64,000 nt of DNA. Origin: Actinomycetes bacterium. Its GTDB lineage: Bacteria > Actinomycetota > Acidimicrobiia > Acidimicrobiales > RAAP-2. A program made the translations under genes and the position numbers. The notes beneath the pieces were generated by a model, which saw only the letters and a list, made by a program, of their open reading frames with translations, had not been told where the DNA came from and searched no databases. Within the stretch, counting starts at the first letter, position 1. The number at the start of each line of letters is the position of its first letter. The stretch lies in contig JAJYSP010000009.1 of NCBI GenBank assembly GCA_021793515.1, positions 1 to 64,000 of the forward strand, given 5' to 3'. Shown here one piece after another: positions 1 through 64,000 of this stretch.

Positions 1-402
1 ATACACCCTCGTGACAATCAATGCAAGCACCCTCGACCACTAATCGCGCTGGTCACGCGAATCTTTGAAGGGAATCTCTCCGAACGAATGGAGCGCGCTC
101 AGGAGACAGCCCCGAAACTCGCGCTAGGTGACCGACTACGGCAACCCGAAACCCCCAATTGACCTACAACTTCGAGAACTACGAATAAAACGACAACACC
201 GGAACAACACCATAGATTCAATTATTGTTACTGTGTTGTGAAGTATTTTACCTGAAATTCGTCTTCTTGTTCTTAGACATGCTCCTTAATACTCTCGCCA
301 CAACCCAGCACTATTTCGCTTTGGGAACGACACGGAAGCGATTGCCATGCTCGGCTAACTAAAAAACATCAGTCGGCATTTTGCCGAGAAATGAGGCTAG
401 CA
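1..402. other. A+T-richer non-coding stretch before the collagen-like gene
   Basis: No convincing gene is seen here. Forward frame 1 is open from the window edge to a TGA at 160-162 and frame 2 to a TAA at 41-43; either could be the tail of an upstream gene, but neither shows a recognisable motif. Bases 180-310 are clearly A+T-rich compared with the rest of the window and probably hold the promoter of the next gene. A short perfect stem (TCGGCA, loop TTT, TGCCGA; 373-387) lies just before the translation start. Confidence 0.4.
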
Positions 403-1218
403 ATGTTACGCATCAGTAAGTTCACCACCAAGGGAAGACGACTGTTCGCCGTAATCGTCGCCCTCTTCACCATCGTTGCTGGAACCGGAATCGCCGCCGC
501 CGCGGGTGTGGTGACCCTTCCCTTCTCTGGCGACGGGAATACCATCAACGGCTGCTATTCGCCCGGCGGACAGTTGAAGGTGTTGACGACGACGCATGCG
601 ACATGTCCGAATGGGATGACACCGATCAGTTGGAATGCGACCGGACCACAGGGCGCGATTGGACCGCAGGGGCCGCAGGGCCCGACTGGGCCACAGGGGC
701 CGCAGGGGCCGCAGGGGCCGCAGGGGCCACAAGGTGCTACCGGGCCCGCTGGCACCAACGCCGCCGCCGGTGAGACGTGCGCGACGGGCCAATTCGTGAC
801 TGGATTTACCTCAAGTGGCGACATCGTTTGCGCAGCACCGACACCCCCCGCTCCGACATGTCCTGCGAACAGCCAACTCACCTTCACTGTCACGGGGTCG
901 CCGTCAGGAGCCTTCGCGGGACTCCAATACTGGCCGGGCGGCACCGTGACCCTGGCTGTCACGGGATACTCGAACTGCTCAGTCACGGTGCAGGAACCGT
1001 CCGGTGTGATCAATGCCGCGCCGGGGACCGTTGGCTGGAGCGTCGTGTCATGGAAGGGCTTCACTTCGGCATCGGGTGTAGTACAACTTCCGTCGTGTGG
1101 AAGTGGTTCCGCATTCGGTACGGCGAGTTATCCGAGCATCAACGGCACGTACCCAACGTGTTCGGACGCTTTAGACGTGAATACGTCAACCGACAATTTC
1201 GTCGTCACCGCGTCATGA
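403..1218 (+). CDS. Secreted collagen-like protein with Gly-X-Y repeats
   Basis: A 271-residue exported protein. Residues 1-36 look like a signal peptide: basic start, hydrophobic core, then an AAAAG end. A short Cys-containing segment follows ([19 protein letters not shown]), which in other bacteria often precedes collagen-like repeats. Thirteen uninterrupted Gly-X-Y triplets follow (bases 643-759), mostly Gly-Pro-Gln. The last 120 residues are Thr/Ser/Gly-rich with several Cys and look like a beta-rich surface domain. I chose ATG 403 over ATG 391 because TGAGG lies six bases before it. Collagen-like bacterial proteins are usually surface or matrix components; the role here is inferred. The gene stands alone, followed by a strong terminator. 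Confidence 0.75.
643..759 (+). repeat. 9-nt tandem repeat encoding Gly-Pro-Gln triplets
   Basis: Thirteen nine-base units encode Gly-X-Y. Several consecutive units are identical (GGGCCGCAG) and others differ at one or two positions. The near-identity at DNA level means unit number could vary by slippage or recombination. Confidence 0.8.
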
Positions 1219-1247
1219 TCGCGTCGTAGGGCGACACACGGACACCG

Positions 1248-1296
1248 ACTTGAACCCGGCGTCGACTGGACCAGTCGGCGCCGGGTTCAAGTTCTT
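1248..1296 (+). terminator. Strong intrinsic terminator after the collagen-like gene
   Basis: A long hairpin starts 30 bases after the stop codon. The outer arms ACTTGAACCCGGC (1248-1260) and GCCGGGTTCAAGT (1280-1292) pair perfectly, and an inner stem CGACTGG/CCAGTCG extends them. TCTTT follows on the plus strand. Confidence 0.85.
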
Positions 1297-1456
1297 TGGA
1301 GACGTTAACTTCAGTGATCGTGCCATCGTCGCCAGGAATCGACCCAGTGATTGAGCAAGTCGGAGGGCCGACGTTAACGATCCGACTGAAGAATCAGGTC
1401 TTGGCCGTAAAAGCCGCAGCCCCCGAAGGTCGCAGGTCCGATGTAACAGATCAGCT

Positions 1457-2281
1457 TCAGTGGAGGGTGGCGGTCGTCAGAGCGACGACGAGTGGTCTTG
1501 TAACGGTGCCGCCGAATTCGTTTCGGATGAATGACTCCATGTCGTCGAGAAGGCCAGCTCGGGCGGATTCTTGCATCATCTGGGTACCGGAATACGAGAT
1601 CATGAGGTTTCTGTAGTCTGAGGCGCTGTAAGTCTGGTTCCAGTCGTATCGGCGGACCTCGACGCAGTCGAAACGACTGTCTGCGCTCAGCACGGCGTAG
1701 ATGGCCGGAACAACTGATTCACGAGTCGGATCCGGAGGTCCCGAGTCACCCTGCCCATAGCGTTGGTAAATCGGCTCGGCAGCGGCGAAGAAACCCGCAT
1801 CCTCGTCCGAATCGACCTGGATTAACTCCACAATGGCCACTATGCCGCCCGGTCGCAAGATTACTGCGGGTCGATCAGTTTGCGCGGCCGGAGAGATCCA
1901 GTGATAGGCGCTCGCGGAGAACACGGCGTCGGCCTGACCGGCTTCGATGTCAACCACCTCGAAGTCGGCAACAATGATGCGTAGCCGATCCGTCGGGAAG
2001 TGCGAACGCAACGTTGCAGCCATCGCCGGACCGATTTCGATGGCCACTACCGAAGCTCCTCGGTCGAGAAGATCCTTCGTGGCTTGACCTGTCCCCGGGC
2101 CAACCTCCACGATTCGCGGCTGTGACGGCATCATCTGAAAGAGCGCATCGAACATCTCTGGGGGATAGGAGGGCCGCACCTGGTCATATATCGCAGCGAC
2201 TTCGTTGAAAGAGAGCCTGATGTCGTCTGGTGGTCCCACTCGTCGAACACTACGCGCGGGCCGACGTGAATTCGCACTCAC
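1457..2281 (-). CDS. Class I SAM-dependent methyltransferase
   Basis: A 274-residue Rossmann-fold methyltransferase. Residues 23-44 (LSFNEVAAIYDQVRPSYP) match the N-terminal cap typical of the Methyltransf_11/25-type small-molecule methyltransferases. Motif I is IVEVGPGTGQ at about residue 57, followed by the acidic strand VVAIEIGP. The late segment VILRPGGIVAIVEL fits motif III. The substrate cannot be told from sequence. The gene starts with GTG and has no clear ribosome site, so the first 20 or so Arg-rich residues may not be translated. It has no operon partner and looks less G+C-rich than the genes that follow. Confidence 0.7.
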   Translation of the reverse strand: MSANSRRPARSVRRVGPPDDIRLSFNEVAAIYDQVRPSYPPEMFDALFQMMPSQPRIVEVGPGTGQATKDLLDRGASVVAIEIGPAMAATLRSHFPTDRLRIIVADFEVVDIEAGQADAVFSASAYHWISPAAQTDRPAVILRPGGIVAIVELIQVDSDEDAGFFAAAEPIYQRYGQGDSGPPDPTRESVVPAIYAVLSADSRFDCVEVRRYDWNQTYSASDYRNLMISYSGTQMMQESARAGLLDDMESFIRNEFGGTVTRPLVVALTTATLH

Positions 2282-2490
2282 TTGCCACAGCGCATTTAGT
2301 CACTCTGTGCCGAAAGCGCGCGCGCCATGCGACGGACAAAAGCGGTACGCCAAACAACGACGGATCCCGTGCGAGACCATGATCGCGCTCATTTCCACGA
2401 GTGGTTCCGGCCGGCGTGTCCGAGCCAGTCGATGCGACGGAGGTGCGATCGCCCAAGACGGCGGTTTCGCCGCTCGTTTCAGATGTTGAC

Positions 2491-3633
2491 CTACTTCAGC
2501 AGGTGCTTGGCCACGACGACGCGTTGAACCTGGTTGGTTCCCTCGTAGATCTGGGTGATCTTGGCGTCGCGCATGAACCGCTCCACCGGAAAGTCCTTGG
2601 TGAACCCGTAGCCGCCGAGCAACTGCACCGCGTCGACGGTGACGCTCATCGCCGTGTCTGACGCGAACGACTTGGCGGCCGCAGTCAGGTAACTGAGGTT
2701 GTGATCGGGGTCACCGTCGTCGATCGCGGCACAAGCGCGATACACCAACGCGCGGGCCGCCTCGGTGCGAATGGCCATGTCGGCCAGCATGAAGCGCAAC
2801 CCCTGCAGATCGCTGATCGGCGAGCCAAACGCACGACGCTGGGTCATGTACTGGGCGGCGTAGTCGATCGCCCCCTGGGCGATTCCCACGGCCTGGGCGC
2901 CGATGGTCGGACGCGAACGGTCCAGCGTGTGCATCGCGATCTTGAAGCCGTCGCCCTCAGCGCCGATCCGGTGCGACGCCGGCACACGGACATCATTGAA
3001 GACGACTTCGCCGGTCGGCGACGCGCGCAAGCCCATCTTGTCCTCGTGCTTGGGAAACTCAACGCCCCAACCCTTCTCCACGAGGAAACACGTGATGCCG
3101 TGTCCCTTCGCGTCGGGATCGGTGCTCGCAAAGACCGTGTAGGTCTCCGAGACGCCCGCGTTGGTGATCCAGTACTTCGAACCGTTGATGATGTAGTCAT
3201 CGCCGTCACGGACCGCGCGCGTGCGCATGGCCGCCACGTCCGAACCCGCGTCAGCCTCTGACAGGCAGTAGCTCGCCTGAATTTCCCCGGTCGCGATGCG
3301 CGGCAGGTACGCCTGCTTGATCTCCTCGGATGCGAAGTTGATTACCGGCAGCATGCCCAACTTCGAGATCAACATCGTCACCGATGTCGACGCGCAGGCC
3401 CGTGCGATCTCCTCGGCCATGATCGCCTGGGTCACCATATCCGCGCCCGCGCCGCCGTACGCGGCCGGAACACCGAGCGAGGGCAGCTCCATCTCGACGC
3501 ACGCGTCGAAACTCTTCTGGGGGAACACCTGGTCGCGGTCGTACTCGGCGGCGAACGGCGCGATGCGCTCGTCCACGAAGCCGCGCATCACGTCGCGAAA
3601 CGCCCGTTGTTCGTCATTCAGCGTGTAACTCAT
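2491..3633 (-). CDS. Acyl-CoA dehydrogenase
   Basis: A 380-residue FAD flavoenzyme that introduces the alpha-beta double bond into acyl-CoA and passes electrons to electron-transfer flavoprotein. Both family signatures are present: CLSEADAGSDVAAMRT near residue 130 and GGYGFTKDFPVERFMRDAK near residue 335. The catalytic-base position of short-chain/butyryl-type enzymes is seen as the Glu of QIYEGTNQ. Length is normal for the family. The start at 3633 is supported by AGAGGA six bases upstream; the frame continues further but would overlap the preceding gene. Chain-length preference cannot be assigned. It follows the small conserved gene upstream by 16 bases, so they are probably co-transcribed. 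Confidence 0.92.
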   Translation of the reverse strand: MSYTLNDEQRAFRDVMRGFVDERIAPFAAEYDRDQVFPQKSFDACVEMELPSLGVPAAYGGAGADMVTQAIMAEEIARACASTSVTMLISKLGMLPVINFASEEIKQAYLPRIATGEIQASYCLSEADAGSDVAAMRTRAVRDGDDYIINGSKYWITNAGVSETYTVFASTDPDAKGHGITCFLVEKGWGVEFPKHEDKMGLRASPTGEVVFNDVRVPASHRIGAEGDGFKIAMHTLDRSRPTIGAQAVGIAQGAIDYAAQYMTQRRAFGSPISDLQGLRFMLADMAIRTEAARALVYRACAAIDDGDPDHNLSYLTAAAKSFASDTAMSVTVDAVQLLGGYGFTKDFPVERFMRDAKITQIYEGTNQVQRVVVAKHLLK

Positions 3634-3649
3634 ACTGGTCCTCTCAACT

Positions 3650-4111
3650 TCAACGATCGCCCGCGGCGACCAGTTCATCGACGTTGACCGCGTCAGCGAA
3701 GGCGCGCTGGGCTACGTAACTGTGCGCAAGGCCGGCGAAAGGATGGGCGAGGTGATGATCGACCGACGTGGCGCTGAGCAACCCGAAATGGTCCAGCGCG
3801 ACCCGGACGTCACCGATTGTCGGACCACGCCCAATCAGGCTCGCCCGCTTCTCGGCGACGACCGCGATGCCAACCACCACGTCATGACGATCGTGCTCGT
3901 GCTCGAAGGCGAGCTTCGCGACCTCTCGCTCGGCGATGGTGTGCGCATAGCCCCCACCAGGCGCGGGCGTACCCGCACCGCTACCAGCGAACAGGTGCGG
4001 CGAGCGCTGGAGGCCGGCCTTAGGCCTGCGAGCAAATTCGGGCGTCGGCGTCGGCATCGTCGGACGCACCTCGCCGGCGGCGGGAACTGGAACAAACGTC
4101 GGTTGAGTCAC
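3650..4111 (-). CDS. Conserved hypothetical protein
   Basis: A 153-residue soluble protein of unknown function. It has a Pro-rich first 30 residues, then a segment with LQRSPHLFAGSGAG and GGGYAHTIAEREVAKL, and a His/Asp-rich stretch (FEHEHDRHDVVVGIAVVAEK). The ending RASLIGRGPTIGDVRVALDHFGLL resembles actinobacterial unknowns. A GTG at 4111 is used here; an internal Met at residue 19 is an alternative because GAGG sits too close to the GTG. The reading frame lies between ilvE and the acyl-CoA dehydrogenase on the same strand with short gaps, which supports it over the opposite-strand frames. Confidence 0.55.
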   Translation of the reverse strand: MTQPTFVPVPAAGEVRPTMPTPTPEFARRPKAGLQRSPHLFAGSGAGTPAPGGGYAHTIAEREVAKLAFEHEHDRHDVVVGIAVVAEKRASLIGRGPTIGDVRVALDHFGLLSATSVDHHLAHPFAGLAHSYVAQRAFADAVNVDELVAAGDR

Positions 4112-4136
4112 CTCACGAGACTACCGCCGAACGTCA

Positions 4137-5063
4137 TTACACCTCGGTGAGCCACCCGTTGTAACGCTCGAGTTCGCCCCGCACCGCCTGGAAGTAGGTC
4201 GACTGCAGTGTCGTCGTGATCGGGCCGGGCTTGCCCTCGCCGACCACACGGTCGTCCACCGACGCGATCGGCACGACCTCGGCCGCCGTTCCGGTGAGGA
4301 ACGCCTCGTCGGCGAGGTAGAGGTCCGTTCGGATCAGCGTCTCGAAGCGAACCGTGATGCCGAGGTCAGTCGCGATGCGCACCACCGTCTCTTGGGTAAT
4401 GCCGGGCAGCGCGCCAGCCTCAGAGGGCGGCGGCGTCAGCACGACGCCATCACGCACGACGAACAGGTTCTCGCCCGTGCACTCGGAGATGCGTCCGTCC
4501 GGCCCGAGCATGATCGCCTCGTCGTAGCCAGCCTTGATCGCCTCGATCTTGGCGAGTCCGGAATTGAGGTACATCCCCGTCCCCTTGGCCGCCGTGGGCA
4601 TGGCGTTGGGGTTGTGGCGCTGCCACGACGAAATCTTCATGCGCACGCCGTTGGCGAGACCATCGTCGCCGAGATAGGCGCCCCACGGCCAGGCGGCAAT
4701 CGCCACCTTGACGGGAGCCGGCAGCGGGTTCACGCCCATTTCCCCGTAGCCCAGGTAGACCAATGGTCGGATGTAGCACCCATTGGCGAGGTCATTCACG
4801 CGAACGGTCTCCACGACTGCATCGCAGAGCTCGTCCAGGGAGAACGGCACGTCGATCATCAGGATCTTGCAGCTTCGAAGGAGTCGCGCCATGTGCTCGC
4901 GCAGCCGGAAGACCGCGACGCCGCGGGGCGTCTTGTAGGCGCGGATCCCCTCGAACGCGCCGGTTCCGTAGTGCAGCCCGTGGCTCAGGACGTGCGTCGT
5001 CGCGTCCTGCCAGTCGACGAGCGTGCCGTCCATCCAAATCTTCTCCGTCGGCGTTATGGGCAT
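4137..5063 (-). CDS. ilvE: Branched-chain amino acid aminotransferase
   Basis: A 308-residue PLP fold-type IV enzyme for the last step of valine, leucine and isoleucine synthesis: transfer of the glutamate amino group to the branched 2-oxo acids. Visible landmarks are LHYGTGAFEGIRAY near residue 31, the PLP lysine in AAKGTGMYLNSGLAK near 160, and ISECTGENLF, the phosphate-binding region, near 193. Length matches bacterial IlvE. Its ATG shares one base with the leuB stop (TAATG), so the two are translationally coupled in the order leuB-ilvE. D-amino-acid aminotransferases share the fold, but the leuB neighbour and the EGIRAY motif favour IlvE. Confidence 0.93.
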   Translation of the reverse strand: MPITPTEKIWMDGTLVDWQDATTHVLSHGLHYGTGAFEGIRAYKTPRGVAVFRLREHMARLLRSCKILMIDVPFSLDELCDAVVETVRVNDLANGCYIRPLVYLGYGEMGVNPLPAPVKVAIAAWPWGAYLGDDGLANGVRMKISSWQRHNPNAMPTAAKGTGMYLNSGLAKIEAIKAGYDEAIMLGPDGRISECTGENLFVVRDGVVLTPPPSEAGALPGITQETVVRIATDLGITVRFETLIRTDLYLADEAFLTGTAAEVVPIASVDDRVVGEGKPGPITTTLQSTYFQAVRGELERYNGWLTEV

Positions 5064-6085
5064 TACAACCTCTCTATCAGTCGTTGCGTAACGGCCGCCG
5101 TACCTCCGGCGACACCGTCGCGTTCAAAGTCTGCCACCGCGCGAGCGATACGCCGTGCAGCGTCGAGTTCACCGAGGTGCTCGAGCATCAAAACGGCCGA
5201 GGATACCGCCGCCAGCGGATTCGCGGTGTCAGTCCCGACGATGTCGTGGGCGGCGCCGTGCACCGGTTCGAAGAGCGACGCACCAGAACGTGCCGGGTTC
5301 AAGTTGGCGCTCGCGGCGTAGCCGATGCCACCGCTCACCGCCCCCGCCAGATCCGAGAGGATGTCACCGAACAGGTTGTCGGTGACAATCACGCCGTACC
5401 GAGCGGGGTTCTCCACCAAATAGATGCACGCGGCGTCGACGTGGTTGTAGTCGACACTGACCGAGGGAAACTCAGCCCTCACCTCGTCGACGACCCTCGA
5501 CCACAGATTCCCGGCGAAGGTGAGCACGTTGGTCTTGTGCACAAGGGTCAGGCGCGGGCGCTCGAGCGCGGCCGCGCGCTCAAAGGCGTAGCGCACGCAG
5601 CGTTCGACCCCGAAGCGGGTGTTCACCGAGCCCTGGGTCGCTACCTCGTGTGCAGTGCCGTAACGCAAGACGCCGCCCTCACCGGCGTAGGGGCCCTCGG
5701 TGTTCTCGCGCACGATCGCGAAGTCGAGACCCGCGGCGAGGGAACCGGGCACACCGTGAAAGGGACGGTAGTTGACGTAGAGGTCAAGCCCGAAGCGCAT
5801 GCGAAGCAAGAGACCACGCTCCAAGACGCCGCCGGGGATGCGGGTGTCACCGATTGCCGGACCGACCGCACCGAGCAAGATGGCGTCGTGGCCGCGCAGT
5901 GCCTCGAGTGTCTCGTCGTCGAGGACGAAACCGTCACGCAGGTACCGCGCCGCGCCGAGGTCGAAGTCCGTCGTGGCCAGAGCGATGCCCGCCGCCTCGA
6001 CGACCCTCAAAGCGGCTCGGGTCACCTCGGGCCCGATACCGTCTCCCCCGATGACCGCCACCCGATATGGCTCGTTCGTCGCCAC
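5063..6085 (-). CDS. leuB: 3-isopropylmalate dehydrogenase
   Basis: Oxidises and decarboxylates 3-isopropylmalate to 2-oxoisocaproate with NAD in leucine synthesis. The protein has 340 residues. Residues 6-18 (RVAVIGGDGIGPEV) open the isocitrate/isopropylmalate dehydrogenase fold. FAIVRENTEGPYAG is the substrate-binding loop, and GVIVTDNLFGDILSDLAGAV holds the metal-binding aspartates. EPVHGAAHDIVGTDTANPLA is the cofactor region, which prefers NAD in this family. The GTG start at 6085 has GGGAGG six bases upstream; the frame extends upstream without such a site. It is the first gene of a leuB-ilvE unit and is divergent from greA-leuCD, with 115 bases between them. Confidence 0.94.
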   Translation of the reverse strand: MATNEPYRVAVIGGDGIGPEVTRAALRVVEAAGIALATTDFDLGAARYLRDGFVLDDETLEALRGHDAILLGAVGPAIGDTRIPGGVLERGLLLRMRFGLDLYVNYRPFHGVPGSLAAGLDFAIVRENTEGPYAGEGGVLRYGTAHEVATQGSVNTRFGVERCVRYAFERAAALERPRLTLVHKTNVLTFAGNLWSRVVDEVRAEFPSVSVDYNHVDAACIYLVENPARYGVIVTDNLFGDILSDLAGAVSGGIGYAASANLNPARSGASLFEPVHGAAHDIVGTDTANPLAAVSSAVLMLEHLGELDAARRIARAVADFERDGVAGGTAAVTQRLIERL

Positions 6086-6200
6086 GTCCACCTCCCTGAT
6101 CTCCCCAGTCTGCTTGGCCCACCCTCGACGGGGCAAACTCGATCAATGATTGAAGAACGCGACCACTAGAGTCAATGTCCTACCCAGGAGATGACACCTC

Positions 6201-6677
6201 ATGGCTGGCGAGATCCACCGCATAACCAAAGAGACACTGGACAAGCTGCGTGACGAATACCACCACCTGACCACCGTCGGGCGCACCGAGATCGCGCGCG
6301 TCATCGAGGCCGCTCGATTGCTCGGCGACCTCTCGGAGAACGGCGACTACCACGCCGCGAAGGACGAGCAGGGCAAGATGGAGGCGCGCATTCGCCAAAT
6401 CGACGCGGTGATCAGGAATCATGAGTTGGTCGAGCGCGATTCGACCACTGGCGTCGTCCAGCACGCCACGATCGTGAGCGTCGTCTACGACGGCGAGACC
6501 GACGACGACGCCCAAGAATTCTTCATCGGCTCTATCGAGGAAAAGCCCGATGGGGCCCTCGTCGCGTCACCGACCTCGCCGCTCGGCTCGGCTCTGCTTG
6601 GTCACGCCGTGGGTGACGAGGTGGAGTACGAGGCGCCGTCGGGCACGTTGCGCGTACGAATCATCGGGTTGCGCTGA
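6201..6677 (+). CDS. greA: Transcription elongation factor GreA
   Basis: A 158-residue factor that enters the RNA polymerase secondary channel and stimulates cleavage of backtracked transcripts. The N-terminal coiled coil (about residues 8-75) includes [21 protein letters not shown]; this conserved acidic LSENGDYH tip is the GreA hallmark. The C-terminal FKBP-like domain ends in [22 protein letters not shown] lies about ten bases before the ATG. It is the first gene of a tight plus-strand run; leuC starts two bases after its stop. Confidence 0.95.
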
Positions 6678-6678
6678 C

Positions 6679-8082
6679 GTGGCCGGACGGACCCTCTTCG
6701 AGAAAATCTGGGACGAGCACGTCGTAGCCAGTCCAGCCGGCGAGCCAACACTGCTCTACATCGACCTGCACCTGATCCACGAGGTCACCAGCCCGCAGGC
6801 CTTCGATGGGCTGCGCCTCAACCACCGCCCGGTTCGCCGACCCGACCGAACCCTCGCCACCGCCGACCACAACGTCCCGACTGACCCACTCTCAACACCG
6901 GTGGAGGACCCCATCTCAAGACGTCAGCTCGAGGCGCTCGACGAGAACTGCCGCGAGTTCGGCGTTACCCTCTTTCCGCGAGGTCACGAGAACCAGGGCA
7001 TCGTCCACGTCATCGGCCCCGAATTAGGTGTCACCCAGCCCGGCATGACCATCGTCTGCGGTGATTCACACACTTCCACGCACGGTGCCTTCGGCGCCCT
7101 CGCCTTCGGCATCGGCACGAGTGAGGTCGAGCACGTCCTCGCCACCCAAACCCTCCCCCAGCAGCGGCCCAAAACGATGGCGGTGACCGTCGACGGCGCC
7201 CTGCCCGAGGGCGTGAGCTCGAAGGACCTCGTCCTCGCGATCGTCGCGCGACTCGGTACCGGCGGCGGCGCCGGCCACGTCATCGAGTACCGCGGCAGCG
7301 CCATCGCCGCGCTCTCGATGGAGGGTCGCATGACGGTGTGCAACATGAGCATCGAGGCCGGCGCCCGCGCCGGGCTCGTCGGCGTCGACGAGACCACGAT
7401 CGAGTACCTGCGCCACCGGCCGACCGTCGCAACCGGCGAGGCCTTCGAGGTCCTAGCGGACCGGTGGCGTCAGTTCACGAGCGATCCCGACGCCGTGTTC
7501 GACGCCGAGATCAGGCTTGACGCCAGCCAGCTCGTGCCCTACGTGACCTGGGGCACCAACCCCGCCCAGGTCGTCGCCCTCGACGGTGCCGTGCCGTCAC
7601 CCGACGACTTCGAGGACCCGGACCAGCGTGAGGCCACCGCACGGTCGCTCGCCTACATGGGCCTCACCCCGGGCACGTTAATGCGTGACGTCGCCGTGGA
7701 CGTCGTCTTCATCGGTTCCTGCACAAACTCACGCATCGAAGACCTACGCGCCGCGGCACGCGTCGCCGAGGGTCATCACGTCGCCACGGGTGTGCGGGCC
7801 CTCGTGGTACCGGGCTCGCACCGCATCAAGACGCAGGCGGAGGCCGAGGGACTCGACCGCGTCTTCCTCCAAGCCGGTTTCGAGTGGCGCGAACCAGGGT
7901 GCTCGATGTGCCTCGGCATGAACCCCGACCAGCTGGCACCCGGCCAGCGCAGCGCGTCGACGTCGAATCGAAACTTCGAGGGCCGTCAGGGCCGGGGTGG
8001 ACGGACCCACCTGGTGTCGCCGTCCGTCGCCGCGGCGACCGCACTCGCTGGCCACTTCGCCGCACCGGCGGTGGTGCGATGA
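6679..8082 (+). CDS. leuC: 3-isopropylmalate dehydratase large subunit
   Basis: Together with LeuD it forms isopropylmalate isomerase, an aconitase-family [4Fe-4S] enzyme that converts 2- to 3-isopropylmalate. The 467-residue protein begins [16 protein letters not shown]. It shows [24 protein letters not shown] around residue 125, and the three cluster cysteines are in IGSCTNSR and [15 protein letters not shown] near residues 340-410. The GTG at 6679 is used because it starts immediately after the greA stop and matches the family's usual N-terminus; a longer frame inside greA is not real. Its stop overlaps leuD by four bases (ATGA). Confidence 0.95.
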
Positions 8083-8699
8083 AGGCCGTCCGACTCATCG
8101 AGGGCCGCGGGGTCCCGCTCGGACGCTCCGACGTCGACACCGACCAGATCATTCCCTCGGGCTGGTTGAAGCGTGTTGAACGCACAGGCTTCGGACGCGG
8201 ACTATTCAGCGAGTGGCGTGACGACCCCCAGTTCGTGCTCAATCAGTCGACCTACCAGGGTGCCACGATCCTGCTCGCGGGACCGAGATTCGGCACGGGG
8301 TCGTCGCGCGAACACGCCGTCTGGGCGCTCATGGACTACGGCTTCCAGGCCGTCATCGCACCATCCTTCGGCGACATCTTCCGCAACAACTCGAGTAAGC
8401 AGGGACTGGTTATCGTCCAGCTCGGCGTCGAGGACGTCGAGGAGCTCGCGGCGATGGTCACGCGTGACCCATCACTCCTGCTGATCGTCGACGTCGAAAA
8501 GCTGCACGTCGAAGTCCCCGCCCAGGGCTGGCACCGCACCTTCGTGCTCGACCCGATGACCCGCGAACGACTCCTTAACGGTTGGGACGACATCGGGCTC
8601 ACCCTGCGCCACGTCGCTGACATCGACCGCTACGAAACAGAGACCACCGCCCCGACACTGGCTGGTCGATTCGACCGCGATGGCCACATCGTGGCCTGA
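8079..8699 (+). CDS. leuD: 3-isopropylmalate dehydratase small subunit
   Basis: The small subunit (206 residues) supplies the swivelling domain and part of the substrate pocket of isopropylmalate isomerase. [19 protein letters not shown] (about residues 14-32) and [19 protein letters not shown] (about 70-88) are the family signatures; SSREHA contacts substrate. Its ATG lies within the leuC stop (ATGA), giving strict translational coupling. The long frame upstream of this start lies inside leuC and is a shadow. Confidence 0.95.
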
Positions 8700-9759
8700 T
8701 ACGAGACTCGCCGTGTCGCCGCAGTCGCACAGACCCGCCGAACACGGCCGAGCCCGCGTGGTGCTCTACACCCTCGGTGGCACCATCGCCTCCTCTGACG
8801 TTGACGGCACGGGTGGGGTGCGACCGAGCCTCGATGGTGCGGCGTTGCTCGGACTCGCGTCCGGCGCGCTGGGTGACCTCGAGGTCGAGGTGGTCGGTGT
8901 GCGACAAGTGCCGTCAGGCGAACTCACGATCGAGGACGCCGTCGAGCTCAGCCACCGGATCACCCACGACCTCGAGCGTGGATTCGACGGCGCCGTCGTC
9001 ACCCAAGGCACGGACACGATCGAGGAGTTCGCTTTCGCCTTGGACCTGCTGAGCACGAGTGCGTCGCCGATCGTGGTCACCGGGGCCATGCGCCATCCCG
9101 GCGAGCTCAGCGCCGACGGACCGGCCAACCTCGCCGCTGCGATCCGCGTCGCGAGCGATCCGTCGATGCGCGGACTCGGGGTCCTCGTGGTCATGAACGA
9201 CGAGGTCCACGCGGCTCGATTCGTACGCAAGTCCGATTCGGCGAGCCTCGCCGCGTTCGCGTCGTGGGCGACGGGCCCCATCGCTCGAATCCTCGAGGGT
9301 CGCACCCGGCGCTACGTCAGTCCGCCTCCCCTCGCCCGCGTGCTCGAGCCCGTCCGGCCCGGCACTGTGGTGCCCGCGGTGGCCCTCGCGACCTGCGCCC
9401 TCGGCGTCGACGCTCGCCTGGTCGAGCATCTCGTTGACCTCGGCTACGCCGGCCTCGTCGTCGAGGGCTTTGGCGGCGGACACGTGCCGGCCCGGCTCGT
9501 TGAACCCTTGACGACCCTCGCCGCGACGATGCCCGTCGTGCTCGCCTCACGCACCGGCGCCGGTGACGTCCTCGCGTCGACCTACGGCTACGTAGGGTCC
9601 GAACGTGACCTGTTGGGGCGTGGCTTGATCAGTGCGGGCTTCCTCGACGGCCCCAAGGCTCGCGTGCTACTCAGCCTGCTGCTCGCGACCGGGGCCACGA
9701 CGGACCAGGTCGTGACGGCATTCGCGCGCTTGCACCGTTCGGCGACGGAACTCGCGTAA
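8680..9759 (+). CDS. L-asparaginase
   Basis: Hydrolyses L-asparagine to aspartate and ammonia. The first catalytic threonine is in LYTLGGTIAS (about residue 34), and the second signature is VVTQGTDTIEEFAF (about 110), with the Thr-Asp pair of bacterial type I/II asparaginases. VVTGAMRHPGELSADGPANL and SRTGAGDVLASTYGY are also typical. There is no signal peptide, so it is probably cytoplasmic. The 359-residue frame overlaps leuD by 20 bases; GTG at 8713 is an alternative start that would remove the overlap. Linkage to leuCD is probably co-transcription rather than a shared pathway. Confidence 0.88.
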   Translation: MATSWPDTRLAVSPQSHRPAEHGRARVVLYTLGGTIASSDVDGTGGVRPSLDGAALLGLASGALGDLEVEVVGVRQVPSGELTIEDAVELSHRITHDLERGFDGAVVTQGTDTIEEFAFALDLLSTSASPIVVTGAMRHPGELSADGPANLAAAIRVASDPSMRGLGVLVVMNDEVHAARFVRKSDSASLAAFASWATGPIARILEGRTRRYVSPPPLARVLEPVRPGTVVPAVALATCALGVDARLVEHLVDLGYAGLVVEGFGGGHVPARLVEPLTTLAATMPVVLASRTGAGDVLASTYGYVGSERDLLGRGLISAGFLDGPKARVLLSLLLATGATTDQVVTAFARLHRSATELA

Positions 9760-9805
9760 CGCTGCTCGTGGTCCTACGCTCTGCGTAGCACTGACGAGGA
9801 GCAAC

Positions 9806-11179
9806 ATGGTTCCATTCCCGTACGCCGAGCAGTACCCGATCCATCGGGCTCTCCCCGAGGAGGGTACGCGCCGCACCGAGGTCCTCGCCGTCCTCGAGGA
9901 CCTCGCGACGCGCGAGGACCGGACCTGGGAGACGGGCCAGTGCTCGGGCACGATGTACTGCGGTGACCATGAGCACTACGACTTCTTGAACCGGGCGTTC
10001 TCGTACTTCTCACACGTGAACACCCTGCAACGCGACATGTGTCCGAGCGCCACGAAGTTCGAGGCCGAAATCATCGCGATGACCCTCGACCTACTCGGGG
10101 CGGGTGGTCACGGCGACGCGGCCGGTCTGGTGACCTCGGGTGGATCGGCGTCCATCGCCCACGCCGTGCTCGCCTATCGCGAGGCGAATGCGAAGACGCT
10201 CGAGCGACCCAACATAATCAAGCCCGAGACGGCTCACCCCGCCTTCGACAAGGCCGGTCACCTCTTCGGCGTCGAGATGCGCGTCGCGCCGGTCGACCCC
10301 GCGAGCGCGCAAGTCGATGTCGACTGGGTGCGCGACCACGTCGATGCGAACACCATCGCGCTCGTCGGATCCGCGTGTAACTACGGCTACGGCACCATTG
10401 ACCCGATCGTCGAACTCGGCCAGCTCGCCCTCGAACGAGCGATTGGGCTCCACGTCGACGGCTGCCTGGGCGGCTTCATTCTGCCCTTCGGTCGCGAACT
10501 GGGCTACGTCGACGTGCCCTTTGACCTCTCGGTGCCGGGGGTCACGACGATGTCAGCCGACACGCACAAGTATGGCTACGCCCTCAAAGGCACGAGCGTG
10601 CTGTGTTTCGCCGACCGGACGCTGCGTAACAGCCAGTACTTCTACCAACCCGACTGGTCGGGCGGCAAGTACTGCTCCCCGGGAATGGACGGGTCAAGGT
10701 CGGGCGGTCTGCTCGCCGCGACCTGGGCCGCGATGGTCCAGCTCGGGCGCTCGGGCTACCGCGAGTATGCGCGTCGCATCTTCGAGACATCCGCAGCGAT
10801 GCAGGCGGCCGTTCGCTCCCACGACAGCCTCTCGATCATCGGATCACCGAGCTTCCTCTTCTCCTTCACCGCGACCGACTACGACGTCTACCACGTCAAC
10901 GATTTCCTGCGCCTGCGGGGCTGGCGCCTCAACGGCCAGCAGTACCCCAACGCTCTCCACATGGCCGTCACCCGGCCCCAGACCCAGGTCGGCGTGCTCG
11001 AGCGCTGGGAAGTCGACCTCGCCGACGCCGTCGCCTACGCCGAGGCCCACGCCGACGCCCCCGCGCAGTCCGGGGCGATCTACGGCGGAGTCGCCGGAGG
11101 TCCGTCGGCCGAGTCCGACGACCTCATCCGGTTCTTCATGGCCGACATGATGGACCAACAGCAATCGATCCCCGACTAG
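9806..11179 (+). CDS. PLP-dependent lyase/decarboxylase, sphingosine-1-phosphate-lyase-like
   Basis: A 457-residue fold-type I PLP enzyme of the group II decarboxylase superfamily. It looks closest to sphingosine-1-phosphate lyase: LVTSGGSASIAHAVLAYR (about residues 108-125), HPAFDKAGHLFG, HVDGCLGGFILPF, and the Schiff-base lysine in SADTHKYGYALKGTSVL (about 254). The QSGAIYGG near the C-terminus matches the conserved SGAVYG of that family. No N-terminal membrane anchor is seen, unlike the eukaryotic enzyme. Substrate is unknown: lyase of a phosphorylated amino alcohol, or an amino-acid decarboxylase. GAGGAG before the ATG is a good ribosome site. The next gene, a carbohydrate kinase, starts two bases after its stop. 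Confidence 0.85.
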   Translation: MVPFPYAEQYPIHRALPEEGTRRTEVLAVLEDLATREDRTWETGQCSGTMYCGDHEHYDFLNRAFSYFSHVNTLQRDMCPSATKFEAEIIAMTLDLLGAGGHGDAAGLVTSGGSASIAHAVLAYREANAKTLERPNIIKPETAHPAFDKAGHLFGVEMRVAPVDPASAQVDVDWVRDHVDANTIALVGSACNYGYGTIDPIVELGQLALERAIGLHVDGCLGGFILPFGRELGYVDVPFDLSVPGVTTMSADTHKYGYALKGTSVLCFADRTLRNSQYFYQPDWSGGKYCSPGMDGSRSGGLLAATWAAMVQLGRSGYREYARRIFETSAAMQAAVRSHDSLSIIGSPSFLFSFTATDYDVYHVNDFLRLRGWRLNGQQYPNALHMAVTRPQTQVGVLERWEVDLADAVAYAEAHADAPAQSGAIYGGVAGGPSAESDDLIRFFMADMMDQQQSIPD

Positions 11180-11181
11180 TC

Positions 11182-12714
11182 GTGGACCTCGACCTCTACC
11201 TCGTCGTCGACCTCGGCACCGGCGGGCCCAAGGTGGGTCTCGTGGACTCGAGCGGAACGCTCGTGGACCACGTCGTCTCCCCAGTGACCACGACGTACGC
11301 GGGTGATGGTGCGGCCACTCAGGACGCGAACGAGTGGTGGGCCCTCATACTGCGCGACGCGGGACGACTATTGGATGAACCCGGCCGCGCCCGCCGCGTA
11401 CGCGCCATCGGGGTGACGGGCCAGTACGGGTCCACCGTGCCGGTCGACGAGAACGGGCTACCGACCGGACCCTGTCTCACCTGGATGGACACTCGCGGCG
11501 GTCCCTGGAGCAAGCGCGCCGTGGGCGGACCGCTTCAGGGTTACAACCCCCGCGTCGCGCTCGCCTTCATCCGCCGCAGCGGCGGTGCACCCTCGACGGC
11601 AGGTGCCGACCCCGTCGGCCAGATCCTCTACCTCGAGCACGAGCAGCCGGGGGTCGTGGCGAAGACTCGCTGGTATCTCGAGCCCGTGGACTACCTCACC
11701 ATGCGTCTCACCGGCGTCGCGTCCGCGACGCACGCGTCGCGTCTCGCCATGTGGATGACCGACAACCGACACCTGACCCGGTACCGCTACGACCCCGTAC
11801 TGCTCGACCTCGTGGGCCTGAACGACACACGCCTCGCCCCCCTCGTACCCTTCGGTTCGTGCGTCGGGACCGTCAGACCCGACGTCGCCGCGCAACTCGG
11901 CCTCGCGCCGGAAACCGCCGTCGCCACCGGCGTCCCCGACCTGCACGCCGCGACGATCGGTTCAGGCGCCTCGGGCCTCTACGACACGCACCTAGCGCTG
12001 TCGACGACGTCGTGGATCAGCTGTCCGGTGCCGATGAAGAAGACCGACATCCTTCATTCGATCGCCTCGGTACCGGGTCTCGACAACGACCACTACCTCG
12101 TGATCAACAATCAAGAGACCGGTGCGCGGGCCCTCGCGTGGCTGCGCGACGCGCTGACCGGCCCGGGTAAGCCGGCGACCATCGAAGAGCTGACGGCCCT
12201 CGCCGCGACCTCGCCGGCCGGGGCCAACGGCGCGCGCTTCACGCCGTGGCTCGCCGGCGAGCGCTCACCCGTCGATGACAAGGGGGCGCGCGGCGGATTC
12301 TCGAACCTCTCGGTCACGACCACGACAGCCGACCTCGTGCGCGCCGTGCTCGAAGGGGTCGCCGCCAACAGCGCGTGGCTCTTCGCCGCGGTCGAGCGAT
12401 TCACCGGCCGTCGCCTCGAGCCAGTGCGCCTCGTCGGCGGCGGCGCCCAGTCGACCCTATGGTGCCAGATCTACGCCTCCACGCTCAAGCGCCCGGTCAT
12501 CCAGGTGGCCGATCCGCTGACCGCTCAACTTCGCGGCGTCGCCCACGTTGCGGCGAGCGCCGTCGGCGACGCGACACTCGCCGAGGTACCCCAAACCCGC
12601 CCGGGCCGGGTCTTCGAACCCGATCCCAACGACCGCACGACCTACGACGAGGTCGCCCGGGACCTGCCACGACGCTTTGCACTCGAACGCCGGTGGCGTC
12701 GCTCGTCTCGATGA
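11182..12714 (+). CDS. FGGY-family carbohydrate kinase
   Basis: A 510-residue sugar/polyol kinase of the xylulokinase/gluconokinase type. The N-terminal ATPase half starts [17 protein letters not shown], and [17 protein letters not shown] plus [10 protein letters not shown] are typical FGGY motifs. The C-terminal half has [14 protein letters not shown] and [19 protein letters not shown], the nucleotide-binding glycine loop. Specificity cannot be assigned. The GTG start is only two bases after the stop of the PLP lyase, so the two proteins are very likely made together. That raises the possibility that the kinase provides the lyase's phosphorylated substrate. Confidence 0.88.
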
Positions 12715-12761
12715 TCGGTCTCGGATATGGTCGGGTCAACGTCGTATGCGAGAGGAGGACC

Positions 12762-13769
12762 ATGTCCCTCGATCAGTTCCCCCGGTACCCGCTCCGTTTC
12801 GGCCCGTCGCCGATTCATCGACTCGACCGACTCAGTGAGTATCTGGGTGGAGCCACCGTTTGGGCCAAACGCGAGGACGTGAACTCGGGTCTCGCCTTCG
12901 GCGGGAACAAGGTCCGAAAGTTGGAGTACCTCGTCGCCGATGCCCTCGCCCAGGGCTGTGACACCCTGGTCTCGATCGGCGGGGTCCAGTCCAATCACAC
13001 TCGCCAGGTGGCCGCCGCAGCCGCGGCCGTCGGCATGAAGTGCGTCCTCATCCAAGAGAGCTGGGTCGACTGGCCCGACATCACCTACGACCGGGTCGGC
13101 AACATCCTGCTCAGCCGACTCATGGGCGCCGACGTGCGGCTGGTCGACGCGAACTTCGGCATCGGCTTCAAGACCAGTTGGGAGCGGGCCATCGCCGAAC
13201 TCGAGGCCGCGGGCCACCGCCCCTACGCCATCCCCGCCGGTGCCTCCGACCACCGTCTCGGCGGACTCGGCTTCGCGGGCTGGGCGCTCGAGGTCGAGCA
13301 GCAAGAGCGCGAACTCGGGGTCGCCTTTGACTACGTGGTCGTGTGTTCCGTGACCGGATCGACCCAGGCGGGCATGATCGCTGGCTTCGCGGTCAACGAC
13401 CTGCCCCGCAAGGTGATCGGCATCGACGCCTCGGCCAAGCCCGAGGAGACGTGGGACCAAGTCGCGCGGATCGCGCGCGCGACGGCCACCCTGATCGGTG
13501 TCGAGCGCCCGATCCTCGACGAGGAGATCATCCTGGACGACCGCTACCACGCCGGCACCTACGGGATCCCCGACGAGCGCACAGTCCACGCGATCAAGTT
13601 GGGCGCCTCACTCGAGGCCATGATCACCGATCCGGTCTACGAGGGCAAATCACTCGCCGGACTCATCGACCTCGTTCAGCGCCACGAGCTCGAACCCGAC
13701 GCCAACGTCCTCTTCGCCCACCTCGGCGGGCAACCGGCAATCAACGGTTACGCGAGCCTCTTCAGCTAG
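12762..13769 (+). CDS. acdS: 1-aminocyclopropane-1-carboxylate deaminase
   Basis: A fold-type II PLP enzyme that opens the cyclopropane ring of ACC to give 2-oxobutyrate and ammonia. The 335-residue protein tracks the known AcdS family along its whole length: [40 protein letters not shown] with the PLP lysine, [18 protein letters not shown], and [18 protein letters not shown]. The two positions used to separate ACC deaminase from D-cysteine desulfhydrase carry the deaminase residues: Glu in DPVYEGKS and Leu in [16 protein letters not shown] precedes the ATG at 12762; the much longer frame upstream overlaps the kinase and is not real. 2-Oxobutyrate could feed isoleucine synthesis. Confidence 0.9.
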
Positions 13770-14386
13770 TAGGCGAAGACCTCGTCGCGCACGACCGTGC
13801 GACGCGCTTGACGGTGACGCCACGCGGCCAAGGTCGCGATTGTGAGGTTCGCCAGACCCGCGGCGCTCGTCGCGACGAGGGCCGCCCAGAGGTGGTCGCC
13901 GTCGTAGTACGCGACCCACAGGATCGACCCCACTGCGCCGAGCGTCCAGGACGTCGTGGAAACCCCCGATGCGTCGACCTCGCGCACGAGCTCGACCAAC
14001 TGGGGACCGCGGGTCAGTGACATGGACACGCCGATGCCGTAGACGCCGGCCGACCAGCCACCGATCACCGCTGGCATCAGGCACGTCACCGCGAACAGCG
14101 CCAGGGACCACCCCACCGTTCGCCAGGCGCGCCACGGGGATAAGCGGAAGAGGATCGCCACCTGCAGGGGCAGCACGATGAGGCTGCCGAGGACGACCGG
14201 CCACGACCCCGCGGCCAGACCGTAGGCGATCCAGAATCCACCCATCATGGTGAAGAGCGACCACGTCGCGAGCGAGACACCCTCGACACCCTCGACGCTC
14301 ACGCGTCGCCACTGTGCCGCGGCGCCCACGAGACCCACGACGACGGCCAGCCAGCCGATGGCGGCTGTCAACGCGTGGGAATGCAC
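13766..14386 (-). CDS. PQ-loop repeat (SWEET-like) membrane protein
   Basis: A 206-residue integral membrane protein with about seven hydrophobic segments. Two copies of a PQ-loop-type unit can be seen: [21 protein letters not shown] (about residues 36-56) and [21 protein letters not shown] (about 141-161). The second is preceded by a literal Pro-Gln in RGPQLVELV. This two-repeat plan resembles duplicated SWEET/PQ-loop transporters of small solutes; most bacterial relatives have a single repeat. The substrate is unknown. It converges on acdS with a four-base overlap of the stop regions and has no same-strand partner. Confidence 0.6.
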
Positions 14387-14411
14387 CTACCCAGGGTAAC
14401 GGCCCACGACC

Positions 14412-16169
<1,758 letters not shown>

Positions 16170-16170
<1 letters not shown>

Positions 16171-16208
16171 TATTGCAGCAGCAGCTCGACGTTGATAGAT
16201 GCGCTCAC
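16170..16208 (-). CDS. leuL: leuA leader peptide
   Basis: A 12-codon frame (GTG start, TAG stop) reads MSASINVELLLQ with three consecutive Leu CTG codons immediately before the end. It is followed by a perfect hairpin and an intrinsic terminator, then leuA. Leader peptides of this kind sense charged tRNA-Leu by ribosome stalling and are known upstream of leuA in Actinobacteria. A TAGACT -10 element ends exactly six bases before the GTG, so the message probably begins at the start codon and lacks a ribosome-binding site. Confidence 0.8.
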
Positions 16209-16214
16209 CTGCCC

Positions 16215-16242
16215 AGTCTACCGGTTCGGTCCCCCGTGTCCA
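16215..16242 (-). promoter_or_regulatory. Promoter of the leuL-leuA transcript
   Basis: On the minus strand, TGGACA (16242-16237) and TAGACT (16220-16215) are separated by 16 bases. The leader GTG begins six bases after the -10 element, consistent with a leaderless transcript. Confidence 0.55.
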
Positions 16243-16269
16243 GCGGTCCGCCTGGGCTAACCTCGGGCC

Positions 16270-16422
16270 GTGAGCGTGATACGGGCATTCATCAAACTCG
16301 CGGCGCTCGTCGTCCTCTTGGGACTCGTCGCCGCCGTCATTGCGGTGGTCTCACGCGGCCGTAGCGCCCAACCCGTCTCCTATGACGAGTGGCCGACGGT
16401 CCCGCGCAAGCCCGTAGCCTGA
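16270..16422 (+). CDS. Small single-span membrane protein
   Basis: A 50-residue frame (GTG start, TGA stop). Residues 5-28 form one hydrophobic helix (IRAFIKLAALVVLLGLVAAV region). A short basic segment (SRGRSAQ) follows, then a tail with SYDEWPTVPRKP. Small actinobacterial membrane proteins with an aromatic acidic tail of this kind are often conserved but uncharacterised. It is divergent from the leuL promoter and lies 21 bases before the aldo/keto reductase on the same strand. High third-position G+C supports it as a gene; no ribosome site is obvious. Confidence 0.6.
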   Translation: MSVIRAFIKLAALVVLLGLVAAVIAVVSRGRSAQPVSYDEWPTVPRKPVA

Positions 16423-16443
16423 TCAACAACGCAAAGGAGCACC

Positions 16444-17424
16444 ATGGCAACCATGCAATATCGCCGTCTCGGCCGTTCGGGCCTCAAGGTCAGTGTCCTG
16501 TCCTTCGGGAGTTGGGTCACGTTCGCCAACCAGAACCAGATCGAGACCGCCCAGCAAGCGGCCGAGTGCCTCAGCGCCGCCAAGGACGCTGGGGTCAACT
16601 TCTTCGACAACGCCGAGGCCTACGCGGCGGGTGAGTCCGAGCGAGTCATGGGTGCGGCCTTCCGCGAACTGGGCTGGCAACGCCACGAGTACGTGGTCTC
16701 CACCAAGCTCTTCTGGGGTCTGCACGACGTGCCCAACATGAAGAACACCCTGAATCGCAAGTACCTGGCCCAGGCGATCGACGGGTCCCTCGAACGCTTC
16801 GGGCTCGACTTCGTCGACCTCGTGTTCTGTCACCGCCCCGACCCCAAGACGCCCATCGAGGAGACGGTCTGGGCGATGAGCGACATGATCTCCCAGGGCA
16901 AGGCGCTCTACTGGGGCACCTCGGAGTGGAACGCCGACGACATTCGCGCCGCCTACGACATCGCCGACCGCCACCACCTGCACAAGCCGGTCGTCGAACA
17001 GCCCCAGTACAACATCCTGTGGCGCGACCGCGTCGAGAAGGAGTACCGACGCCTGTACGAGGACATCGGCCTCGGCACCACGATCTGGTCACCGCTCTCC
17101 TCGGGCCTCTTGACCGGTAAGTACCTCAACGGCGTCCCCGAAGGGTCGCGCGCGACCCTGCCCGGTTACGAGTGGCTCCGCGGCATGCTCACCGACCCGG
17201 CCCGCAACAAGAAAGTCGCCGACCTCAAGGTCATCGCCGACGAGCTCGGCGTCTCGCTCACCCAACTATCCCTCGCCTGGTGCGCGAAGAACCCTAACGT
17301 CTCGACAGTGATCACCGGTGCGTCATCGGCCGCACAGGTCCGCGAGAACATGACCGCACTCGATGCGATCGACTTGCTCACCGACGAGGTCATGGAGCGG
17401 ATCGACCTGATCAGCCTGTTCTAG
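16444..17424 (+). CDS. Aldo/keto reductase (potassium-channel beta-subunit type)
   Basis: A 326-residue NADPH-dependent oxidoreductase with a TIM-barrel fold. The start [19 protein letters not shown] is typical. The catalytic tetrad is visible as Asp and Tyr in [15 protein letters not shown] (about residues 56-62), Lys in [10 protein letters not shown], and His in [15 protein letters not shown]. The C-terminal cofactor segment includes [17 protein letters not shown]. The closest named group is the Kv-beta-like/YghZ subfamily of aldo/keto reductases, which reduce aldehydes; the natural substrate is unknown. GGAG lies before the ATG. It is preceded by the 50-residue membrane protein and converges on serA. 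Confidence 0.9.
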
Positions 17425-17437
17425 GAGCCCCGAGCCC

Positions 17438-19012
17438 CTAGCGCAGCGTGATCAGGTGGATGTCCTGGATTCCCTCGGTCGCGCGAAGCCGCTCGATCAC
17501 CGACTCGGGCGTCGGGGTGGTCGTCGAGATCACCATGAGCGCCGTCTTGGTCGTCGGATCCGGACCGACCGCCATGGACGAGATCGACACGTGCGCCTCG
17601 CCGAGGGCGAGACCGACGTGACCGATCATGCCCGGCCGGTCGTCGTTGCGCACGACCAGCATCGTGGCCGCGGGCGGGATCTCGACGCTGTGACCGTCGA
17701 CGGTAACGATTCGAGTCTCGAGTCGGGTCCCGATCGTCATCAACGTGCCCGACACCGCGTGGTCGCCCGAGCGCACTGTGATCAGGTTGACGTATTCCGG
17801 TGACTCGACCGTGGCGACCTCACCCCACGTGAGGCCGTGCTCCGCCGCCATTTGGGGTGCATTGACGAACGACACGCCGTCGTGACCAGTGGCGCCGAGC
17901 AGGCCCTTCAGCGCACAGAGTGTGAGAATCTTGGTGCCGGCACCGGCTAGCTCGCCCTGATAGATCACCTCGAGGTCGGCGGGGTTGCCGTCGAGCAGAC
18001 CACCGATGAAGCGACCGAGCACCTCGGCGAGGCCCATGAAGGGCCGAACGACGTTGGAGACCTCGCCGGCCGCGACGTTCACCGCAAATGGTACGAAGTC
18101 CCCCGCGAGGGCCAACTGCACCTGTTCAGCGATCGTGACACCGGCCTTGTCCTGGGCTTCGGCGGTTGAGGCGCCGAGGTGGGGAACCACCACGACCGAG
18201 GCCAGGTCGAAGAGGGGGGACTCGGTGGTGGGCTCCTTTGCGAAGACGTCCAGGGCTGCGCCGTGGACGTGACCGATGCGGATCGCCTCGGCCAGGTCGT
18301 CCTCGTTGACGATGCCCCCGCGCGCCGCGTTCACGATCCGAACCCCGACCTTGGTCTTGGCCAGTGCGGCCGCGTCGAGGAGGTTGGTGGTCTCCTTGTT
18401 CTTCGGTAGGTGGATGGTGATGAAGTCGCTCTGGGCGAGCAGCGCGTCCAGCGTCATCAACTGGACACCCATGTGCTTGGCCCGCTCCTCGGAGATGTAG
18501 GGGTCAAAGGCCACGATCCGCATACCGAAGGCGAGTGCGCGCTGGGCGACGAGCGCCCCGATCTTGCCGAGACCGACGACGCCGAGGGTCTTGCCGTACA
18601 GTTCAACGCCCTCCCACTTGGACCGCTCCCACTTGCCGGCCTTTAACGCCGCGTGGGCCTGGGGAATGTTGCGGGCCTGCGCGAGCAACAGTGCCATCGC
18701 CTGCTCGGCCGCCGAGAGGATGTTGGACTGGGGAGCGTTAACCACCATGACGCCGAGCTCGGTCGCCTTGGCGACGTCGACGTTGTCCAGGCCGATGCCG
18801 GCGCGTCCGACCACGACCAGGTCCCTCGCCGCCTCGAGCGTCGCCGCGTCCACCTGCGTGGCCGAACGGATGATCAGGGCATTCGCACCGACCACCGCGT
18901 CGAGCAGCTCCGCCGGGGAGAGTCCGAGTCGTACGTCGACCTCGTGGCCGGCGTTACGGAGCTCCTGGAGCCCCGACTGCGCGATTTCCTCCGTTACCAG
19001 TACACGAGCCAC
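17438..19012 (-). CDS. serA: D-3-phosphoglycerate dehydrogenase (long form)
   Basis: Catalyses the first step of serine synthesis, oxidising 3-phosphoglycerate with NAD. The 524-residue protein has the substrate domain (VGRAGIGLDNVDVAKATELG), the NAD domain (LGVVGLGKIGALVAQRALAFG, near residue 145), NAARGGIVNEDDLAEAI with the catalytic Arg region, and VVPHLGASTAEAQDKAG with the catalytic His. An intervening domain (about 315-450) and a C-terminal ACT domain (MLVVRNDDRPGMIGHVG) follow, as in mycobacterial SerA, where serine feedback acts. The start is GTG with AAAGG upstream. It is 38 bases downstream of aspC and probably in one operon with it. Confidence 0.95.
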   Translation of the reverse strand: MARVLVTEEIAQSGLQELRNAGHEVDVRLGLSPAELLDAVVGANALIIRSATQVDAATLEAARDLVVVGRAGIGLDNVDVAKATELGVMVVNAPQSNILSAAEQAMALLLAQARNIPQAHAALKAGKWERSKWEGVELYGKTLGVVGLGKIGALVAQRALAFGMRIVAFDPYISEERAKHMGVQLMTLDALLAQSDFITIHLPKNKETTNLLDAAALAKTKVGVRIVNAARGGIVNEDDLAEAIRIGHVHGAALDVFAKEPTTESPLFDLASVVVVPHLGASTAEAQDKAGVTIAEQVQLALAGDFVPFAVNVAAGEVSNVVRPFMGLAEVLGRFIGGLLDGNPADLEVIYQGELAGAGTKILTLCALKGLLGATGHDGVSFVNAPQMAAEHGLTWGEVATVESPEYVNLITVRSGDHAVSGTLMTIGTRLETRIVTVDGHSVEIPPAATMLVVRNDDRPGMIGHVGLALGEAHVSISSMAVGPDPTTKTALMVISTTTPTPESVIERLRATEGIQDIHLITLR

Positions 19013-19050
19013 TGTTCACCTTTCTTTGATCGCACCCACGCTAGTAAGCG

Positions 19051-20247
19051 TCAGCCGTTGACGAGTTCCTTCAGCCGGGTGAGCCCCTCGACCAGGTCGT
19101 CGTCTCCGAGTGCGTAACTGAGTCGGAAGTAGCCCGGCGTGCCGAATGCCTCGCCGGGAACCACGGCGATCTTCGCCGTTTCGAGCAGGTTCTCGGCCAG
19201 TTCGGCCGAGGTGGTGGCGACCCGCCCGGCCAACGAACGACCAAGCAGGTCGGTCACGTTCGGGTAGCAGTAGAACGCCCCCTCGGGCACCGCACAGGAC
19301 ACGCCGTCGATCTCGTTGAGCATCGTGGTCATGATCCGCCGACGACGGTCAAAGGCCGATCGCATCGCGGCGACCGCCGAGAGGTCACCGGTGAGGGCCG
19401 CCACAGCGGCTCGCTGGGAGATGTTCGAGATGTTCGACGTCGTCTGACTCTGGTAGTTCACCGCGGCGCCCATCACGTCGGGTGGTCCGACCATCCAACC
19501 GATTCGCCAGCCGGTCATGGCGTAGGTCTTGGCCACGCCGTTCACGACGACCCAGCGGTCACCGAGTTCGGGCGCCACCACGGGCATCGAGACAGTGGTC
19601 GCGTCGCCGTAAACCAGGTGCTCGTAGATCTCGTCACAGAGGACCCAGACGTCGTGCTCAGCGGCCCATCGGCCGATCGCTGCGACTTCGTCGGGGGTCA
19701 CGACCGCACCCGTCGGGTTCGACGGCGACACGAAGACGAGGAGCTTGGTCTTGGCGGTGCGGTAGCGCTCGAGTTCCTCCACACTGACGCGAAAACCGTT
19801 GGCCTCGCTCGTGGGTACCGGGACCGGTACTCCACCGGCGAGGTAGACCGCCTCGGGGTAGGTCGTCCAGTACGGCGCGGGGATCAGCACCTCGTCACCG
19901 GGGTTCAGCATCGTCATGAACGCCGTGGCGACCGCGTGCTTACCCCCGTTGGTCACCAACACCTGAGACGCCGTGATCTCGAGGCCTGAATCGCGCCTGG
20001 TCTTGGCCACGATCGCCTCACGCAACTCGGGCAGACCGGCGGTCGGGGTGTACTTGTAGTTCACCGGCTCGTAGCAGGCCTTCGCGGCGGCCTCGACGAT
20101 ATGCGCCGGCGTCGGGAAGTCCGGTTCCCCGGCGCCGTAGACGATGATCGGCTCGCCGGCGGCCTTGAGCGCCTTGGCCTTGGCGTCAACGGCCAGGGTC
20201 GCGCTCGGCGCCAATCCCCCTAGTAGGTCACTGACTCGGGCGCTCAT
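19051..20247 (-). CDS. Aspartate aminotransferase family enzyme
   Basis: A 398-residue PLP fold-type I, class I aminotransferase. Features in order are [16 protein letters not shown] (about residue 36), the substrate/cofactor loops [12 protein letters not shown] and [14 protein letters not shown], and the PLP lysine in [17 protein letters not shown] (about 235). [11 protein letters not shown] near the end carries the Arg that binds the substrate carboxylate. These match the type I-gamma aspartate/prephenate aminotransferase group. Start at 20247 ([11 protein letters not shown]) is used because the longer frame overlaps serC. Being next to serA, it could supply aspartate or glutamate-linked transamination in serine metabolism. 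Confidence 0.88.
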
Positions 20248-20272
20248 CACGACTCCATTCCGTAGTCCGTAA

Positions 20273-21405
<1,133 letters not shown>

Positions 21406-21406
<1 letters not shown>

Positions 21407-22878
21407 TCACCCACAGCCCCGAACCGGCGCCCTCGACCGCACCGAGTCGCGTTCTGGTCACGGGGGCCACCGGCTACGTCGGAGGGCGCCTCGTGCCGCG
21501 TCTGCTCGAGGGCGGCCACCCGGTGCGCTGTCTCGTGCGAACGCCGGCCAAGCTCACCACCGCGCCCTGGCGCGATGACGTTGAAATCGTCGAGGGATCC
21601 GTCGGCGGTGATCTCGACGGCGTCCTCGCGGGCATCGACGTCGCGGTCTACCTCGTACACGGCATCGGCGACGGCCTCGACTGGGTGCGACGCGAGGTGT
21701 CCGACGCCGCCAACTTCCGAGACGCCGCGATCGCCGCTGGCGTCTCGCGAATCGTGTACTTGGGCGGCATGGGCCGCGACGACGCCGAGCTCAGTGTCCA
21801 CCTCGCCAGTCGACAGCAAGTGGGGCGTACACTCGCCGACGGTCCGATTCCAGTCACCGAGCTGCGGGCCGCGGTGGTCATCGGCTCGGGTTCGGCGAGC
21901 TTCGAGATGCTGCGGTACCTCGTCGAGGTCTTACCCGTCATGGTCACGCCAAAGTGGGTGACCACGCGGTCCCAGCCGATCGCCATCTCCGACGTCCTCG
22001 ACTACCTCGTCAAGGTGATCGACGTCCCCCAGCCCCTCGCCGGGGTCTTCGAGATCGGCGGCCCCGACGTCGTCTCCTACGCAGAACTGATGGCGCTCTA
22101 CGCCGACGTCGCGGGCCTGCGGCGCCGCCGCCTGATCCCGGTGCCGGTCTTGACGCCGCGGCTGTCGAGCCACTGGGTCGGTCTCGTGACGCCCGTGCCC
22201 GCATCGCTCGCCCGCCCATTGGTCGACAGCCTGGTGAACGAAGTCGTCGCCGACGACCCGGTAACGCTCGCGTTGCTCGGCGCGCCGAGGCGGTCCCTTC
22301 GCGACGCGATCACCCTCGCGCTCGGCGTGACCGATCGCGGCGAGGCGCCCACGACGTTCACCGACGCGGACTTCCAACCGTTCCGCAGCTACGCCACGGA
22401 CCCCGCGTGGGCTGGCGGCACGGAGCTCAGCGACGTGCGGGTGCTCGATACCACGGCCTCGGCCGAGGCCTGCTTCCGCAACGTCATCGCCATCGGTGGC
22501 GACCGCGGCTGGTATCGCGTCGAGTGGCTGTGGCGCGTGCGCGGCTTCCTCGACCGACTGCTGGGCGGACCAGGACTTCAGCGCGGACGACGCCACCCGA
22601 CCGAGCTACGCGTTGGCGACCACGTCGACTTCTGGCGCGTCGAGGAACTCGAGGCGCCCACGGTGTTGCGCCTGCGCGCCGAGATGATCCTGCCCGGTGA
22701 GGCGTGGCTTGAGTGGCGATTTGAGCCGACGCCGACGGGCACGCACGTGACCCAGCGCGCCCGCTTCAAGCCGCGCGGGCTCTGGGGTCGCCTCTACTGG
22801 TACGGCGCCGCCCCATTCCACGCACTGGTCTTCCCGGGGATAATCCGCAGCATCGTCGCTGACGCGCCATCCCCCTAG
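21406..22878 (+). CDS. NAD(P)-binding SDR-type oxidoreductase with DUF2867-like C-terminus
   Basis: An atypical short-chain dehydrogenase/NmrA-type protein of about 490 residues. The Rossmann start VLVTGATGYVGGRLVPRLLE lies near residue 18, followed by the acidic strand and VYLVHGIGDGLDW. The C-terminal 150 residues (WYRVEWLWRVRGFLDRLLGG, VDFWRVEELEAP, GEAWLEWRFEP) fit the DUF2867 region usually fused to such proteins. No ATG, GTG or TTG exists in frame before the glycine-rich motif. The frame is open from 21385, and ATC at 21406 overlaps the serC stop (TAATC), exactly where a TAATG junction would be expected. The next GTG (21493) would delete the nucleotide-binding loop. Function unknown. 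Confidence 0.75.
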
Positions 22879-22881
22879 CGG

Positions 22882-23916
22882 TCAGTCGACCGCGCCGCCC
22901 GAGGCCTCGGAGACCTTCTGCTTGCCCGCCGAGACGAAGGGCATCATGGCGCGCAGCTTCTTGCCGATGTCCTCGATCGGGTGCTTCTTGCCGACCTCGC
23001 GCAACTCACGGTAGCGCGGCCGGCCGATCTCATTCTCCTTGATCCATTCGGCGGCGAAGGTCCCGTCTTGGATCTCGGTGAGCACCTTCTTCATCTCGGC
23101 CTTCACCTGGCTCGTGATGATCCGTGGACCGCGGGTCAGGTCGCCGTACTCGGCGGTGTCTGACACCGAGAAACGCATCCCCGTGATCCCCTCTTCGTAC
23201 ATCAGGTCCACGATGAGCTTGAGTTCGTGCAGGCACTCGAAGTAGGCACTCTCGGGCTGGTACCCCGCCTCGACGAGGGTCTCGTAGCCCGCGGTCACGA
23301 GGGCGCTCACGCCGCCACAGAGCACGGCCTGCTCACCGAAGAGGTCCGTCTCTGTCTCCTCGGTGAAGGTCGTCTCGAGCACCCCAGCCCGGGTCGCCCC
23401 GATGCCGTGGGCGTAGGCGAGCGCAATCGCGTGCGCCTGGCCGGTTGCATCCTGGTGGACCGCGATGAGCGAGGGGACGCCGCCGCCCTCAACGTAGGTG
23501 CGGCGCACCAGGTGGCCGGGACCCTTGGGCGCCACCATGGCGACGTCCACGTCGGCGGGCGGGTTGATGAGGTTGAAACGGATGTTGAAACCGTGGGCGA
23601 AAAGCAGGCACTTGCCCGCCGTCAGGTGCGGGGCGACCTCGAGGTCATAGATACGCTTCTGCTCGGTGTCGGGCAGCAGCATCATGATGATGTCGGCCTC
23701 GGCAGCGGCGTCGGCGATGCCGAGCACGCGCAGGCCCGCTTCTTCAGCCTTAAAGACCGAGGACGACTCAGGGCGAAGCCCCACGCGCACATCAAGTCCC
23801 GAATCGTGCAGGTTGAGCGCGTGCGCGTGGCCCTGTGAGCCGTAGCCCAGGATCGCGATTTTCTTGCCCTCGAGGATTTCGGGGTGGGCGTCGCCCTCGT
23901 AGTACATGGTGGTCAT
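22882..23916 (-). CDS. ilvC: Ketol-acid reductoisomerase
   Basis: Performs the magnesium-dependent alkyl migration and NADPH reduction of acetolactate or acetohydroxybutyrate in valine and isoleucine synthesis. It is the short class I form with 344 residues. [20 protein letters not shown] (about residue 22) is the nucleotide loop, and GLRPESSS is the phosphate-binding segment, pointing to [14 protein letters not shown], the proton-relay region [15 protein letters not shown], and [12 protein letters not shown] plus [16 protein letters not shown] with the metal-binding acidic residues follow. It is the last gene of ilvB-ilvN-ilvC, 12 bases after ilvN. Confidence 0.96.
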
Positions 23917-23928
23917 GGTCCTATCCTT

Positions 23929-24483
23929 CTAGTGCTCGACGGTGGCCTGCGTGTTCCGGCCAAGTCTAGGGAGTGCAACGCGGCCCGTCCGATGCAGTTC
24001 GACCTCGGCGAAGGCCTCCAGGGCCCGTTCGAGGTCGTCGCACGCGCTCGGCGTACCCGCGAGCATAACCGTGACCGCACCCGGATCGACGTCGACGATG
24101 GCGGCACCGGCGTTGCCGAGCGTATCGAGCAGCGGGGTGCGGTTCGCCACGTCGGTCTTGATCGTCGCGAGCAGCAGCTCGCGTTCGACGGCTTCACGAG
24201 GGGCGATGTCGGAGATGGCGACCACGTTCACCAACTTGTCCAACTGCCCGACGATCTGCTCGAGGGGTGCGGACTCGGCGTCGACGACGATCGTGACCCG
24301 CGAGAACCGGGCGTGACTCTCGGATGGGGCGACGGCCAGTGAGTAGATGTTGAAGCCGCGCCGGGCGAACAGCCCGGCGATGCGTGCGAGCACGCCCGAC
24401 TTGTTCTCCACCAGCACCGAGAGGATGTGGTGGCGCACCGGTGAGTGGACTTGCTCGCCGGCGAAGGGCTCGGGGGCGTTCAT
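23929..24483 (-). CDS. ilvN: Acetolactate synthase small (regulatory) subunit
   Basis: The 184-residue regulatory subunit binds valine and confers feedback inhibition on the IlvB catalytic subunit. The N-terminal ACT domain is seen as HHILSVLVENKSGVLARIAG followed by FARRGFNIYSLAVAPSE (about residues 18-55), the usual valine-site segment. A second ACT-like domain occupies about residues 95-175. The start overlaps the ilvB stop by four bases (ATGA), so subunit synthesis is coupled. Confidence 0.95.
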   Translation of the reverse strand: MNAPEPFAGEQVHSPVRHHILSVLVENKSGVLARIAGLFARRGFNIYSLAVAPSESHARFSRVTIVVDAESAPLEQIVGQLDKLVNVVAISDIAPREAVERELLLATIKTDVANRTPLLDTLGNAGAAIVDVDPGAVTVMLAGTPSACDDLERALEAFAEVELHRTGRVALPRLGRNTQATVEH

Positions 24484-26195
24484 CGCGCACCGCCGCGCTG
24501 GGAGGGGTGGACCATGATGTCATCGTTGCTGACGCCCGCGGGCACCATCGGAAAGACCTTCTCGGTGCTGTCGGTGCGAAAATCGATCACCACCGGCACG
24601 TCGTTGATCTTGTTTGCCTCGTCGATCACGTCGTTCATCTCCTTCACGTTGGTCGCGCGCAGGCCCACGCAGCCCATCGCCTCGGCCCACTTGACGTAGT
24701 CGGGTAGGTCCGGCGAGAGGTAGACCTCGCTATATCGCTCGTCGTAGAACATCTCCTGCCACTGACGCACCATGCCCAGGTAGGCGTTGTTCAAGATCGC
24801 CACCTTGATCGGGATCCCCTCGGATCGGGCCGTGACCAGTTCCTGAGCCGTCATCTGGAAGCACCCGTCGCCGTCGATGCACCACACGGTGCGATCCGGG
24901 CGACCGGCCTTGGCCCCGATCGCGGCCGGCACACCGAACCCCATGGTCCCCGCACCACCCGAGTTGACCCAGGTGTTGGGCTCTTCGAATGGCCAGTGTT
25001 GGGCGGTCCACATCTGGTGCTGACCCACGCCCGAGGCGACGATCGTCCCGGCGGGAGCCGTTCGGGCGATCGACTCGATGACGTGCTGGGGGCGCAGCGG
25101 CCCGTCGACCTCGGGCTCGTCGTAGACGAGGGGGTAGTTCGCTTGCCACGTGCGGATCTCGCGCCACCAACCATCGAGGTTCTTCGGGTGCGCGCCCGCG
25201 GCGTCAAAGCTGCGCAGCGCCGTGGCGATGTCGGTCTGAAGGGCGACGTCGGGACGACGGATCTTGCCGAACTCGGCCCGGTCGATGTCCACGTGGATCA
25301 CCTGTGCGTCGGGGGCGAAGGAGGCGATCTTGCCGGTGACCCGGTCGTCGAAGCGGGCGCCGAGCGTGATCAGCAGGTCGCTTCGCTGGATCGCCATGAC
25401 CGCGGCGTAGACGCCGTGCATGCCCGGCATGCCCAAGTGCTGCTCGTGGGAGTCTGGGAAGGCACCGCGTGCCATGAGGGTCGTCACCACGGGGATGCGC
25501 GTGCGCTCCGCGAAGGCGAGCAGCTCGGCTGAAGCGTGGGACTTGAGTGTCCCGCCGCCGACGTAGAGCACTGGCCGTTCAGACTGCTCGATCAACGCGA
25601 CGCAGCGCGCCACGGCCGCCTCGTCGAGCTCGACCGTCGGACGGTAGCCTGGCAGGTCGTACTCATCGACCCCGGACGGGTACCACCACTCCATCGTCGA
25701 CTGGGCGACGTCCTTGGGCACGTCGATCAACACCGGTCCGGGTCGTCCCGTGGTCGCGAGGTGGAAGGCCGCGGCCACCGCGCGCGGCAGCTCGTGGGCC
25801 GACTGGACGAGGAAATTGTGCTTGGTCACCCCCATCGTGATGCCGGTGATGTCGCACTCTTGGAACGCGTCCAGACCGATCGAGCTGGTCGCCACCTGGC
25901 CGGTGATCACGACGAGGGGCGTCGAGTCCATGTGGGCGTTGGTGATTGGCGTGACGATGTTGGTCGCGCCCGGACCGCTAGTGACCATCGCCACCCCCGC
26001 GCGACCGGTCGCCATCGCGTAGCCTTCGGCCATGTGACCGGCCCCTTGTTCATGACGTACGAGGATGTGGCGGATCGACGAGTCCAGCAAGGGGTCATAC
26101 ACCGGCAGGATGGCGCCGCCGGGCAGGCCGAAGATGGTGTCGACGCCCTGCTGTTCGAGGCTCTTGATGAGGGCTTGCGCGCCAGTGAGTTCCAC
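24480..26195 (-). CDS. ilvB: Acetolactate synthase large subunit
   Basis: The thiamine-diphosphate enzyme joins two pyruvates, or pyruvate and 2-oxobutyrate, at the branch point of valine, leucine and isoleucine synthesis. The 571-residue protein has VRHEQGAGHMAEGYAMATGR with the catalytic Glu near residue 48, the central FAD domain (about 190-340), and WCIDGDGCFQMTAQEL with NNAYLGMVRQWQ, the ThDP/Mg motif. Start is GTG with AGGA four bases before it. The transcript first passes a Leu/Ile/Val-rich leader peptide and a terminator, so expression is probably attenuated by branched-chain aminoacyl-tRNA. Confidence 0.96.
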   Translation of the reverse strand: MELTGAQALIKSLEQQGVDTIFGLPGGAILPVYDPLLDSSIRHILVRHEQGAGHMAEGYAMATGRAGVAMVTSGPGATNIVTPITNAHMDSTPLVVITGQVATSSIGLDAFQECDITGITMGVTKHNFLVQSAHELPRAVAAAFHLATTGRPGPVLIDVPKDVAQSTMEWWYPSGVDEYDLPGYRPTVELDEAAVARCVALIEQSERPVLYVGGGTLKSHASAELLAFAERTRIPVVTTLMARGAFPDSHEQHLGMPGMHGVYAAVMAIQRSDLLITLGARFDDRVTGKIASFAPDAQVIHVDIDRAEFGKIRRPDVALQTDIATALRSFDAAGAHPKNLDGWWREIRTWQANYPLVYDEPEVDGPLRPQHVIESIARTAPAGTIVASGVGQHQMWTAQHWPFEEPNTWVNSGGAGTMGFGVPAAIGAKAGRPDRTVWCIDGDGCFQMTAQELVTARSEGIPIKVAILNNAYLGMVRQWQEMFYDERYSEVYLSPDLPDYVKWAEAMGCVGLRATNVKEMNDVIDEANKINDVPVVIDFRTDSTEKVFPMVPAGVSNDDIMVHPSQRGGAR

Positions 26196-26220
26196 GATTC
26201 CTACTTCCGTCGGTATAAAG

Positions 26221-26246
26221 AAAAAAGCCTCCCGATTGGGAGGCTT
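26221..26246 (-). terminator. Attenuator terminator in the ilvB leader
   Basis: On the minus strand AAGCCTCCC, loop AATC, GGGAGGCTT forms a nine-base-pair stem that runs into six T. It lies 26-51 bases before ilvB. The upstream bases GGCACCGG inside the leader peptide frame can pair with CCGGAAGCC and would then disrupt the terminator arm, a plausible antiterminator. Confidence 0.85.
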
Positions 26247-26267
26247 CCGGTGAACGCGTATACGTGA

Positions 26268-26318
26268 CTACCGGTGCCTGTCCCCTACTACTACCAGAAT
26301 CAGGCGGCCCGTTGTCAC
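26268..26318 (-). CDS. ilvL: ilvBNC leader peptide
   Basis: A 16-codon frame from GTG to TAG reads MTTGRLILVVVGDRHR, with the run Leu-Ile-Leu-Val-Val-Val. Runs of all three branched-chain codons before a terminator are the hallmark of ilv attenuation, known in enterobacteria and in Corynebacterium. A TTAGAT -10 element ends exactly six bases before the GTG, so the leader is probably translated from a leaderless mRNA. Confidence 0.85.
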   Translation of the reverse strand: MTTGRLILVVVGDRHR

Positions 26319-26324
26319 GGACCC

Positions 26325-26353
26325 ATCTAAGCACACCGACGCCACCGGCACAA
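26325..26353 (-). promoter_or_regulatory. Promoter of the ilvL-ilvBNC transcript
   Basis: TTGTGC (26353-26348) and TTAGAT (26330-26325) on the minus strand are 17 bases apart, an ideal spacing. The predicted start of transcription coincides with the leader GTG at 26318. Confidence 0.55.
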
Positions 26354-26385
26354 GGCGCGCCCGCGGCGTGTGTCGGGTCCCGGCG

Positions 26386-28065
26386 CTAGCGCGACGTGAC
26401 CGCGCCGGTCTCGGCGCCCTGGACGAGACGCGCGAACTTCTCGAGGACCCCGGTCGTGTACCGCGGCACGAACGGCGCGCGCCGCGTGGCGCGCTCGGCG
26501 AGCACCACGTCGTCGACGAGCAGGTCGATGGTGTTGGTCGTGACGTCGATCTCGATGATGTCGCCGTCCTCGACGAGTCCGATCGGCCCGCCGTCCAGCG
26601 CCTCAGGTGCCACGTGGCCGACGCAGAAACCGTGTGTGCCGCCGCTGAAACGTCCGTCGGTGACCAACGCGGAGTCACTGCCGCGCCCCACGCCCTTCAT
26701 CGCGCCGGTGATCGCGAGCATCTCGCGCATGCCCGGCCCCGACTTGGGTCCCTCGTAGCGGATGACGACCACCGTCTCGGGCTGGATCTCTCCCGCGAGG
26801 ATGGCGGTCATCGCCGCGTCCTCGCCGTCAAAGACTCGCGCCGTCCCACGGAAGTGGAGGTGGTCGATGCCCGCGACCTTCACGACGGCGCCCTTGGGCG
26901 CGAGCGTCCCACGCAGCACCGCAATGCCGCCCCGGTCGTGGATCGGGTGGTCGACGTCGTGGATAACCTCGCCATCGGGTCGGCGCGCCGCGAATGCCTC
27001 GAGGCTCGCCGCCATCGTCTGGCCCGACACGGTCATCACGTCACCGTGGAGCAGACCGCGTTCGAGCAGGTGCGCGAGTACGACCGGCACGCCACCGATC
27101 TCGTCGATGTCGCTCATGTGGTACTTGCCGTGGGGCTTAGTGTCGGCGATGTGGGGCACGCGCGCGGCGATCGTGTTGAAGTCGTCAAGCGCCAGCGGAA
27201 CCCGCGCCTCGTGGGCAATAGCGAGCAGGTGCAGTACCGCGTTCGTCGAACCACCGAGGGCCATCACCACCGCGATGGCGTTCTCGAACGCCTCGCGGGT
27301 CATGATCTGGCGGGCCGTGATCCCGCGGTCGAGCAGGTTCACCACGGCCAGCCCCGAGTCGTAGGCGTACTGGTCGCGTCGGGGGTCGATCGACGGGACA
27401 CTCGCACTGCCGAGCAGCGACATGCCGAGTGCCTCGCCGACGCTCGCCATCGTGTTGGCGGTGAACATGCCCGCGCAACTCCCCTCGCCGGGGCAGGCCG
27501 CGAGCTCGACCTCGCGCAGCTCGTCGTCGCTCATCGAGCCCACGGCGTTGGCGCCGACCGCCTCGAACACCGACGTGATGTCGAGGGACTTGCCGTGGAG
27601 GTGGCCGGGCATGATGGTGCCGCCGTAGAGGAAGACCGAGGGCACGTCCAGGCGAGCGGCCGCCATCAACATGCCCGGCAGCGACTTGTCACAGCCCGCG
27701 AAGGTCACCAGCGCGTCGAATCGCTCCGCGTGCATCACAGTCTCGACCGAGTCGGCGATGACCTCGCGCGAGACGAGCGAGGCGCGCATCCCCTCGTGGC
27801 CCATCGAGATGCCGTCGGAGACGGCGATGGTGACGAACTCGAAGGGCACGGCCCCTGCGTCACGCACTGCGACCTTGGCGCGCTTGGCCAATCGGTCGAG
27901 CGGCAGGTTGCACGGCGTCACCTCGTTCCAGCTCGACGCCACGCCGATCTGGGCCTTGACCATGTCGTCGTCGCCCATGCCCATGGCGCGCAGCATCGCG
28001 CGCGCGGGCGCGCGGCCCTTGCCGAGGGTGACGTCGGTGCTACGGGGTGTGGGGTGGGTCGCCAT
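26386..28065 (-). CDS. ilvD: Dihydroxy-acid dehydratase
   Basis: Dehydrates 2,3-dihydroxy-isovalerate and -methylvalerate to the 2-oxo acids, the third common step of valine/isoleucine synthesis. The 559-residue protein carries the iron-sulfur cysteines in [16 protein letters not shown] (about residue 122) and [16 protein letters not shown] (about 193). [15 protein letters not shown] precedes the first. In the first segment the CDKSxPGM signature of the family is intact. It lies upstream of the ilvL promoter on the same strand, so it may be transcribed separately from ilvBNC. Confidence 0.95.
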
Positions 28066-28094
28066 GGCAGCAGTCTACGAAATGCGTTGACCGC

Positions 28095-29120
28095 TCACCC
28101 AACCGGGGCGTAGAGGTTCACCGTCTCGCCCGGCCCGAGCAACTCCACCCACGTCTGCCCCGGACGCAGCGCGATCACGGTGCCGTTCGAAGTCCGGTAG
28201 GCCGTCGCCTTGGCGACACCGGAGCGGAACCACGAGCCGCGCACCAGATGACCGTCGCTCAACACCATCGCTGGACCGTGCCCAACCAGGTCGGCCTCGG
28301 CCCCCATGGCGCCCACGCCGCCGATGTAGTTGACCTCCATCACGATCACGTTGACCGGCGAGACGCGCGCGCCGCTCGCGGTGACGTCCGGTGCGCCGAA
28401 GATCGAGCGGTCCCACGAGGCGGTCTTCGCGTCCCACGCGTAGTGCACGGCGTAGCCCGCCGGGAAGTTGACCGTGAACGCGCCGACAGGAGCCCCGCGC
28501 GGCGGGGCGTCCTTCGCCACGTACGTGAAGATCGGACGCGGCGGCGTCGGCGGACCGGCCATGGCGAGCAGCTTCACCGGGTTCAACAGCAGGTTGTGGG
28601 GGGCGTACCGAGCGGGATCACGGAACATCGCCGAACCCGCGGTCGCCTCGTCGAAGCGTTTGACCGGTGCCGTCGCGATACTCGCCAGCGCGTAGGCCGC
28701 GCCGCCGGAAAAGGCGAAGACCCCCTTCAGCGGAAAGACGATCTCGCGGTCGGTCCGTCGCACGGACCGGACCGGTCCGATGACTGGGGGCAGGTGCGAA
28801 TTGAAGACCGCGGCGAGCCGCGTGATGCCGCCCTCGACGATCTCCTCGTAGACGACGTCCGCCTCGTTGATCCCGAACTGGGGATGAGCCATCGGCGTGT
28901 TGTCGATCTTGACGGTCAGGGCCGAGCGACGCATCGAGACCGCCGTCGGGTCGGGCAGCCCCGTCAACGGCGCCACCCGTCGATGACGGGCGCGAGCGGT
29001 CAGCGTCGCGGTCGGGGTGCCCCGTCGCGCCGAAGCAGCGACCGCGGCTGGCGCGACGATCAACGACGCCGCGAGCACGAGGGCGATCCGACGGGCGCGC
29101 ATCGTTCGCGGCGTGCCCAT
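28095..29120 (-). CDS. DUF3048-domain exported protein
   Basis: A 341-residue protein with a basic start and hydrophobic segment (RRIALVLAASLIVAPAAVAA), probably a signal peptide or membrane anchor. The rest fits DUF3048: APLTGLPDPTAVSMRRSALT, VKIDNTPMAHPQFGINEADV, YEEIVEGGITRLAAVF and IGPVRSVRRTDREIVFP. The C-terminal half contains GPAMVLSDGHLVRGSWFRSG. Relatives such as YerB are lipoproteins of unknown function; here there is no lipobox Cys. ATG at 29120 is used because it begins two bases after the gatB stop. The earlier in-frame codons are inside gatB. Confidence 0.8.
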   Translation of the reverse strand: MGTPRTMRARRIALVLAASLIVAPAAVAASARRGTPTATLTARARHRRVAPLTGLPDPTAVSMRRSALTVKIDNTPMAHPQFGINEADVVYEEIVEGGITRLAAVFNSHLPPVIGPVRSVRRTDREIVFPLKGVFAFSGGAAYALASIATAPVKRFDEATAGSAMFRDPARYAPHNLLLNPVKLLAMAGPPTPPRPIFTYVAKDAPPRGAPVGAFTVNFPAGYAVHYAWDAKTASWDRSIFGAPDVTASGARVSPVNVIVMEVNYIGGVGAMGAEADLVGHGPAMVLSDGHLVRGSWFRSGVAKATAYRTSNGTVIALRPGQTWVELLGPGETVNLYAPVG

Positions 29121-29122
29121 GA

Positions 29123-30547
29123 CTAGCGTCGCGCGTGCAGTTCGGCGATCACGGCCTTGCCGTTCGCCCGACCACGCGTCTCGCGCATGACGAGTCCGAT
29201 GAAGAACTGGGCGAGTTTGTCGTCGCCCGCACAGAAGCGCGCCCACTCGTCAGGGTGGGCCGCGATCAAGGTCGCGACGATGTCGCCGAGCGAATCGTCC
29301 GAGAGCTGTTCGAATCCCTTCGCCGCGGCGACGGCGACGGGATCGCCGCCCGTGGCGAGCAGGTCGGCCAGCACGGCCTTGGACTGGGTGGCCGAGAGCT
29401 GGCCACGGGACTCCATCGCGACCGTGGCCACGAAGGCGTCCTCCATGAGCTTCGAGACGTCCCCGGCGGCGGCGAGCTCGTTGGCGACGCGCGCCACGGC
29501 AATGGCCACGTCACCCCCGGCGGCGGCCGTCGCGTGGACGTAGCGCTCGAGACCGAGGTCGATGACCACGTCGATCGCGTCACGCTGGGCGTCGCTCGCC
29601 TGACCGAGGAGTGCCACCATCGCGGCGCGTCGCTCGGCTGGCATCGGGCCCAAGGACTCAGCCACGCTACGCTGCCAGTCGGCGTCCGGTGCCAGGTCGA
29701 CCAGATCGGGCTCGCGGAAGTAGCGGTAGTCCTCGGCCTCCTCCTTCACGCGCATCGTCGAAGTCGCCCCCACGGTCTCGTCCCAGTGCCGGGTCTCTTG
29801 TCGAACGACGCCGCCCCCCTCGATGAGGGCCACCTGTCGCTCGGCCTCGAACTCGATCGCCCGGTGCAGGCTACGCAGCGAATTGAGGTTCTTGATCTCA
29901 CAGCGGGTCCCGAAGGGGTCACCACTACGGCGAACCGAGACGTTGGCGTCGATGCGCATCGACCCCTCCTCCATCCGGCCATCTGAGGCGCCAGTCGCGA
30001 TCAGCACCGCTCGCAACTCGCTCGCGTAGAGTCGCGCCTGGGCGGCTGAACGGATATCGGGACCCGAGACGATCTCAACGAGTGGCACGCCGGAGCGGTT
30101 GTAGTCCACGAGCGAGCGTTCCGCGCCGTGAATGCGTCCGCTGACGCCGAGGTGCGTCGACTTGCCCGTGTCCTCCTCCAGGTGCGCGCGCTCGATGCTC
30201 ACCCGAGACCCGTCGGGCAGGTCGAGGTACCCGCCCGAGTTGATCGGCAGGTCGTACTGGGAGATCTGGAAGTCCTTGGGCATGTCGGGGTAGAAGTAGT
30301 TCTTGCGGTGGAACGTCGAGGGCGCGATCGTGGCGTGCAACGCCATGCCGATCGCCATCGCCATCGAGACCGCCTGCTTGTTCAGCACCGGCAGCGAGCC
30401 GGGCAGGCCCAGGCACACCGGGCAGACGTTCGTGTTCGCCTCGGCGCCAAAGGCGTTGGCACATCCACAGAACATCTTGGTGGCCGTGCGCAGTTCGGTG
30501 TGGACCTCGAGTCCGACAACCATCTCCCAGCCCGCTGGCAACGTCAT
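29123..30547 (-). CDS. gatB: Asp-tRNA(Asn)/Glu-tRNA(Gln) amidotransferase subunit B
   Basis: The 474-residue kinase/amidation subunit of GatCAB activates mischarged Glu-tRNA-Gln or Asp-tRNA-Asn with ATP and amidates it with ammonia from GatA. MVVGLEVHTELRTATKMFCGC (about residues 9-29) is the conserved start, and the FCGC...CPVCLGLPG cysteines are the zinc site. RKNYFYPDMPKDFQISQYD and the C-terminal YqeY-like tail are typical. Its ATG overlaps the gatA stop (ATGA). A separate glutaminyl-tRNA synthetase would then not be needed, as in most Actinobacteria. Confidence 0.95.
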   Translation of the reverse strand: MTLPAGWEMVVGLEVHTELRTATKMFCGCANAFGAEANTNVCPVCLGLPGSLPVLNKQAVSMAMAIGMALHATIAPSTFHRKNYFYPDMPKDFQISQYDLPINSGGYLDLPDGSRVSIERAHLEEDTGKSTHLGVSGRIHGAERSLVDYNRSGVPLVEIVSGPDIRSAAQARLYASELRAVLIATGASDGRMEEGSMRIDANVSVRRSGDPFGTRCEIKNLNSLRSLHRAIEFEAERQVALIEGGGVVRQETRHWDETVGATSTMRVKEEAEDYRYFREPDLVDLAPDADWQRSVAESLGPMPAERRAAMVALLGQASDAQRDAIDVVIDLGLERYVHATAAAGGDVAIAVARVANELAAAGDVSKLMEDAFVATVAMESRGQLSATQSKAVLADLLATGGDPVAVAAAKGFEQLSDDSLGDIVATLIAAHPDEWARFCAGDDKLAQFFIGLVMRETRGRANGKAVIAELHARR

Positions 30548-31965
30548 GATCCTCGCTCCGCGTCTTCGAGCACGGTGGCCGCGGCGAAGAGCCGCGCTTC
30601 GCTACGACCCGGTCCGAGCAGCTGGACGCCGATCGGCAGGTCCGCCTCGCCTCGACCGAAGGGGACCGAGAGCGCAGCCTCGCCGGCCAGGTTCGTCGGA
30701 ATCGTGAAGACGTCCGACAGGTACATGGCCATCGGGTCGTTCGTCTTGGATCCAAAGGTGAAGGCGACCGAGGGAGTCGTAGCCCCAAGCAGCAGGTCGA
30801 CGTCCTCGTACGCGCGGCGGAACGCGTCGCGCATCTGCGTGCGGACCTTCAGCGCCTGGCCGTAGTAGGCGTCGTAGTACCCCGCCGACAGCGCGTAGGT
30901 CCCGAGCATGATCCGTCGCTTCACCTCGGCCCCGAAACCCGCCGTACGGGTCGCCTCATTCATCGCCGCAACATCGTCGGCGTCTACGCGGAGCCCGTAA
31001 CGCACGCCGTCGTAACGCGCGAGGTTGCTCGACGCCTCGGCCGGTGCGATGAGGTAGTAAGCGCTGAGTCCGAGCCGCAACTCGGGGATCGACAACTCGA
31101 CGATCGTGGCCCCGGCGGCCGCGAGTACCGCCGCGGCCCGTTCGACGGCGTCCACGATCTCGGCGTCAGCGCCGTCAATCAGCTCACGAACCAACCCGAT
31201 CCGCTGTCCCGCCACACCGTCGTCGAGGTGCGAGACGAGGTTCGGTGACGGTTCGGGCAAAGACGTCGAATCCATCGGGTCGTGGCCCGCGATGACTTCG
31301 AGCAGTAACGCCGCGTCCGCGACGTTCGCCGCGAAGGGACCGATCTGGTCGAGCGAGCTCGCAAAGGCGATCAGACCGTATCGTGAGACCAACCCGTAGG
31401 TTGGCTTGACGCCGACGATGCCACAGAGGGCGGCGGGCTGTCTGATCGACCCGCCGGTGTCACTGCCGAGTGCGAGGGGGGTCATGGCCGCGGCGACGGC
31501 GGCCGCGGAACCGCCCGAGGATCCACCAGGCACCCGGGTGGGGTCGAGCGGGTTACGGGTGGGTCCGAACGCGGAGGTCTCGGTCGACGAGCCCATCGCG
31601 AATTCGTCGAGGTTGGTCTTACCCATCGGCACGGCACCAGCCCCGAGGAGCCGGTCGACGACCGTCGCGCTGTAGGGCGGACGCCACCCTTCGAGGATCC
31701 GCGACGAGCAGGTCGTTGGGACTCCGACCTGACACAGGTTGTCCTTGAGTGCGATCGGCACCCCGGCGAGCCGTCCCGGGTCGGCGCCGCGGGCGACCGC
31801 GTCGTCGACGCGCGCCGCCGCCGCCATCGCTCCGTCCTCGTCAATGTGCAAAAAGACGTTTAGTTCGTCGTTACGGGCCCGGATCGCCTCGAGCGATTCC
31901 TGGGCGAGCGTTGTCGCGCTCAGTTCGCCGGCGCGCACGCCTTCGGCCATGGTGATTGCGTTCAC
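30544..31965 (-). CDS. gatA: Asp-tRNA(Asn)/Glu-tRNA(Gln) amidotransferase subunit A
   Basis: The glutaminase subunit (473 residues) of GatCAB belongs to the amidase signature family. The Ser-cisSer-Lys triad is visible: Lys in VPIALKDNLCQVG (about residue 76), Ser in the glycine-serine-rich VPGGSSGGSAAAVAA, and the nucleophile in ALGSDTGGSIRQPAALCG (about 170). GIVGVKPTYGLVSRYGLIAF follows. The GTG at 31965 overlaps the gatC stop (GTGA) and has GGGAGG before it; the longer frame lies in gatC. Confidence 0.95.
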   Translation of the reverse strand: MNAITMAEGVRAGELSATTLAQESLEAIRARNDELNVFLHIDEDGAMAAAARVDDAVARGADPGRLAGVPIALKDNLCQVGVPTTCSSRILEGWRPPYSATVVDRLLGAGAVPMGKTNLDEFAMGSSTETSAFGPTRNPLDPTRVPGGSSGGSAAAVAAAMTPLALGSDTGGSIRQPAALCGIVGVKPTYGLVSRYGLIAFASSLDQIGPFAANVADAALLLEVIAGHDPMDSTSLPEPSPNLVSHLDDGVAGQRIGLVRELIDGADAEIVDAVERAAAVLAAAGATIVELSIPELRLGLSAYYLIAPAEASSNLARYDGVRYGLRVDADDVAAMNEATRTAGFGAEVKRRIMLGTYALSAGYYDAYYGQALKVRTQMRDAFRRAYEDVDLLLGATTPSVAFTFGSKTNDPMAMYLSDVFTIPTNLAGEAALSVPFGRGEADLPIGVQLLGPGRSEARLFAAATVLEDAERGS

Positions 31966-32261
31966 GGCGCCTCCCCCATGATCCGCGGCACGGCGAAACA
32001 ACCGTCTTCAGCGTCAGGAGCGGCCGCGAGCACGGCGTCGCGGGCGAGGCTCGGACGTACGACGTCTTCACGGACCACATTGATCAGGTCGTACGGGTGC
32101 GCCGTCGCGATGACGTCGGCGAGGTCGAGTGACTGCATGTCGGCTGCGTGGTCGAGGATGCGAGCCAACTGCACGGTGAACAGGTCGAGCTCCTCGTCAC
32201 TCAGACGCAACCGCGCGAGCTTGGCGACGTGGGCGACCTCGGTGCGGGTGAGCCCGCTCAC
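31962..32261 (-). CDS. gatC: Asp-tRNA(Asn)/Glu-tRNA(Gln) amidotransferase subunit C
   Basis: The 99-residue subunit wraps around GatA and stabilises its interface with GatB. TRTEVAHVAKLARLRLSDEEL (about residues 5-25) is the family signature, and the C-terminal AAPDAEDGCFAVPRIMGEA is the arm that embraces GatA. It is flanked by four-base overlaps on both sides (upstream hydrolase and gatA), making one translationally coupled run. Confidence 0.93.
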   Translation of the reverse strand: MSGLTRTEVAHVAKLARLRLSDEELDLFTVQLARILDHAADMQSLDLADVIATAHPYDLINVVREDVVRPSLARDAVLAAAPDAEDGCFAVPRIMGEAP

Positions 32262-33010
32262 GGGGCGACCGTCTTGTGGATGAAGTCACGCGTCAGGGAC
32301 TCCACGACGGGCTGATCGTTGTCGATCGTGGCGACGTGGAATGAGTTCTCCAGCCAAACCCGTTCGATGGGACCGCGGACGCGTGCGACGAGGTCGTCAC
32401 CGTTGTCCGCGGTCACGACGTGGTCTTCACGGCTCGAGAGCAGGAGGCTCGGGGCCACGATCGACCCCAGCGCGTCATAGACCTCGCCGATGCCGTCAAA
32501 GAGACTCTTCGCGCACGCGAGGGGCGTCGCGTCGTAGGCGAGTTCACTCACGCCCTCGCGCTTCACGTCCGATCCGATGGCGTCAATCGTCGTGAGTCCG
32601 GCTTCGATGAGTTGGTTGAGGCCGTCGATCATCTCGGGGACGGGGGGCTTGACGAGCGGGTTGATGAAGACGACGGCACCGACGTCGCGGCGCTGGGCGA
32701 TGTAGGCGCTCAATCCGCCACCCATCGACAAGCCCACGACCGCGACCCGTGCGGTCCGTGCAGCGAGGTCGTCGTAGGCATCAAGGGCGGCACCCGTCCA
32801 GTCAGCCCAGCTCGTCGTCATCATGTCGGCCACCGATGTGCCGTGGCCCGGCAGGCGTGGCAACGAGATAGTGAAGCCGTCAGCGGCGAGGAACTCGGCC
32901 AGTGGCCGCACCGAGGAGGGATTGCCGGTGAACCCGTGCAGCACGAGCACCCCGATGTCGCCACCGGTCGCCTCGTAGGGCTCGCAGCCGGGGAGTATGG
33001 CAGTCGTCAT
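32258..33010 (-). CDS. Alpha/beta hydrolase (carboxylesterase/monoacylglycerol lipase-like)
   Basis: A 250-residue serine hydrolase. LVLHGFTGNPSSVRPLAEFL carries the oxyanion-hole segment, LPRLPGHGTS the typical loop, and VVGLSMGGGLSAYIA the nucleophile elbow (Ser near residue 94). The acid is probably in LLLSSREDHVVTADNG and the base in LENSFHVATIDND. This arrangement is that of the Est30-type carboxylesterases, which cleave short acyl esters or monoglycerides. It ends in a four-base overlap with gatC, so it is co-translated with gatCAB although no functional link is known. Confidence 0.85.
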   Translation of the reverse strand: MTTAILPGCEPYEATGGDIGVLVLHGFTGNPSSVRPLAEFLAADGFTISLPRLPGHGTSVADMMTTSWADWTGAALDAYDDLAARTARVAVVGLSMGGGLSAYIAQRRDVGAVVFINPLVKPPVPEMIDGLNQLIEAGLTTIDAIGSDVKREGVSELAYDATPLACAKSLFDGIGEVYDALGSIVAPSLLLSSREDHVVTADNGDDLVARVRGPIERVWLENSFHVATIDNDQPVVESLTRDFIHKTVAP

Positions 33011-33062
33011 GGCTCACAGACTACCGGCCGCGCCGCGGCCGGTCGGTGGCTAACGGGCTCGA

Positions 33063-33941
33063 TCAGCCGAGCAGGGTCGGCAACTGAGCGGCGAGGTCCG
33101 CCACCGCCCACCGGTCGTCGCGTTCGAGGGTCTCAGTCATCGTCCAATTCTGGAAGAGTCGCACCGTTCCGCCCTGGACGAAGAAGACACGTCCGGTGGC
33201 GGTGCAGTCGGCCATCGCCAACGTCGCGACCAATGGCGAGATGTTGGCGGGGTCCCACACGTCAAAGGCTGCTTCATCGCTCGGCTTGACGACGTAGTCC
33301 GCGAGGCCCGGGGTCGACTCGGTCATCCGGGTTCGCGCGGCCGGTGCGATGGCGTTCGCCCGCACGCCGTAGCGGCCCAGCTCCTCGGCGATGATTACCG
33401 TGAAAGCGGCGATGCCCGCCTTCGCGGCGCCGTAGTTGGACTGGCCGATGTTGCCGAGCAACCCCGAGGTCGATGACGTGTTGATGATCGAGGCGTTGAC
33501 CGGGTGGCCGGCCTTGGCCCGCTCACGCCAGTACGTCGCCGCGTGGCGCGTGGGAACGAAATGGCCCTTCAAGTGGACGTTGATGACCGCGTCCCAATCC
33601 GACTCCGAAAGGTTCACGAGCACCCGATCACGCAGGATCCCGGCGTTGTTGACCAGGACATCCAACTCGCCGTAGGTGTCAAGGGCCGTCTGGATCAGCC
33701 GGGCACCACCGTCCCACTCGGCCACGTTGTCGTGGTTGGCGACGGCCTCGCCCCCGAAGGCACGAATCTCGGCGACGACCTCCTCGGCGGGTGTGGCCGC
33801 ACTCGCCGAACCGTCCAGGGCCCCGCCCAAGTCGTTCACGACGACCTTCGCGCCCTCGGCGGCGAACAGCAACGCGTGCTCGCGACCGATTCCGCGGCCG
33901 GCACCGGTGATAATCGCTACTCGACCGTCCAACGCGCCCAT
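33063..33941 (-). CDS. SDR-family dehydrogenase (hydroxyacyl-CoA dehydrogenase-like)
   Basis: A 292-residue short-chain dehydrogenase. GRVAIITGAGRGIGREHALL (about residue 7) is the nucleotide loop, LVNNAGILRD the structural motif, and the active site is Ser in NTSSTSGLLGNIGQ with Tyr and Lys in QSNYGAAKAG. The C-terminal extension and KVVVNDLGGALDG resemble the dehydrogenase domain of peroxisomal multifunctional enzyme type 2 and bacterial relatives that act on 3-hydroxyacyl-CoA or steroids. GGGAG lies five bases before the ATG at 33941. It is transcribed alone. Confidence 0.85.
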   Translation of the reverse strand: MGALDGRVAIITGAGRGIGREHALLFAAEGAKVVVNDLGGALDGSASAATPAEEVVAEIRAFGGEAVANHDNVAEWDGGARLIQTALDTYGELDVLVNNAGILRDRVLVNLSESDWDAVINVHLKGHFVPTRHAATYWRERAKAGHPVNASIINTSSTSGLLGNIGQSNYGAAKAGIAAFTVIIAEELGRYGVRANAIAPAARTRMTESTPGLADYVVKPSDEAAFDVWDPANISPLVATLAMADCTATGRVFFVQGGTVRLFQNWTMTETLERDDRWAVADLAAQLPTLLG

Positions 33942-33991
33942 CACAACTCCCTCACTCGTCCTCGCCCGATTGTAGTGAGGTGTCGGTGGCC

Positions 33992-34279
33992 CTACCGTCG
34001 CCAGAACGCCGGTGGCCGCGCGTGGGCGTGGTAGTGGTCGGGGATGTTACGCATGTGGTCATCGATCGTCCACTGGCCGACGCCGAGTTCACGGTCGGCC
34101 ACCGCCGCGAGTCGTTCGTGGAGCTGTCGTTTGAGATCCTCGGGCGGCGCGGCGTCGTGGTTACGCCACACCACCATGGGCACGAGACAGATCTCGCAGT
34201 CCGCGATCCAACACAGCTCGTCCTCGACGTAACGCGTCGTGATCACCGCCGCTTGGCAGAGTTCACAGTCGTCGTTCAC
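33992..34279 (-). CDS. Small protein with two CxxC motifs
   Basis: A 95-residue protein translated from a GTG that overlaps the kinase-like gene stop (GTGA). It has CELC near residue 5 and CEIC near residue 28, probably one zinc or metal site. An acidic/aromatic middle and WTIDDHMRNIPDHYHAHARP, rich in His, follow. I do not recognise a named family; the His-rich end is faintly reminiscent of HIT-like proteins, but the diagnostic HxHxH is absent. It ends the chain of coupled genes that starts with the cysteine desulfurase. Confidence 0.65.
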   Translation of the reverse strand: MNDDCELCQAAVITTRYVEDELCWIADCEICLVPMVVWRNHDAAPPEDLKRQLHERLAAVADRELGVGQWTIDDHMRNIPDHYHAHARPPAFWRR

Positions 34280-36153
34280 TTGACGTTGACGATGATCGTG
34301 GACCGGTACGGCACCATCGTGCCCGGCGCCGGAATCGTCGATACCACCTTGGTCCAAGTCCCGTTGGCCGATCCCGGCCCCTTGGTGTGGAAGAAGAGGA
34401 CGGCTTTCTTGAAGGCCGCGAACGTCTGGGACTGATCCATGCCGATCACGTTGGGTACCGGCCGCGGTCCGGTACCGGCGACCGTCGTGGTCGCGGGTGC
34501 GGGCGTCGTCGTGGGCGTCGTCGTGGTCGGCGCGGGCGCAGTGGTCGTGGACGACGTCGTAGTCGACGTCGTGGTCGGTGTGGGACCCTTGCTCAACGCA
34601 AGCACAACCGTCGCCCCTGGGGGCACGCTCGCGGGGTTTGAGAACCCGTGGTAGATCACCGAGACGACCTGACCCGCAGCGCGAGAACTCACGACGTAGG
34701 CCGTGCTCGGACACGTCGCGGTGATCCCCGCCTTCTTGAGCGCCGCTGTTGCCACGGCACAGGTCTCACCGACCACAGTCGGCAGTGTGACGCGAGCGGC
34801 GCCGTCTGAGACGGTGACGGTCACCACGGCGCCGGCCTTGGCGGAGCTGCCCGCCGCGGGCGACTGGGAGATGATCTCGTGGGCGGCGATGGTCGTCGAG
34901 CGCTGGTGACCGGCGACGCGCACGGTGAGCCCCTCGGCGCTCAACTGGCTCGCCGCCTGGCTCGTAGTGAGACCCACCAGCGATGGCACGGTGTGGCTCT
35001 GCGTCAACAGTCCGGACTTCCACACCGCGGCACCCGCGACGGCCGCGATCAGCACGATCGCGGCGAGCACGAGCGCGGCGCGCCGACGGCGCGGCGCCGG
35101 CACGATCGGGTACGGCTCGGAGGCGCGGGCGCGGGCCCGCGCGTCGGCGGCCGACACCCCCGGGGGGACCTGGCGGGCCGGTTGGGGACGCGGGAAACGT
35201 GTCGCCGGTGACTCGTCGTGATCGGAGCCCGCTATCTGTTCGGCCGACGGCGCGCGGAACCCGATCGAGGTCCGCGGCTCGGAGGGTTGATAGTGCGCGA
35301 GCAGCGGCATCATCCGGTTCACGGGCGTGATGGCCAACGGGGAGGGATCGGTGACACTCGCGGTGAGTCGGTTCGCGAACTGCTCCGCCGAGAGGCGAAG
35401 CAGCGGATCGGGGACCGCCGCCTGGGCCAGGATCATGTCGAGGGTCCCGAGCTCGGGGCGGATCGGCAGCGGCGTATTGATCCGAGCCCGCAGCATGGCG
35501 TCGGCCGACACCGCATCGAAGGGGGCTTCGCCCGTCGCGGCCTCGAACAGAATCAACGCGAGGGCGTACACGTCGGACTTCGCGTCCCCCGGTGCGCCCT
35601 GGGCCTGCTCGGGGCTCAGGTAGCGCACGTCGTTGATCGAGTAGTGACCCGGGTGCATCGTGCGCAGCCCCGACATGGCGACGTCGCTGACGCGCACACC
35701 ACCATCGTCACCGATCAATAACTTGCTCGGCGACAGCGATCCGTGAACGATCCCGTTGGCGTGCAGGTACGCAAGGGCCGAGGCCACGTCGCTGCCCAAC
35801 TTGGCGGTGTCGCCGACGTCGAGCCGACGGCCCGCGGCCAACACGTCCTCGAGCGAGCCACCGCTCATGTACTCGCTCACCACGAAGATCGAGCCCGATT
35901 CCTGACCGCCGTCGAAGACCCGTGCGAGGTGCGGATGGCTCAACGTCGCCGAGCGGATGATCTGGTCGCGGAATGTTCGGCGTACGTCTTCGTGCTCGGC
36001 CAACTGCGGGAGCAGGACCTTCAAGATCACCGTACGGTGCAGGGTGCGATCCTCGGCGACGTAGACCTCAGCCGTCGACCCGACGCCCACGGTATCGGTG
36101 ATGCGGTAGCGACCGACGACGTCATGACCGGGTGCGAACGTGTAGGTAGACAT
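34276..36153 (-). CDS. PASTA-domain serine/threonine kinase-like protein, probable pseudokinase
   Basis: A 625-residue membrane protein built like PknB/PrkC: kinase-like domain (about 14-270), basic linker, one transmembrane helix (about 358-378), extracellular PASTA domains (about 386-450 and 453-521), a Thr/Pro-rich stretch and a third PASTA domain (about 563-625). The glycine loop (VGVGSTAEVYV) and the ATP lysine (VILKVLL, K45) are present. The catalytic loop reads HGSLSPSKLL where active kinases have HRDxKPxN, so the base Asp, the Lys and the Asn are all replaced. The helix-C Glu position reads Gln, and DFG reads DVA. The protein should bind muropeptides and perhaps nucleotide without transferring phosphate. 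Confidence 0.85.
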   Translation of the reverse strand: MSTYTFAPGHDVVGRYRITDTVGVGSTAEVYVAEDRTLHRTVILKVLLPQLAEHEDVRRTFRDQIIRSATLSHPHLARVFDGGQESGSIFVVSEYMSGGSLEDVLAAGRRLDVGDTAKLGSDVASALAYLHANGIVHGSLSPSKLLIGDDGGVRVSDVAMSGLRTMHPGHYSINDVRYLSPEQAQGAPGDAKSDVYALALILFEAATGEAPFDAVSADAMLRARINTPLPIRPELGTLDMILAQAAVPDPLLRLSAEQFANRLTASVTDPSPLAITPVNRMMPLLAHYQPSEPRTSIGFRAPSAEQIAGSDHDESPATRFPRPQPARQVPPGVSAADARARARASEPYPIVPAPRRRRAALVLAAIVLIAAVAGAAVWKSGLLTQSHTVPSLVGLTTSQAASQLSAEGLTVRVAGHQRSTTIAAHEIISQSPAAGSSAKAGAVVTVTVSDGAARVTLPTVVGETCAVATAALKKAGITATCPSTAYVVSSRAAGQVVSVIYHGFSNPASVPPGATVVLALSKGPTPTTTSTTTSSTTTAPAPTTTTPTTTPAPATTTVAGTGPRPVPNVIGMDQSQTFAAFKKAVLFFHTKGPGSANGTWTKVVSTIPAPGTMVPYRSTIIVNVK

Positions 36154-36167
36154 GGGCAGACCCAACC

Positions 36168-39274
<3,107 letters not shown>

Positions 39275-39308
39275 GGGACCAGTCTGCCAGCCCGACCCCC
39301 GAGATCGT

Positions 39309-40463
39309 TCAGCGGAGTTGGTGCACGATCCGCGCCAGGATCGCGATGACCGCGTCCACGTCGTTAGCGGTCGTCTCGGCCCCCATGGAGAACCGCAGCG
39401 ATCCCCGGGCCCGGTCCGCGCTGACGCCCATGGCCTCGAGCACGTGGCTCGCCTGGCTCGCGCCGCTCGAGCAGCTGGCCGCCGCCGACGCGTAGACACC
39501 CGCCTGATCGAGCAGGAAGAGCAGCTCGTCACTCGCGAGACCCTCGAACGTCGCGTGCACCGTCCCCGCGACACGCAACGCCCCGACGCTCGTGACCGTG
39601 CAACCCGGCAGTAGTGACAGGGCGTAGACCATCGTCGCCTGCAGCGCCTCGACGCGCTCGGTGACCTCGTCGAGCTCGCGAGCGGTCGCGCGCACCGCGG
39701 CGGCGAGGCCGACGGCCGCCGCGACGTCCACGGTCCCCCCGCGGTGACCCTGTTCCTGTCCGCCGCCGGGGACCAGTGCGTCAAAGGCGACGTCCCCTCG
39801 CACGACGAGGGCGCCCGCGTTCACCGGCCCGCCGAGTTTGTGCGCGCACAACGAGACCATATCGACCGACGCGGTCACCGTCGGGAGATACAGCCAGGGC
39901 GCAGCGGCGACCGCGTCGGTGTGCACCACGGATCCGCCATCGAAGGCACCGTGGGCGATCGCCGAGACGCCGTCGAGCGGTTGGCGCACGCCGATCTCGT
40001 TGTTGGCCGCCATCACACTGACGACGGCGGTGTCGGGACCGACTGCCTCACGCAGCGACTCGAGGTCCACGACGCCGTCGGCGTCGACTTCGACATAACG
40101 CACCGAGACGCTCGGGAAGTCCCGCGCCATCATCGCCGCGGCGTCGAGTACGGCGTGGTGTTCGACCCGCGAGACGACGATGGAGGTTGAGTCGTGGTGG
40201 CGGCGATGGAAGTTCGCCACCCCCGCGACCGCCAGCTGGCACGATTCGGTGCCACCGGCGGTGAAGACAACGCCTCCCGCCTCGGCGCCCACGAACTCGG
40301 CGACCACGTCACGAGCCTCCTCGACGGCCCGACGGGCCACGCGCGCCGCGCGGTGGCTACCCGAGGGGTTGCCGACGACGCCGTGCTCCCACGGTTCCAT
40401 CGCCGCGGCAACCTCATCTCGGCGCGGCGCGGACGCGGCGTGGTCGAAGTAGTAGGTCGTCAT
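39309..40463 (-). CDS. Cysteine desulfurase (IscS/NifS family)
   Basis: A 384-residue PLP enzyme that releases sulfur from cysteine as a protein persulfide. The start YYFDHAASAPRRDEVAAAM, FTAGGTESCQLAVAGVA, SRVEHHAVLDAA and ANNEIGVRQPL are typical. The PLP lysine is in SLCAHKLGGPVNAGALV (about residue 206), and the persulfide cysteine is in AAASCSSGASQASHVLEAMG (about 330). This is the class I long-loop type. It lies directly before mnmA, so it is probably the dedicated sulfur source for tRNA thiolation. Confidence 0.93.
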   Translation of the reverse strand: MTTYYFDHAASAPRRDEVAAAMEPWEHGVVGNPSGSHRAARVARRAVEEARDVVAEFVGAEAGGVVFTAGGTESCQLAVAGVANFHRRHHDSTSIVVSRVEHHAVLDAAAMMARDFPSVSVRYVEVDADGVVDLESLREAVGPDTAVVSVMAANNEIGVRQPLDGVSAIAHGAFDGGSVVHTDAVAAAPWLYLPTVTASVDMVSLCAHKLGGPVNAGALVVRGDVAFDALVPGGGQEQGHRGGTVDVAAAVGLAAAVRATARELDEVTERVEALQATMVYALSLLPGCTVTSVGALRVAGTVHATFEGLASDELLFLLDQAGVYASAAASCSSGASQASHVLEAMGVSADRARGSLRFSMGAETTANDVDAVIAILARIVHQLR

Positions 40464-41827
40464 CAGACCACGTAGAAGGACTTGATATTGGTGAACTCCT
40501 TGATGCCGTAGGCCGAGAGCTCGCGCCCAAAGCCGGAGTTCTTGGTGCCGCCGAAGGGCAGCTCGGGCATCGAAGCGACGACCGAGTTGGCAAAGACCAC
40601 ACCGGCGTCTAAGCCGGCGATTACCGCGTCGATCTCGTCGTCGTCAGTCGACCAGATTGAACCGCCCAGCCCCCACGGGGTGGCGTTCGCGTAGGCGATC
40701 GCGGCCTCAAGGTCTTGTGCGACGTGCACCACGGCCACCGGGCCGAAGAGCTCTTCGTTCGCGGCGCGTGAGCCACTGGGCACGTCGCTCAAGACGGTGG
40801 CGGGATAGAAGAACCCCTCGCGTTCCATGGGCGCACCGCCCGTGTGCACGACCGCGCCAGCTTCCACCGACGAGGAGACCTGGTCGGCCAACTGGTTGAA
40901 CTGCGACGCCGACACGATCGGGCCGAGCACGGTGGCGGGGTCCATCGGGTCGCCGGTGGGCACCGCGCCCATCGCGTCGCTGAATCGACTGATGAACTCG
41001 TCGGCGCGCTCGCGCACCACGATGAAACGCTTGGAGGCGATGCACGCCTGACCATTGTTCTGCACGCGGGCGGTGACGGCATTGGGTACGGTGGCGTCCA
41101 GGTCGGCGTGGACCCCGACGATGAACGGGTCCGAACCGCCGAGTTCGAGCACGCACTTCTTCAGGTGGGCGCCGGCCAACGCCGCCACCGACCGTCCGGC
41201 CCGCTCAGAACCCGTGAGAGTGACACCGGCGACCCGGGGATCGGCGATGATGCCTTCAATCGCGTCGACCTCGACGAAGAGGTTCGTCATGATCCCGGTG
41301 GGGAAGCCCGCGCGGGTGAACAGCTCCTCGATGTACAAGGCGCTACCGGGCACATTCGGCGCGTGCTTGAGCAGCACGACGTTGCCGGCCATGATCGTCG
41401 GCACGCCGAAGCGGATCACCTGCCAGAGCGGGAAGTTCCAGGGCATGATCGCAAGGATCGGCCCGACCGGGTCGAAGCGAACACCGCTACGCCGTGCGCT
41501 GGTGGCGACCATCTCGGTCGCGAGGTAGGTCTCGGCATTCTCGGCGAAGTGGCGCATCGTTGAGGCGCACTTGAACGCCTCACCTTTCGCGGCGGCGAAA
41601 GTCTTTCCCATCTCAGCGGTCATCAGCGCCGCGATGACCGGGATCTCACCCTCGATCAGTTCGGCGGCGGTGCGCATCAGAGCCGCACGCTGGGCGATCG
41701 GCGTCTCGCGCCAACGACGAAAAGACTCCGCGGCGAGGGTCAGACGGGCCTCCACCTGCTCGGACGTGTGGGCGGGGTACTCGGCGATGCGTTCGCCCGT
41801 GGCGGGGTTCGTGGCAATGAATGGCAT
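40463..41827 (-). CDS. NAD(P)-dependent succinate-semialdehyde/aldehyde dehydrogenase
   Basis: A 454-residue aldehyde dehydrogenase. Landmarks are MPWNFPLWQVIRFGVPTIMAGN, the cofactor loop LTGSERAGRSVAALAG, the catalytic Glu in KKCVLELGGSDPFIV and the catalytic Cys in NNGQACIASKRF (about residue 256). The short N-terminus and the ECG/ACI-type sequence match the GabD-like group that oxidises succinate semialdehyde. That would complete GABA breakdown from the polyamine genes further along, although they are 17 kb away. Its stop region overlaps the desulfurase start (TGATG). Confidence 0.88.
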   Translation of the reverse strand: MPFIATNPATGERIAEYPAHTSEQVEARLTLAAESFRRWRETPIAQRAALMRTAAELIEGEIPVIAALMTAEMGKTFAAAKGEAFKCASTMRHFAENAETYLATEMVATSARRSGVRFDPVGPILAIMPWNFPLWQVIRFGVPTIMAGNVVLLKHAPNVPGSALYIEELFTRAGFPTGIMTNLFVEVDAIEGIIADPRVAGVTLTGSERAGRSVAALAGAHLKKCVLELGGSDPFIVGVHADLDATVPNAVTARVQNNGQACIASKRFIVVRERADEFISRFSDAMGAVPTGDPMDPATVLGPIVSASQFNQLADQVSSSVEAGAVVHTGGAPMEREGFFYPATVLSDVPSGSRAANEELFGPVAVVHVAQDLEAAIAYANATPWGLGGSIWSTDDDEIDAVIAGLDAGVVFANSVVASMPELPFGGTKNSGFGRELSAYGIKEFTNIKSFYVV

Positions 41828-41831
41828 GGGA

Positions 41832-43082
41832 CTAGTCTGCCAGCAATCGCGCCTCGCTCTTCGAGGCCGAGGCGAACTGCGCCCAGAAGGACGGCCGGGT
41901 CGCCGAGACGCCCACTACGACGAGGGCCATCACCACTGCGCCAATCCCGGTCACGGCGCGGACACCCCACCATCTCGCGAGGGTCGCCTGCGCGACGGCG
42001 CCGAGTGGGTACGCGGCCGAAAGCGAAAGCGTGTACAGCGACAAGATCCGCGATCGCTCGCGCTCGGGTGCGTGCAGCTGCACCGAGGTGATAAGGCCCG
42101 TCAGCGTGCCGACGTAGGCCGCACCGAGCACGACGAGTGACGCCATCGCCCACGCGAGCGTCGGCGAGAGCGCGTAGAGGATCTCACTCACGACGGCCGC
42201 CGCGATCGAGAGGCGTAACACGAACACCCTCGACGTCCGTCGCGCGAGGCCCGGAAGGGTCATTGCCCCCACCACCGCCCCGATCCCCTGGGCGGTGACC
42301 AGCCACGACGTGCCGACCTTGCCCGCGCGCAGGACCTCGATGGCCATCGCGGGCACGAGGGCGATGAAGGGGCTGACCGTGACCGCCACCACGGCGACGG
42401 CGATGATCGGGTACTTGCAGCCGTTGATCGACCACGCCCGCCTCGCGCCGTCGACGGTCTCGCCCCACAGCCGAACCGGCGCGTCGATCCGCGGCCGCGG
42501 TGTACTACGGACGAAGAGGAAGGCGACCGCGACGAAGAGGAAGGTCGCAGCGTTAATCGCGAAGCACCACCCCGGTGAGCCAAACGCGAGCACGAGCGCC
42601 GCCAGCACCGGGCCGATGACGCGCCCGAGGTTGAACTGGGCCGAGGACAACGACACCGCGGCGAGGACTTCGTGGCGATCCACCAGATCGGGCAGGAGCG
42701 ACTGCCACGCCGGCCAGGCCGCCGCGCTCGCGAGTCCTTCGATGATCGCGAGGTAACAGGCCGTGGCGGGCGCGAGGTGACCCGTGAGCTCGGCCGCGGC
42801 CAACGCCGCAGCGGCGAGGGTCATCACCACGTTGTTGAGTTGTATCCATCGCTGGCGGTTCCATCGGTCGGCGACGAGCCCCCCAAGGGGTGAACCCACG
42901 AGACTCGGCACCCACGCGGCGGCCGTCACCAGCCCCAGCCACAGGGTGTTGTGGGTCGTCTGGGTCAGATAGATCCCGAGTGCGACCGACTGCATCCAGG
43001 TACCCGTCGAGGATACGAAGGAAGCCGCGAGGGCGATCGAGAAACTCGGGTGTCGCAGCGGTGCGAGGGACGCGGACGACAT
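41832..43082 (-). CDS. MFS transporter, EntS-like
   Basis: A 416-residue, twelve-helix major facilitator. The start LRHPSFSIALAASFVSSTGTWMQSVALG and the loop GGLVADRWNRQRWIQLNNV between helices 2 and 3 fit the MFS_3 (enterobactin exporter-like) group, which exports small molecules and drugs. A matching loop LARRTSRVFVLRLS occurs in the second half. Substrate unknown. The ATG at 43082 is chosen because upstream codons are Arg-rich and overlap the small protein gene. The gene ends four bases before the semialdehyde dehydrogenase. Confidence 0.85.
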   Translation of the reverse strand: MSSASLAPLRHPSFSIALAASFVSSTGTWMQSVALGIYLTQTTHNTLWLGLVTAAAWVPSLVGSPLGGLVADRWNRQRWIQLNNVVMTLAAAALAAAELTGHLAPATACYLAIIEGLASAAAWPAWQSLLPDLVDRHEVLAAVSLSSAQFNLGRVIGPVLAALVLAFGSPGWCFAINAATFLFVAVAFLFVRSTPRPRIDAPVRLWGETVDGARRAWSINGCKYPIIAVAVVAVTVSPFIALVPAMAIEVLRAGKVGTSWLVTAQGIGAVVGAMTLPGLARRTSRVFVLRLSIAAAVVSEILYALSPTLAWAMASLVVLGAAYVGTLTGLITSVQLHAPERERSRILSLYTLSLSAAYPLGAVAQATLARWWGVRAVTGIGAVVMALVVVGVSATRPSFWAQFASASKSEARLLAD

Positions 43083-43114
43083 GGACGTCCACGCTACCGG
43101 CCGACGACGACGAT

Positions 43115-43231
43115 TCAGCCGCGCCGACGACGCCGTGGACGCAGCGCGAACCACCAGATCGACAGCACGGTCGCCACGACGCCGAGGACCCCGACCGTCG
43201 ACCGTGCCCCCTTCGCGTTGTGCTCATGCAT
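43115..43231 (-). CDS. Possible small membrane protein
   Basis: A 38-residue frame from ATG to TGA. Residues 11-29 form one hydrophobic helix (VGVLGVVATVLSIWWFALR) ending in a basic tail (PRRRRRG), a plausible positive-inside small membrane protein. TACGAT lies exactly six bases before the ATG, the same geometry seen at the two leader peptides and marR. No family is recognised, and the evidence is limited to composition and this promoter. Confidence 0.4.
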   Translation of the reverse strand: MHEHNAKGARSTVGVLGVVATVLSIWWFALRPRRRRRG

Positions 43232-43245
43232 GGACCCATCGTACC

Positions 43246-43279
43246 GACGAGGCCGGGGGCGTACGCCCCCGGCCTCGTC
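43246..43279. terminator. 34-bp perfect palindrome after yceI
   Basis: GACGAGGCCGGGGGCGT and its exact reverse complement form a 17-base-pair stem just downstream of the YceI-family gene. It can fold on either strand. There is no T-run, so it may act as a terminator with help or as an mRNA-stabilising end. Confidence 0.7.
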
Positions 43280-43302
43280 ACAACGGTGGTCAGTGGAAGG
43301 AC

Positions 43303-43848
43303 TTAATCCTGCTTGCTCGCTTCGACGGTGAGCTCCAAGACGACCTTGTTGCCAACGACGAGGGCACCGTTCTCAAGTGCGCCGTCAAAGTTGACGTTGA
43401 AGTCGCGACGGTCGATCTCGGCCGTGGCCTCAAAGCCCGCGACCGTGACACCCGGCGCCATGCCGGCACCCGAGCCCAGGAACTCGACGTCGAACGTGAT
43501 GGACTTGGTCACGCCACGGACGGTGAGGTCGGCGACCATCTCGATCTTGTCGTGGCCCTTGTCGGTGAGCTTCGTGGAGGTCAGCGTCAGGGTCGGGTGG
43601 TTCTCGAGGTCGAGGAAGTCCGCGCTCTTGAGGTGACCGTCACGCATCTCGTTGTCGGTCGTGATGCTCGCGGCCTGGACCGTCGCCTCGACCTTCGAGG
43701 TGGCAATCGAGTCACCAATGGTGATGGTGCCAGCGAAGTCGGTGAAGTGGCCACGGACCTTGGCGGCGATGAGGTGACGCGCGACGAAGCCGACGTTCGA
43801 GTGGGTGGCGTCGATGGTGTAAACACCGGGAGCGGGAAGGTTGCTCAT
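43303..43848 (-). CDS. YceI-family protein
   Basis: A 181-residue lipocalin-like protein of the YceI family, whose members bind isoprenoid lipids in a beta-barrel. GVYTIDATHSNVGFVARHL (about residues 8-26), DFLDLENHPTLTLTSTKLT and DRRDFNVNFDG near the C-terminus are the family landmarks. No signal peptide is seen, so it is the cytoplasmic version common in Actinobacteria. AGGAG precedes the ATG. A TTGACA/TATACT promoter with an embedded inverted repeat lies upstream, shared with the divergent MarR regulator. Confidence 0.92.
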   Translation of the reverse strand: MSNLPAPGVYTIDATHSNVGFVARHLIAAKVRGHFTDFAGTITIGDSIATSKVEATVQAASITTDNEMRDGHLKSADFLDLENHPTLTLTSTKLTDKGHDKIEMVADLTVRGVTKSITFDVEFLGSGAGMAPGVTVAGFEATAEIDRRDFNVNFDGALENGALVVGNKVVLELTVEASKQD

Positions 43849-43894
43849 AGTTTGTTTTCTCTCCTAGATACGAACACTGGTTTGTGTTGATACC

Positions 43895-43924
43895 AGTATA
43901 GTTGCGCCTACAACTATTTGTCAA
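43895..43924 (-). promoter_or_regulatory. yceI promoter with MarR-type operator
   Basis: On the minus strand TTGACA (43924-43919) and TATACT (43900-43895) are 18 bases apart, a near-consensus promoter. The perfect inverted repeat ATAGTTG-N6-CAACTAT (43898-43917) fills the spacer and overlaps the -10, so a bound regulator would block polymerase. A further half-site TAGTTG occurs at 43929-43934 toward marR. Confidence 0.75.
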
Positions 43925-43951
43925 GCAGTAGTTGCAAACCTAAGAATCTGC

Positions 43952-43957
43952 TATACT
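43952..43957 (+). promoter_or_regulatory. marR -10 element (leaderless)
   Basis: TATACT lies exactly six bases before the marR ATG, so transcription should start at the start codon. No good -35 is visible at the usual distance; TTGCAA at 43932 is 14 bases away. Confidence 0.45.
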
Positions 43958-43963
43958 TGGCGT

Positions 43964-44422
43964 ATGTTGGTCGACCCCACTGCCTGCCCATCGGGCGACG
44001 AGAAGGTCACGTTGTTCGGCCTGTTGCTGGAGACCAACGCCCGACTGGCCCGTGGTCTGGGCGTCGAGCTCGAAGCGACGTGTGAACTGCCCCTCGCTTG
44101 GTTCGAGGTGCTGCTGCAGTTGCGCAAGTCATCCGACGGTCGCTTGAAGATGAATCAGATCGCCGACGCCATCGTCCACTCGACAGGTGGTACCACCCGC
44201 TTGATCGACCGACTCGAGGAGGCCGGGCTCGTCGAGCGGACGTCGTGCCCCTCGGATCGCCGCGCGATCCACGTCGCCATCACCGACGCCGGCAACGCCA
44301 AGCTCGATGACGCGCTCGCCGTCCACCTCGCCTACCTGGACGAACGGCTCGCCGGTCGACTCAGTGAGACCGAGCGTCAGTCACTGTCTCGGCTGCTCGG
44401 CAAGCTCAACGCGAGCGTCTAG
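43964..44422 (+). CDS. MarR-family transcriptional regulator
   Basis: A 152-residue winged-helix regulator. The recognition region is KMNQIADAIVHSTGGTTRLIDRLEEAGLVER (about residues 62-92 in total), followed by the wing CPSDRRAIHVAITDAG. N- and C-terminal helices form the dimer interface. It is divergent from the YceI gene, and the perfect inverted repeat between them is the likely operator, so it probably represses yceI and perhaps itself. Its stop overlaps the end of ileS by four bases in convergent orientation. Confidence 0.92.
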   Translation: MLVDPTACPSGDEKVTLFGLLLETNARLARGLGVELEATCELPLAWFEVLLQLRKSSDGRLKMNQIADAIVHSTGGTTRLIDRLEEAGLVERTSCPSDRRAIHVAITDAGNAKLDDALAVHLAYLDERLAGRLSETERQSLSRLLGKLNASV

Positions 44423-47400
44423 ACCCGCTCGATCCACACCGACGCCTCACGGCCGTCGTCGAGCTCGAGGGCGTGGGCCGGCTCATCTCGACGCCCCGTC
44501 TCGATCGCGGTCGCGAGGACCTCGCGTGCGAGGACCCCGAAGCCGTCGCTCAGGTCGTCGAGTCCGCTCAGCGTGACTTGGATGTGATCGGCGACGTCGA
44601 GTCCCGAGGACTTGCGCAGATCCTGGATCTGACGCACGACGTCGCGCAGGTAGCCCCGACGGCGAAGTCCGTCATCCAGCGAGAGGTCGAGCGCGATCAC
44701 CTCGGCGCCGTCGCGCGAGACGGCGAACCCGCCCTGGCTACGCACGCGCAACTCGAGGTCCTCGACGCCGAGATCGAAGGCGCCAGTGGAGAGTTCGACG
44801 CGCACGGTCTCACCGGCGTCGAGCGCGGCCGCGGCCGCGACGGGGTCCACCGCGGCGAGCGCCGGACGAAGCTCCTTGACCGCCTCGCCGAGGCGTGGCC
44901 CGACGGACCGAAAGTTGGGCACCAGTTCGAAACGCAACACCTCGGCCAGTTCCGTGCCGTATTCGAGCACGTCCACGTTCAACTCGTCCTCCACCACGTC
45001 CGCCGGCGGGCGCGGGGCGTCGTTGGGCAGGAATACCAGTGCTCGCGCGAGCGGCTGGCGGACCTTCACGCCCGCCTCGGCACGCGCGGCGCGCCCCAGT
45101 GAGGTCAGGCGTCGCGCCACCGCCATCGAGCGCTCGAGGTCCGCGTCGATCAGCCCGACATCGGCCTCGGGCCAGTCCTCCAGGTGCACGGACGCCACGT
45201 CGTCGACCTCGTTCAGCGCACGATAGAGCCGCTCGGCGACGAAGGGGGTGAAGGGAGCCATGAGCAGTGTGATCCGTTGCAGCACGGTCAGGAGCGTCGC
45301 GTGCGCCGCCAGGGAATCCGACGCGGGCGCGTCCGGGTCCGTGCGCCAGAACCGCCGACGACTGCGCCGGACGTACCAGTTCGACAGGTCGTCGATGAGG
45401 GCCGCCAACGCGTCGGTGCCCCCGAGTGGCTCGTACCCGTCGAGTGCTGTCGTCACCTCACTCGTCGTCGACTCGAGCCGCGAGAGAATCCACCGGTCCA
45501 TGTCGCTACGCGCCGCCACCGGTGGAACTCCGGGGTCGGCCGGATCGAAGTTGTTGAGTGCCGCGTACGTCGTGAAGAAGCTGAACGTGTTCCAGAGTGT
45601 CGCGAGGGTTTCGCGCAACGACGAGTCGATTGCGCCGAGGCTCGCCCTCGTCGAGGTCCACGGCGAGCCCTGGGAGAACATCCACCAGCGCAGTGGGTCG
45701 GCCCCGCGGGTCGTCAGGACCTCCCACGGGTCGATCACGTTGCCGACGGACTTGCTCATCTTGCGACCCCGCTCGTCAACAATGTGACCCAAGCAGAGCA
45801 CGTGTTGGTACGGCGTGTCGCCAAAGACAAGGGTGTTGACGGCGAGCAGCGAGTAGAACCAGCCGCGGGTCTGGTCGATGGCCTCGGCCACCAGTTGCGC
45901 GGGAAACTGCATCGCCTCGGACGAACCGGTCACGTGCGGGTAACCGACCTGGGCGGCGGGCATCGCACCGGAGTCGAACCAGGCGTCGATCACCGGCTCC
46001 ACCCGTCGAGCAACGAGACCACAGGTCGGACAGTCAAAGACGATCTCATCGATGGCGGGGCGATGCGGGTCGAGCTCGGTGAGGTCGCGCCCGGCCAACG
46101 CACCGAGTTCAGCGCGTGAGCCGATGCAGGTCAGGTGACCGTCGTCGCAGCGCCAGATTGGCAGCGGAGTCCCCCAGAAGCGGTCACGCGACAGCGCCCA
46201 GTCGACGTTGTTGGCGAGCCACTCACCAAAACGACCGTCTCGGATGTGGGCCGGGTGCCAGTCGATGGTCGAGTTCTCGGCCATCATCGCCTCTTTGAAC
46301 TGGCTCGTGGCGATATACCAGCTGGGCTTGCCCCAGTAGATCAACACCGTGCCGCAGCGCCAGCAGTGCGGGAGCGCGTGGGTGTAGTCCATGCGCGTGA
46401 TGAGCAGGCCACGCCGCTCGAGTTCGTCGTTGATCGCGTGGTTCGCCTCGCGCACGTCGCGGCCCTCCAGCCACCCAACCGCGGCGGTGAACGTACCGTC
46501 GGGGCCCACGGGATTCACCGTCGGCAGACCGTGCGCGCGGGCGACCTGGCGGTCAATCTCACCGAAGGCTGGTGCTTGGTGGACGAGGCCGGTGCCCTCA
46601 TCGGTCGTGACGTAGTCGGCGGCGACTACGTAGCAGGCGTCGACGTCGGCGGGCAGTGGGACGTCGGTGAAGGGGCGTTCGTAGTGCAGACCCACCAACG
46701 TGGTACCCGCCATCGTCGACGAGACACGGGCGTCGGAACCAAAAACCGACTCGACGAGATCGGCGGCGACGACGGTGCCCTCGACCACGGCGTACGTGAT
46801 CAAGGGATTGACCGCCACCGCGACATTGGAGAGCAGCGTCCAGGGCGTCGTGGTCCAGACGGCGAGGTGGGTGACCCCGTCGAGCCCATGCGCTGCTGCG
46901 TCGGTCACGGCCAGACGCACGTAGGCACTCTCGTCGACCTCGTCGGTGTACACCTCGGGTTGTCCGAGCTCGTGACTCGAGAGGGCGGTGCCACACCGGG
47001 GACAGTACGGAATGACCTTGAGGTCCTCATAGAGCAGACCGCGCGTGAAGAGCTGCTGGAGCTGCCACCACACCGATTCGACGTAGGAGGGATTGAACGT
47101 GAAGTACGCGTTCTCCATGTCGGTCCAGTAACCGATTCGCTCGGTGAGCCGTTCGAACTCCCCGACGTAGGTCATCACCGACTCGCGGCACAGCCGTGTG
47201 AATTCGGTGATGCCGACCTCCTCGACGATCGCGCGTTTGCCCGAGATCCCGAGCTGCTTCTCGACTTGGACTTCGACGGGGAGCCCGTGGGTGTCCCACC
47301 CGGCCCGGCGCGCGACGAAGCGGCCCCGCATTGTCTGGTACCGACAGAACAGGTCCTTGTAGATGCGCGCCCAGACGTGGTGTAGCCCCGGCTTGCCGTT

Positions 47401-47550
47401 GGCCGTCGGTGGTCCCTCGTAGAACACCCACGGTTCGTTGCCCAGGCGATGGTTCATCGAACGGGTGAAGACGTCATTGGCCTTCCAACGCGCGAGTTCA
47501 GCCTCTTCGAGGTTCACGAAATCGAGGTCGGCGCTGACGGGTTGAAACAC
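44419..47550 (-). CDS. ileS: Isoleucyl-tRNA synthetase (type 2)
   Basis: A 1043-residue class Ia synthetase that charges tRNA-Ile. WVFYEGPPTANGKPGLHHVW (about residues 42-61) is the HIGH-motif region in the form typical of eukaryotic-like IleRS2, and GRKMSKSVGNVIDPW (about 590) is the KMSKS loop. The CP1 editing domain lies between, with GLVHQAPAFGEIDRQVA. The anticodon-binding part follows. IleRS2 enzymes are generally insensitive to mupirocin. The start is GTG with AAGGAG upstream. Only 71 bases separate it from the divergent GNAT gene, too short for a T-box. Confidence 0.95.
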   Translation of the reverse strand: MFQPVSADLDFVNLEEAELARWKANDVFTRSMNHRLGNEPWVFYEGPPTANGKPGLHHVWARIYKDLFCRYQTMRGRFVARRAGWDTHGLPVEVQVEKQLGISGKRAIVEEVGITEFTRLCRESVMTYVGEFERLTERIGYWTDMENAYFTFNPSYVESVWWQLQQLFTRGLLYEDLKVIPYCPRCGTALSSHELGQPEVYTDEVDESAYVRLAVTDAAAHGLDGVTHLAVWTTTPWTLLSNVAVAVNPLITYAVVEGTVVAADLVESVFGSDARVSSTMAGTTLVGLHYERPFTDVPLPADVDACYVVAADYVTTDEGTGLVHQAPAFGEIDRQVARAHGLPTVNPVGPDGTFTAAVGWLEGRDVREANHAINDELERRGLLITRMDYTHALPHCWRCGTVLIYWGKPSWYIATSQFKEAMMAENSTIDWHPAHIRDGRFGEWLANNVDWALSRDRFWGTPLPIWRCDDGHLTCIGSRAELGALAGRDLTELDPHRPAIDEIVFDCPTCGLVARRVEPVIDAWFDSGAMPAAQVGYPHVTGSSEAMQFPAQLVAEAIDQTRGWFYSLLAVNTLVFGDTPYQHVLCLGHIVDERGRKMSKSVGNVIDPWEVLTTRGADPLRWWMFSQGSPWTSTRASLGAIDSSLRETLATLWNTFSFFTTYAALNNFDPADPGVPPVAARSDMDRWILSRLESTTSEVTTALDGYEPLGGTDALAALIDDLSNWYVRRSRRRFWRTDPDAPASDSLAAHATLLTVLQRITLLMAPFTPFVAERLYRALNEVDDVASVHLEDWPEADVGLIDADLERSMAVARRLTSLGRAARAEAGVKVRQPLARALVFLPNDAPRPPADVVEDELNVDVLEYGTELAEVLRFELVPNFRSVGPRLGEAVKELRPALAAVDPVAAAAALDAGETVRVELSTGAFDLGVEDLELRVRSQGGFAVSRDGAEVIALDLSLDDGLRRRGYLRDVVRQIQDLRKSSGLDVADHIQVTLSGLDDLSDGFGVLAREVLATAIETGRRDEPAHALELDDGREASVWIERV

Positions 47551-47621
47551 GGTGCTCCTTCATCGGGTCCCCTCATCGTACTAACGACCCTCCCAGCGAC
47601 AATGACCCGTATCGTGGGCTG

Positions 47622-48092
47622 GTGCCATTCACCATTACCGACGAACCCGCCGGGGCCAGCGGATCGCGCAGCCTCATCTACGCCGCGGTCGACGAGTTGG
47701 AGCGTCGCTACGGCAGCGCCGAGGACGCCCCGCACCTCGACTACGACGAGCTGGCCCCGCCACGGGGGTGCTTCCTCGTGGCGCGCGACGGCGGCGACCT
47801 GGCCGGCGGCGTCGGCCTTCGTCCGATCGGTGACCCATTAGCCGCGGTGGGCGAGGTGAAACGGCTCTGGGTCCGTCCCGACCTGCGCCGCCACGGCCTG
47901 GCCAGAGCGCTGATGGATGCCGTCGTGATCCGGGCGCGCGAACTGGGTTACCGTCGGCTTTACCTCGAGACCGGTCCGGCGCAACCCGAGGCGCTCGCGC
48001 TCTACCCGCGGATTGGGTGGGAACCGGTCGACACGTTCCCGTCGGGCGCCTACACCCACCCCGGCGCGTCGCGGTTCACGCTCGCGCTCTAA
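47622..48092 (+). CDS. GNAT-family N-acetyltransferase
   Basis: A 156-residue acetyl-CoA-dependent acetyltransferase. Motif A is in KRLWVRPDLRRHGLARALM (about residues 84-102), the RxxGxA/G loop for the acetyl-CoA pyrophosphate, followed by LGYRRLYLETGPAQPEALA. The acceptor is unknown. It starts with GTG and is divergent from ileS; it converges on the HAD hydrolase with a four-base overlap of stop regions. Confidence 0.88.
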   Translation: MPFTITDEPAGASGSRSLIYAAVDELERRYGSAEDAPHLDYDELAPPRGCFLVARDGGDLAGGVGLRPIGDPLAAVGEVKRLWVRPDLRRHGLARALMDAVVIRARELGYRRLYLETGPAQPEALALYPRIGWEPVDTFPSGAYTHPGASRFTLAL

Positions 48093-48745
48093 CGGCCGAA
48101 AGCGCGGTCCAGCCACTGCGCCGAGAGGTCGGCCAGTGAGTCGAGCACGAGGTCGGCGAGTCCGAAGGCCGGCAGCTCACGGTCCAGGGGCGTGGGCACC
48201 GCCACGACCGACATCCGTCCGGCCTTGGCGGCGAGCACACCGGCCGACGAGTCCTCAAAGACGAGACAGCTCGTCGGGACAACCGCCAGGTTCGCCGCGG
48301 CGCTGAGAAAGACGCCGGGGTGGGGCTTGCCGAAGGGCTCGGTCTCGGCTGAGTTGACCGAGGCGAAGCGATCACGCAGTTCGAAGTGGGCGAGACATCG
48401 CTCGATGAGCACGTAGGGCGTCGAACTCGCGAGCGCCACCGGCCCGCGCTCGGCCGCGAGGTCGAGCGCTCGAAGGGCCCCCGGGAGCAGCCGTCCCTCG
48501 GACTCGACCAACTCCCCCACGCGGTCCAGCAGTCGCGCGACGATCGTCTCGGCGCTGGGACCACTCCAGGGGTAACGCTGGTACCAGTACGCGACGACTT
48601 CGGCGACGAACATACCCTTGGTCCTACGATCCTCATCCTCGGTGATCGGCACACCCAAAGACCCGAAGATCTCGACCTCGGCCCGATGCCACAGCACCTC
48701 GGAGTCGATGAGGAGCCCGTCCATATCAAACAGCGTCGCGCGCAT
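48089..48745 (-). CDS. HAD-family phosphatase (beta-phosphoglucomutase/hexitol phosphatase-like)
   Basis: A 218-residue haloacid-dehalogenase hydrolase. Motif I is LFDMDGLLIDSEVLWHRAE (nucleophile Asp near residue 7), motif II is in VALASSTPYVLIE, the Lys is in FGKPHPGVFLSAA, and motif IV is VFEDSSAGVLAAKAG. The helical cap between motifs I and II and the LLIDSE sequence place it with YniC/HxpB-type sugar and polyol phosphatases. The substrate is uncertain. The longer frame upstream overlaps the divergent GNAT gene and is not real. Confidence 0.9.
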   Translation of the reverse strand: MRATLFDMDGLLIDSEVLWHRAEVEIFGSLGVPITEDEDRRTKGMFVAEVVAYWYQRYPWSGPSAETIVARLLDRVGELVESEGRLLPGALRALDLAAERGPVALASSTPYVLIERCLAHFELRDRFASVNSAETEPFGKPHPGVFLSAAANLAVVPTSCLVFEDSSAGVLAAKAGRMSVVAVPTPLDRELPAFGLADLVLDSLADLSAQWLDRAFGR

Positions 48746-48784
48746 CGTCACCTCGACACTCTGACACAGCCGTAACGTGGTTCC

Positions 48785-49714
48785 GTGTCCGCCATACGCC
48801 TCCTCGTGTCCTCGGACGTGGACGACGTCGTCGAGGCCGTCGCGCGCGACCAGCACCGTGCGAGCGAGTTGAACCACTTCATCGACACCGCCCTCGACCG
48901 AGAGGAACTCAGTGATTCCTACCGACGTCGACAGACGCCGACCTGGATCGCGCTCGACGGGACGCGCCTCGTGGGCCACCTCACCGCGACCACGCTGCAA
49001 CGGCCATCGGGTCGGGTGAGCGCCTGGATCAGCCCCGACGCCACCTCCTTTGACGACGTGGCGACGCTCGGCGCGCTCTACGCCTTCGCCGGTGCGCGGT
49101 GGCTCGCCGACGGCGTTAAGGACCACGAGGTGTGGACGTACGACCGTCCCGACACCCGCGACCCCTGGCTCGAGCTCGGATTCGCCCAGCGATTCCGTCG
49201 TGGCTGTCTCGAGCTGGCCTCGCGAGGTGAGCCGAACTGGCCGCCGGGCTACCGGCTGCGACACGGCACCCGTGACGACCTCGATCTGGCACTGCACTTC
49301 AACGACCTGCTCGACCACGAAGACGCCGCGGGGCCAAGTTTCGCGCGGCCCGAACCCTTCGACCGGGACGGACTCGACGAGACGCTCGATGACCCCGATA
49401 CGGTCCACGCAGTGGTCGAGCACCGGGGAGTACCGGTAGCCCAGGCCATCGTCTTTCCCCTGCTACCCGTGCGCGGCGCCCACGAGCGAACCGTGCACCT
49501 CAGCGCGGTCGTGGTCGAACCAGCACACCGGGGTCGTGGCGTGGCGACGGCCATGCTCGACGATCTCGCCGACGAGGCTCGCCGACGAGGCTTTCAGTAC
49601 GCCGACGTCACGTGGCGCACGGCGAACCTCGCGGCGGCCGCGTTCTGGCGCGCCTACGGCGTCACCGCGACCTACGTCCGCCTGCAGCGACGACTGGGCG
49701 AGGACGCCACGTAA
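48785..49714 (+). CDS. Two-domain GNAT acetyltransferase-like protein
   Basis: A 309-residue protein with two GNAT-like halves. The first (about 1-145) is degenerate and lacks a clear acetyl-CoA loop. The second (about 150-309) has VHLSAVVVEPAHRGRGVATAM with a good RxGxG/A loop and RRRGFQYADVTWRTANLAAA. Tandem GNAT proteins include mycothiol synthase, but the diagnostic MshD sequence is not seen. Substrate unknown. It starts with GTG, 39 bases from the divergent HAD gene. Confidence 0.8.
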   Translation: MSAIRLLVSSDVDDVVEAVARDQHRASELNHFIDTALDREELSDSYRRRQTPTWIALDGTRLVGHLTATTLQRPSGRVSAWISPDATSFDDVATLGALYAFAGARWLADGVKDHEVWTYDRPDTRDPWLELGFAQRFRRGCLELASRGEPNWPPGYRLRHGTRDDLDLALHFNDLLDHEDAAGPSFARPEPFDRDGLDETLDDPDTVHAVVEHRGVPVAQAIVFPLLPVRGAHERTVHLSAVVVEPAHRGRGVATAMLDDLADEARRRGFQYADVTWRTANLAAAAFWRAYGVTATYVRLQRRLGEDAT

Positions 49715-49775
49715 CCAACACGTGCTCGTGGCCAAGGAACTGGAGTCACTCGGTTAGCCAAATGAGTCCGAACCG

Positions 49776-50258
49776 TTAGGCCAGTGACGCCTCGATCGCG
49801 GCGACCAGCACTGGGTCCTCCGGGGTCACCGTCGGCGCGAAGCGCTGGATGGAGCCGTCCGGTGACAGGAGGAACTTCTCAAAGTTCCAGCGGATGTCGC
49901 CCACGTGACCGTCCGCGTCGGCGACCGACGTCAAGGTCTCGTAGATCGGGTGGCGACCCTCGCCGTTCACGTCGATCTTCTCAAAGAGCGGGAACGTCAC
50001 GCCGTAGGTGGTCGAGCAGAAGGATTGGATCTCCTCGGCCGTTCCGGGCTCTTGGCCCATGAACTGGTTGCACGGGAATCCAACGACGCTGAACCCGCGC
50101 TCGGCGTATCGCTCGTGCAACGCCTCGAGCCCCTCGTACTGAGGGGTCAAGCCGCACTTGGAGGCCACGTTCACCACCAGTACGGTCTTACCGCGATAGG
50201 GGGCGAGCGACGCGTCGTCGCCGGCCAGGGTCCGAACAGGGATGTCGTACACACTCAT
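49776..50258 (-). CDS. Glutathione peroxidase family (thiol peroxidase)
   Basis: A 160-residue peroxidase that reduces hydroperoxides. The catalytic cysteine is in VVNVASKCGLTPQYEGLEAL (about residue 36), the Gln in FPCNQFMGQEPG (about 70) and the Trp in IRWNFEKFLL (about 125), giving the family's Cys-Gln-Trp site. It has Cys rather than selenocysteine, and such enzymes usually take electrons from thioredoxin. The second Cys in FPCNQ could resolve. ATG at 50258 (MSVYDIPVRTLAG) is chosen over an upstream start because it matches the usual N-terminus. Confidence 0.92.
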   Translation of the reverse strand: MSVYDIPVRTLAGDDASLAPYRGKTVLVVNVASKCGLTPQYEGLEALHERYAERGFSVVGFPCNQFMGQEPGTAEEIQSFCSTTYGVTFPLFEKIDVNGEGRHPIYETLTSVADADGHVGDIRWNFEKFLLSPDGSIQRFAPTVTPEDPVLVAAIEASLA

Positions 50259-50319
50259 GCACGCGACCATACCGGGGCCGTACCGATCGTCATTCACCCC
50301 GGGTGTCTAGGCTCCCCGT

Positions 50320-51264
50320 ATGCACGCCGCCGTACTCATCGATGGACGCCTCGAGGTCCAGCAACGACCGACGCCCGAGCCCGGACCCGGCGACGTCGTG
50401 GTCGCCGTCACCGGCGCCGGCGTCAACGCAGCCGACCTGATGCAACGACGTGGTCACTACCCCGCGCCACCGGGCTGGCCCGCCGATATCCCGGGTCTCG
50501 AACTCGCTGGTGTGGTCACCGCGGTCGGTGACGGCGTCGACGTCGAGCTCATCGGACGTCGCGTCTGTGCGATCGTGGGCGGCGGTGCACAGGCGACGCA
50601 CTGCGTCGTGCCGAGCGAACACCTGGTCGCCGTCGCGGACTCGATAGACCTCACCGTTGCGGGCGGTTTCCCGGAGGCGTTCGTGACCGCCCACGACGCC
50701 CTGGTCACCCAGGGCGTCGTGGGCGCCGGCGACCGGGTCCTCATCTCTGGTGCCTCGGGCGGGGTCGGCTCGGCCGCCGTCCAGATCGCGGCGCGACGCG
50801 GTGCCCACGTCATCGCCGTGACCCGCACGACCCAGTTCCACGACCGACTCCGCGAACTCGGCGCGTCTGAAACCATCACTATCGATCAGGTGGCAACCCT
50901 CGACCCGGTCAATGTCATCATCGAACTCGTGGGCGCAGCGCACCTGCAACAGGCGCTGGACGTGCTCGCCGCGAGGGCCCGCGTGGTCGTCATCGGCGTG
51001 GGAGGCGGCGGACACGTCGAATTGGACCTGCTCAGCGTGATGAACCGCCGCGCCACGATCACCGGATCGACGTTGCGTTCCCGTAGCCGCGACGAGAAAG
51101 CCCTCGTGATCCAACGCGCGAGTGCCGACCTGCTCGACGACTGGGCGAGCGGGCGGCTCCAGGTCCCGGTCGCACGCGTCGTCGACTTCGCCGATATCGC
51201 CGAGGCCTACGACTACTTCGCCGAGCCCGGGAAGTTCGGCAAGGTCCTGGTGCGCATCTCGTGA
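50320..51264 (+). CDS. NAD(P)H:quinone oxidoreductase-like MDR protein
   Basis: A 314-residue zinc-free medium-chain dehydrogenase. VTGAGVNAADLMQRRGHYPAPP (about residues 28-49) and IPGLELAGVV are the catalytic-domain landmarks, and VLISGASGGVGSAAVQIAARRG (about 140) is the NADPH-binding loop. The zinc-binding cysteines are missing, as in quinone oxidoreductase (QOR). The C-terminal QVPVARVVDFADIAEAYDYF is also typical. The start codon is ATG. It overlaps the small DUF5522 gene by four bases. Confidence 0.9.
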   Translation: MHAAVLIDGRLEVQQRPTPEPGPGDVVVAVTGAGVNAADLMQRRGHYPAPPGWPADIPGLELAGVVTAVGDGVDVELIGRRVCAIVGGGAQATHCVVPSEHLVAVADSIDLTVAGGFPEAFVTAHDALVTQGVVGAGDRVLISGASGGVGSAAVQIAARRGAHVIAVTRTTQFHDRLRELGASETITIDQVATLDPVNVIIELVGAAHLQQALDVLAARARVVVIGVGGGGHVELDLLSVMNRRATITGSTLRSRSRDEKALVIQRASADLLDDWASGRLQVPVARVVDFADIAEAYDYFAEPGKFGKVLVRIS

Positions 51265-51500
51265 CCACGTGGCGAGTCGGGGAGCCGGTTCCCCGGCCCC
51301 ACCCCTCGCGATGCGACCCCAATCGATCCGACTACACAGCGATCATCGCCGCCCACGAGCACGCGGTGAGGACAGAGGCGCCGACATACCTCGACCCAGC
51401 GACGGGCTTCATCGTGCTCACCGTGGTGACGCTGGCGCGTCGGGGACAGTGCTGTGACAGCGGCTGTCGACACTGCCCCTACCTCGAGTCCACGTCGTAA
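51261..51500 (+). CDS. Small Cys-rich DUF5522-type protein
   Basis: A 79-residue protein. The C-terminal cysteine cluster GQCCDSGCRHCPYLE is the recognisable feature of DUF5522 proteins, probably a metal site. The middle has PATGFIVLTVVTLARRG. Its GTG overlaps the stop of the quinone oxidoreductase (GTGA), so they are co-translated. Function unknown; it may be an accessory to the redox enzyme. Confidence 0.75.
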   Translation: MTTWRVGEPVPRPHPSRCDPNRSDYTAIIAAHEHAVRTEAPTYLDPATGFIVLTVVTLARRGQCCDSGCRHCPYLESTS

Positions 51501-51506
51501 CGGAGC

Positions 51507-51543
51507 GAGCCGCCACTACCCGCGAGGCGGGTAGTGGCGGCTC
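51507..51543. terminator. 37-bp perfect hairpin between convergent genes
   Basis: Arms GAGCCGCCACTACCCGC and GCGGGTAGTGGCGGCTC pair over 17 bases around a GAG loop. It lies between the DUF5522 gene (plus) and ald (minus) and can serve both. No T-run follows on either strand. Confidence 0.75.
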
Positions 51544-51559
51544 GAACCGTAGCTTCGAC

Positions 51560-52678
51560 CTACAGCAGGTCGCGCAGCGGCGTGTAGTCGATGCCGTGGG
51601 CTTCGGCCACGGGGCCATAGGTGACCGCACCGTTCACGGTGTTGACGCCTTCGGCCAGCGCGTCATCGGCCAGGACCGCCTCGCGCCACCCGTGGTGGGC
51701 CAGTTCCATCGCGTAGGGCAAGGTCGCGTTCGCGAGCGCGGCGGTGGAGGTGTTGGGCACCGCACCGGGCATGTTCGCCACGCAGTAGAAGATCGAGCCG
51801 TTCACCTCGAAGACCGGGTCAGAGTGGGTGGTCGGGTGGGTCGCCTCGAAGCAGCCGCCCTGGTCCACCGAGATGTCCACGAGGACCGAACCCTCGCGCA
51901 TCCTCGCCACCAGGTCGTTGCTCACCAACTTGGGCGCCTTGGCGCCCACGACGAGTACCGCACCAATGACGATGTCCGCGCCGATGCACGCCTCTTCCAG
52001 GCTCAACGTCGACGAAGCGATCGTCTCGAGGCGTCCGTCGAAGTGATGGTCGATCTGACGCAACCGGTCGAGGTTACGGTCGAGGATTTTGACGTTCGCG
52101 TGCAGGCCGACCGCGAGCGTCGCGGCCGCGAGCCCCGCGACACCGGCACCGATCACGACGACGTTCACCGGCGCGACGCCGGGGACACCACTGATCAGTG
52201 AGCCGTGGCCGCCGCCGGGTCGCATGAGGTGGTGGGCACCCATCAGCGGCGCCATCCGCCCGGCGACCTCGCTCATCGGCGTGAGCAGAGGCAGCGAGTT
52301 GTCGCGAAGCCGAACTGTCTCGTAGGCGATGGCGACGTTGTTCGCCGCCACGAGGGCGTCGGTGCACTCACGTGAGGCGGCCAGGTGCAGGTAGGTGAAG
52401 AGGACCTGGTTCTTGTGGGCGGCTAGCCGCGGGTACTCCGCCGCGATCGGCTCCTTGACCTTCATGATCATGTCGCTGTCGGCCCAGACATCGTCGACGT
52501 CGTCGACGATGGTGGCGCCGTTCGCGACGTAGTCCGCGTCGCTGATCGACGAACCTACGCCCGCGCCGCGCTCGATGAGCACCTGATGACCCGCGCCAGT
52601 GAGCTCACGAGCACCCGCCGGGGTGAGTGCCACGCGGTTCTCGTCGGTCTTGATTTCCTTCGGTACGCCTATTTTCAT
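51560..52678 (-). CDS. ald: Alanine dehydrogenase
   Basis: Interconverts L-alanine with pyruvate and ammonia using NAD. The 372-residue protein has MKIGVPKEIKTDENRVALTP at the start, the substrate His in TYLHLAASRECTDAL (about residue 96), and the nucleotide loop VVIGAGVAGLAAATLAVGLH (about 170). Length matches the family (about 371). The second Met (52678) is chosen because AGGA is at a usable distance. It lies 46 bases downstream of potC on the same strand, so it may belong to the polyamine operon. Confidence 0.95.
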   Translation of the reverse strand: MKIGVPKEIKTDENRVALTPAGARELTGAGHQVLIERGAGVGSSISDADYVANGATIVDDVDDVWADSDMIMKVKEPIAAEYPRLAAHKNQVLFTYLHLAASRECTDALVAANNVAIAYETVRLRDNSLPLLTPMSEVAGRMAPLMGAHHLMRPGGGHGSLISGVPGVAPVNVVVIGAGVAGLAAATLAVGLHANVKILDRNLDRLRQIDHHFDGRLETIASSTLSLEEACIGADIVIGAVLVVGAKAPKLVSNDLVARMREGSVLVDISVDQGGCFEATHPTTHSDPVFEVNGSIFYCVANMPGAVPNTSTAALANATLPYAMELAHHGWREAVLADDALAEGVNTVNGAVTYGPVAEAHGIDYTPLRDLL

Positions 52679-52724
52679 GAACTTCATCCTAATTTGCCGA
52701 TTGCGGTGCCCTCGTTGGCTCCGA

Positions 52725-53576
52725 CTACGCCTTCTTACGCGCGAGCACGATGCTCAGGATCGCAAAACCGATCCCGACCGTGAAGATCGCGGTTCCAAAG
52801 ACGAACACTTGTGGCGGGATACCTACGCGGGTCGCACCGTACACCCAGACGGGGAACGGCACGCTCGTGCCACTGAGGAAGTTCGACGTCACGAAGTCGT
52901 CGATCGAGATCGCGAAGGCCATCAGTGCTCCGGCGAGCACACCGGGCATGATCAATGGCAGCGTCACGCGCGTGAAGGTCACCGCGGGGGTTGCGCCGAG
53001 GTCGTACGCGGCCTCCTCGAGCGCGGTGTCGAACCCCGCGAGCCGGGCGCGCACGGTGACCGTGACGTAGGCGATCGAGAACATCACGTGGGCGAGCACG
53101 AGGGTGAGGAAACCACGACCGATGTTGAACGTGACGAACAGCCCAAGCAGTGACGCACCCATGACGATCTCGGGGGCGGCGATGTTCAAGAAGATCACCT
53201 GCTCGAAGGCACCCTTGCCCCGGAACCGGGGTGGACGGTAACGCACGAGCGCGATGGCAAGCATCGTGCCGAGCACCGTGGCGATGAGCGTACTCACGAG
53301 TGCGAGACGAATCGAGAGCCAGAACGAGGCGGTGAGGCCGGGCACGTTGCTCCACTGGTGGTACCACTGCGAGGTGAACCCATTCCAGGAGAAGCTGACC
53401 AACTGCATGCTGCCGATCGTCTTGTTGAAGCTGTAGAAGATCATGACGATGATCGGGAATACCAGGTACGCGATGACGAGCCACGAGTAGGTCGGCAGTA
53501 CGAACTTGGTCCATCGCCGCCGCTTGGTGGCCGACGCCTCGGGCGTCGAGGTGGATGGTTGGGCGAGCAACGTCAT
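52725..53576 (-). CDS. potC: Polyamine ABC transporter permease (PotC-like)
   Basis: A 283-residue inner-membrane subunit with six predicted helices, the first at about residues 27-48. The EAA loop that docks on the ATPase is EEAAYDLGATPAVTFTRVTL (about 190-210). The overall order and MIFYSFNK-type start match PotC/YdcV. A four-base overlap with potB (ATGA) makes the two permeases co-translated. Confidence 0.92.
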   Translation of the reverse strand: MTLLAQPSTSTPEASATKRRRWTKFVLPTYSWLVIAYLVFPIIVMIFYSFNKTIGSMQLVSFSWNGFTSQWYHQWSNVPGLTASFWLSIRLALVSTLIATVLGTMLAIALVRYRPPRFRGKGAFEQVIFLNIAAPEIVMGASLLGLFVTFNIGRGFLTLVLAHVMFSIAYVTVTVRARLAGFDTALEEAAYDLGATPAVTFTRVTLPLIMPGVLAGALMAFAISIDDFVTSNFLSGTSVPFPVWVYGATRVGIPPQVFVFGTAIFTVGIGFAILSIVLARKKA

Positions 53577-54484
53577 AGGTACTGCTCGATCGTTCGCGAG
53601 CCCAGGAGGCGGGCGTAGAGGAAGATACCGAGCAGGGCCACCACGAGCAGGATCGCCGACAGTGACGCCCCACCGGCGTAGTCCAACGTCACGAGGAACT
53701 GGTTCTGGATGACCGTCCCGATCATGGTGTTGGACGTTCCACCGAGGATCTCCTGATTGACGTAGTCACCGAACATCGGGATGAACGTGAGGAGGAAGGC
53801 CGCGAAGATGCCGGGCACGGTGAGGGGCATGATGACCTTCATGAAACCCACGCGCTTGGTCGCGTACAGGTCGTAGGCGGCCTCGAGCACCCGTCGGTCG
53901 ATCCGTTCCAATGCCACGTAGAGCGGCAACGCCGTAAAAGGCAGGTAGTTGTAGGCCAGCCCCGCCATGACCGCGTAGCTCGTGCCCAGGATGTGGAAGC
54001 CCTGGGGTAACAGGTGGATGTGCTTCAGCGCTCCGAGGACCACGCCATTGTTGGCGAGTACGAACTCCCAAACGATGGTACGGATGACGAAGGAGACGAA
54101 GAAGGGCACGAGCAGCATCAGCAGGAAGAAGTTCTTGCGACGCCCGCCGTAGAAGGCGATCCAGTACGCGATCGGGAACGAGATGATCAAGTCCACGATG
54201 GTGGCCGCGGCGGCGAAGTAGAGACTGGTGATGAACTCCTGGTGGTACAGGCTGACCTCGCTCGAGAACTCGCCCCAGTGCCAGGCCATCACGCACGCCC
54301 CCGTCGAGGGGCTGCAGGTCTTGAGCGACAGCGAGAGCATCAACAGCAGCGGCACGAGGAACAACAACAGGAGCCACAGGCCCGACGGCAGGCTGAGTAG
54401 GTAGGGCGCTAGCGCCCTACCTACTCGCCGCTTGCGTCGTGGTGCTACGCCCCCTGGATGATCGGGAGGAACAAGTTGTTCCAC
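53573..54484 (-). CDS. potB: Polyamine ABC transporter permease (PotB-like)
   Basis: A 303-residue permease with six predicted helices, the first at about residues 28-50. The EAA loop is LEAAYDLYATKRVGFMKVIM (about 195-214). The GTG at 54484 has AGAGGAG eight bases before it and lies 40 bases inside the end of potD; no ATG, GTG or TTG occurs between the potD stop and the first helix. A 32-bp perfect palindrome falls within codons 20-30 of this gene. Confidence 0.9.
   Translation of the reverse strand: MEQLVPPDHPGGVAPRRKRRVGRALAPYLLSLPSGLWLLLLFLVPLLLMLSLSLKTCSPSTGACVMAWHWGEFSSEVSLYHQEFITSLYFAAAATIVDLIISFPIAYWIAFYGGRRKNFFLLMLLVPFFVSFVIRTIVWEFVLANNGVVLGALKHIHLLPQGFHILGTSYAVMAGLAYNYLPFTALPLYVALERIDRRVLEAAYDLYATKRVGFMKVIMPLTVPGIFAAFLLTFIPMFGDYVNQEILGGTSNTMIGTVIQNQFLVTLDYAGGASLSAILLVVALLGIFLYARLLGSRTIEQYL
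54396..54427. promoter_or_regulatory. 32-bp perfect palindrome inside potB, just after the potD stop
   Basis: GAGTAGGTAGGGCGCT followed by its exact reverse complement. It lies 18 bases after the potD stop codon on the minus strand and inside the first codons of potB. A stem here would protect the potD 3' end or limit permease expression, as hairpins between binding-protein and permease genes do elsewhere. Confidence 0.75.
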
Positions 54485-55746
54485 GCGTTGATCTCCTCTT
54501 GATTCTTAAACGGGTAGTAGTTCTTGGACAGCTTGACGCGCTCGGGCGTCGGGAAGACGGACGGTGAGTCGGCCGTGACCGACGTCGCCAGTCCGATCGA
54601 CGGCTTCATCGCCTTCAGCGCGGCCGCGTCCCAGCCCGTCGGGTGTAGCAGTTGCTGCTTGGCCGAGGGAACCGGGCAGATGTAGTCGTTGTAGTACTCC
54701 ACGACGGCCTGGGTCATCGGGCTGTAGTAAAAGTCCATCAACTCCATGGCGTCGAGCGGGTTCTGGGCGTAGAGCGGGATCGCCATGTTGTCCGTCCAGA
54801 GCATCAGCCCCTCCTTGGGCGCCATCAGCACCAGGTCCTTGTACTTGCTGTTCAGGTTGGCCTGGAAGATGTCGCCGGAGTAGCACTGGGAGACGACGGT
54901 GTCGCCGTTCTTCAGGTGTTGGATGTAGCTCTGGTCGTAGTAGGCGGCCACCAGGCCGTCACTGCGCTGCTGCTGAAGCTTCTTGGCGGCCTTGGCCCAG
55001 TCCTTCTCGGTCGAGCTGAACGGCTCGACACCGATCGCGAGCAGGCCCGCGCTGCCCAACTCGAAGGGGTCGGACAACATGCCGATCTTGCCCGCGTACT
55101 TCTTGTCGAACAGGATCTGGATGCTGTCACCCGGATCCTTCACGTGCTTGGCGTTGTAGGCGACCGAGGTCCAACCCGACTGCCACGCCATGGTGTACTT
55201 GTTGCCCGGGTCCCACGAGGGGCTCTTCACGAGCGGTCCGGCGTACTTGTTGAAGTTCGTCATCAACTTGTGATCGAGCGGAATGAGCCAGCCGTTCTGC
55301 ATGAGATAGCCGAGTTCGGGGTTGTTGTTGGTCATCACGACGATGTCGTAGCCGGTCGACTGGCCCGCGGCGAGCGATGGGCGAATCTTGGCGTAGAACG
55401 ACGCGTTGTCCTGGATGACCTCGTAGTAGTTCACCTTGATCTTGGTCATCTGGGTGAAGTGTTGGAGTGACAGGTGCTTGCCGTTCAGGACGTCAATGTA
55501 GAGCGGCCAGTTCGCGAAGTTGACGGTGTGATGCAACTTCTGCTTCGACCACCACTTGGCGGTCCCTACGTTCTTGTTCGGCAGCGCCGTCGCACCCGCA
55601 CCGCTCGAGAGCAACAACGACGCCCCCGCGCCAGCTCCGGCGGCCTTCATCAGGCCACGGCGCGATATGCGCTGCTCGGTCATGCCACGCCAGAACGACG
55701 GGTCGATCCCGCCATCCTGGCTAAACACATTGAATTCCTCTGACAT
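54445..55746 (-). CDS. potD: Polyamine ABC transporter substrate-binding protein (PotD-like)
   Basis: A 433-residue extracellular solute-binding protein. A twin-arginine signal is seen at residues 28-50 (ISRRGLMKAAGAGAGASLLL), so it is probably exported folded by Tat. The mature part starts like PotD/PotF: NFANWPLYIDV near residue 78, YDIVVMTNNNPE near 125, and LWTDNMAIPLYAQNPLDAME near 310. No lipobox Cys follows the signal. It lies directly after potA and before potB. Confidence 0.9.
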   Translation of the reverse strand: MSEEFNVFSQDGGIDPSFWRGMTEQRISRRGLMKAAGAGAGASLLLSSGAGATALPNKNVGTAKWWSKQKLHHTVNFANWPLYIDVLNGKHLSLQHFTQMTKIKVNYYEVIQDNASFYAKIRPSLAAGQSTGYDIVVMTNNNPELGYLMQNGWLIPLDHKLMTNFNKYAGPLVKSPSWDPGNKYTMAWQSGWTSVAYNAKHVKDPGDSIQILFDKKYAGKIGMLSDPFELGSAGLLAIGVEPFSSTEKDWAKAAKKLQQQRSDGLVAAYYDQSYIQHLKNGDTVVSQCYSGDIFQANLNSKYKDLVLMAPKEGLMLWTDNMAIPLYAQNPLDAMELMDFYYSPMTQAVVEYYNDYICPVPSAKQQLLHPTGWDAAALKAMKPSIGLATSVTADSPSVFPTPERVKLSKNYYPFKNQEEINAWNNLFLPIIQGA

Positions 55747-55748
55747 GG

Positions 55749-56966
55749 TTAGTCCCCCTCTGTTTCATTGATTTCTACGGTTGTAGGTAGTGGTTTGACG
55801 GTAAAGGTGTGCTCCTCGGGCCAGTTGAGGATGACCTCGTCGCCGCTACGCGGCGCCAGCTGGTTGCCAATGTTCTGGGCGTAAACGGTCACCTCGACCC
55901 CGAGGGTCGTCTCGACGATGTACTGGTTACCCACCCCGGTGAACGTGGAGACGCGCACCCGCCCCCCGATCGCGTTGTGGCCCGGCTGGACGACCGTGCC
56001 GGCCGGAAATATCCCGATCTTCTCGGGTCGAACACCAACTTTGACCGCCGTGCTCCCACCGAGGTCGGGCACGTGGTCCGTGGGCACGACGATGGTCCCT
56101 CCGCCGTCGATGGCGATCGTGGTGCGCGCGCCCGACGTCGAGACGATCGAGCCTGCGAGCAGGTTGGACGCTCCGAGGAACGATGCCACGAACTCGGTCG
56201 TGGGACTGTCGTAGACGTCCTTCGGCGAGCCCATCCCCTCGATCCGACCGTGCCACATGACCGCGAGACGGTCCGACATGGTCATCGCTTCTTCCTGGTC
56301 GTGGGTGACGTAGAGGAAGGTGATGCCGACTTGGGTCTGAATGCGCTTCAACTCGATCTGCATCTGGCGGCGCAACTTCGCATCGAGCGCCGACATCGGT
56401 TCGTCGAGCAGGAGCAGTTTGGGCTGGTTCACGAGTGCGCGGGCTAGGGCAACGCGCTGCTGTTGACCACCCGAGAGTTGGGAGGACTGACGCTTCTCGT
56501 AGTTCGGCAGGTCGACGATGTCGAGCATCTCGCCCACGCGCCGCTTGATCTCGTGCTTCTCGATCTTTTGGCGTCGGAGCCCAAAGGCGACGTTCTCAAA
56601 GACGTTGAGGTGCGGAAACAGGGCGTAGGACTGAAAGACGGTGTTCACGTCACGTCGATACGGCGGCAAGTTGGTGACGTCCTGGCCACCGAGCAGGATC
56701 CGGCCTTTGGTGGGATCCTCGAACCCGCCGAGCATTCGCAGCGACGTCGTCTTGCCACACCCCGACGGTCCGAGCAGGCTGAAGAACTCCCCCGCCTCGA
56801 CGCGAAGGTTGAGGTCGTCCACGGCGTTCGCGTCATTGAAGGTCTTGGTGACGTTGATGAACTCGACGTCGGCCGACTCCAGGTTGGCGATCTTGGCCGA
56901 TCGGCCCAACGAGCGCACGCCTCGCGGTGCCTTCGACTCGGTGTCCTTCGTCGCCCCAATGCTCAT
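55749..56966 (-). CDS. potA: Polyamine ABC transporter ATP-binding protein (PotA-like)
   Basis: A 405-residue ATPase energising spermidine/putrescine uptake. Walker A is LLGPSGCGKTTSLRMLGG (about residue 70), then the Q-loop in VNTVFQSYALFPHLNVFENV, the signature QLSGGQQQRVALARAL (about 168), Walker B LLLLDEPMSALD and the switch His in TFLYVTHDQEEA. The C-terminal 130 residues form a TOBE domain that senses regulators and substrate. ATG 56966 is preferred over an upstream start because GGGGGG precedes it. It leads potD-potB-potC-ald. Confidence 0.93.
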   Translation of the reverse strand: MSIGATKDTESKAPRGVRSLGRSAKIANLESADVEFINVTKTFNDANAVDDLNLRVEAGEFFSLLGPSGCGKTTSLRMLGGFEDPTKGRILLGGQDVTNLPPYRRDVNTVFQSYALFPHLNVFENVAFGLRRQKIEKHEIKRRVGEMLDIVDLPNYEKRQSSQLSGGQQQRVALARALVNQPKLLLLDEPMSALDAKLRRQMQIELKRIQTQVGITFLYVTHDQEEAMTMSDRLAVMWHGRIEGMGSPKDVYDSPTTEFVASFLGASNLLAGSIVSTSGARTTIAIDGGGTIVVPTDHVPDLGGSTAVKVGVRPEKIGIFPAGTVVQPGHNAIGGRVRVSTFTGVGNQYIVETTLGVEVTVYAQNIGNQLAPRSGDEVILNWPEEHTFTVKPLPTTVEINETEGD

Positions 56967-57062
56967 GTACTGCCCCCCATCTGCACTCCACGTGGCCGAA
57001 GCCACTTCCCCCCTCGCCACGACCGCTTTGTCATGGAGCAGGCCTATCACCCCGTTGCCACG

Positions 57063-57090
57063 CCGTCAGTTCAGCATCGTGAACTGACGG
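57063..57090 (-). terminator. Hairpin after the aldehyde dehydrogenase gene
   Basis: CCGTCAGTTCA and TGAACTGACGG form an 11-base-pair stem around a six-base loop immediately after the stop codon. There is no T-run, so it may be a weak terminator or mRNA end. It separates the dehydrogenase gene from the potA promoter region. Confidence 0.6.
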
Positions 57091-58518
57091 TTACATCTCG
57101 ATGTTGTGCATCACGTGCTTGACGCGCGTGTAGTCCTCGAAGCCGTAGACCGACAAGTCCTTGCCGTAGCCCGAGCTCTTGAAGCCGCCGTGGGGCATCT
57201 CCGCGACGAGCGGGATGTGCGTGTTGACCCACACGCAGCCGAAGTCGAGGTCGCGTGTGAAACGCATCGCGCGACCGTGGTTCGAGGTCCACACCGAGGA
57301 CGCGAGACCGTAGTCGACCCCGTTCGCGTAGGCCAGGGCTTCGGCGTCGTCGTTGAACTTCTGCACGGTGATAACTGGTCCGAAGATCTCGTTCTGGATC
57401 ATCTCGTCGTCCTGGAGCAGACCAGCCACCACGGTCGGGGCGACGAAGAACCCTTCGTCGCCGACCTGGGAGCCACCGGCCGCGACCGAGGCGTGACTCG
57501 GCACCCGCTCGAGAAAGCCCGTGACCCGCGCCAGTTGATTGACGTTGTTCACCGGCCCGAAGAGCGCGTCGGCGTTGTCAGGATTGCCGATCACGGTGTG
57601 CTTGGCCTGCTCGGCCAGCGCGTCAACGAAGTCGCCGTAGACCTTGGAGGCGACGAGCACGCGGGTGGCCGCCGTGCAGTCCTGACCGGCGTTGAAGTAG
57701 CCCGCGATGGCGATGCCCTCGACCGCCGCGGCCAGGTCCACATCGTCAAAGACGATCACCGGTGCCTTGCCACCGAGCTCGAGGTGCACACGCTTGAGCG
57801 TCTTAGACGCGGTCGAGGCGACCTCCATGCCCGCGCGCACTGAGCCGGTCACCGACACCATCGCCGGCGTCCGGTGCTCGACGAGTGCACGACCAGTGTC
57901 GCGGTCACCGCAAACCACGTTGAAGACGCCCTCGGGCAAGACCTCGGCCATCAACTGGGCCATGTACAGCGTCGACGCCGGTGTCGAGTCGCCCGGCTTC
58001 AACACCATCGTGTTGCCCGCGGCGATCGCCGGCGCCCACTTCCACACCGCCATCATCATCGGGTAGTTCCACGGCGTCACCGCTCCGCACACGCCGATGG
58101 GCTCACGACGGATGTAGCTCGTCATGCCCTCCATGTACTCGGTGGCGCCCCGACCCTCGAGCAGGCGAGCCGCCCCCGCAAAGAAGCGGATCTGATCCAG
58201 CATGGGCGGCACCTCTTCGCTGTGGGTCAGCGAGAGGATCTTGCCGGTGTTCTCCGACTCGATGGCCACGAGCTCGTCGGCGTGTTGCTCGAGCACATCA
58301 GCGATCTTGAGCAACGCCAGGCTGCGCTGGCTTGGCGTGGTGCGACGCCACGACTCGAAGGCCTTGGCCGCGACCGTGACCGCGAGGTCGACGTCCTCGG
58401 CGCTCGAAACCGGCATCTCCGCGAAGGGCTGTCCCGTCGCGGGATTGAAGACCTCGGCGTACTTCGCGCTCTTCGGCGCAACGTAGTCGCCCCCGATGAA
58501 ATTTGCCAGACGTCGCAT
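57091..58518 (-). CDS. Aldehyde dehydrogenase, probable aminobutyraldehyde dehydrogenase
   Basis: A 475-residue NAD-dependent aldehyde dehydrogenase. AVTPWNYPMMMAVWKWAPAI (about residue 144), the cofactor loop VSVTGSVRAGMEVAST, the catalytic Glu in VHLELGGKAPVI (about 245) and Cys in YFNAGQDCTAATR (about 280) are in place. The WNYP/AGQDC pattern matches the gamma-aminobutyraldehyde/betaine aldehyde group (PatD/KauB/PuuC types), and the surrounding polyamine genes favour 4-aminobutanal. ATG 58518 is used because AGGAGG is well placed before it. Confidence 0.88.
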   Translation of the reverse strand: MRRLANFIGGDYVAPKSAKYAEVFNPATGQPFAEMPVSSAEDVDLAVTVAAKAFESWRRTTPSQRSLALLKIADVLEQHADELVAIESENTGKILSLTHSEEVPPMLDQIRFFAGAARLLEGRGATEYMEGMTSYIRREPIGVCGAVTPWNYPMMMAVWKWAPAIAAGNTMVLKPGDSTPASTLYMAQLMAEVLPEGVFNVVCGDRDTGRALVEHRTPAMVSVTGSVRAGMEVASTASKTLKRVHLELGGKAPVIVFDDVDLAAAVEGIAIAGYFNAGQDCTAATRVLVASKVYGDFVDALAEQAKHTVIGNPDNADALFGPVNNVNQLARVTGFLERVPSHASVAAGGSQVGDEGFFVAPTVVAGLLQDDEMIQNEIFGPVITVQKFNDDAEALAYANGVDYGLASSVWTSNHGRAMRFTRDLDFGCVWVNTHIPLVAEMPHGGFKSSGYGKDLSVYGFEDYTRVKHVMHNIEM

Positions 58519-58608
58519 TCCCACCCCTCCTAAATCGGTTGCCTACCTCGCAACACAAGAGACACTCTGCCAGATTGTGCGGCCACGCGCAAGGTCATTT
58601 GTAAGAAA

Positions 58609-58651
58609 TAAGTCACGACTTAGCACTTTCACGACGCATTCCGTCGGAATG
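58609..58651. promoter_or_regulatory. Two palindromes in the aldDH-lrp intergenic region
   Basis: TAAGTC-AC-GACTTA (58609-58622) and CATTCC-GTC-GGAATG (58637-58651) are perfect inverted repeats in the 198-base gap between the aldehyde dehydrogenase and the Lrp-family gene. The second ends seven bases before TATACT (58658-58663), a likely -10 for lrp, so it overlaps the -35 region. These are candidate operators for the Lrp-type regulator on one or both promoters. Confidence 0.6.
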
Positions 58652-58716
58652 TGTGCATATACTGTACGTATCCGCAGTCCAACTACCGATTCGGTGGGGT
58701 GGATGGGGAGCAACCA

Positions 58717-59256
58717 ATGCCAGCAACTTCTCCAAAGCGACAGACCGCCAAGAACGTGAGGAAGGCATCAGTCGCCGACCACGCGCGCCTTGAGGTGGTC
58801 TCGACGGCGAATGGTCTGGACGACATCGATCGTCAGATCATCAGCCATCTGCAGGAGGACGGACGACGCGCCTACGGCACGATCGCCAGCGAGGTCGGAC
58901 TCTCCGAAGCCGGCGTGCGCCGACGGGTTCAGCGACTGCGCGATATGGGCGTCATGCAGATCGTGGCCATCACCGACCCGTTGCAGCTTGGTTACGGTCG
59001 CGAGGCTCTGGTGGGCATCAGGGTGCACGGTGACGTGCGACTGGTCGCTGATCGGGTCGCCGCGATTGACGAGGCCAACTACGTGGTTATGACCGCGGGC
59101 AGTTTCGACATCATCGCCGAGGTCATCGCTGTTGATGACGCGGCCTTGGTGCATCTGCTCAACGACGCCATTCGGAGCATCCCTGGGGTGACCGAAGTCG
59201 AGACATTTCTGTATTTGAAACTATCAAAGCAGACCTACACATGGGGGACGAAGTGA
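58717..59256 (+). CDS. Lrp/AsnC-family transcriptional regulator
   Basis: A 179-residue regulator. The helix-turn-helix is GLDDIDRQIISHLQEDGRRA followed by YGTIASEVGLSEAGVRRRVQRL (about residues 33-75). The C-terminal ACT-like RAM domain (about 90-170) binds the amine or amino-acid signal. GGGGAG lies seven bases before the ATG at 58717; an upstream Met has no such site. It overlaps the aminotransferase start and faces the dehydrogenase and pot genes, so it is the likely local controller of polyamine use. Confidence 0.92.
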   Translation: MPATSPKRQTAKNVRKASVADHARLEVVSTANGLDDIDRQIISHLQEDGRRAYGTIASEVGLSEAGVRRRVQRLRDMGVMQIVAITDPLQLGYGREALVGIRVHGDVRLVADRVAAIDEANYVVMTAGSFDIIAEVIAVDDAALVHLLNDAIRSIPGVTEVETFLYLKLSKQTYTWGTK

Positions 59257-60674
59257 CGTTGCACGAAATCATCTCTGACGGCATAGCCGTCAACGATCCG
59301 AAACACGAGAGCCATGCGTACTCCGAGCGTGCCCGGCGCAATCTGTGGTTGCAGATGTCGCGGATGGGTGCGTACTCGGAGTCCAATGAAGTACCGATCA
59401 TCGTGCGCGGCGAGGGAACTCGCGTCTATGACGCCAACGGTGTCGAGTACTTCGATGGCCTGTCGGGCCTCTTTACCAATGCGCTCGGCCACGGTCGCGC
59501 TGACGTCGCCGACGCGGCTGCCGCGCAGATGAAGGAGTTGACCTTCTTCCCGCTGTGGACGTACGCGCACCCCGCGGCCATCCAATTGGCTGAGAAGCTG
59601 GCGAGCCTGGCCCCCGGCGACCTCAATCGAGTCTTCTTCACCACCGGTGGAGGCGAAGCGGTCGAGAGCGCCTGGAAGCTGGCCCGTCAGTACCACCGCT
59701 TGCGCGGCGAGACCGACCGCTACAAGGTGATCAGCCGCGACATCGCCTACCACGGCACCACCATGGGCGCACTGACCATCACGTCCCTCGAGAGCTATCG
59801 CACGCCCTTCGAGCCGTTGGTCCCCGGCGCCGTCAAGGTCCCGCCGACGAACTTCTACCGGGCGACCGAGCACGCCGACGACCTCGTGGCCTTCGGCCTG
59901 TGGTCGGCCGAGCAGATCGAGGAAGCCATCTTGCGCGAGGGGCCCGAGACGATCGCGGCCGTCTTCCTCGAGCCGGTCCAGAACGCCGGCGGCTGCTTCA
60001 CACCACCCCCGGGGTACTGGCAGAAGGTTCGAGAGATCTGCGACAAGTACGGCGTCCTACTCGTCTCTGACGAAGTGATCTGCGCCTTCGGACGGATCGG
60101 AACGTGGTTCGGCGGTCAGAAGTACGACTACGTGCCCGACATCATCACCGCGGCCAAGGGCATCACCGCGGGCTACGCGCCACTCGGCGCGATGATCGTG
60201 TCCGATCGGATCGCCGAGCCCTTCCAACACGACGACACGGCTTTCCAACACGGCTTCACCTGGGCCGGCCACCCGCTCTCGTGCGCCGTAGCGCTCAAGA
60301 CCATCTCGATCATCGAGAACGAACACGTCATCGAGAACGTTCAAGCGAACCAGGAGTACTTCCACGAGAGCCTGCTCGCGCTGCGTGACATCCCGATCGT
60401 CGGCGACGTGCGCGGGACCGGCTACTTCTGGGGCGTCGAGCTCGTGAAGGACCAAGAGACCAAGTTGGGTTGGTCGGGTGAAGAGGCCGAGCGTTTGCTG
60501 CGCGGCTACGTCTCGCCCGAGATGTTCCGCCGCGGGTTGATCTGCCGGTCCGACGACCGTGGCGACCCGGTCGTGCAGCTCGCGCCGCCGCTCATCTCCA
60601 CGCGCGAGGACATCGACTTCATGGTCGGCGTGCTTCGCGAAGTCTTCACTGGAGCGGCCAAGCGGAATCACTGA
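59253..60674 (+). CDS. Class III aminotransferase, probable putrescine/omega-amine-pyruvate type
   Basis: A 473-residue PLP fold-type I enzyme. SGLFTNALGHGRADVADAA, FFTTGGGEAVESAWKLARQY (about residue 128), SRDIAYHGTTMGALTIT, VLLVSDEVICAFGRIG and the PLP lysine in ITAAKGITAGYAPLGAMI (about 293) are present. The best fit is the omega-amine/putrescine-pyruvate aminotransferase (SpuC) group, which yields 4-aminobutanal and alanine. GTG 59253 overlaps the lrp stop (GTGA) and has GGGG before it; ATG 59241 is the alternative. It overlaps the oxidase gene by one base (TGATG). Confidence 0.88.
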   Translation: MTLHEIISDGIAVNDPKHESHAYSERARRNLWLQMSRMGAYSESNEVPIIVRGEGTRVYDANGVEYFDGLSGLFTNALGHGRADVADAAAAQMKELTFFPLWTYAHPAAIQLAEKLASLAPGDLNRVFFTTGGGEAVESAWKLARQYHRLRGETDRYKVISRDIAYHGTTMGALTITSLESYRTPFEPLVPGAVKVPPTNFYRATEHADDLVAFGLWSAEQIEEAILREGPETIAAVFLEPVQNAGGCFTPPPGYWQKVREICDKYGVLLVSDEVICAFGRIGTWFGGQKYDYVPDIITAAKGITAGYAPLGAMIVSDRIAEPFQHDDTAFQHGFTWAGHPLSCAVALKTISIIENEHVIENVQANQEYFHESLLALRDIPIVGDVRGTGYFWGVELVKDQETKLGWSGEEAERLLRGYVSPEMFRRGLICRSDDRGDPVVQLAPPLISTREDIDFMVGVLREVFTGAAKRNH

Positions 60675-62056
60675 TGCGACCGCCAGCATCGCTCTGGTGG
60701 TCCACATTGCCCGAGGAGGTCGTCGCTCGACCATCGTTGAACGCACACGCAGACGTGGATGTCGCGATCGTCGGCGGCGGCTTCACGGGACTCTGGACGG
60801 CCCGGGAGATCCTTCGCCGCGATCCGAGCCTGCGCGTACTCGTCATTGAGAAGTCGGTGTGCGGTTTCGGGGCGTCGGGACGCAACGGCGGATGGGCCTC
60901 GGCCCTCTACCCCCAGAGCGCGGCCGCCGTGCGCGACGCCTACGGCGCCGACGCGGCGACGCACCTGCGACGAACGCTGGAGCGGGCGGTGGAGGACCTC
61001 GGGTCGGCGGCGGCGGCCGACGGCATCGACGCCGACTTCGTTCGCGGCGGCACCCTGGTGTTCGCGCGCGGCGAGGTCCAAGCCGCGCGCCTGCACGCCG
61101 AGGTCGACGAGCTACACGCCAACGGCGTGACCGATGTGCAGTGGCTCGACGAGGCCGAGGCGCGCGAACGTGGTGCCGTGGCGCACGCTTGCGGTGCGCT
61201 GTTCACCCCCCACTGCGCGCGACTGCACCCCGCGAAACTCGTCCGGGGGCTCGCCCGCGCCGTGGAACGTGCCGGCGCGACCATCGTCGAGGAGACGGCG
61301 GTTGCCCGGATCGTGGGGGGGGACGGTCAACGTCGCGCCACCGTTGTCACGACGAATGGCTCAGTCCACGCCACCTACGTGGTGCGCGCCACCGAGGGCT
61401 ACACGCCGACCCTGCCCGGTGAGCGCCGCACGGTCGTACCGCTCTATTCGTTGATGATCGCCACCGAACCCCTACCCCGCTCGTTCTGGGACGAGGTCGG
61501 CCTGCGCAACTTCGAGACCTTCGCGGACGGCCGACACCTCGTCATTTACGGCCAGCGAACCGCCGATGACCGAATCGCCTTCGGTGGTCGTGGCGCGCCG
61601 TATCACTTCGGCTCGACGGTCGAAGCCCGTTTCGATCAGAGCTCGAAGGTCTTTACCCTGCTCGAGGCGACGTTGCGGGATCTGTTCCCGTCACTGTCCG
61701 GGTCGATCTCTCACCGCTGGGGTGGTCCCCTCGCGATGCCGCGCGACCACGAGCCCGCGGTGCGACTCGACCGCCACTCGGGACTCGCGAGCGTTGGGGG
61801 CTACACGGGCGACGGGGTCGTACTCAGCCGCGTCGCGGCGAGCGCCATGGCGGACTTGATCGTGGACCCCGAGGCCGACACCGAGTTCACGCGCCTACCC
61901 TTCGTCCAGCACCGGTCCCGACCCTGGGAGTACGAGCCGCTGCGCTGGGTGGGCATCAACGCGGGGCTCGGCGCCGCGACCTGGGCCGACCACCACGAGC
62001 GCCGACACGACACGCCCAGCCGCGCGAGCCGGTGGGTCGAGCGCTTGATGGGCTGA
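60674..62056 (+). CDS. FAD-dependent amine oxidase/oxidoreductase (PuuB-like)
   Basis: A 460-residue DAO-superfamily flavoprotein. VAIVGGGFTGLWTAREILRR (about residue 33) binds FAD, and CGFGASGRNGGWASALYPQS is the usual second motif, as in gamma-glutamylputrescine oxidase. SVGGYTGDGVVLSRVAASA near the C-terminus closes the FAD site. No gamma-glutamylputrescine synthetase is seen nearby, so the real substrate may be a free or N-acetylated amine. It is translationally coupled to the aminotransferase and converges on the next gene. Confidence 0.88.
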   Translation: MRPPASLWWSTLPEEVVARPSLNAHADVDVAIVGGGFTGLWTAREILRRDPSLRVLVIEKSVCGFGASGRNGGWASALYPQSAAAVRDAYGADAATHLRRTLERAVEDLGSAAAADGIDADFVRGGTLVFARGEVQAARLHAEVDELHANGVTDVQWLDEAEARERGAVAHACGALFTPHCARLHPAKLVRGLARAVERAGATIVEETAVARIVGGDGQRRATVVTTNGSVHATYVVRATEGYTPTLPGERRTVVPLYSLMIATEPLPRSFWDEVGLRNFETFADGRHLVIYGQRTADDRIAFGGRGAPYHFGSTVEARFDQSSKVFTLLEATLRDLFPSLSGSISHRWGGPLAMPRDHEPAVRLDRHSGLASVGGYTGDGVVLSRVAASAMADLIVDPEADTEFTRLPFVQHRSRPWEYEPLRWVGINAGLGAATWADHHERRHDTPSRASRWVERLMG

Positions 62057-62057
62057 G

Positions 62058-62696
62058 TCAGTGCAGGATGTTCACCGCGCGAGCGGCGACCACCGCGATG
62101 GTGACCAGTGACACGATCGATTCAGACGCGAAGAGCGCCTTGGCGCGCGCGCTGAGGGGCATCGCGTCCGCGGGGGCGAAGCTGGTGCCGTTGGCGAAGG
62201 ACGTGTAGAGATAGTCCGTAAAGCGCGGGTACCAGTCGGGGGGCGCGAGGTCGGGGTTCTCCATCTGGGGGAACTGGATGTCAGGCCACGCGGTCGTGTT
62301 GCCCGCCCGACGGTGCGGGCCACCACGGTCGATCTCCCAGAACCACAGCCCGTAGATGACGACGTTGGTGATCCAGATAGCGACAGCTGAATACACCAGT
62401 TCGCGACCTTGGGTGACGGCACTCGTGAGCAGATGGTGCACGAGCAGGGCCATCGACACCACGTTGGCCACGCTGATGAGCGCGATGAGGACGATCGTCA
62501 GGTGACGCACGACCGGGGACTCGTTGGGGTGCCGGTGGTGTCGCAGTGAGAGCGGGATGAGCGGCAAGACAATCAGCGTCGGGACGAGCCACCGAGGACC
62601 GATGACTAACCGACTCGGCAGAATCACGTAGAGGACGACGCACACGACGAGCGCCAGGGACGCCGGCCAACGTGGTTCGGGGTGGACGTCGCTCAC
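62058..62696 (-). CDS. Multi-span membrane protein, pore-like C-terminus
   Basis: A 212-residue protein with about five hydrophobic helices (near 10-26, 33-50, 66-90, 101-120 and 188-210). Between the last two, YPRFTDYLYTSFANGTSFAP resembles the pore-loop region of small potassium-channel-like and DUF1345-type membrane proteins. I do not recognise a specific family. It is on the minus strand, converging on the oxidase and following the next gene by nine bases. Confidence 0.55.
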   Translation of the reverse strand: MSDVHPEPRWPASLALVVCVVLYVILPSRLVIGPRWLVPTLIVLPLIPLSLRHHRHPNESPVVRHLTIVLIALISVANVVSMALLVHHLLTSAVTQGRELVYSAVAIWITNVVIYGLWFWEIDRGGPHRRAGNTTAWPDIQFPQMENPDLAPPDWYPRFTDYLYTSFANGTSFAPADAMPLSARAKALFASESIVSLVTIAVVAARAVNILH

Positions 62697-62705
62697 GCCC
62701 GAAGA

Positions 62706-63515
62706 CTAACTGAGCCGGATCTGACCCAGTGCGGCGACGTTCCTCGGTGCGAGCAGTGACGGTATCGACGACGACGAGCCGAACATCTTCTTCAGGATCG
62801 ACTTCGTGACCGGCAGTACGTCCTTGGCCGATGGCGCGACGATCACGGCCGGCCGGTTGTAGGAGAGCACCGTCACGGTGATTGCCGCAGTGGAGCGCTT
62901 CGAGGAGACCGTGAGTCCGAGCCCCGTCAACTCACCCTGACTGCCCACCGAGATACTGAAGTCGACGGTCGCGAGCGTGGGCAGCGTCACGGGCAGGCCC
63001 GCCGGCGCGTGGATCGTCGTGTGATCGCGGTAGAAGTTGTACGTCGTCACCGAGCCCGACGTGGTGACGGTTTTACGGGTGTACCCCGAGATCAAGGCGA
63101 TGTCGGGTTTGGTCATCTCCAGGGAGTACCCGTAGAGCGACGGCGTCTTCATCGGCGTGGATACCCACGAGCGTCCGATGATCGACTGGAGGTTCGAGAG
63201 GCCCGCGTAGAGGTGATGATCCACGAGTCGAAGGTCAGCGTTGATCGAGGAGAAGGCGAATGGCACCTGTACCGTGGCGTCGACGCTGTTGGTCACGAAA
63301 TTGACGTTCACGTTGGCGTTCACCGAATAGGCCTGCCCGGTAGTGATCACCACGGCGAGGTCGGCCGATTTGGGTGGGTACCCGTTGAGTGCGAGTGCGT
63401 CGGTGTTAGTCGAGCCAGGATTCGTGTCGGTGGCGGCGACGACGATACCCGTCACCGTCAGCGCAAATGCGACTACGACCAGCGCGATAGCGCCCGAGCG
63501 CTTCGATAGTGCCAT
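62706..63515 (-). CDS. Exported protein of unknown function
   Basis: A 269-residue protein with a single hydrophobic N-terminal helix (SGAIALVVVAFALTVTGIVV, residues 7-26), then a Ser/Thr/Val-rich beta-type sequence. The pattern of short beta strands recalls the LppX/LprG-type lipid-binding fold, but there is no lipobox cysteine and no confident match. It may be anchored or secreted. Upstream, on the same strand, is the truncated dehydratase gene 38 bases away. Confidence 0.6.
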   Translation of the reverse strand: MALSKRSGAIALVVVAFALTVTGIVVAATDTNPGSTNTDALALNGYPPKSADLAVVITTGQAYSVNANVNVNFVTNSVDATVQVPFAFSSINADLRLVDHHLYAGLSNLQSIIGRSWVSTPMKTPSLYGYSLEMTKPDIALISGYTRKTVTTSGSVTTYNFYRDHTTIHAPAGLPVTLPTLATVDFSISVGSQGELTGLGLTVSSKRSTAAITVTVLSYNRPAVIVAPSAKDVLPVTKSILKKMFGSSSSIPSLLAPRNVAALGQIRLS

Positions 63516-63553
63516 GCGTCCACCCTAGTGAGCCACGCGTAGGGCGTCAGCGC

Positions 63554-64000
63554 TCACGCCGTGCCAAGCAGCTCGATGAAGAGCTCGTGGGCGATATTAC
63601 GCCCGCTCGCGATGAAGCCGATGCGCGAGGTCGCGTCACCGACGACGTCCGACGTGATCGCGGCGTAGGCCGTTGTGGCTGAGCCCTCCATCACGAGTCC
63701 CGAGTTCTCGGCGACCTCACGGACCCCGTGGCGGATCGCGACCTCGGGGACCAGTACAAGGGGCACGCCGTAGCGAGCGATGAGCTCATTGGTCACGGCG
63801 CCATCGTCGCCACCACCGGCCAGTCCGTCCGCGATTGTCTCGTGGTGCACGACCTCCTCCATTGGTGTACCTCGCAGGACGTGGTACATCGCGGCACTCT
63901 CCTCGGGCTGGACGCCGGTGATGCGCACGTCGCCACGGCCGTGGGCCTCGCGCGACAAGAGGATGCCCGAGATCAATCCGCCACCACCGACCGGTACGAC
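63554..64000 (-). CDS. Threonine/serine dehydratase-like PLP enzyme, partial
   Basis: The 148 C-terminal residues of a fold-type II PLP enzyme; the start lies beyond the window edge. VVPVGGGGLISGILL is the glycine loop that binds the PLP phosphate in threonine dehydratase (IlvA/TdcB) and serine racemase. ITGVQPEESAAM, HHETIADGLAGGGDDGAVTN and EGSATTAYAAI follow as in those enzymes. No C-terminal ACT domain is present, so it is the short, TdcB-like type. Threonine deamination would give 2-oxobutyrate for isoleucine. Confidence 0.8.
   Translation of the reverse strand, partial: VVPVGGGGLISGILLSREAHGRGDVRITGVQPEESAAMYHVLRGTPMEEVVHHETIADGLAGGGDDGAVTNELIARYGVPLVLVPEVAIRHGVREVAENSGLVMEGSATTAYAAITSDVVGDATSRIGFIASGRNIAHELFIELLGTA

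Follow-up and report, generated by a model that had tools for sequence, protein, structure and literature searches.

The window (the whole 64,000-nucleotide stretch of DNA that we analyzed, from an Actinomycetes bacterium of the order Acidimicrobiales) encodes a PASTA receptor with a kinase domain that has lost its catalytic loop residues. We think it rather probable that this protein is a receptor that spans the membrane once, that it arose from an active PASTA kinase linked to ligA, and that its kinase domain is now a conserved, catalytically dead binding module. The enzymatic core is lost throughout the genus, yet the remainder of the protein is under strong selection, and this suggests that the receptor now signals through the partners it binds and not through phosphorylation.

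The receptor, its catalytic motifs, and its gene neighborhood

The open reading frame spans 34276-36153 on the minus strand, with an ATG at 36153, and encodes 625 amino acids with Pfam Pkinase and PASTA domains. The Pkinase match covers residues 16-224 (96.2 bits, cut-off 31.7). Together, Pfam, AlphaFold2, and Foldseek place the pseudokinase domain at approximately residues 16-265 (35359..36108, minus strand). An AlphaFold2 model of this domain, built from a shallow alignment of 9 rows, has a kinase fold (pLDDT 84.7, pTM 0.86), and its best Foldseek matches are structures of PknA and PknB (TM 0.76-0.80). By sequence and fold, the best PDB matches of the protein are StkP, PknB, and PknA. The kinase domain is followed by a juxtamembrane motif that was defined from aligned orthologues (PRTSIGFRAPSAEQI, residues 293-307, 35233..35277, minus strand) and by a predicted transmembrane helix at residues 359-377 (35023..35079, minus strand), which is the best hydrophobic 19-mer (hydropathy maximum 2.79). 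The remainder (34276..34992, minus strand) would be extracytoplasmic and contains a Thr-rich linker and three PASTA domains at approximately residues 388-450, 455-522, and 566-624 (C17:34804-34992, 34588-34791, and 34282-34458). Pfam finds three PASTA stretches at a maximum E value of 0.01, and two of them pass at 0.001. Thus the full PknB/PrkC-type architecture that had been claimed for this protein in a preliminary description is present, and we infer the usual topology of a PASTA receptor, with a cytosolic kinase fold, one membrane helix, and PASTA repeats outside the membrane.

The same architecture of kinase, transmembrane helix, and PASTA domains is found in the PknB/StkP/PrkC kinases (NF033483, PknB_PASTA_kin), but the window protein lacks their catalytic Asp, Lys, and Asn, their helix-C Glu, and the Gly of DFG. 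It scores 280 bits on NF033483, below the curated cut-off of 450. The score cannot by itself tell dead proteins from intact ones, because two of the three intact ligA-linked relatives that we scanned miss it as well (L110 scores 465.1, L109 445.6, and L108 413.6).

The catalytic motifs read in the translation as the preliminary description had reported them. In the catalytic loop, HGSLSPSKLL (residues 137-146), the base Asp is replaced by S139, the Lys by S141, and the Asn by K144. The helix-C Glu is replaced by Q64 (in FRDQ), and DFG has become DVA (157-159), which retains D157 and loses the Gly. The glycine loop (GVGSTAEV) and the β3 Lys (K45, in VILK) remain, as had also been noted. So, of the residues that are expected in an active Hanks-type Ser/Thr kinase, the β3 Lys and the DFG Asp are present and the HRD Asp, the loop Lys, and the Asn are not, which makes phosphotransfer by the standard mechanism very unlikely.

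Three Pkinase matches, the pseudokinase among them, occur in the genome itself (G000; 43 contigs, 97.65% complete). Whether it also encodes an intact PASTA kinase was a question raised at the outset, and it does: P0002 is a 630-amino-acid PknB with four PASTA domains, intact HRDVKPGN and DFG motifs, an intact helix-C Glu, and an NF033483 score of 600.9 bits. By eye, the open reading frame ahead of it resembles a penicillin-binding protein. The third match, P0003, is a 509-amino-acid kinase with HRDVKPSN and DFG motifs and no PASTA domain. We also noticed a protein at L009 697-2055 that carries several PASTA domains and whose C-terminal part resembles DPBB_1 (25.5 bits, below the cut-off of 28.8); its gene adjoins an open reading frame that, by eye, resembles ksgA.

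Upstream of the pseudokinase gene lies ligA (36168..38330, minus strand), which encodes an NAD-dependent DNA ligase according to Pfam. Of 59 loci from the genus, 55 have a ligA gene upstream in the same orientation, and the other 4 have fewer than 70 bases of upstream sequence (contig ends). On the other side, the stop of the pseudokinase gene overlaps by 4 bases an open reading frame for a 95-amino-acid Cys/His-rich protein (33992..34279, minus strand). This protein contains CELC and CEIC pairs and a C-terminal HYHAHAR; it has no Pfam match over the cut-off and no NCBIfam match, and its AlphaFold2 model is poor (pLDDT 53.1). Its gene is downstream in 49 of the 59 loci. Among the 10 misses, 6 have at most 71 bases downstream, three have gatA instead (L029, L068, and L073), and at L065 neither gene occurs within 568 bases. 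An SDR gene was seen in 43 of the 59 loci. The 95-amino-acid gene is conserved beside dead and intact ligA-linked kinases alike.

Loss of catalytic residues in the genus and the family

A protein search covered 61 genomes of the genus, the window's own among them, and 57 of these have an orthologue. In the other four (G018, G024, G045, and G052, with completeness of 75, 73, 95, and 89), no orthologue is among the matches listed and the best listed match is PknB-like. From the 57 genomes we read 59 open-reading-frame pieces, 54 of which cover the catalytic loop. None of these 54 loops has the triad of Asp, Lys, and Asn; taken singly, Asp occurs 6 times, Lys once, and Asn never. All 24 of the PknB orthologues that we compared (the genome's own and 23 that we fetched) keep the triad, so the dead loop is not due to chance or to sequencing error. 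Two further members of the genus that came from the family search (L104 and L105) are dead as well. If relatives share the HGS loop, as the preliminary description proposed to check, they do so in part: a dead loop is found throughout the genus, but it is not always HGS. The base position is S in 14, A in 13, E in 12, G in 6, D in 6, and T, N, or R in 1 each, and the loop His is Leu in 15 of 54.

Some other parts of the active site are more often kept. The β3 Lys is present in 48 of 55 rows and the DFG Asp in 53 of 54, while the helix-C Glu is present in only 4 of 55. Lys stands in place of the loop Asn in 41 of 54. The Ala of the VAIK motif, which is invariant in 22 intact orthologues, is mostly Val in the dead genus (V 0.65), and this change may narrow the nucleotide pocket.

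Because the β3 Lys and the DFG Asp are retained, the pseudokinase might still bind ATP or carry out unusual chemistry. One such reading is that it senses nucleotide, with ATP binding switching its conformation or dimer state without any chemistry. The window protein and most of its orthologues in the genus do keep the glycine loop, K45, and D157. But the β3 Lys is lost in 7 of 55 rows, some orthologues that occupy this locus have altered glycine-loop glycines, and the residue at the VAIK Ala has changed, and we consider this reading unlikely. Alternatively, ATP might be bound in a rewired site (K45, D157, and the new K144) that supports low or unusual activity, such as weak phosphotransfer or AMPylation. 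The frequencies of the β3 Lys, of the DFG Asp, and of Lys in place of Asn would fit this, and there are precedents in SelO and SidJ, two pseudokinases described as having new chemistry (PMC12599244). Against it are the variability of the base position across the 54 loops, the loss of the helix-C Glu in 51 of 55 rows, the losses of the β3 Lys, and the frequent replacement of the VAIK Ala, which together leave it quite improbable.

Outside the genus, most relatives are intact. A relative was found in all 61 of the family genomes that we searched (6 from the window's genus and 55 from 20 other genera). The 55 genomes yielded 56 loci, since G104 was read twice: it holds two copies (L140 and L147), one near LigA and the 95-amino-acid gene and the other near the 95-amino-acid gene only. 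This census leaves out L162, L165-L168, L170, and L171, which are ordinary PknB orthologues, and L169, a fragment without the loop. LigA and/or the 95-amino-acid gene is nearby at 51 of the 56 loci, and the five without are all in genus g4. Using the equivalents of K45, the loop Asp, Lys, and Asn, and the DFG Asp, 49 of the 56 loci are intact (column 159 of the census alignment is misaligned, so the DFG states were taken from other readings of the loci). One more, L164, has an intact loop on a contig that lacks the N-lobe.

The remaining six loci are dead, and they come from five genomes of genus g10 and one of the six genomes of g7 (L112). In g10 (L149, L151, L154, L155, and L157) the loop reads HGA, the β3 Lys is replaced by Arg, and DFG is altered. 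In L112 the loop reads HSAITPTNLL and the β3 Lys, helix-C Glu, and DFG are kept; with only its catalytic loop broken, it is possibly at an early stage of loss. The preliminary description had held that relatives with a normal HRD motif would count against a dead kinase. Such relatives are common in the other genera (the 49 intact loci) but absent from the genus itself (0 of 54 loops). Because intact relatives occupy the same locus in sister genera, we conclude that the window pseudokinase descends from an active kinase; this does not make the window protein active.

We used quick trees, with SH-aLRT support only, to ask how often catalysis was lost. With the catalytic columns masked, the window's genus (g1) forms one clade (support 95) beside the intact g18 (94); g10 lies beside L108 (100), whose loop HGDLKPSNLL retains the triad; and L112 groups with L116, an intact member of its genus (86). 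A single loss common to g1, g10, and L112 was rejected (AU p = 6e-56), as was one common to g1 and g10 alone (p = 0.0098), although these p values are generous because the groups were named after the motifs and the first tree had already been seen. The tree of LigA (midpoint-rooted, and so unrooted in effect) agrees in placing L112 with L116 and g10 with L108. However, it places the intact g18 (L148) among other intact genera instead of beside g1, and g1 and g10 plus L108 can be neighbors, in which case a shared loss would require the triad to have been regained in L108. Given this disagreement, catalysis was lost at least twice (L112 being apart from the rest) and, judging from these trees, probably three times.

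Selection and conserved surfaces

The dead kinase domain is constrained like its intact orthologues, though less than PknB. Among the close relatives (L014-L018), six full-length pairs give a dN/dS of 0.050-0.081 for this domain, and two part-length pairs give 0.022 and 0.066 (the pair of the window with L024 repeats the one with L014, with the same values and probably the same genome, and was counted once). Four further close pairs from the genus give 0.032-0.068, one deeper dead pair gives 0.134 at a dS of 1.44, and two pairs from the dead genus g10 give 0.011 and 0.031. For comparison, six intact ligA-type pairs give 0.036-0.122. The value for PknB is 0.024 from the one pair used; the pair G000/G026 was left out because G026 has several PknB copies. 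Within the receptor, PASTA 1-2 have dN/dS of 0.152-0.280 in the six full-length pairs and 0.073 against L016. For PASTA 3, which is covered by three of the full-length pairs, the values are 0.032-0.120, and there are no amino acid changes against L016.

Gene decay on the way to loss, which could account for the four genomes of 61 with no orthologue among the matches listed and for the varying catalytic residues, is very improbable and we reject it, given a dN/dS like that of intact relatives, the absence of stops inside the matches listed, the stable gene order, and the newly fixed residues. It is just as hard to believe that only the PASTA ectodomain and the juxtamembrane motif matter and that the kinase fold is a spacer: PASTA 3 and the juxtamembrane motif are indeed conserved, but in the full-length pairs PASTA 1-2 are under weaker constraint than the kinase domain, which also has fixed residues of its own. 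These include I65, G82, and Q84, from a comparison of 49 rows of the genus to 22 intact orthologues, in which the positions of I65 and G82 are Ala and Trp (the 49 rows leave out L068, L069-L071, L074, L105, and the part-length L075-L079 and L082).

A surface that PknB uses for dimerization is also retained. We take R15, L38, and D81 of the window protein to be equivalent to R10, L33, and D76 in the back-to-back dimer of PknB. (PDB entry 3f69 is a PknB chain in which L33 is changed to D.) Within the genus, R15 is kept in 55 of 55, L38 in 53 of 55, and D81 in 55 of 55. Since these residues are equally conserved in the intact orthologues and in PknB, their conservation is no specific sign of a heterodimer; pairing is permitted, not proven.

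In the juxtamembrane motif, R294, S296, G298, F299, and P302 do not vary among the orthologues that were aligned (19 of 19, from a set of 31). A strict pattern for the motif matches 50 of the 55 open reading frames from the genus and is absent from 5; it also matches all six of the other dead proteins and 13 of the 50 other loci of the family census (intact ligA-type). It matches none of the 23 fetched PknB orthologues, and chance matches appeared in 181 of 4100 shuffled linkers. Diverged copies escape the strict pattern among both dead and intact proteins (L044, L069, L074, L124, and L135). We do not rely on the association between the pattern and kinase loss (Fisher p = 0.0008), as the species are not independent.

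A candidate mechanism and its relation to known systems

If the kinase domain is a dead binding module, as we favor, then the receptor might work as follows. The PASTA domains would bind a ligand from the cell wall, and the pseudokinase would dimerize, either with another copy of itself or with the cell's own intact PknB, via the N-lobe face that PknB uses. The juxtamembrane motif (SIGFRxPS) would draw in a partner, perhaps once PknB has phosphorylated this segment. The receptor would then tune PknB or assemble a complex for wall synthesis without phosphotransfer, with PknB as the prime candidate partner. Every step beyond the protein being catalytically dead and under selection is one that we infer. 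For PknB, the dominant hypothesis is that a ligand drives the PASTA receptor to dimerize (PMC6428115).

A comparable case is MviN, another actinobacterial membrane pseudokinase. According to the review PMC12599244, its pseudokinase domain (ActPs3) is phosphorylated by PknB, recruits FhaA, and forms a back-to-back dimer. According to the same review, ActPs3 loses the β3 Lys and DFG; the window protein keeps the Lys and the Asp and carries a PASTA sensor. EssB/YukC likewise spans the membrane once and is a pseudokinase that serves as a scaffold, but it is a component of type VII secretion with a degraded glycine loop, and its description in PMC12599244 makes no mention of PASTA domains. The window protein does not match ActPs2 as defined there (β3 Arg, HRD Asn, a DFG deletion, and insertions of 32 and 250 amino acids), as it has K45, HGS, and DVA and no such insertion. 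Nor does it match ActPs3 (all catalytic motifs degraded and a deletion in the activation loop), as K45 and D157 are kept; for the activation loop the comparison is ambiguous, since its activation segment is several residues shorter than that of PknB. By the features tested, which include the retained β3 Lys and DFG Asp, its sequence lies outside ActPs1, ActPs2, and ActPs3 as the review defines them. Seven families of bacterial pseudokinases are annotated in PMC12599244, where PASTA turns up a single time, in the reference list. Among the papers listed from the openly licensed literature on bacterial pseudokinases, PASTA, PknB, and Acidimicrobiia, we found no PASTA pseudokinase in titles or in the beginnings of abstracts, and one may be described elsewhere.

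In animals, receptor tyrosine pseudokinases of the HER3 type combine an ectodomain with a dead kinase domain and act beside active paralogues. They differ from the window protein in being of the tyrosine-kinase type and in having ectodomains unrelated to PASTA. More tentatively, and with more doubt than confidence, we suggest that the ligA-linked PASTA kinase of this family has an ancestral non-catalytic function as a receptor or scaffold, exerted by its kinase fold and juxtamembrane motif, so that catalysis was dispensable and was repeatedly lost, and that the pseudokinase pairs with the housekeeping PknB as a heteromeric cell-wall receptor. If this is true, then the pair of PknB and the pseudokinase would be a bacterial counterpart of the animal pairs of receptor pseudokinase and active kinase. 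PASTA kinases are commonly viewed as sensors that signal through phosphorylation. The repeated loss of catalysis, with the fold, the receptor, and the gene order under selection, is a natural experiment on the scaffold versus the kinase role of these proteins, and the intact near relatives are its controls.
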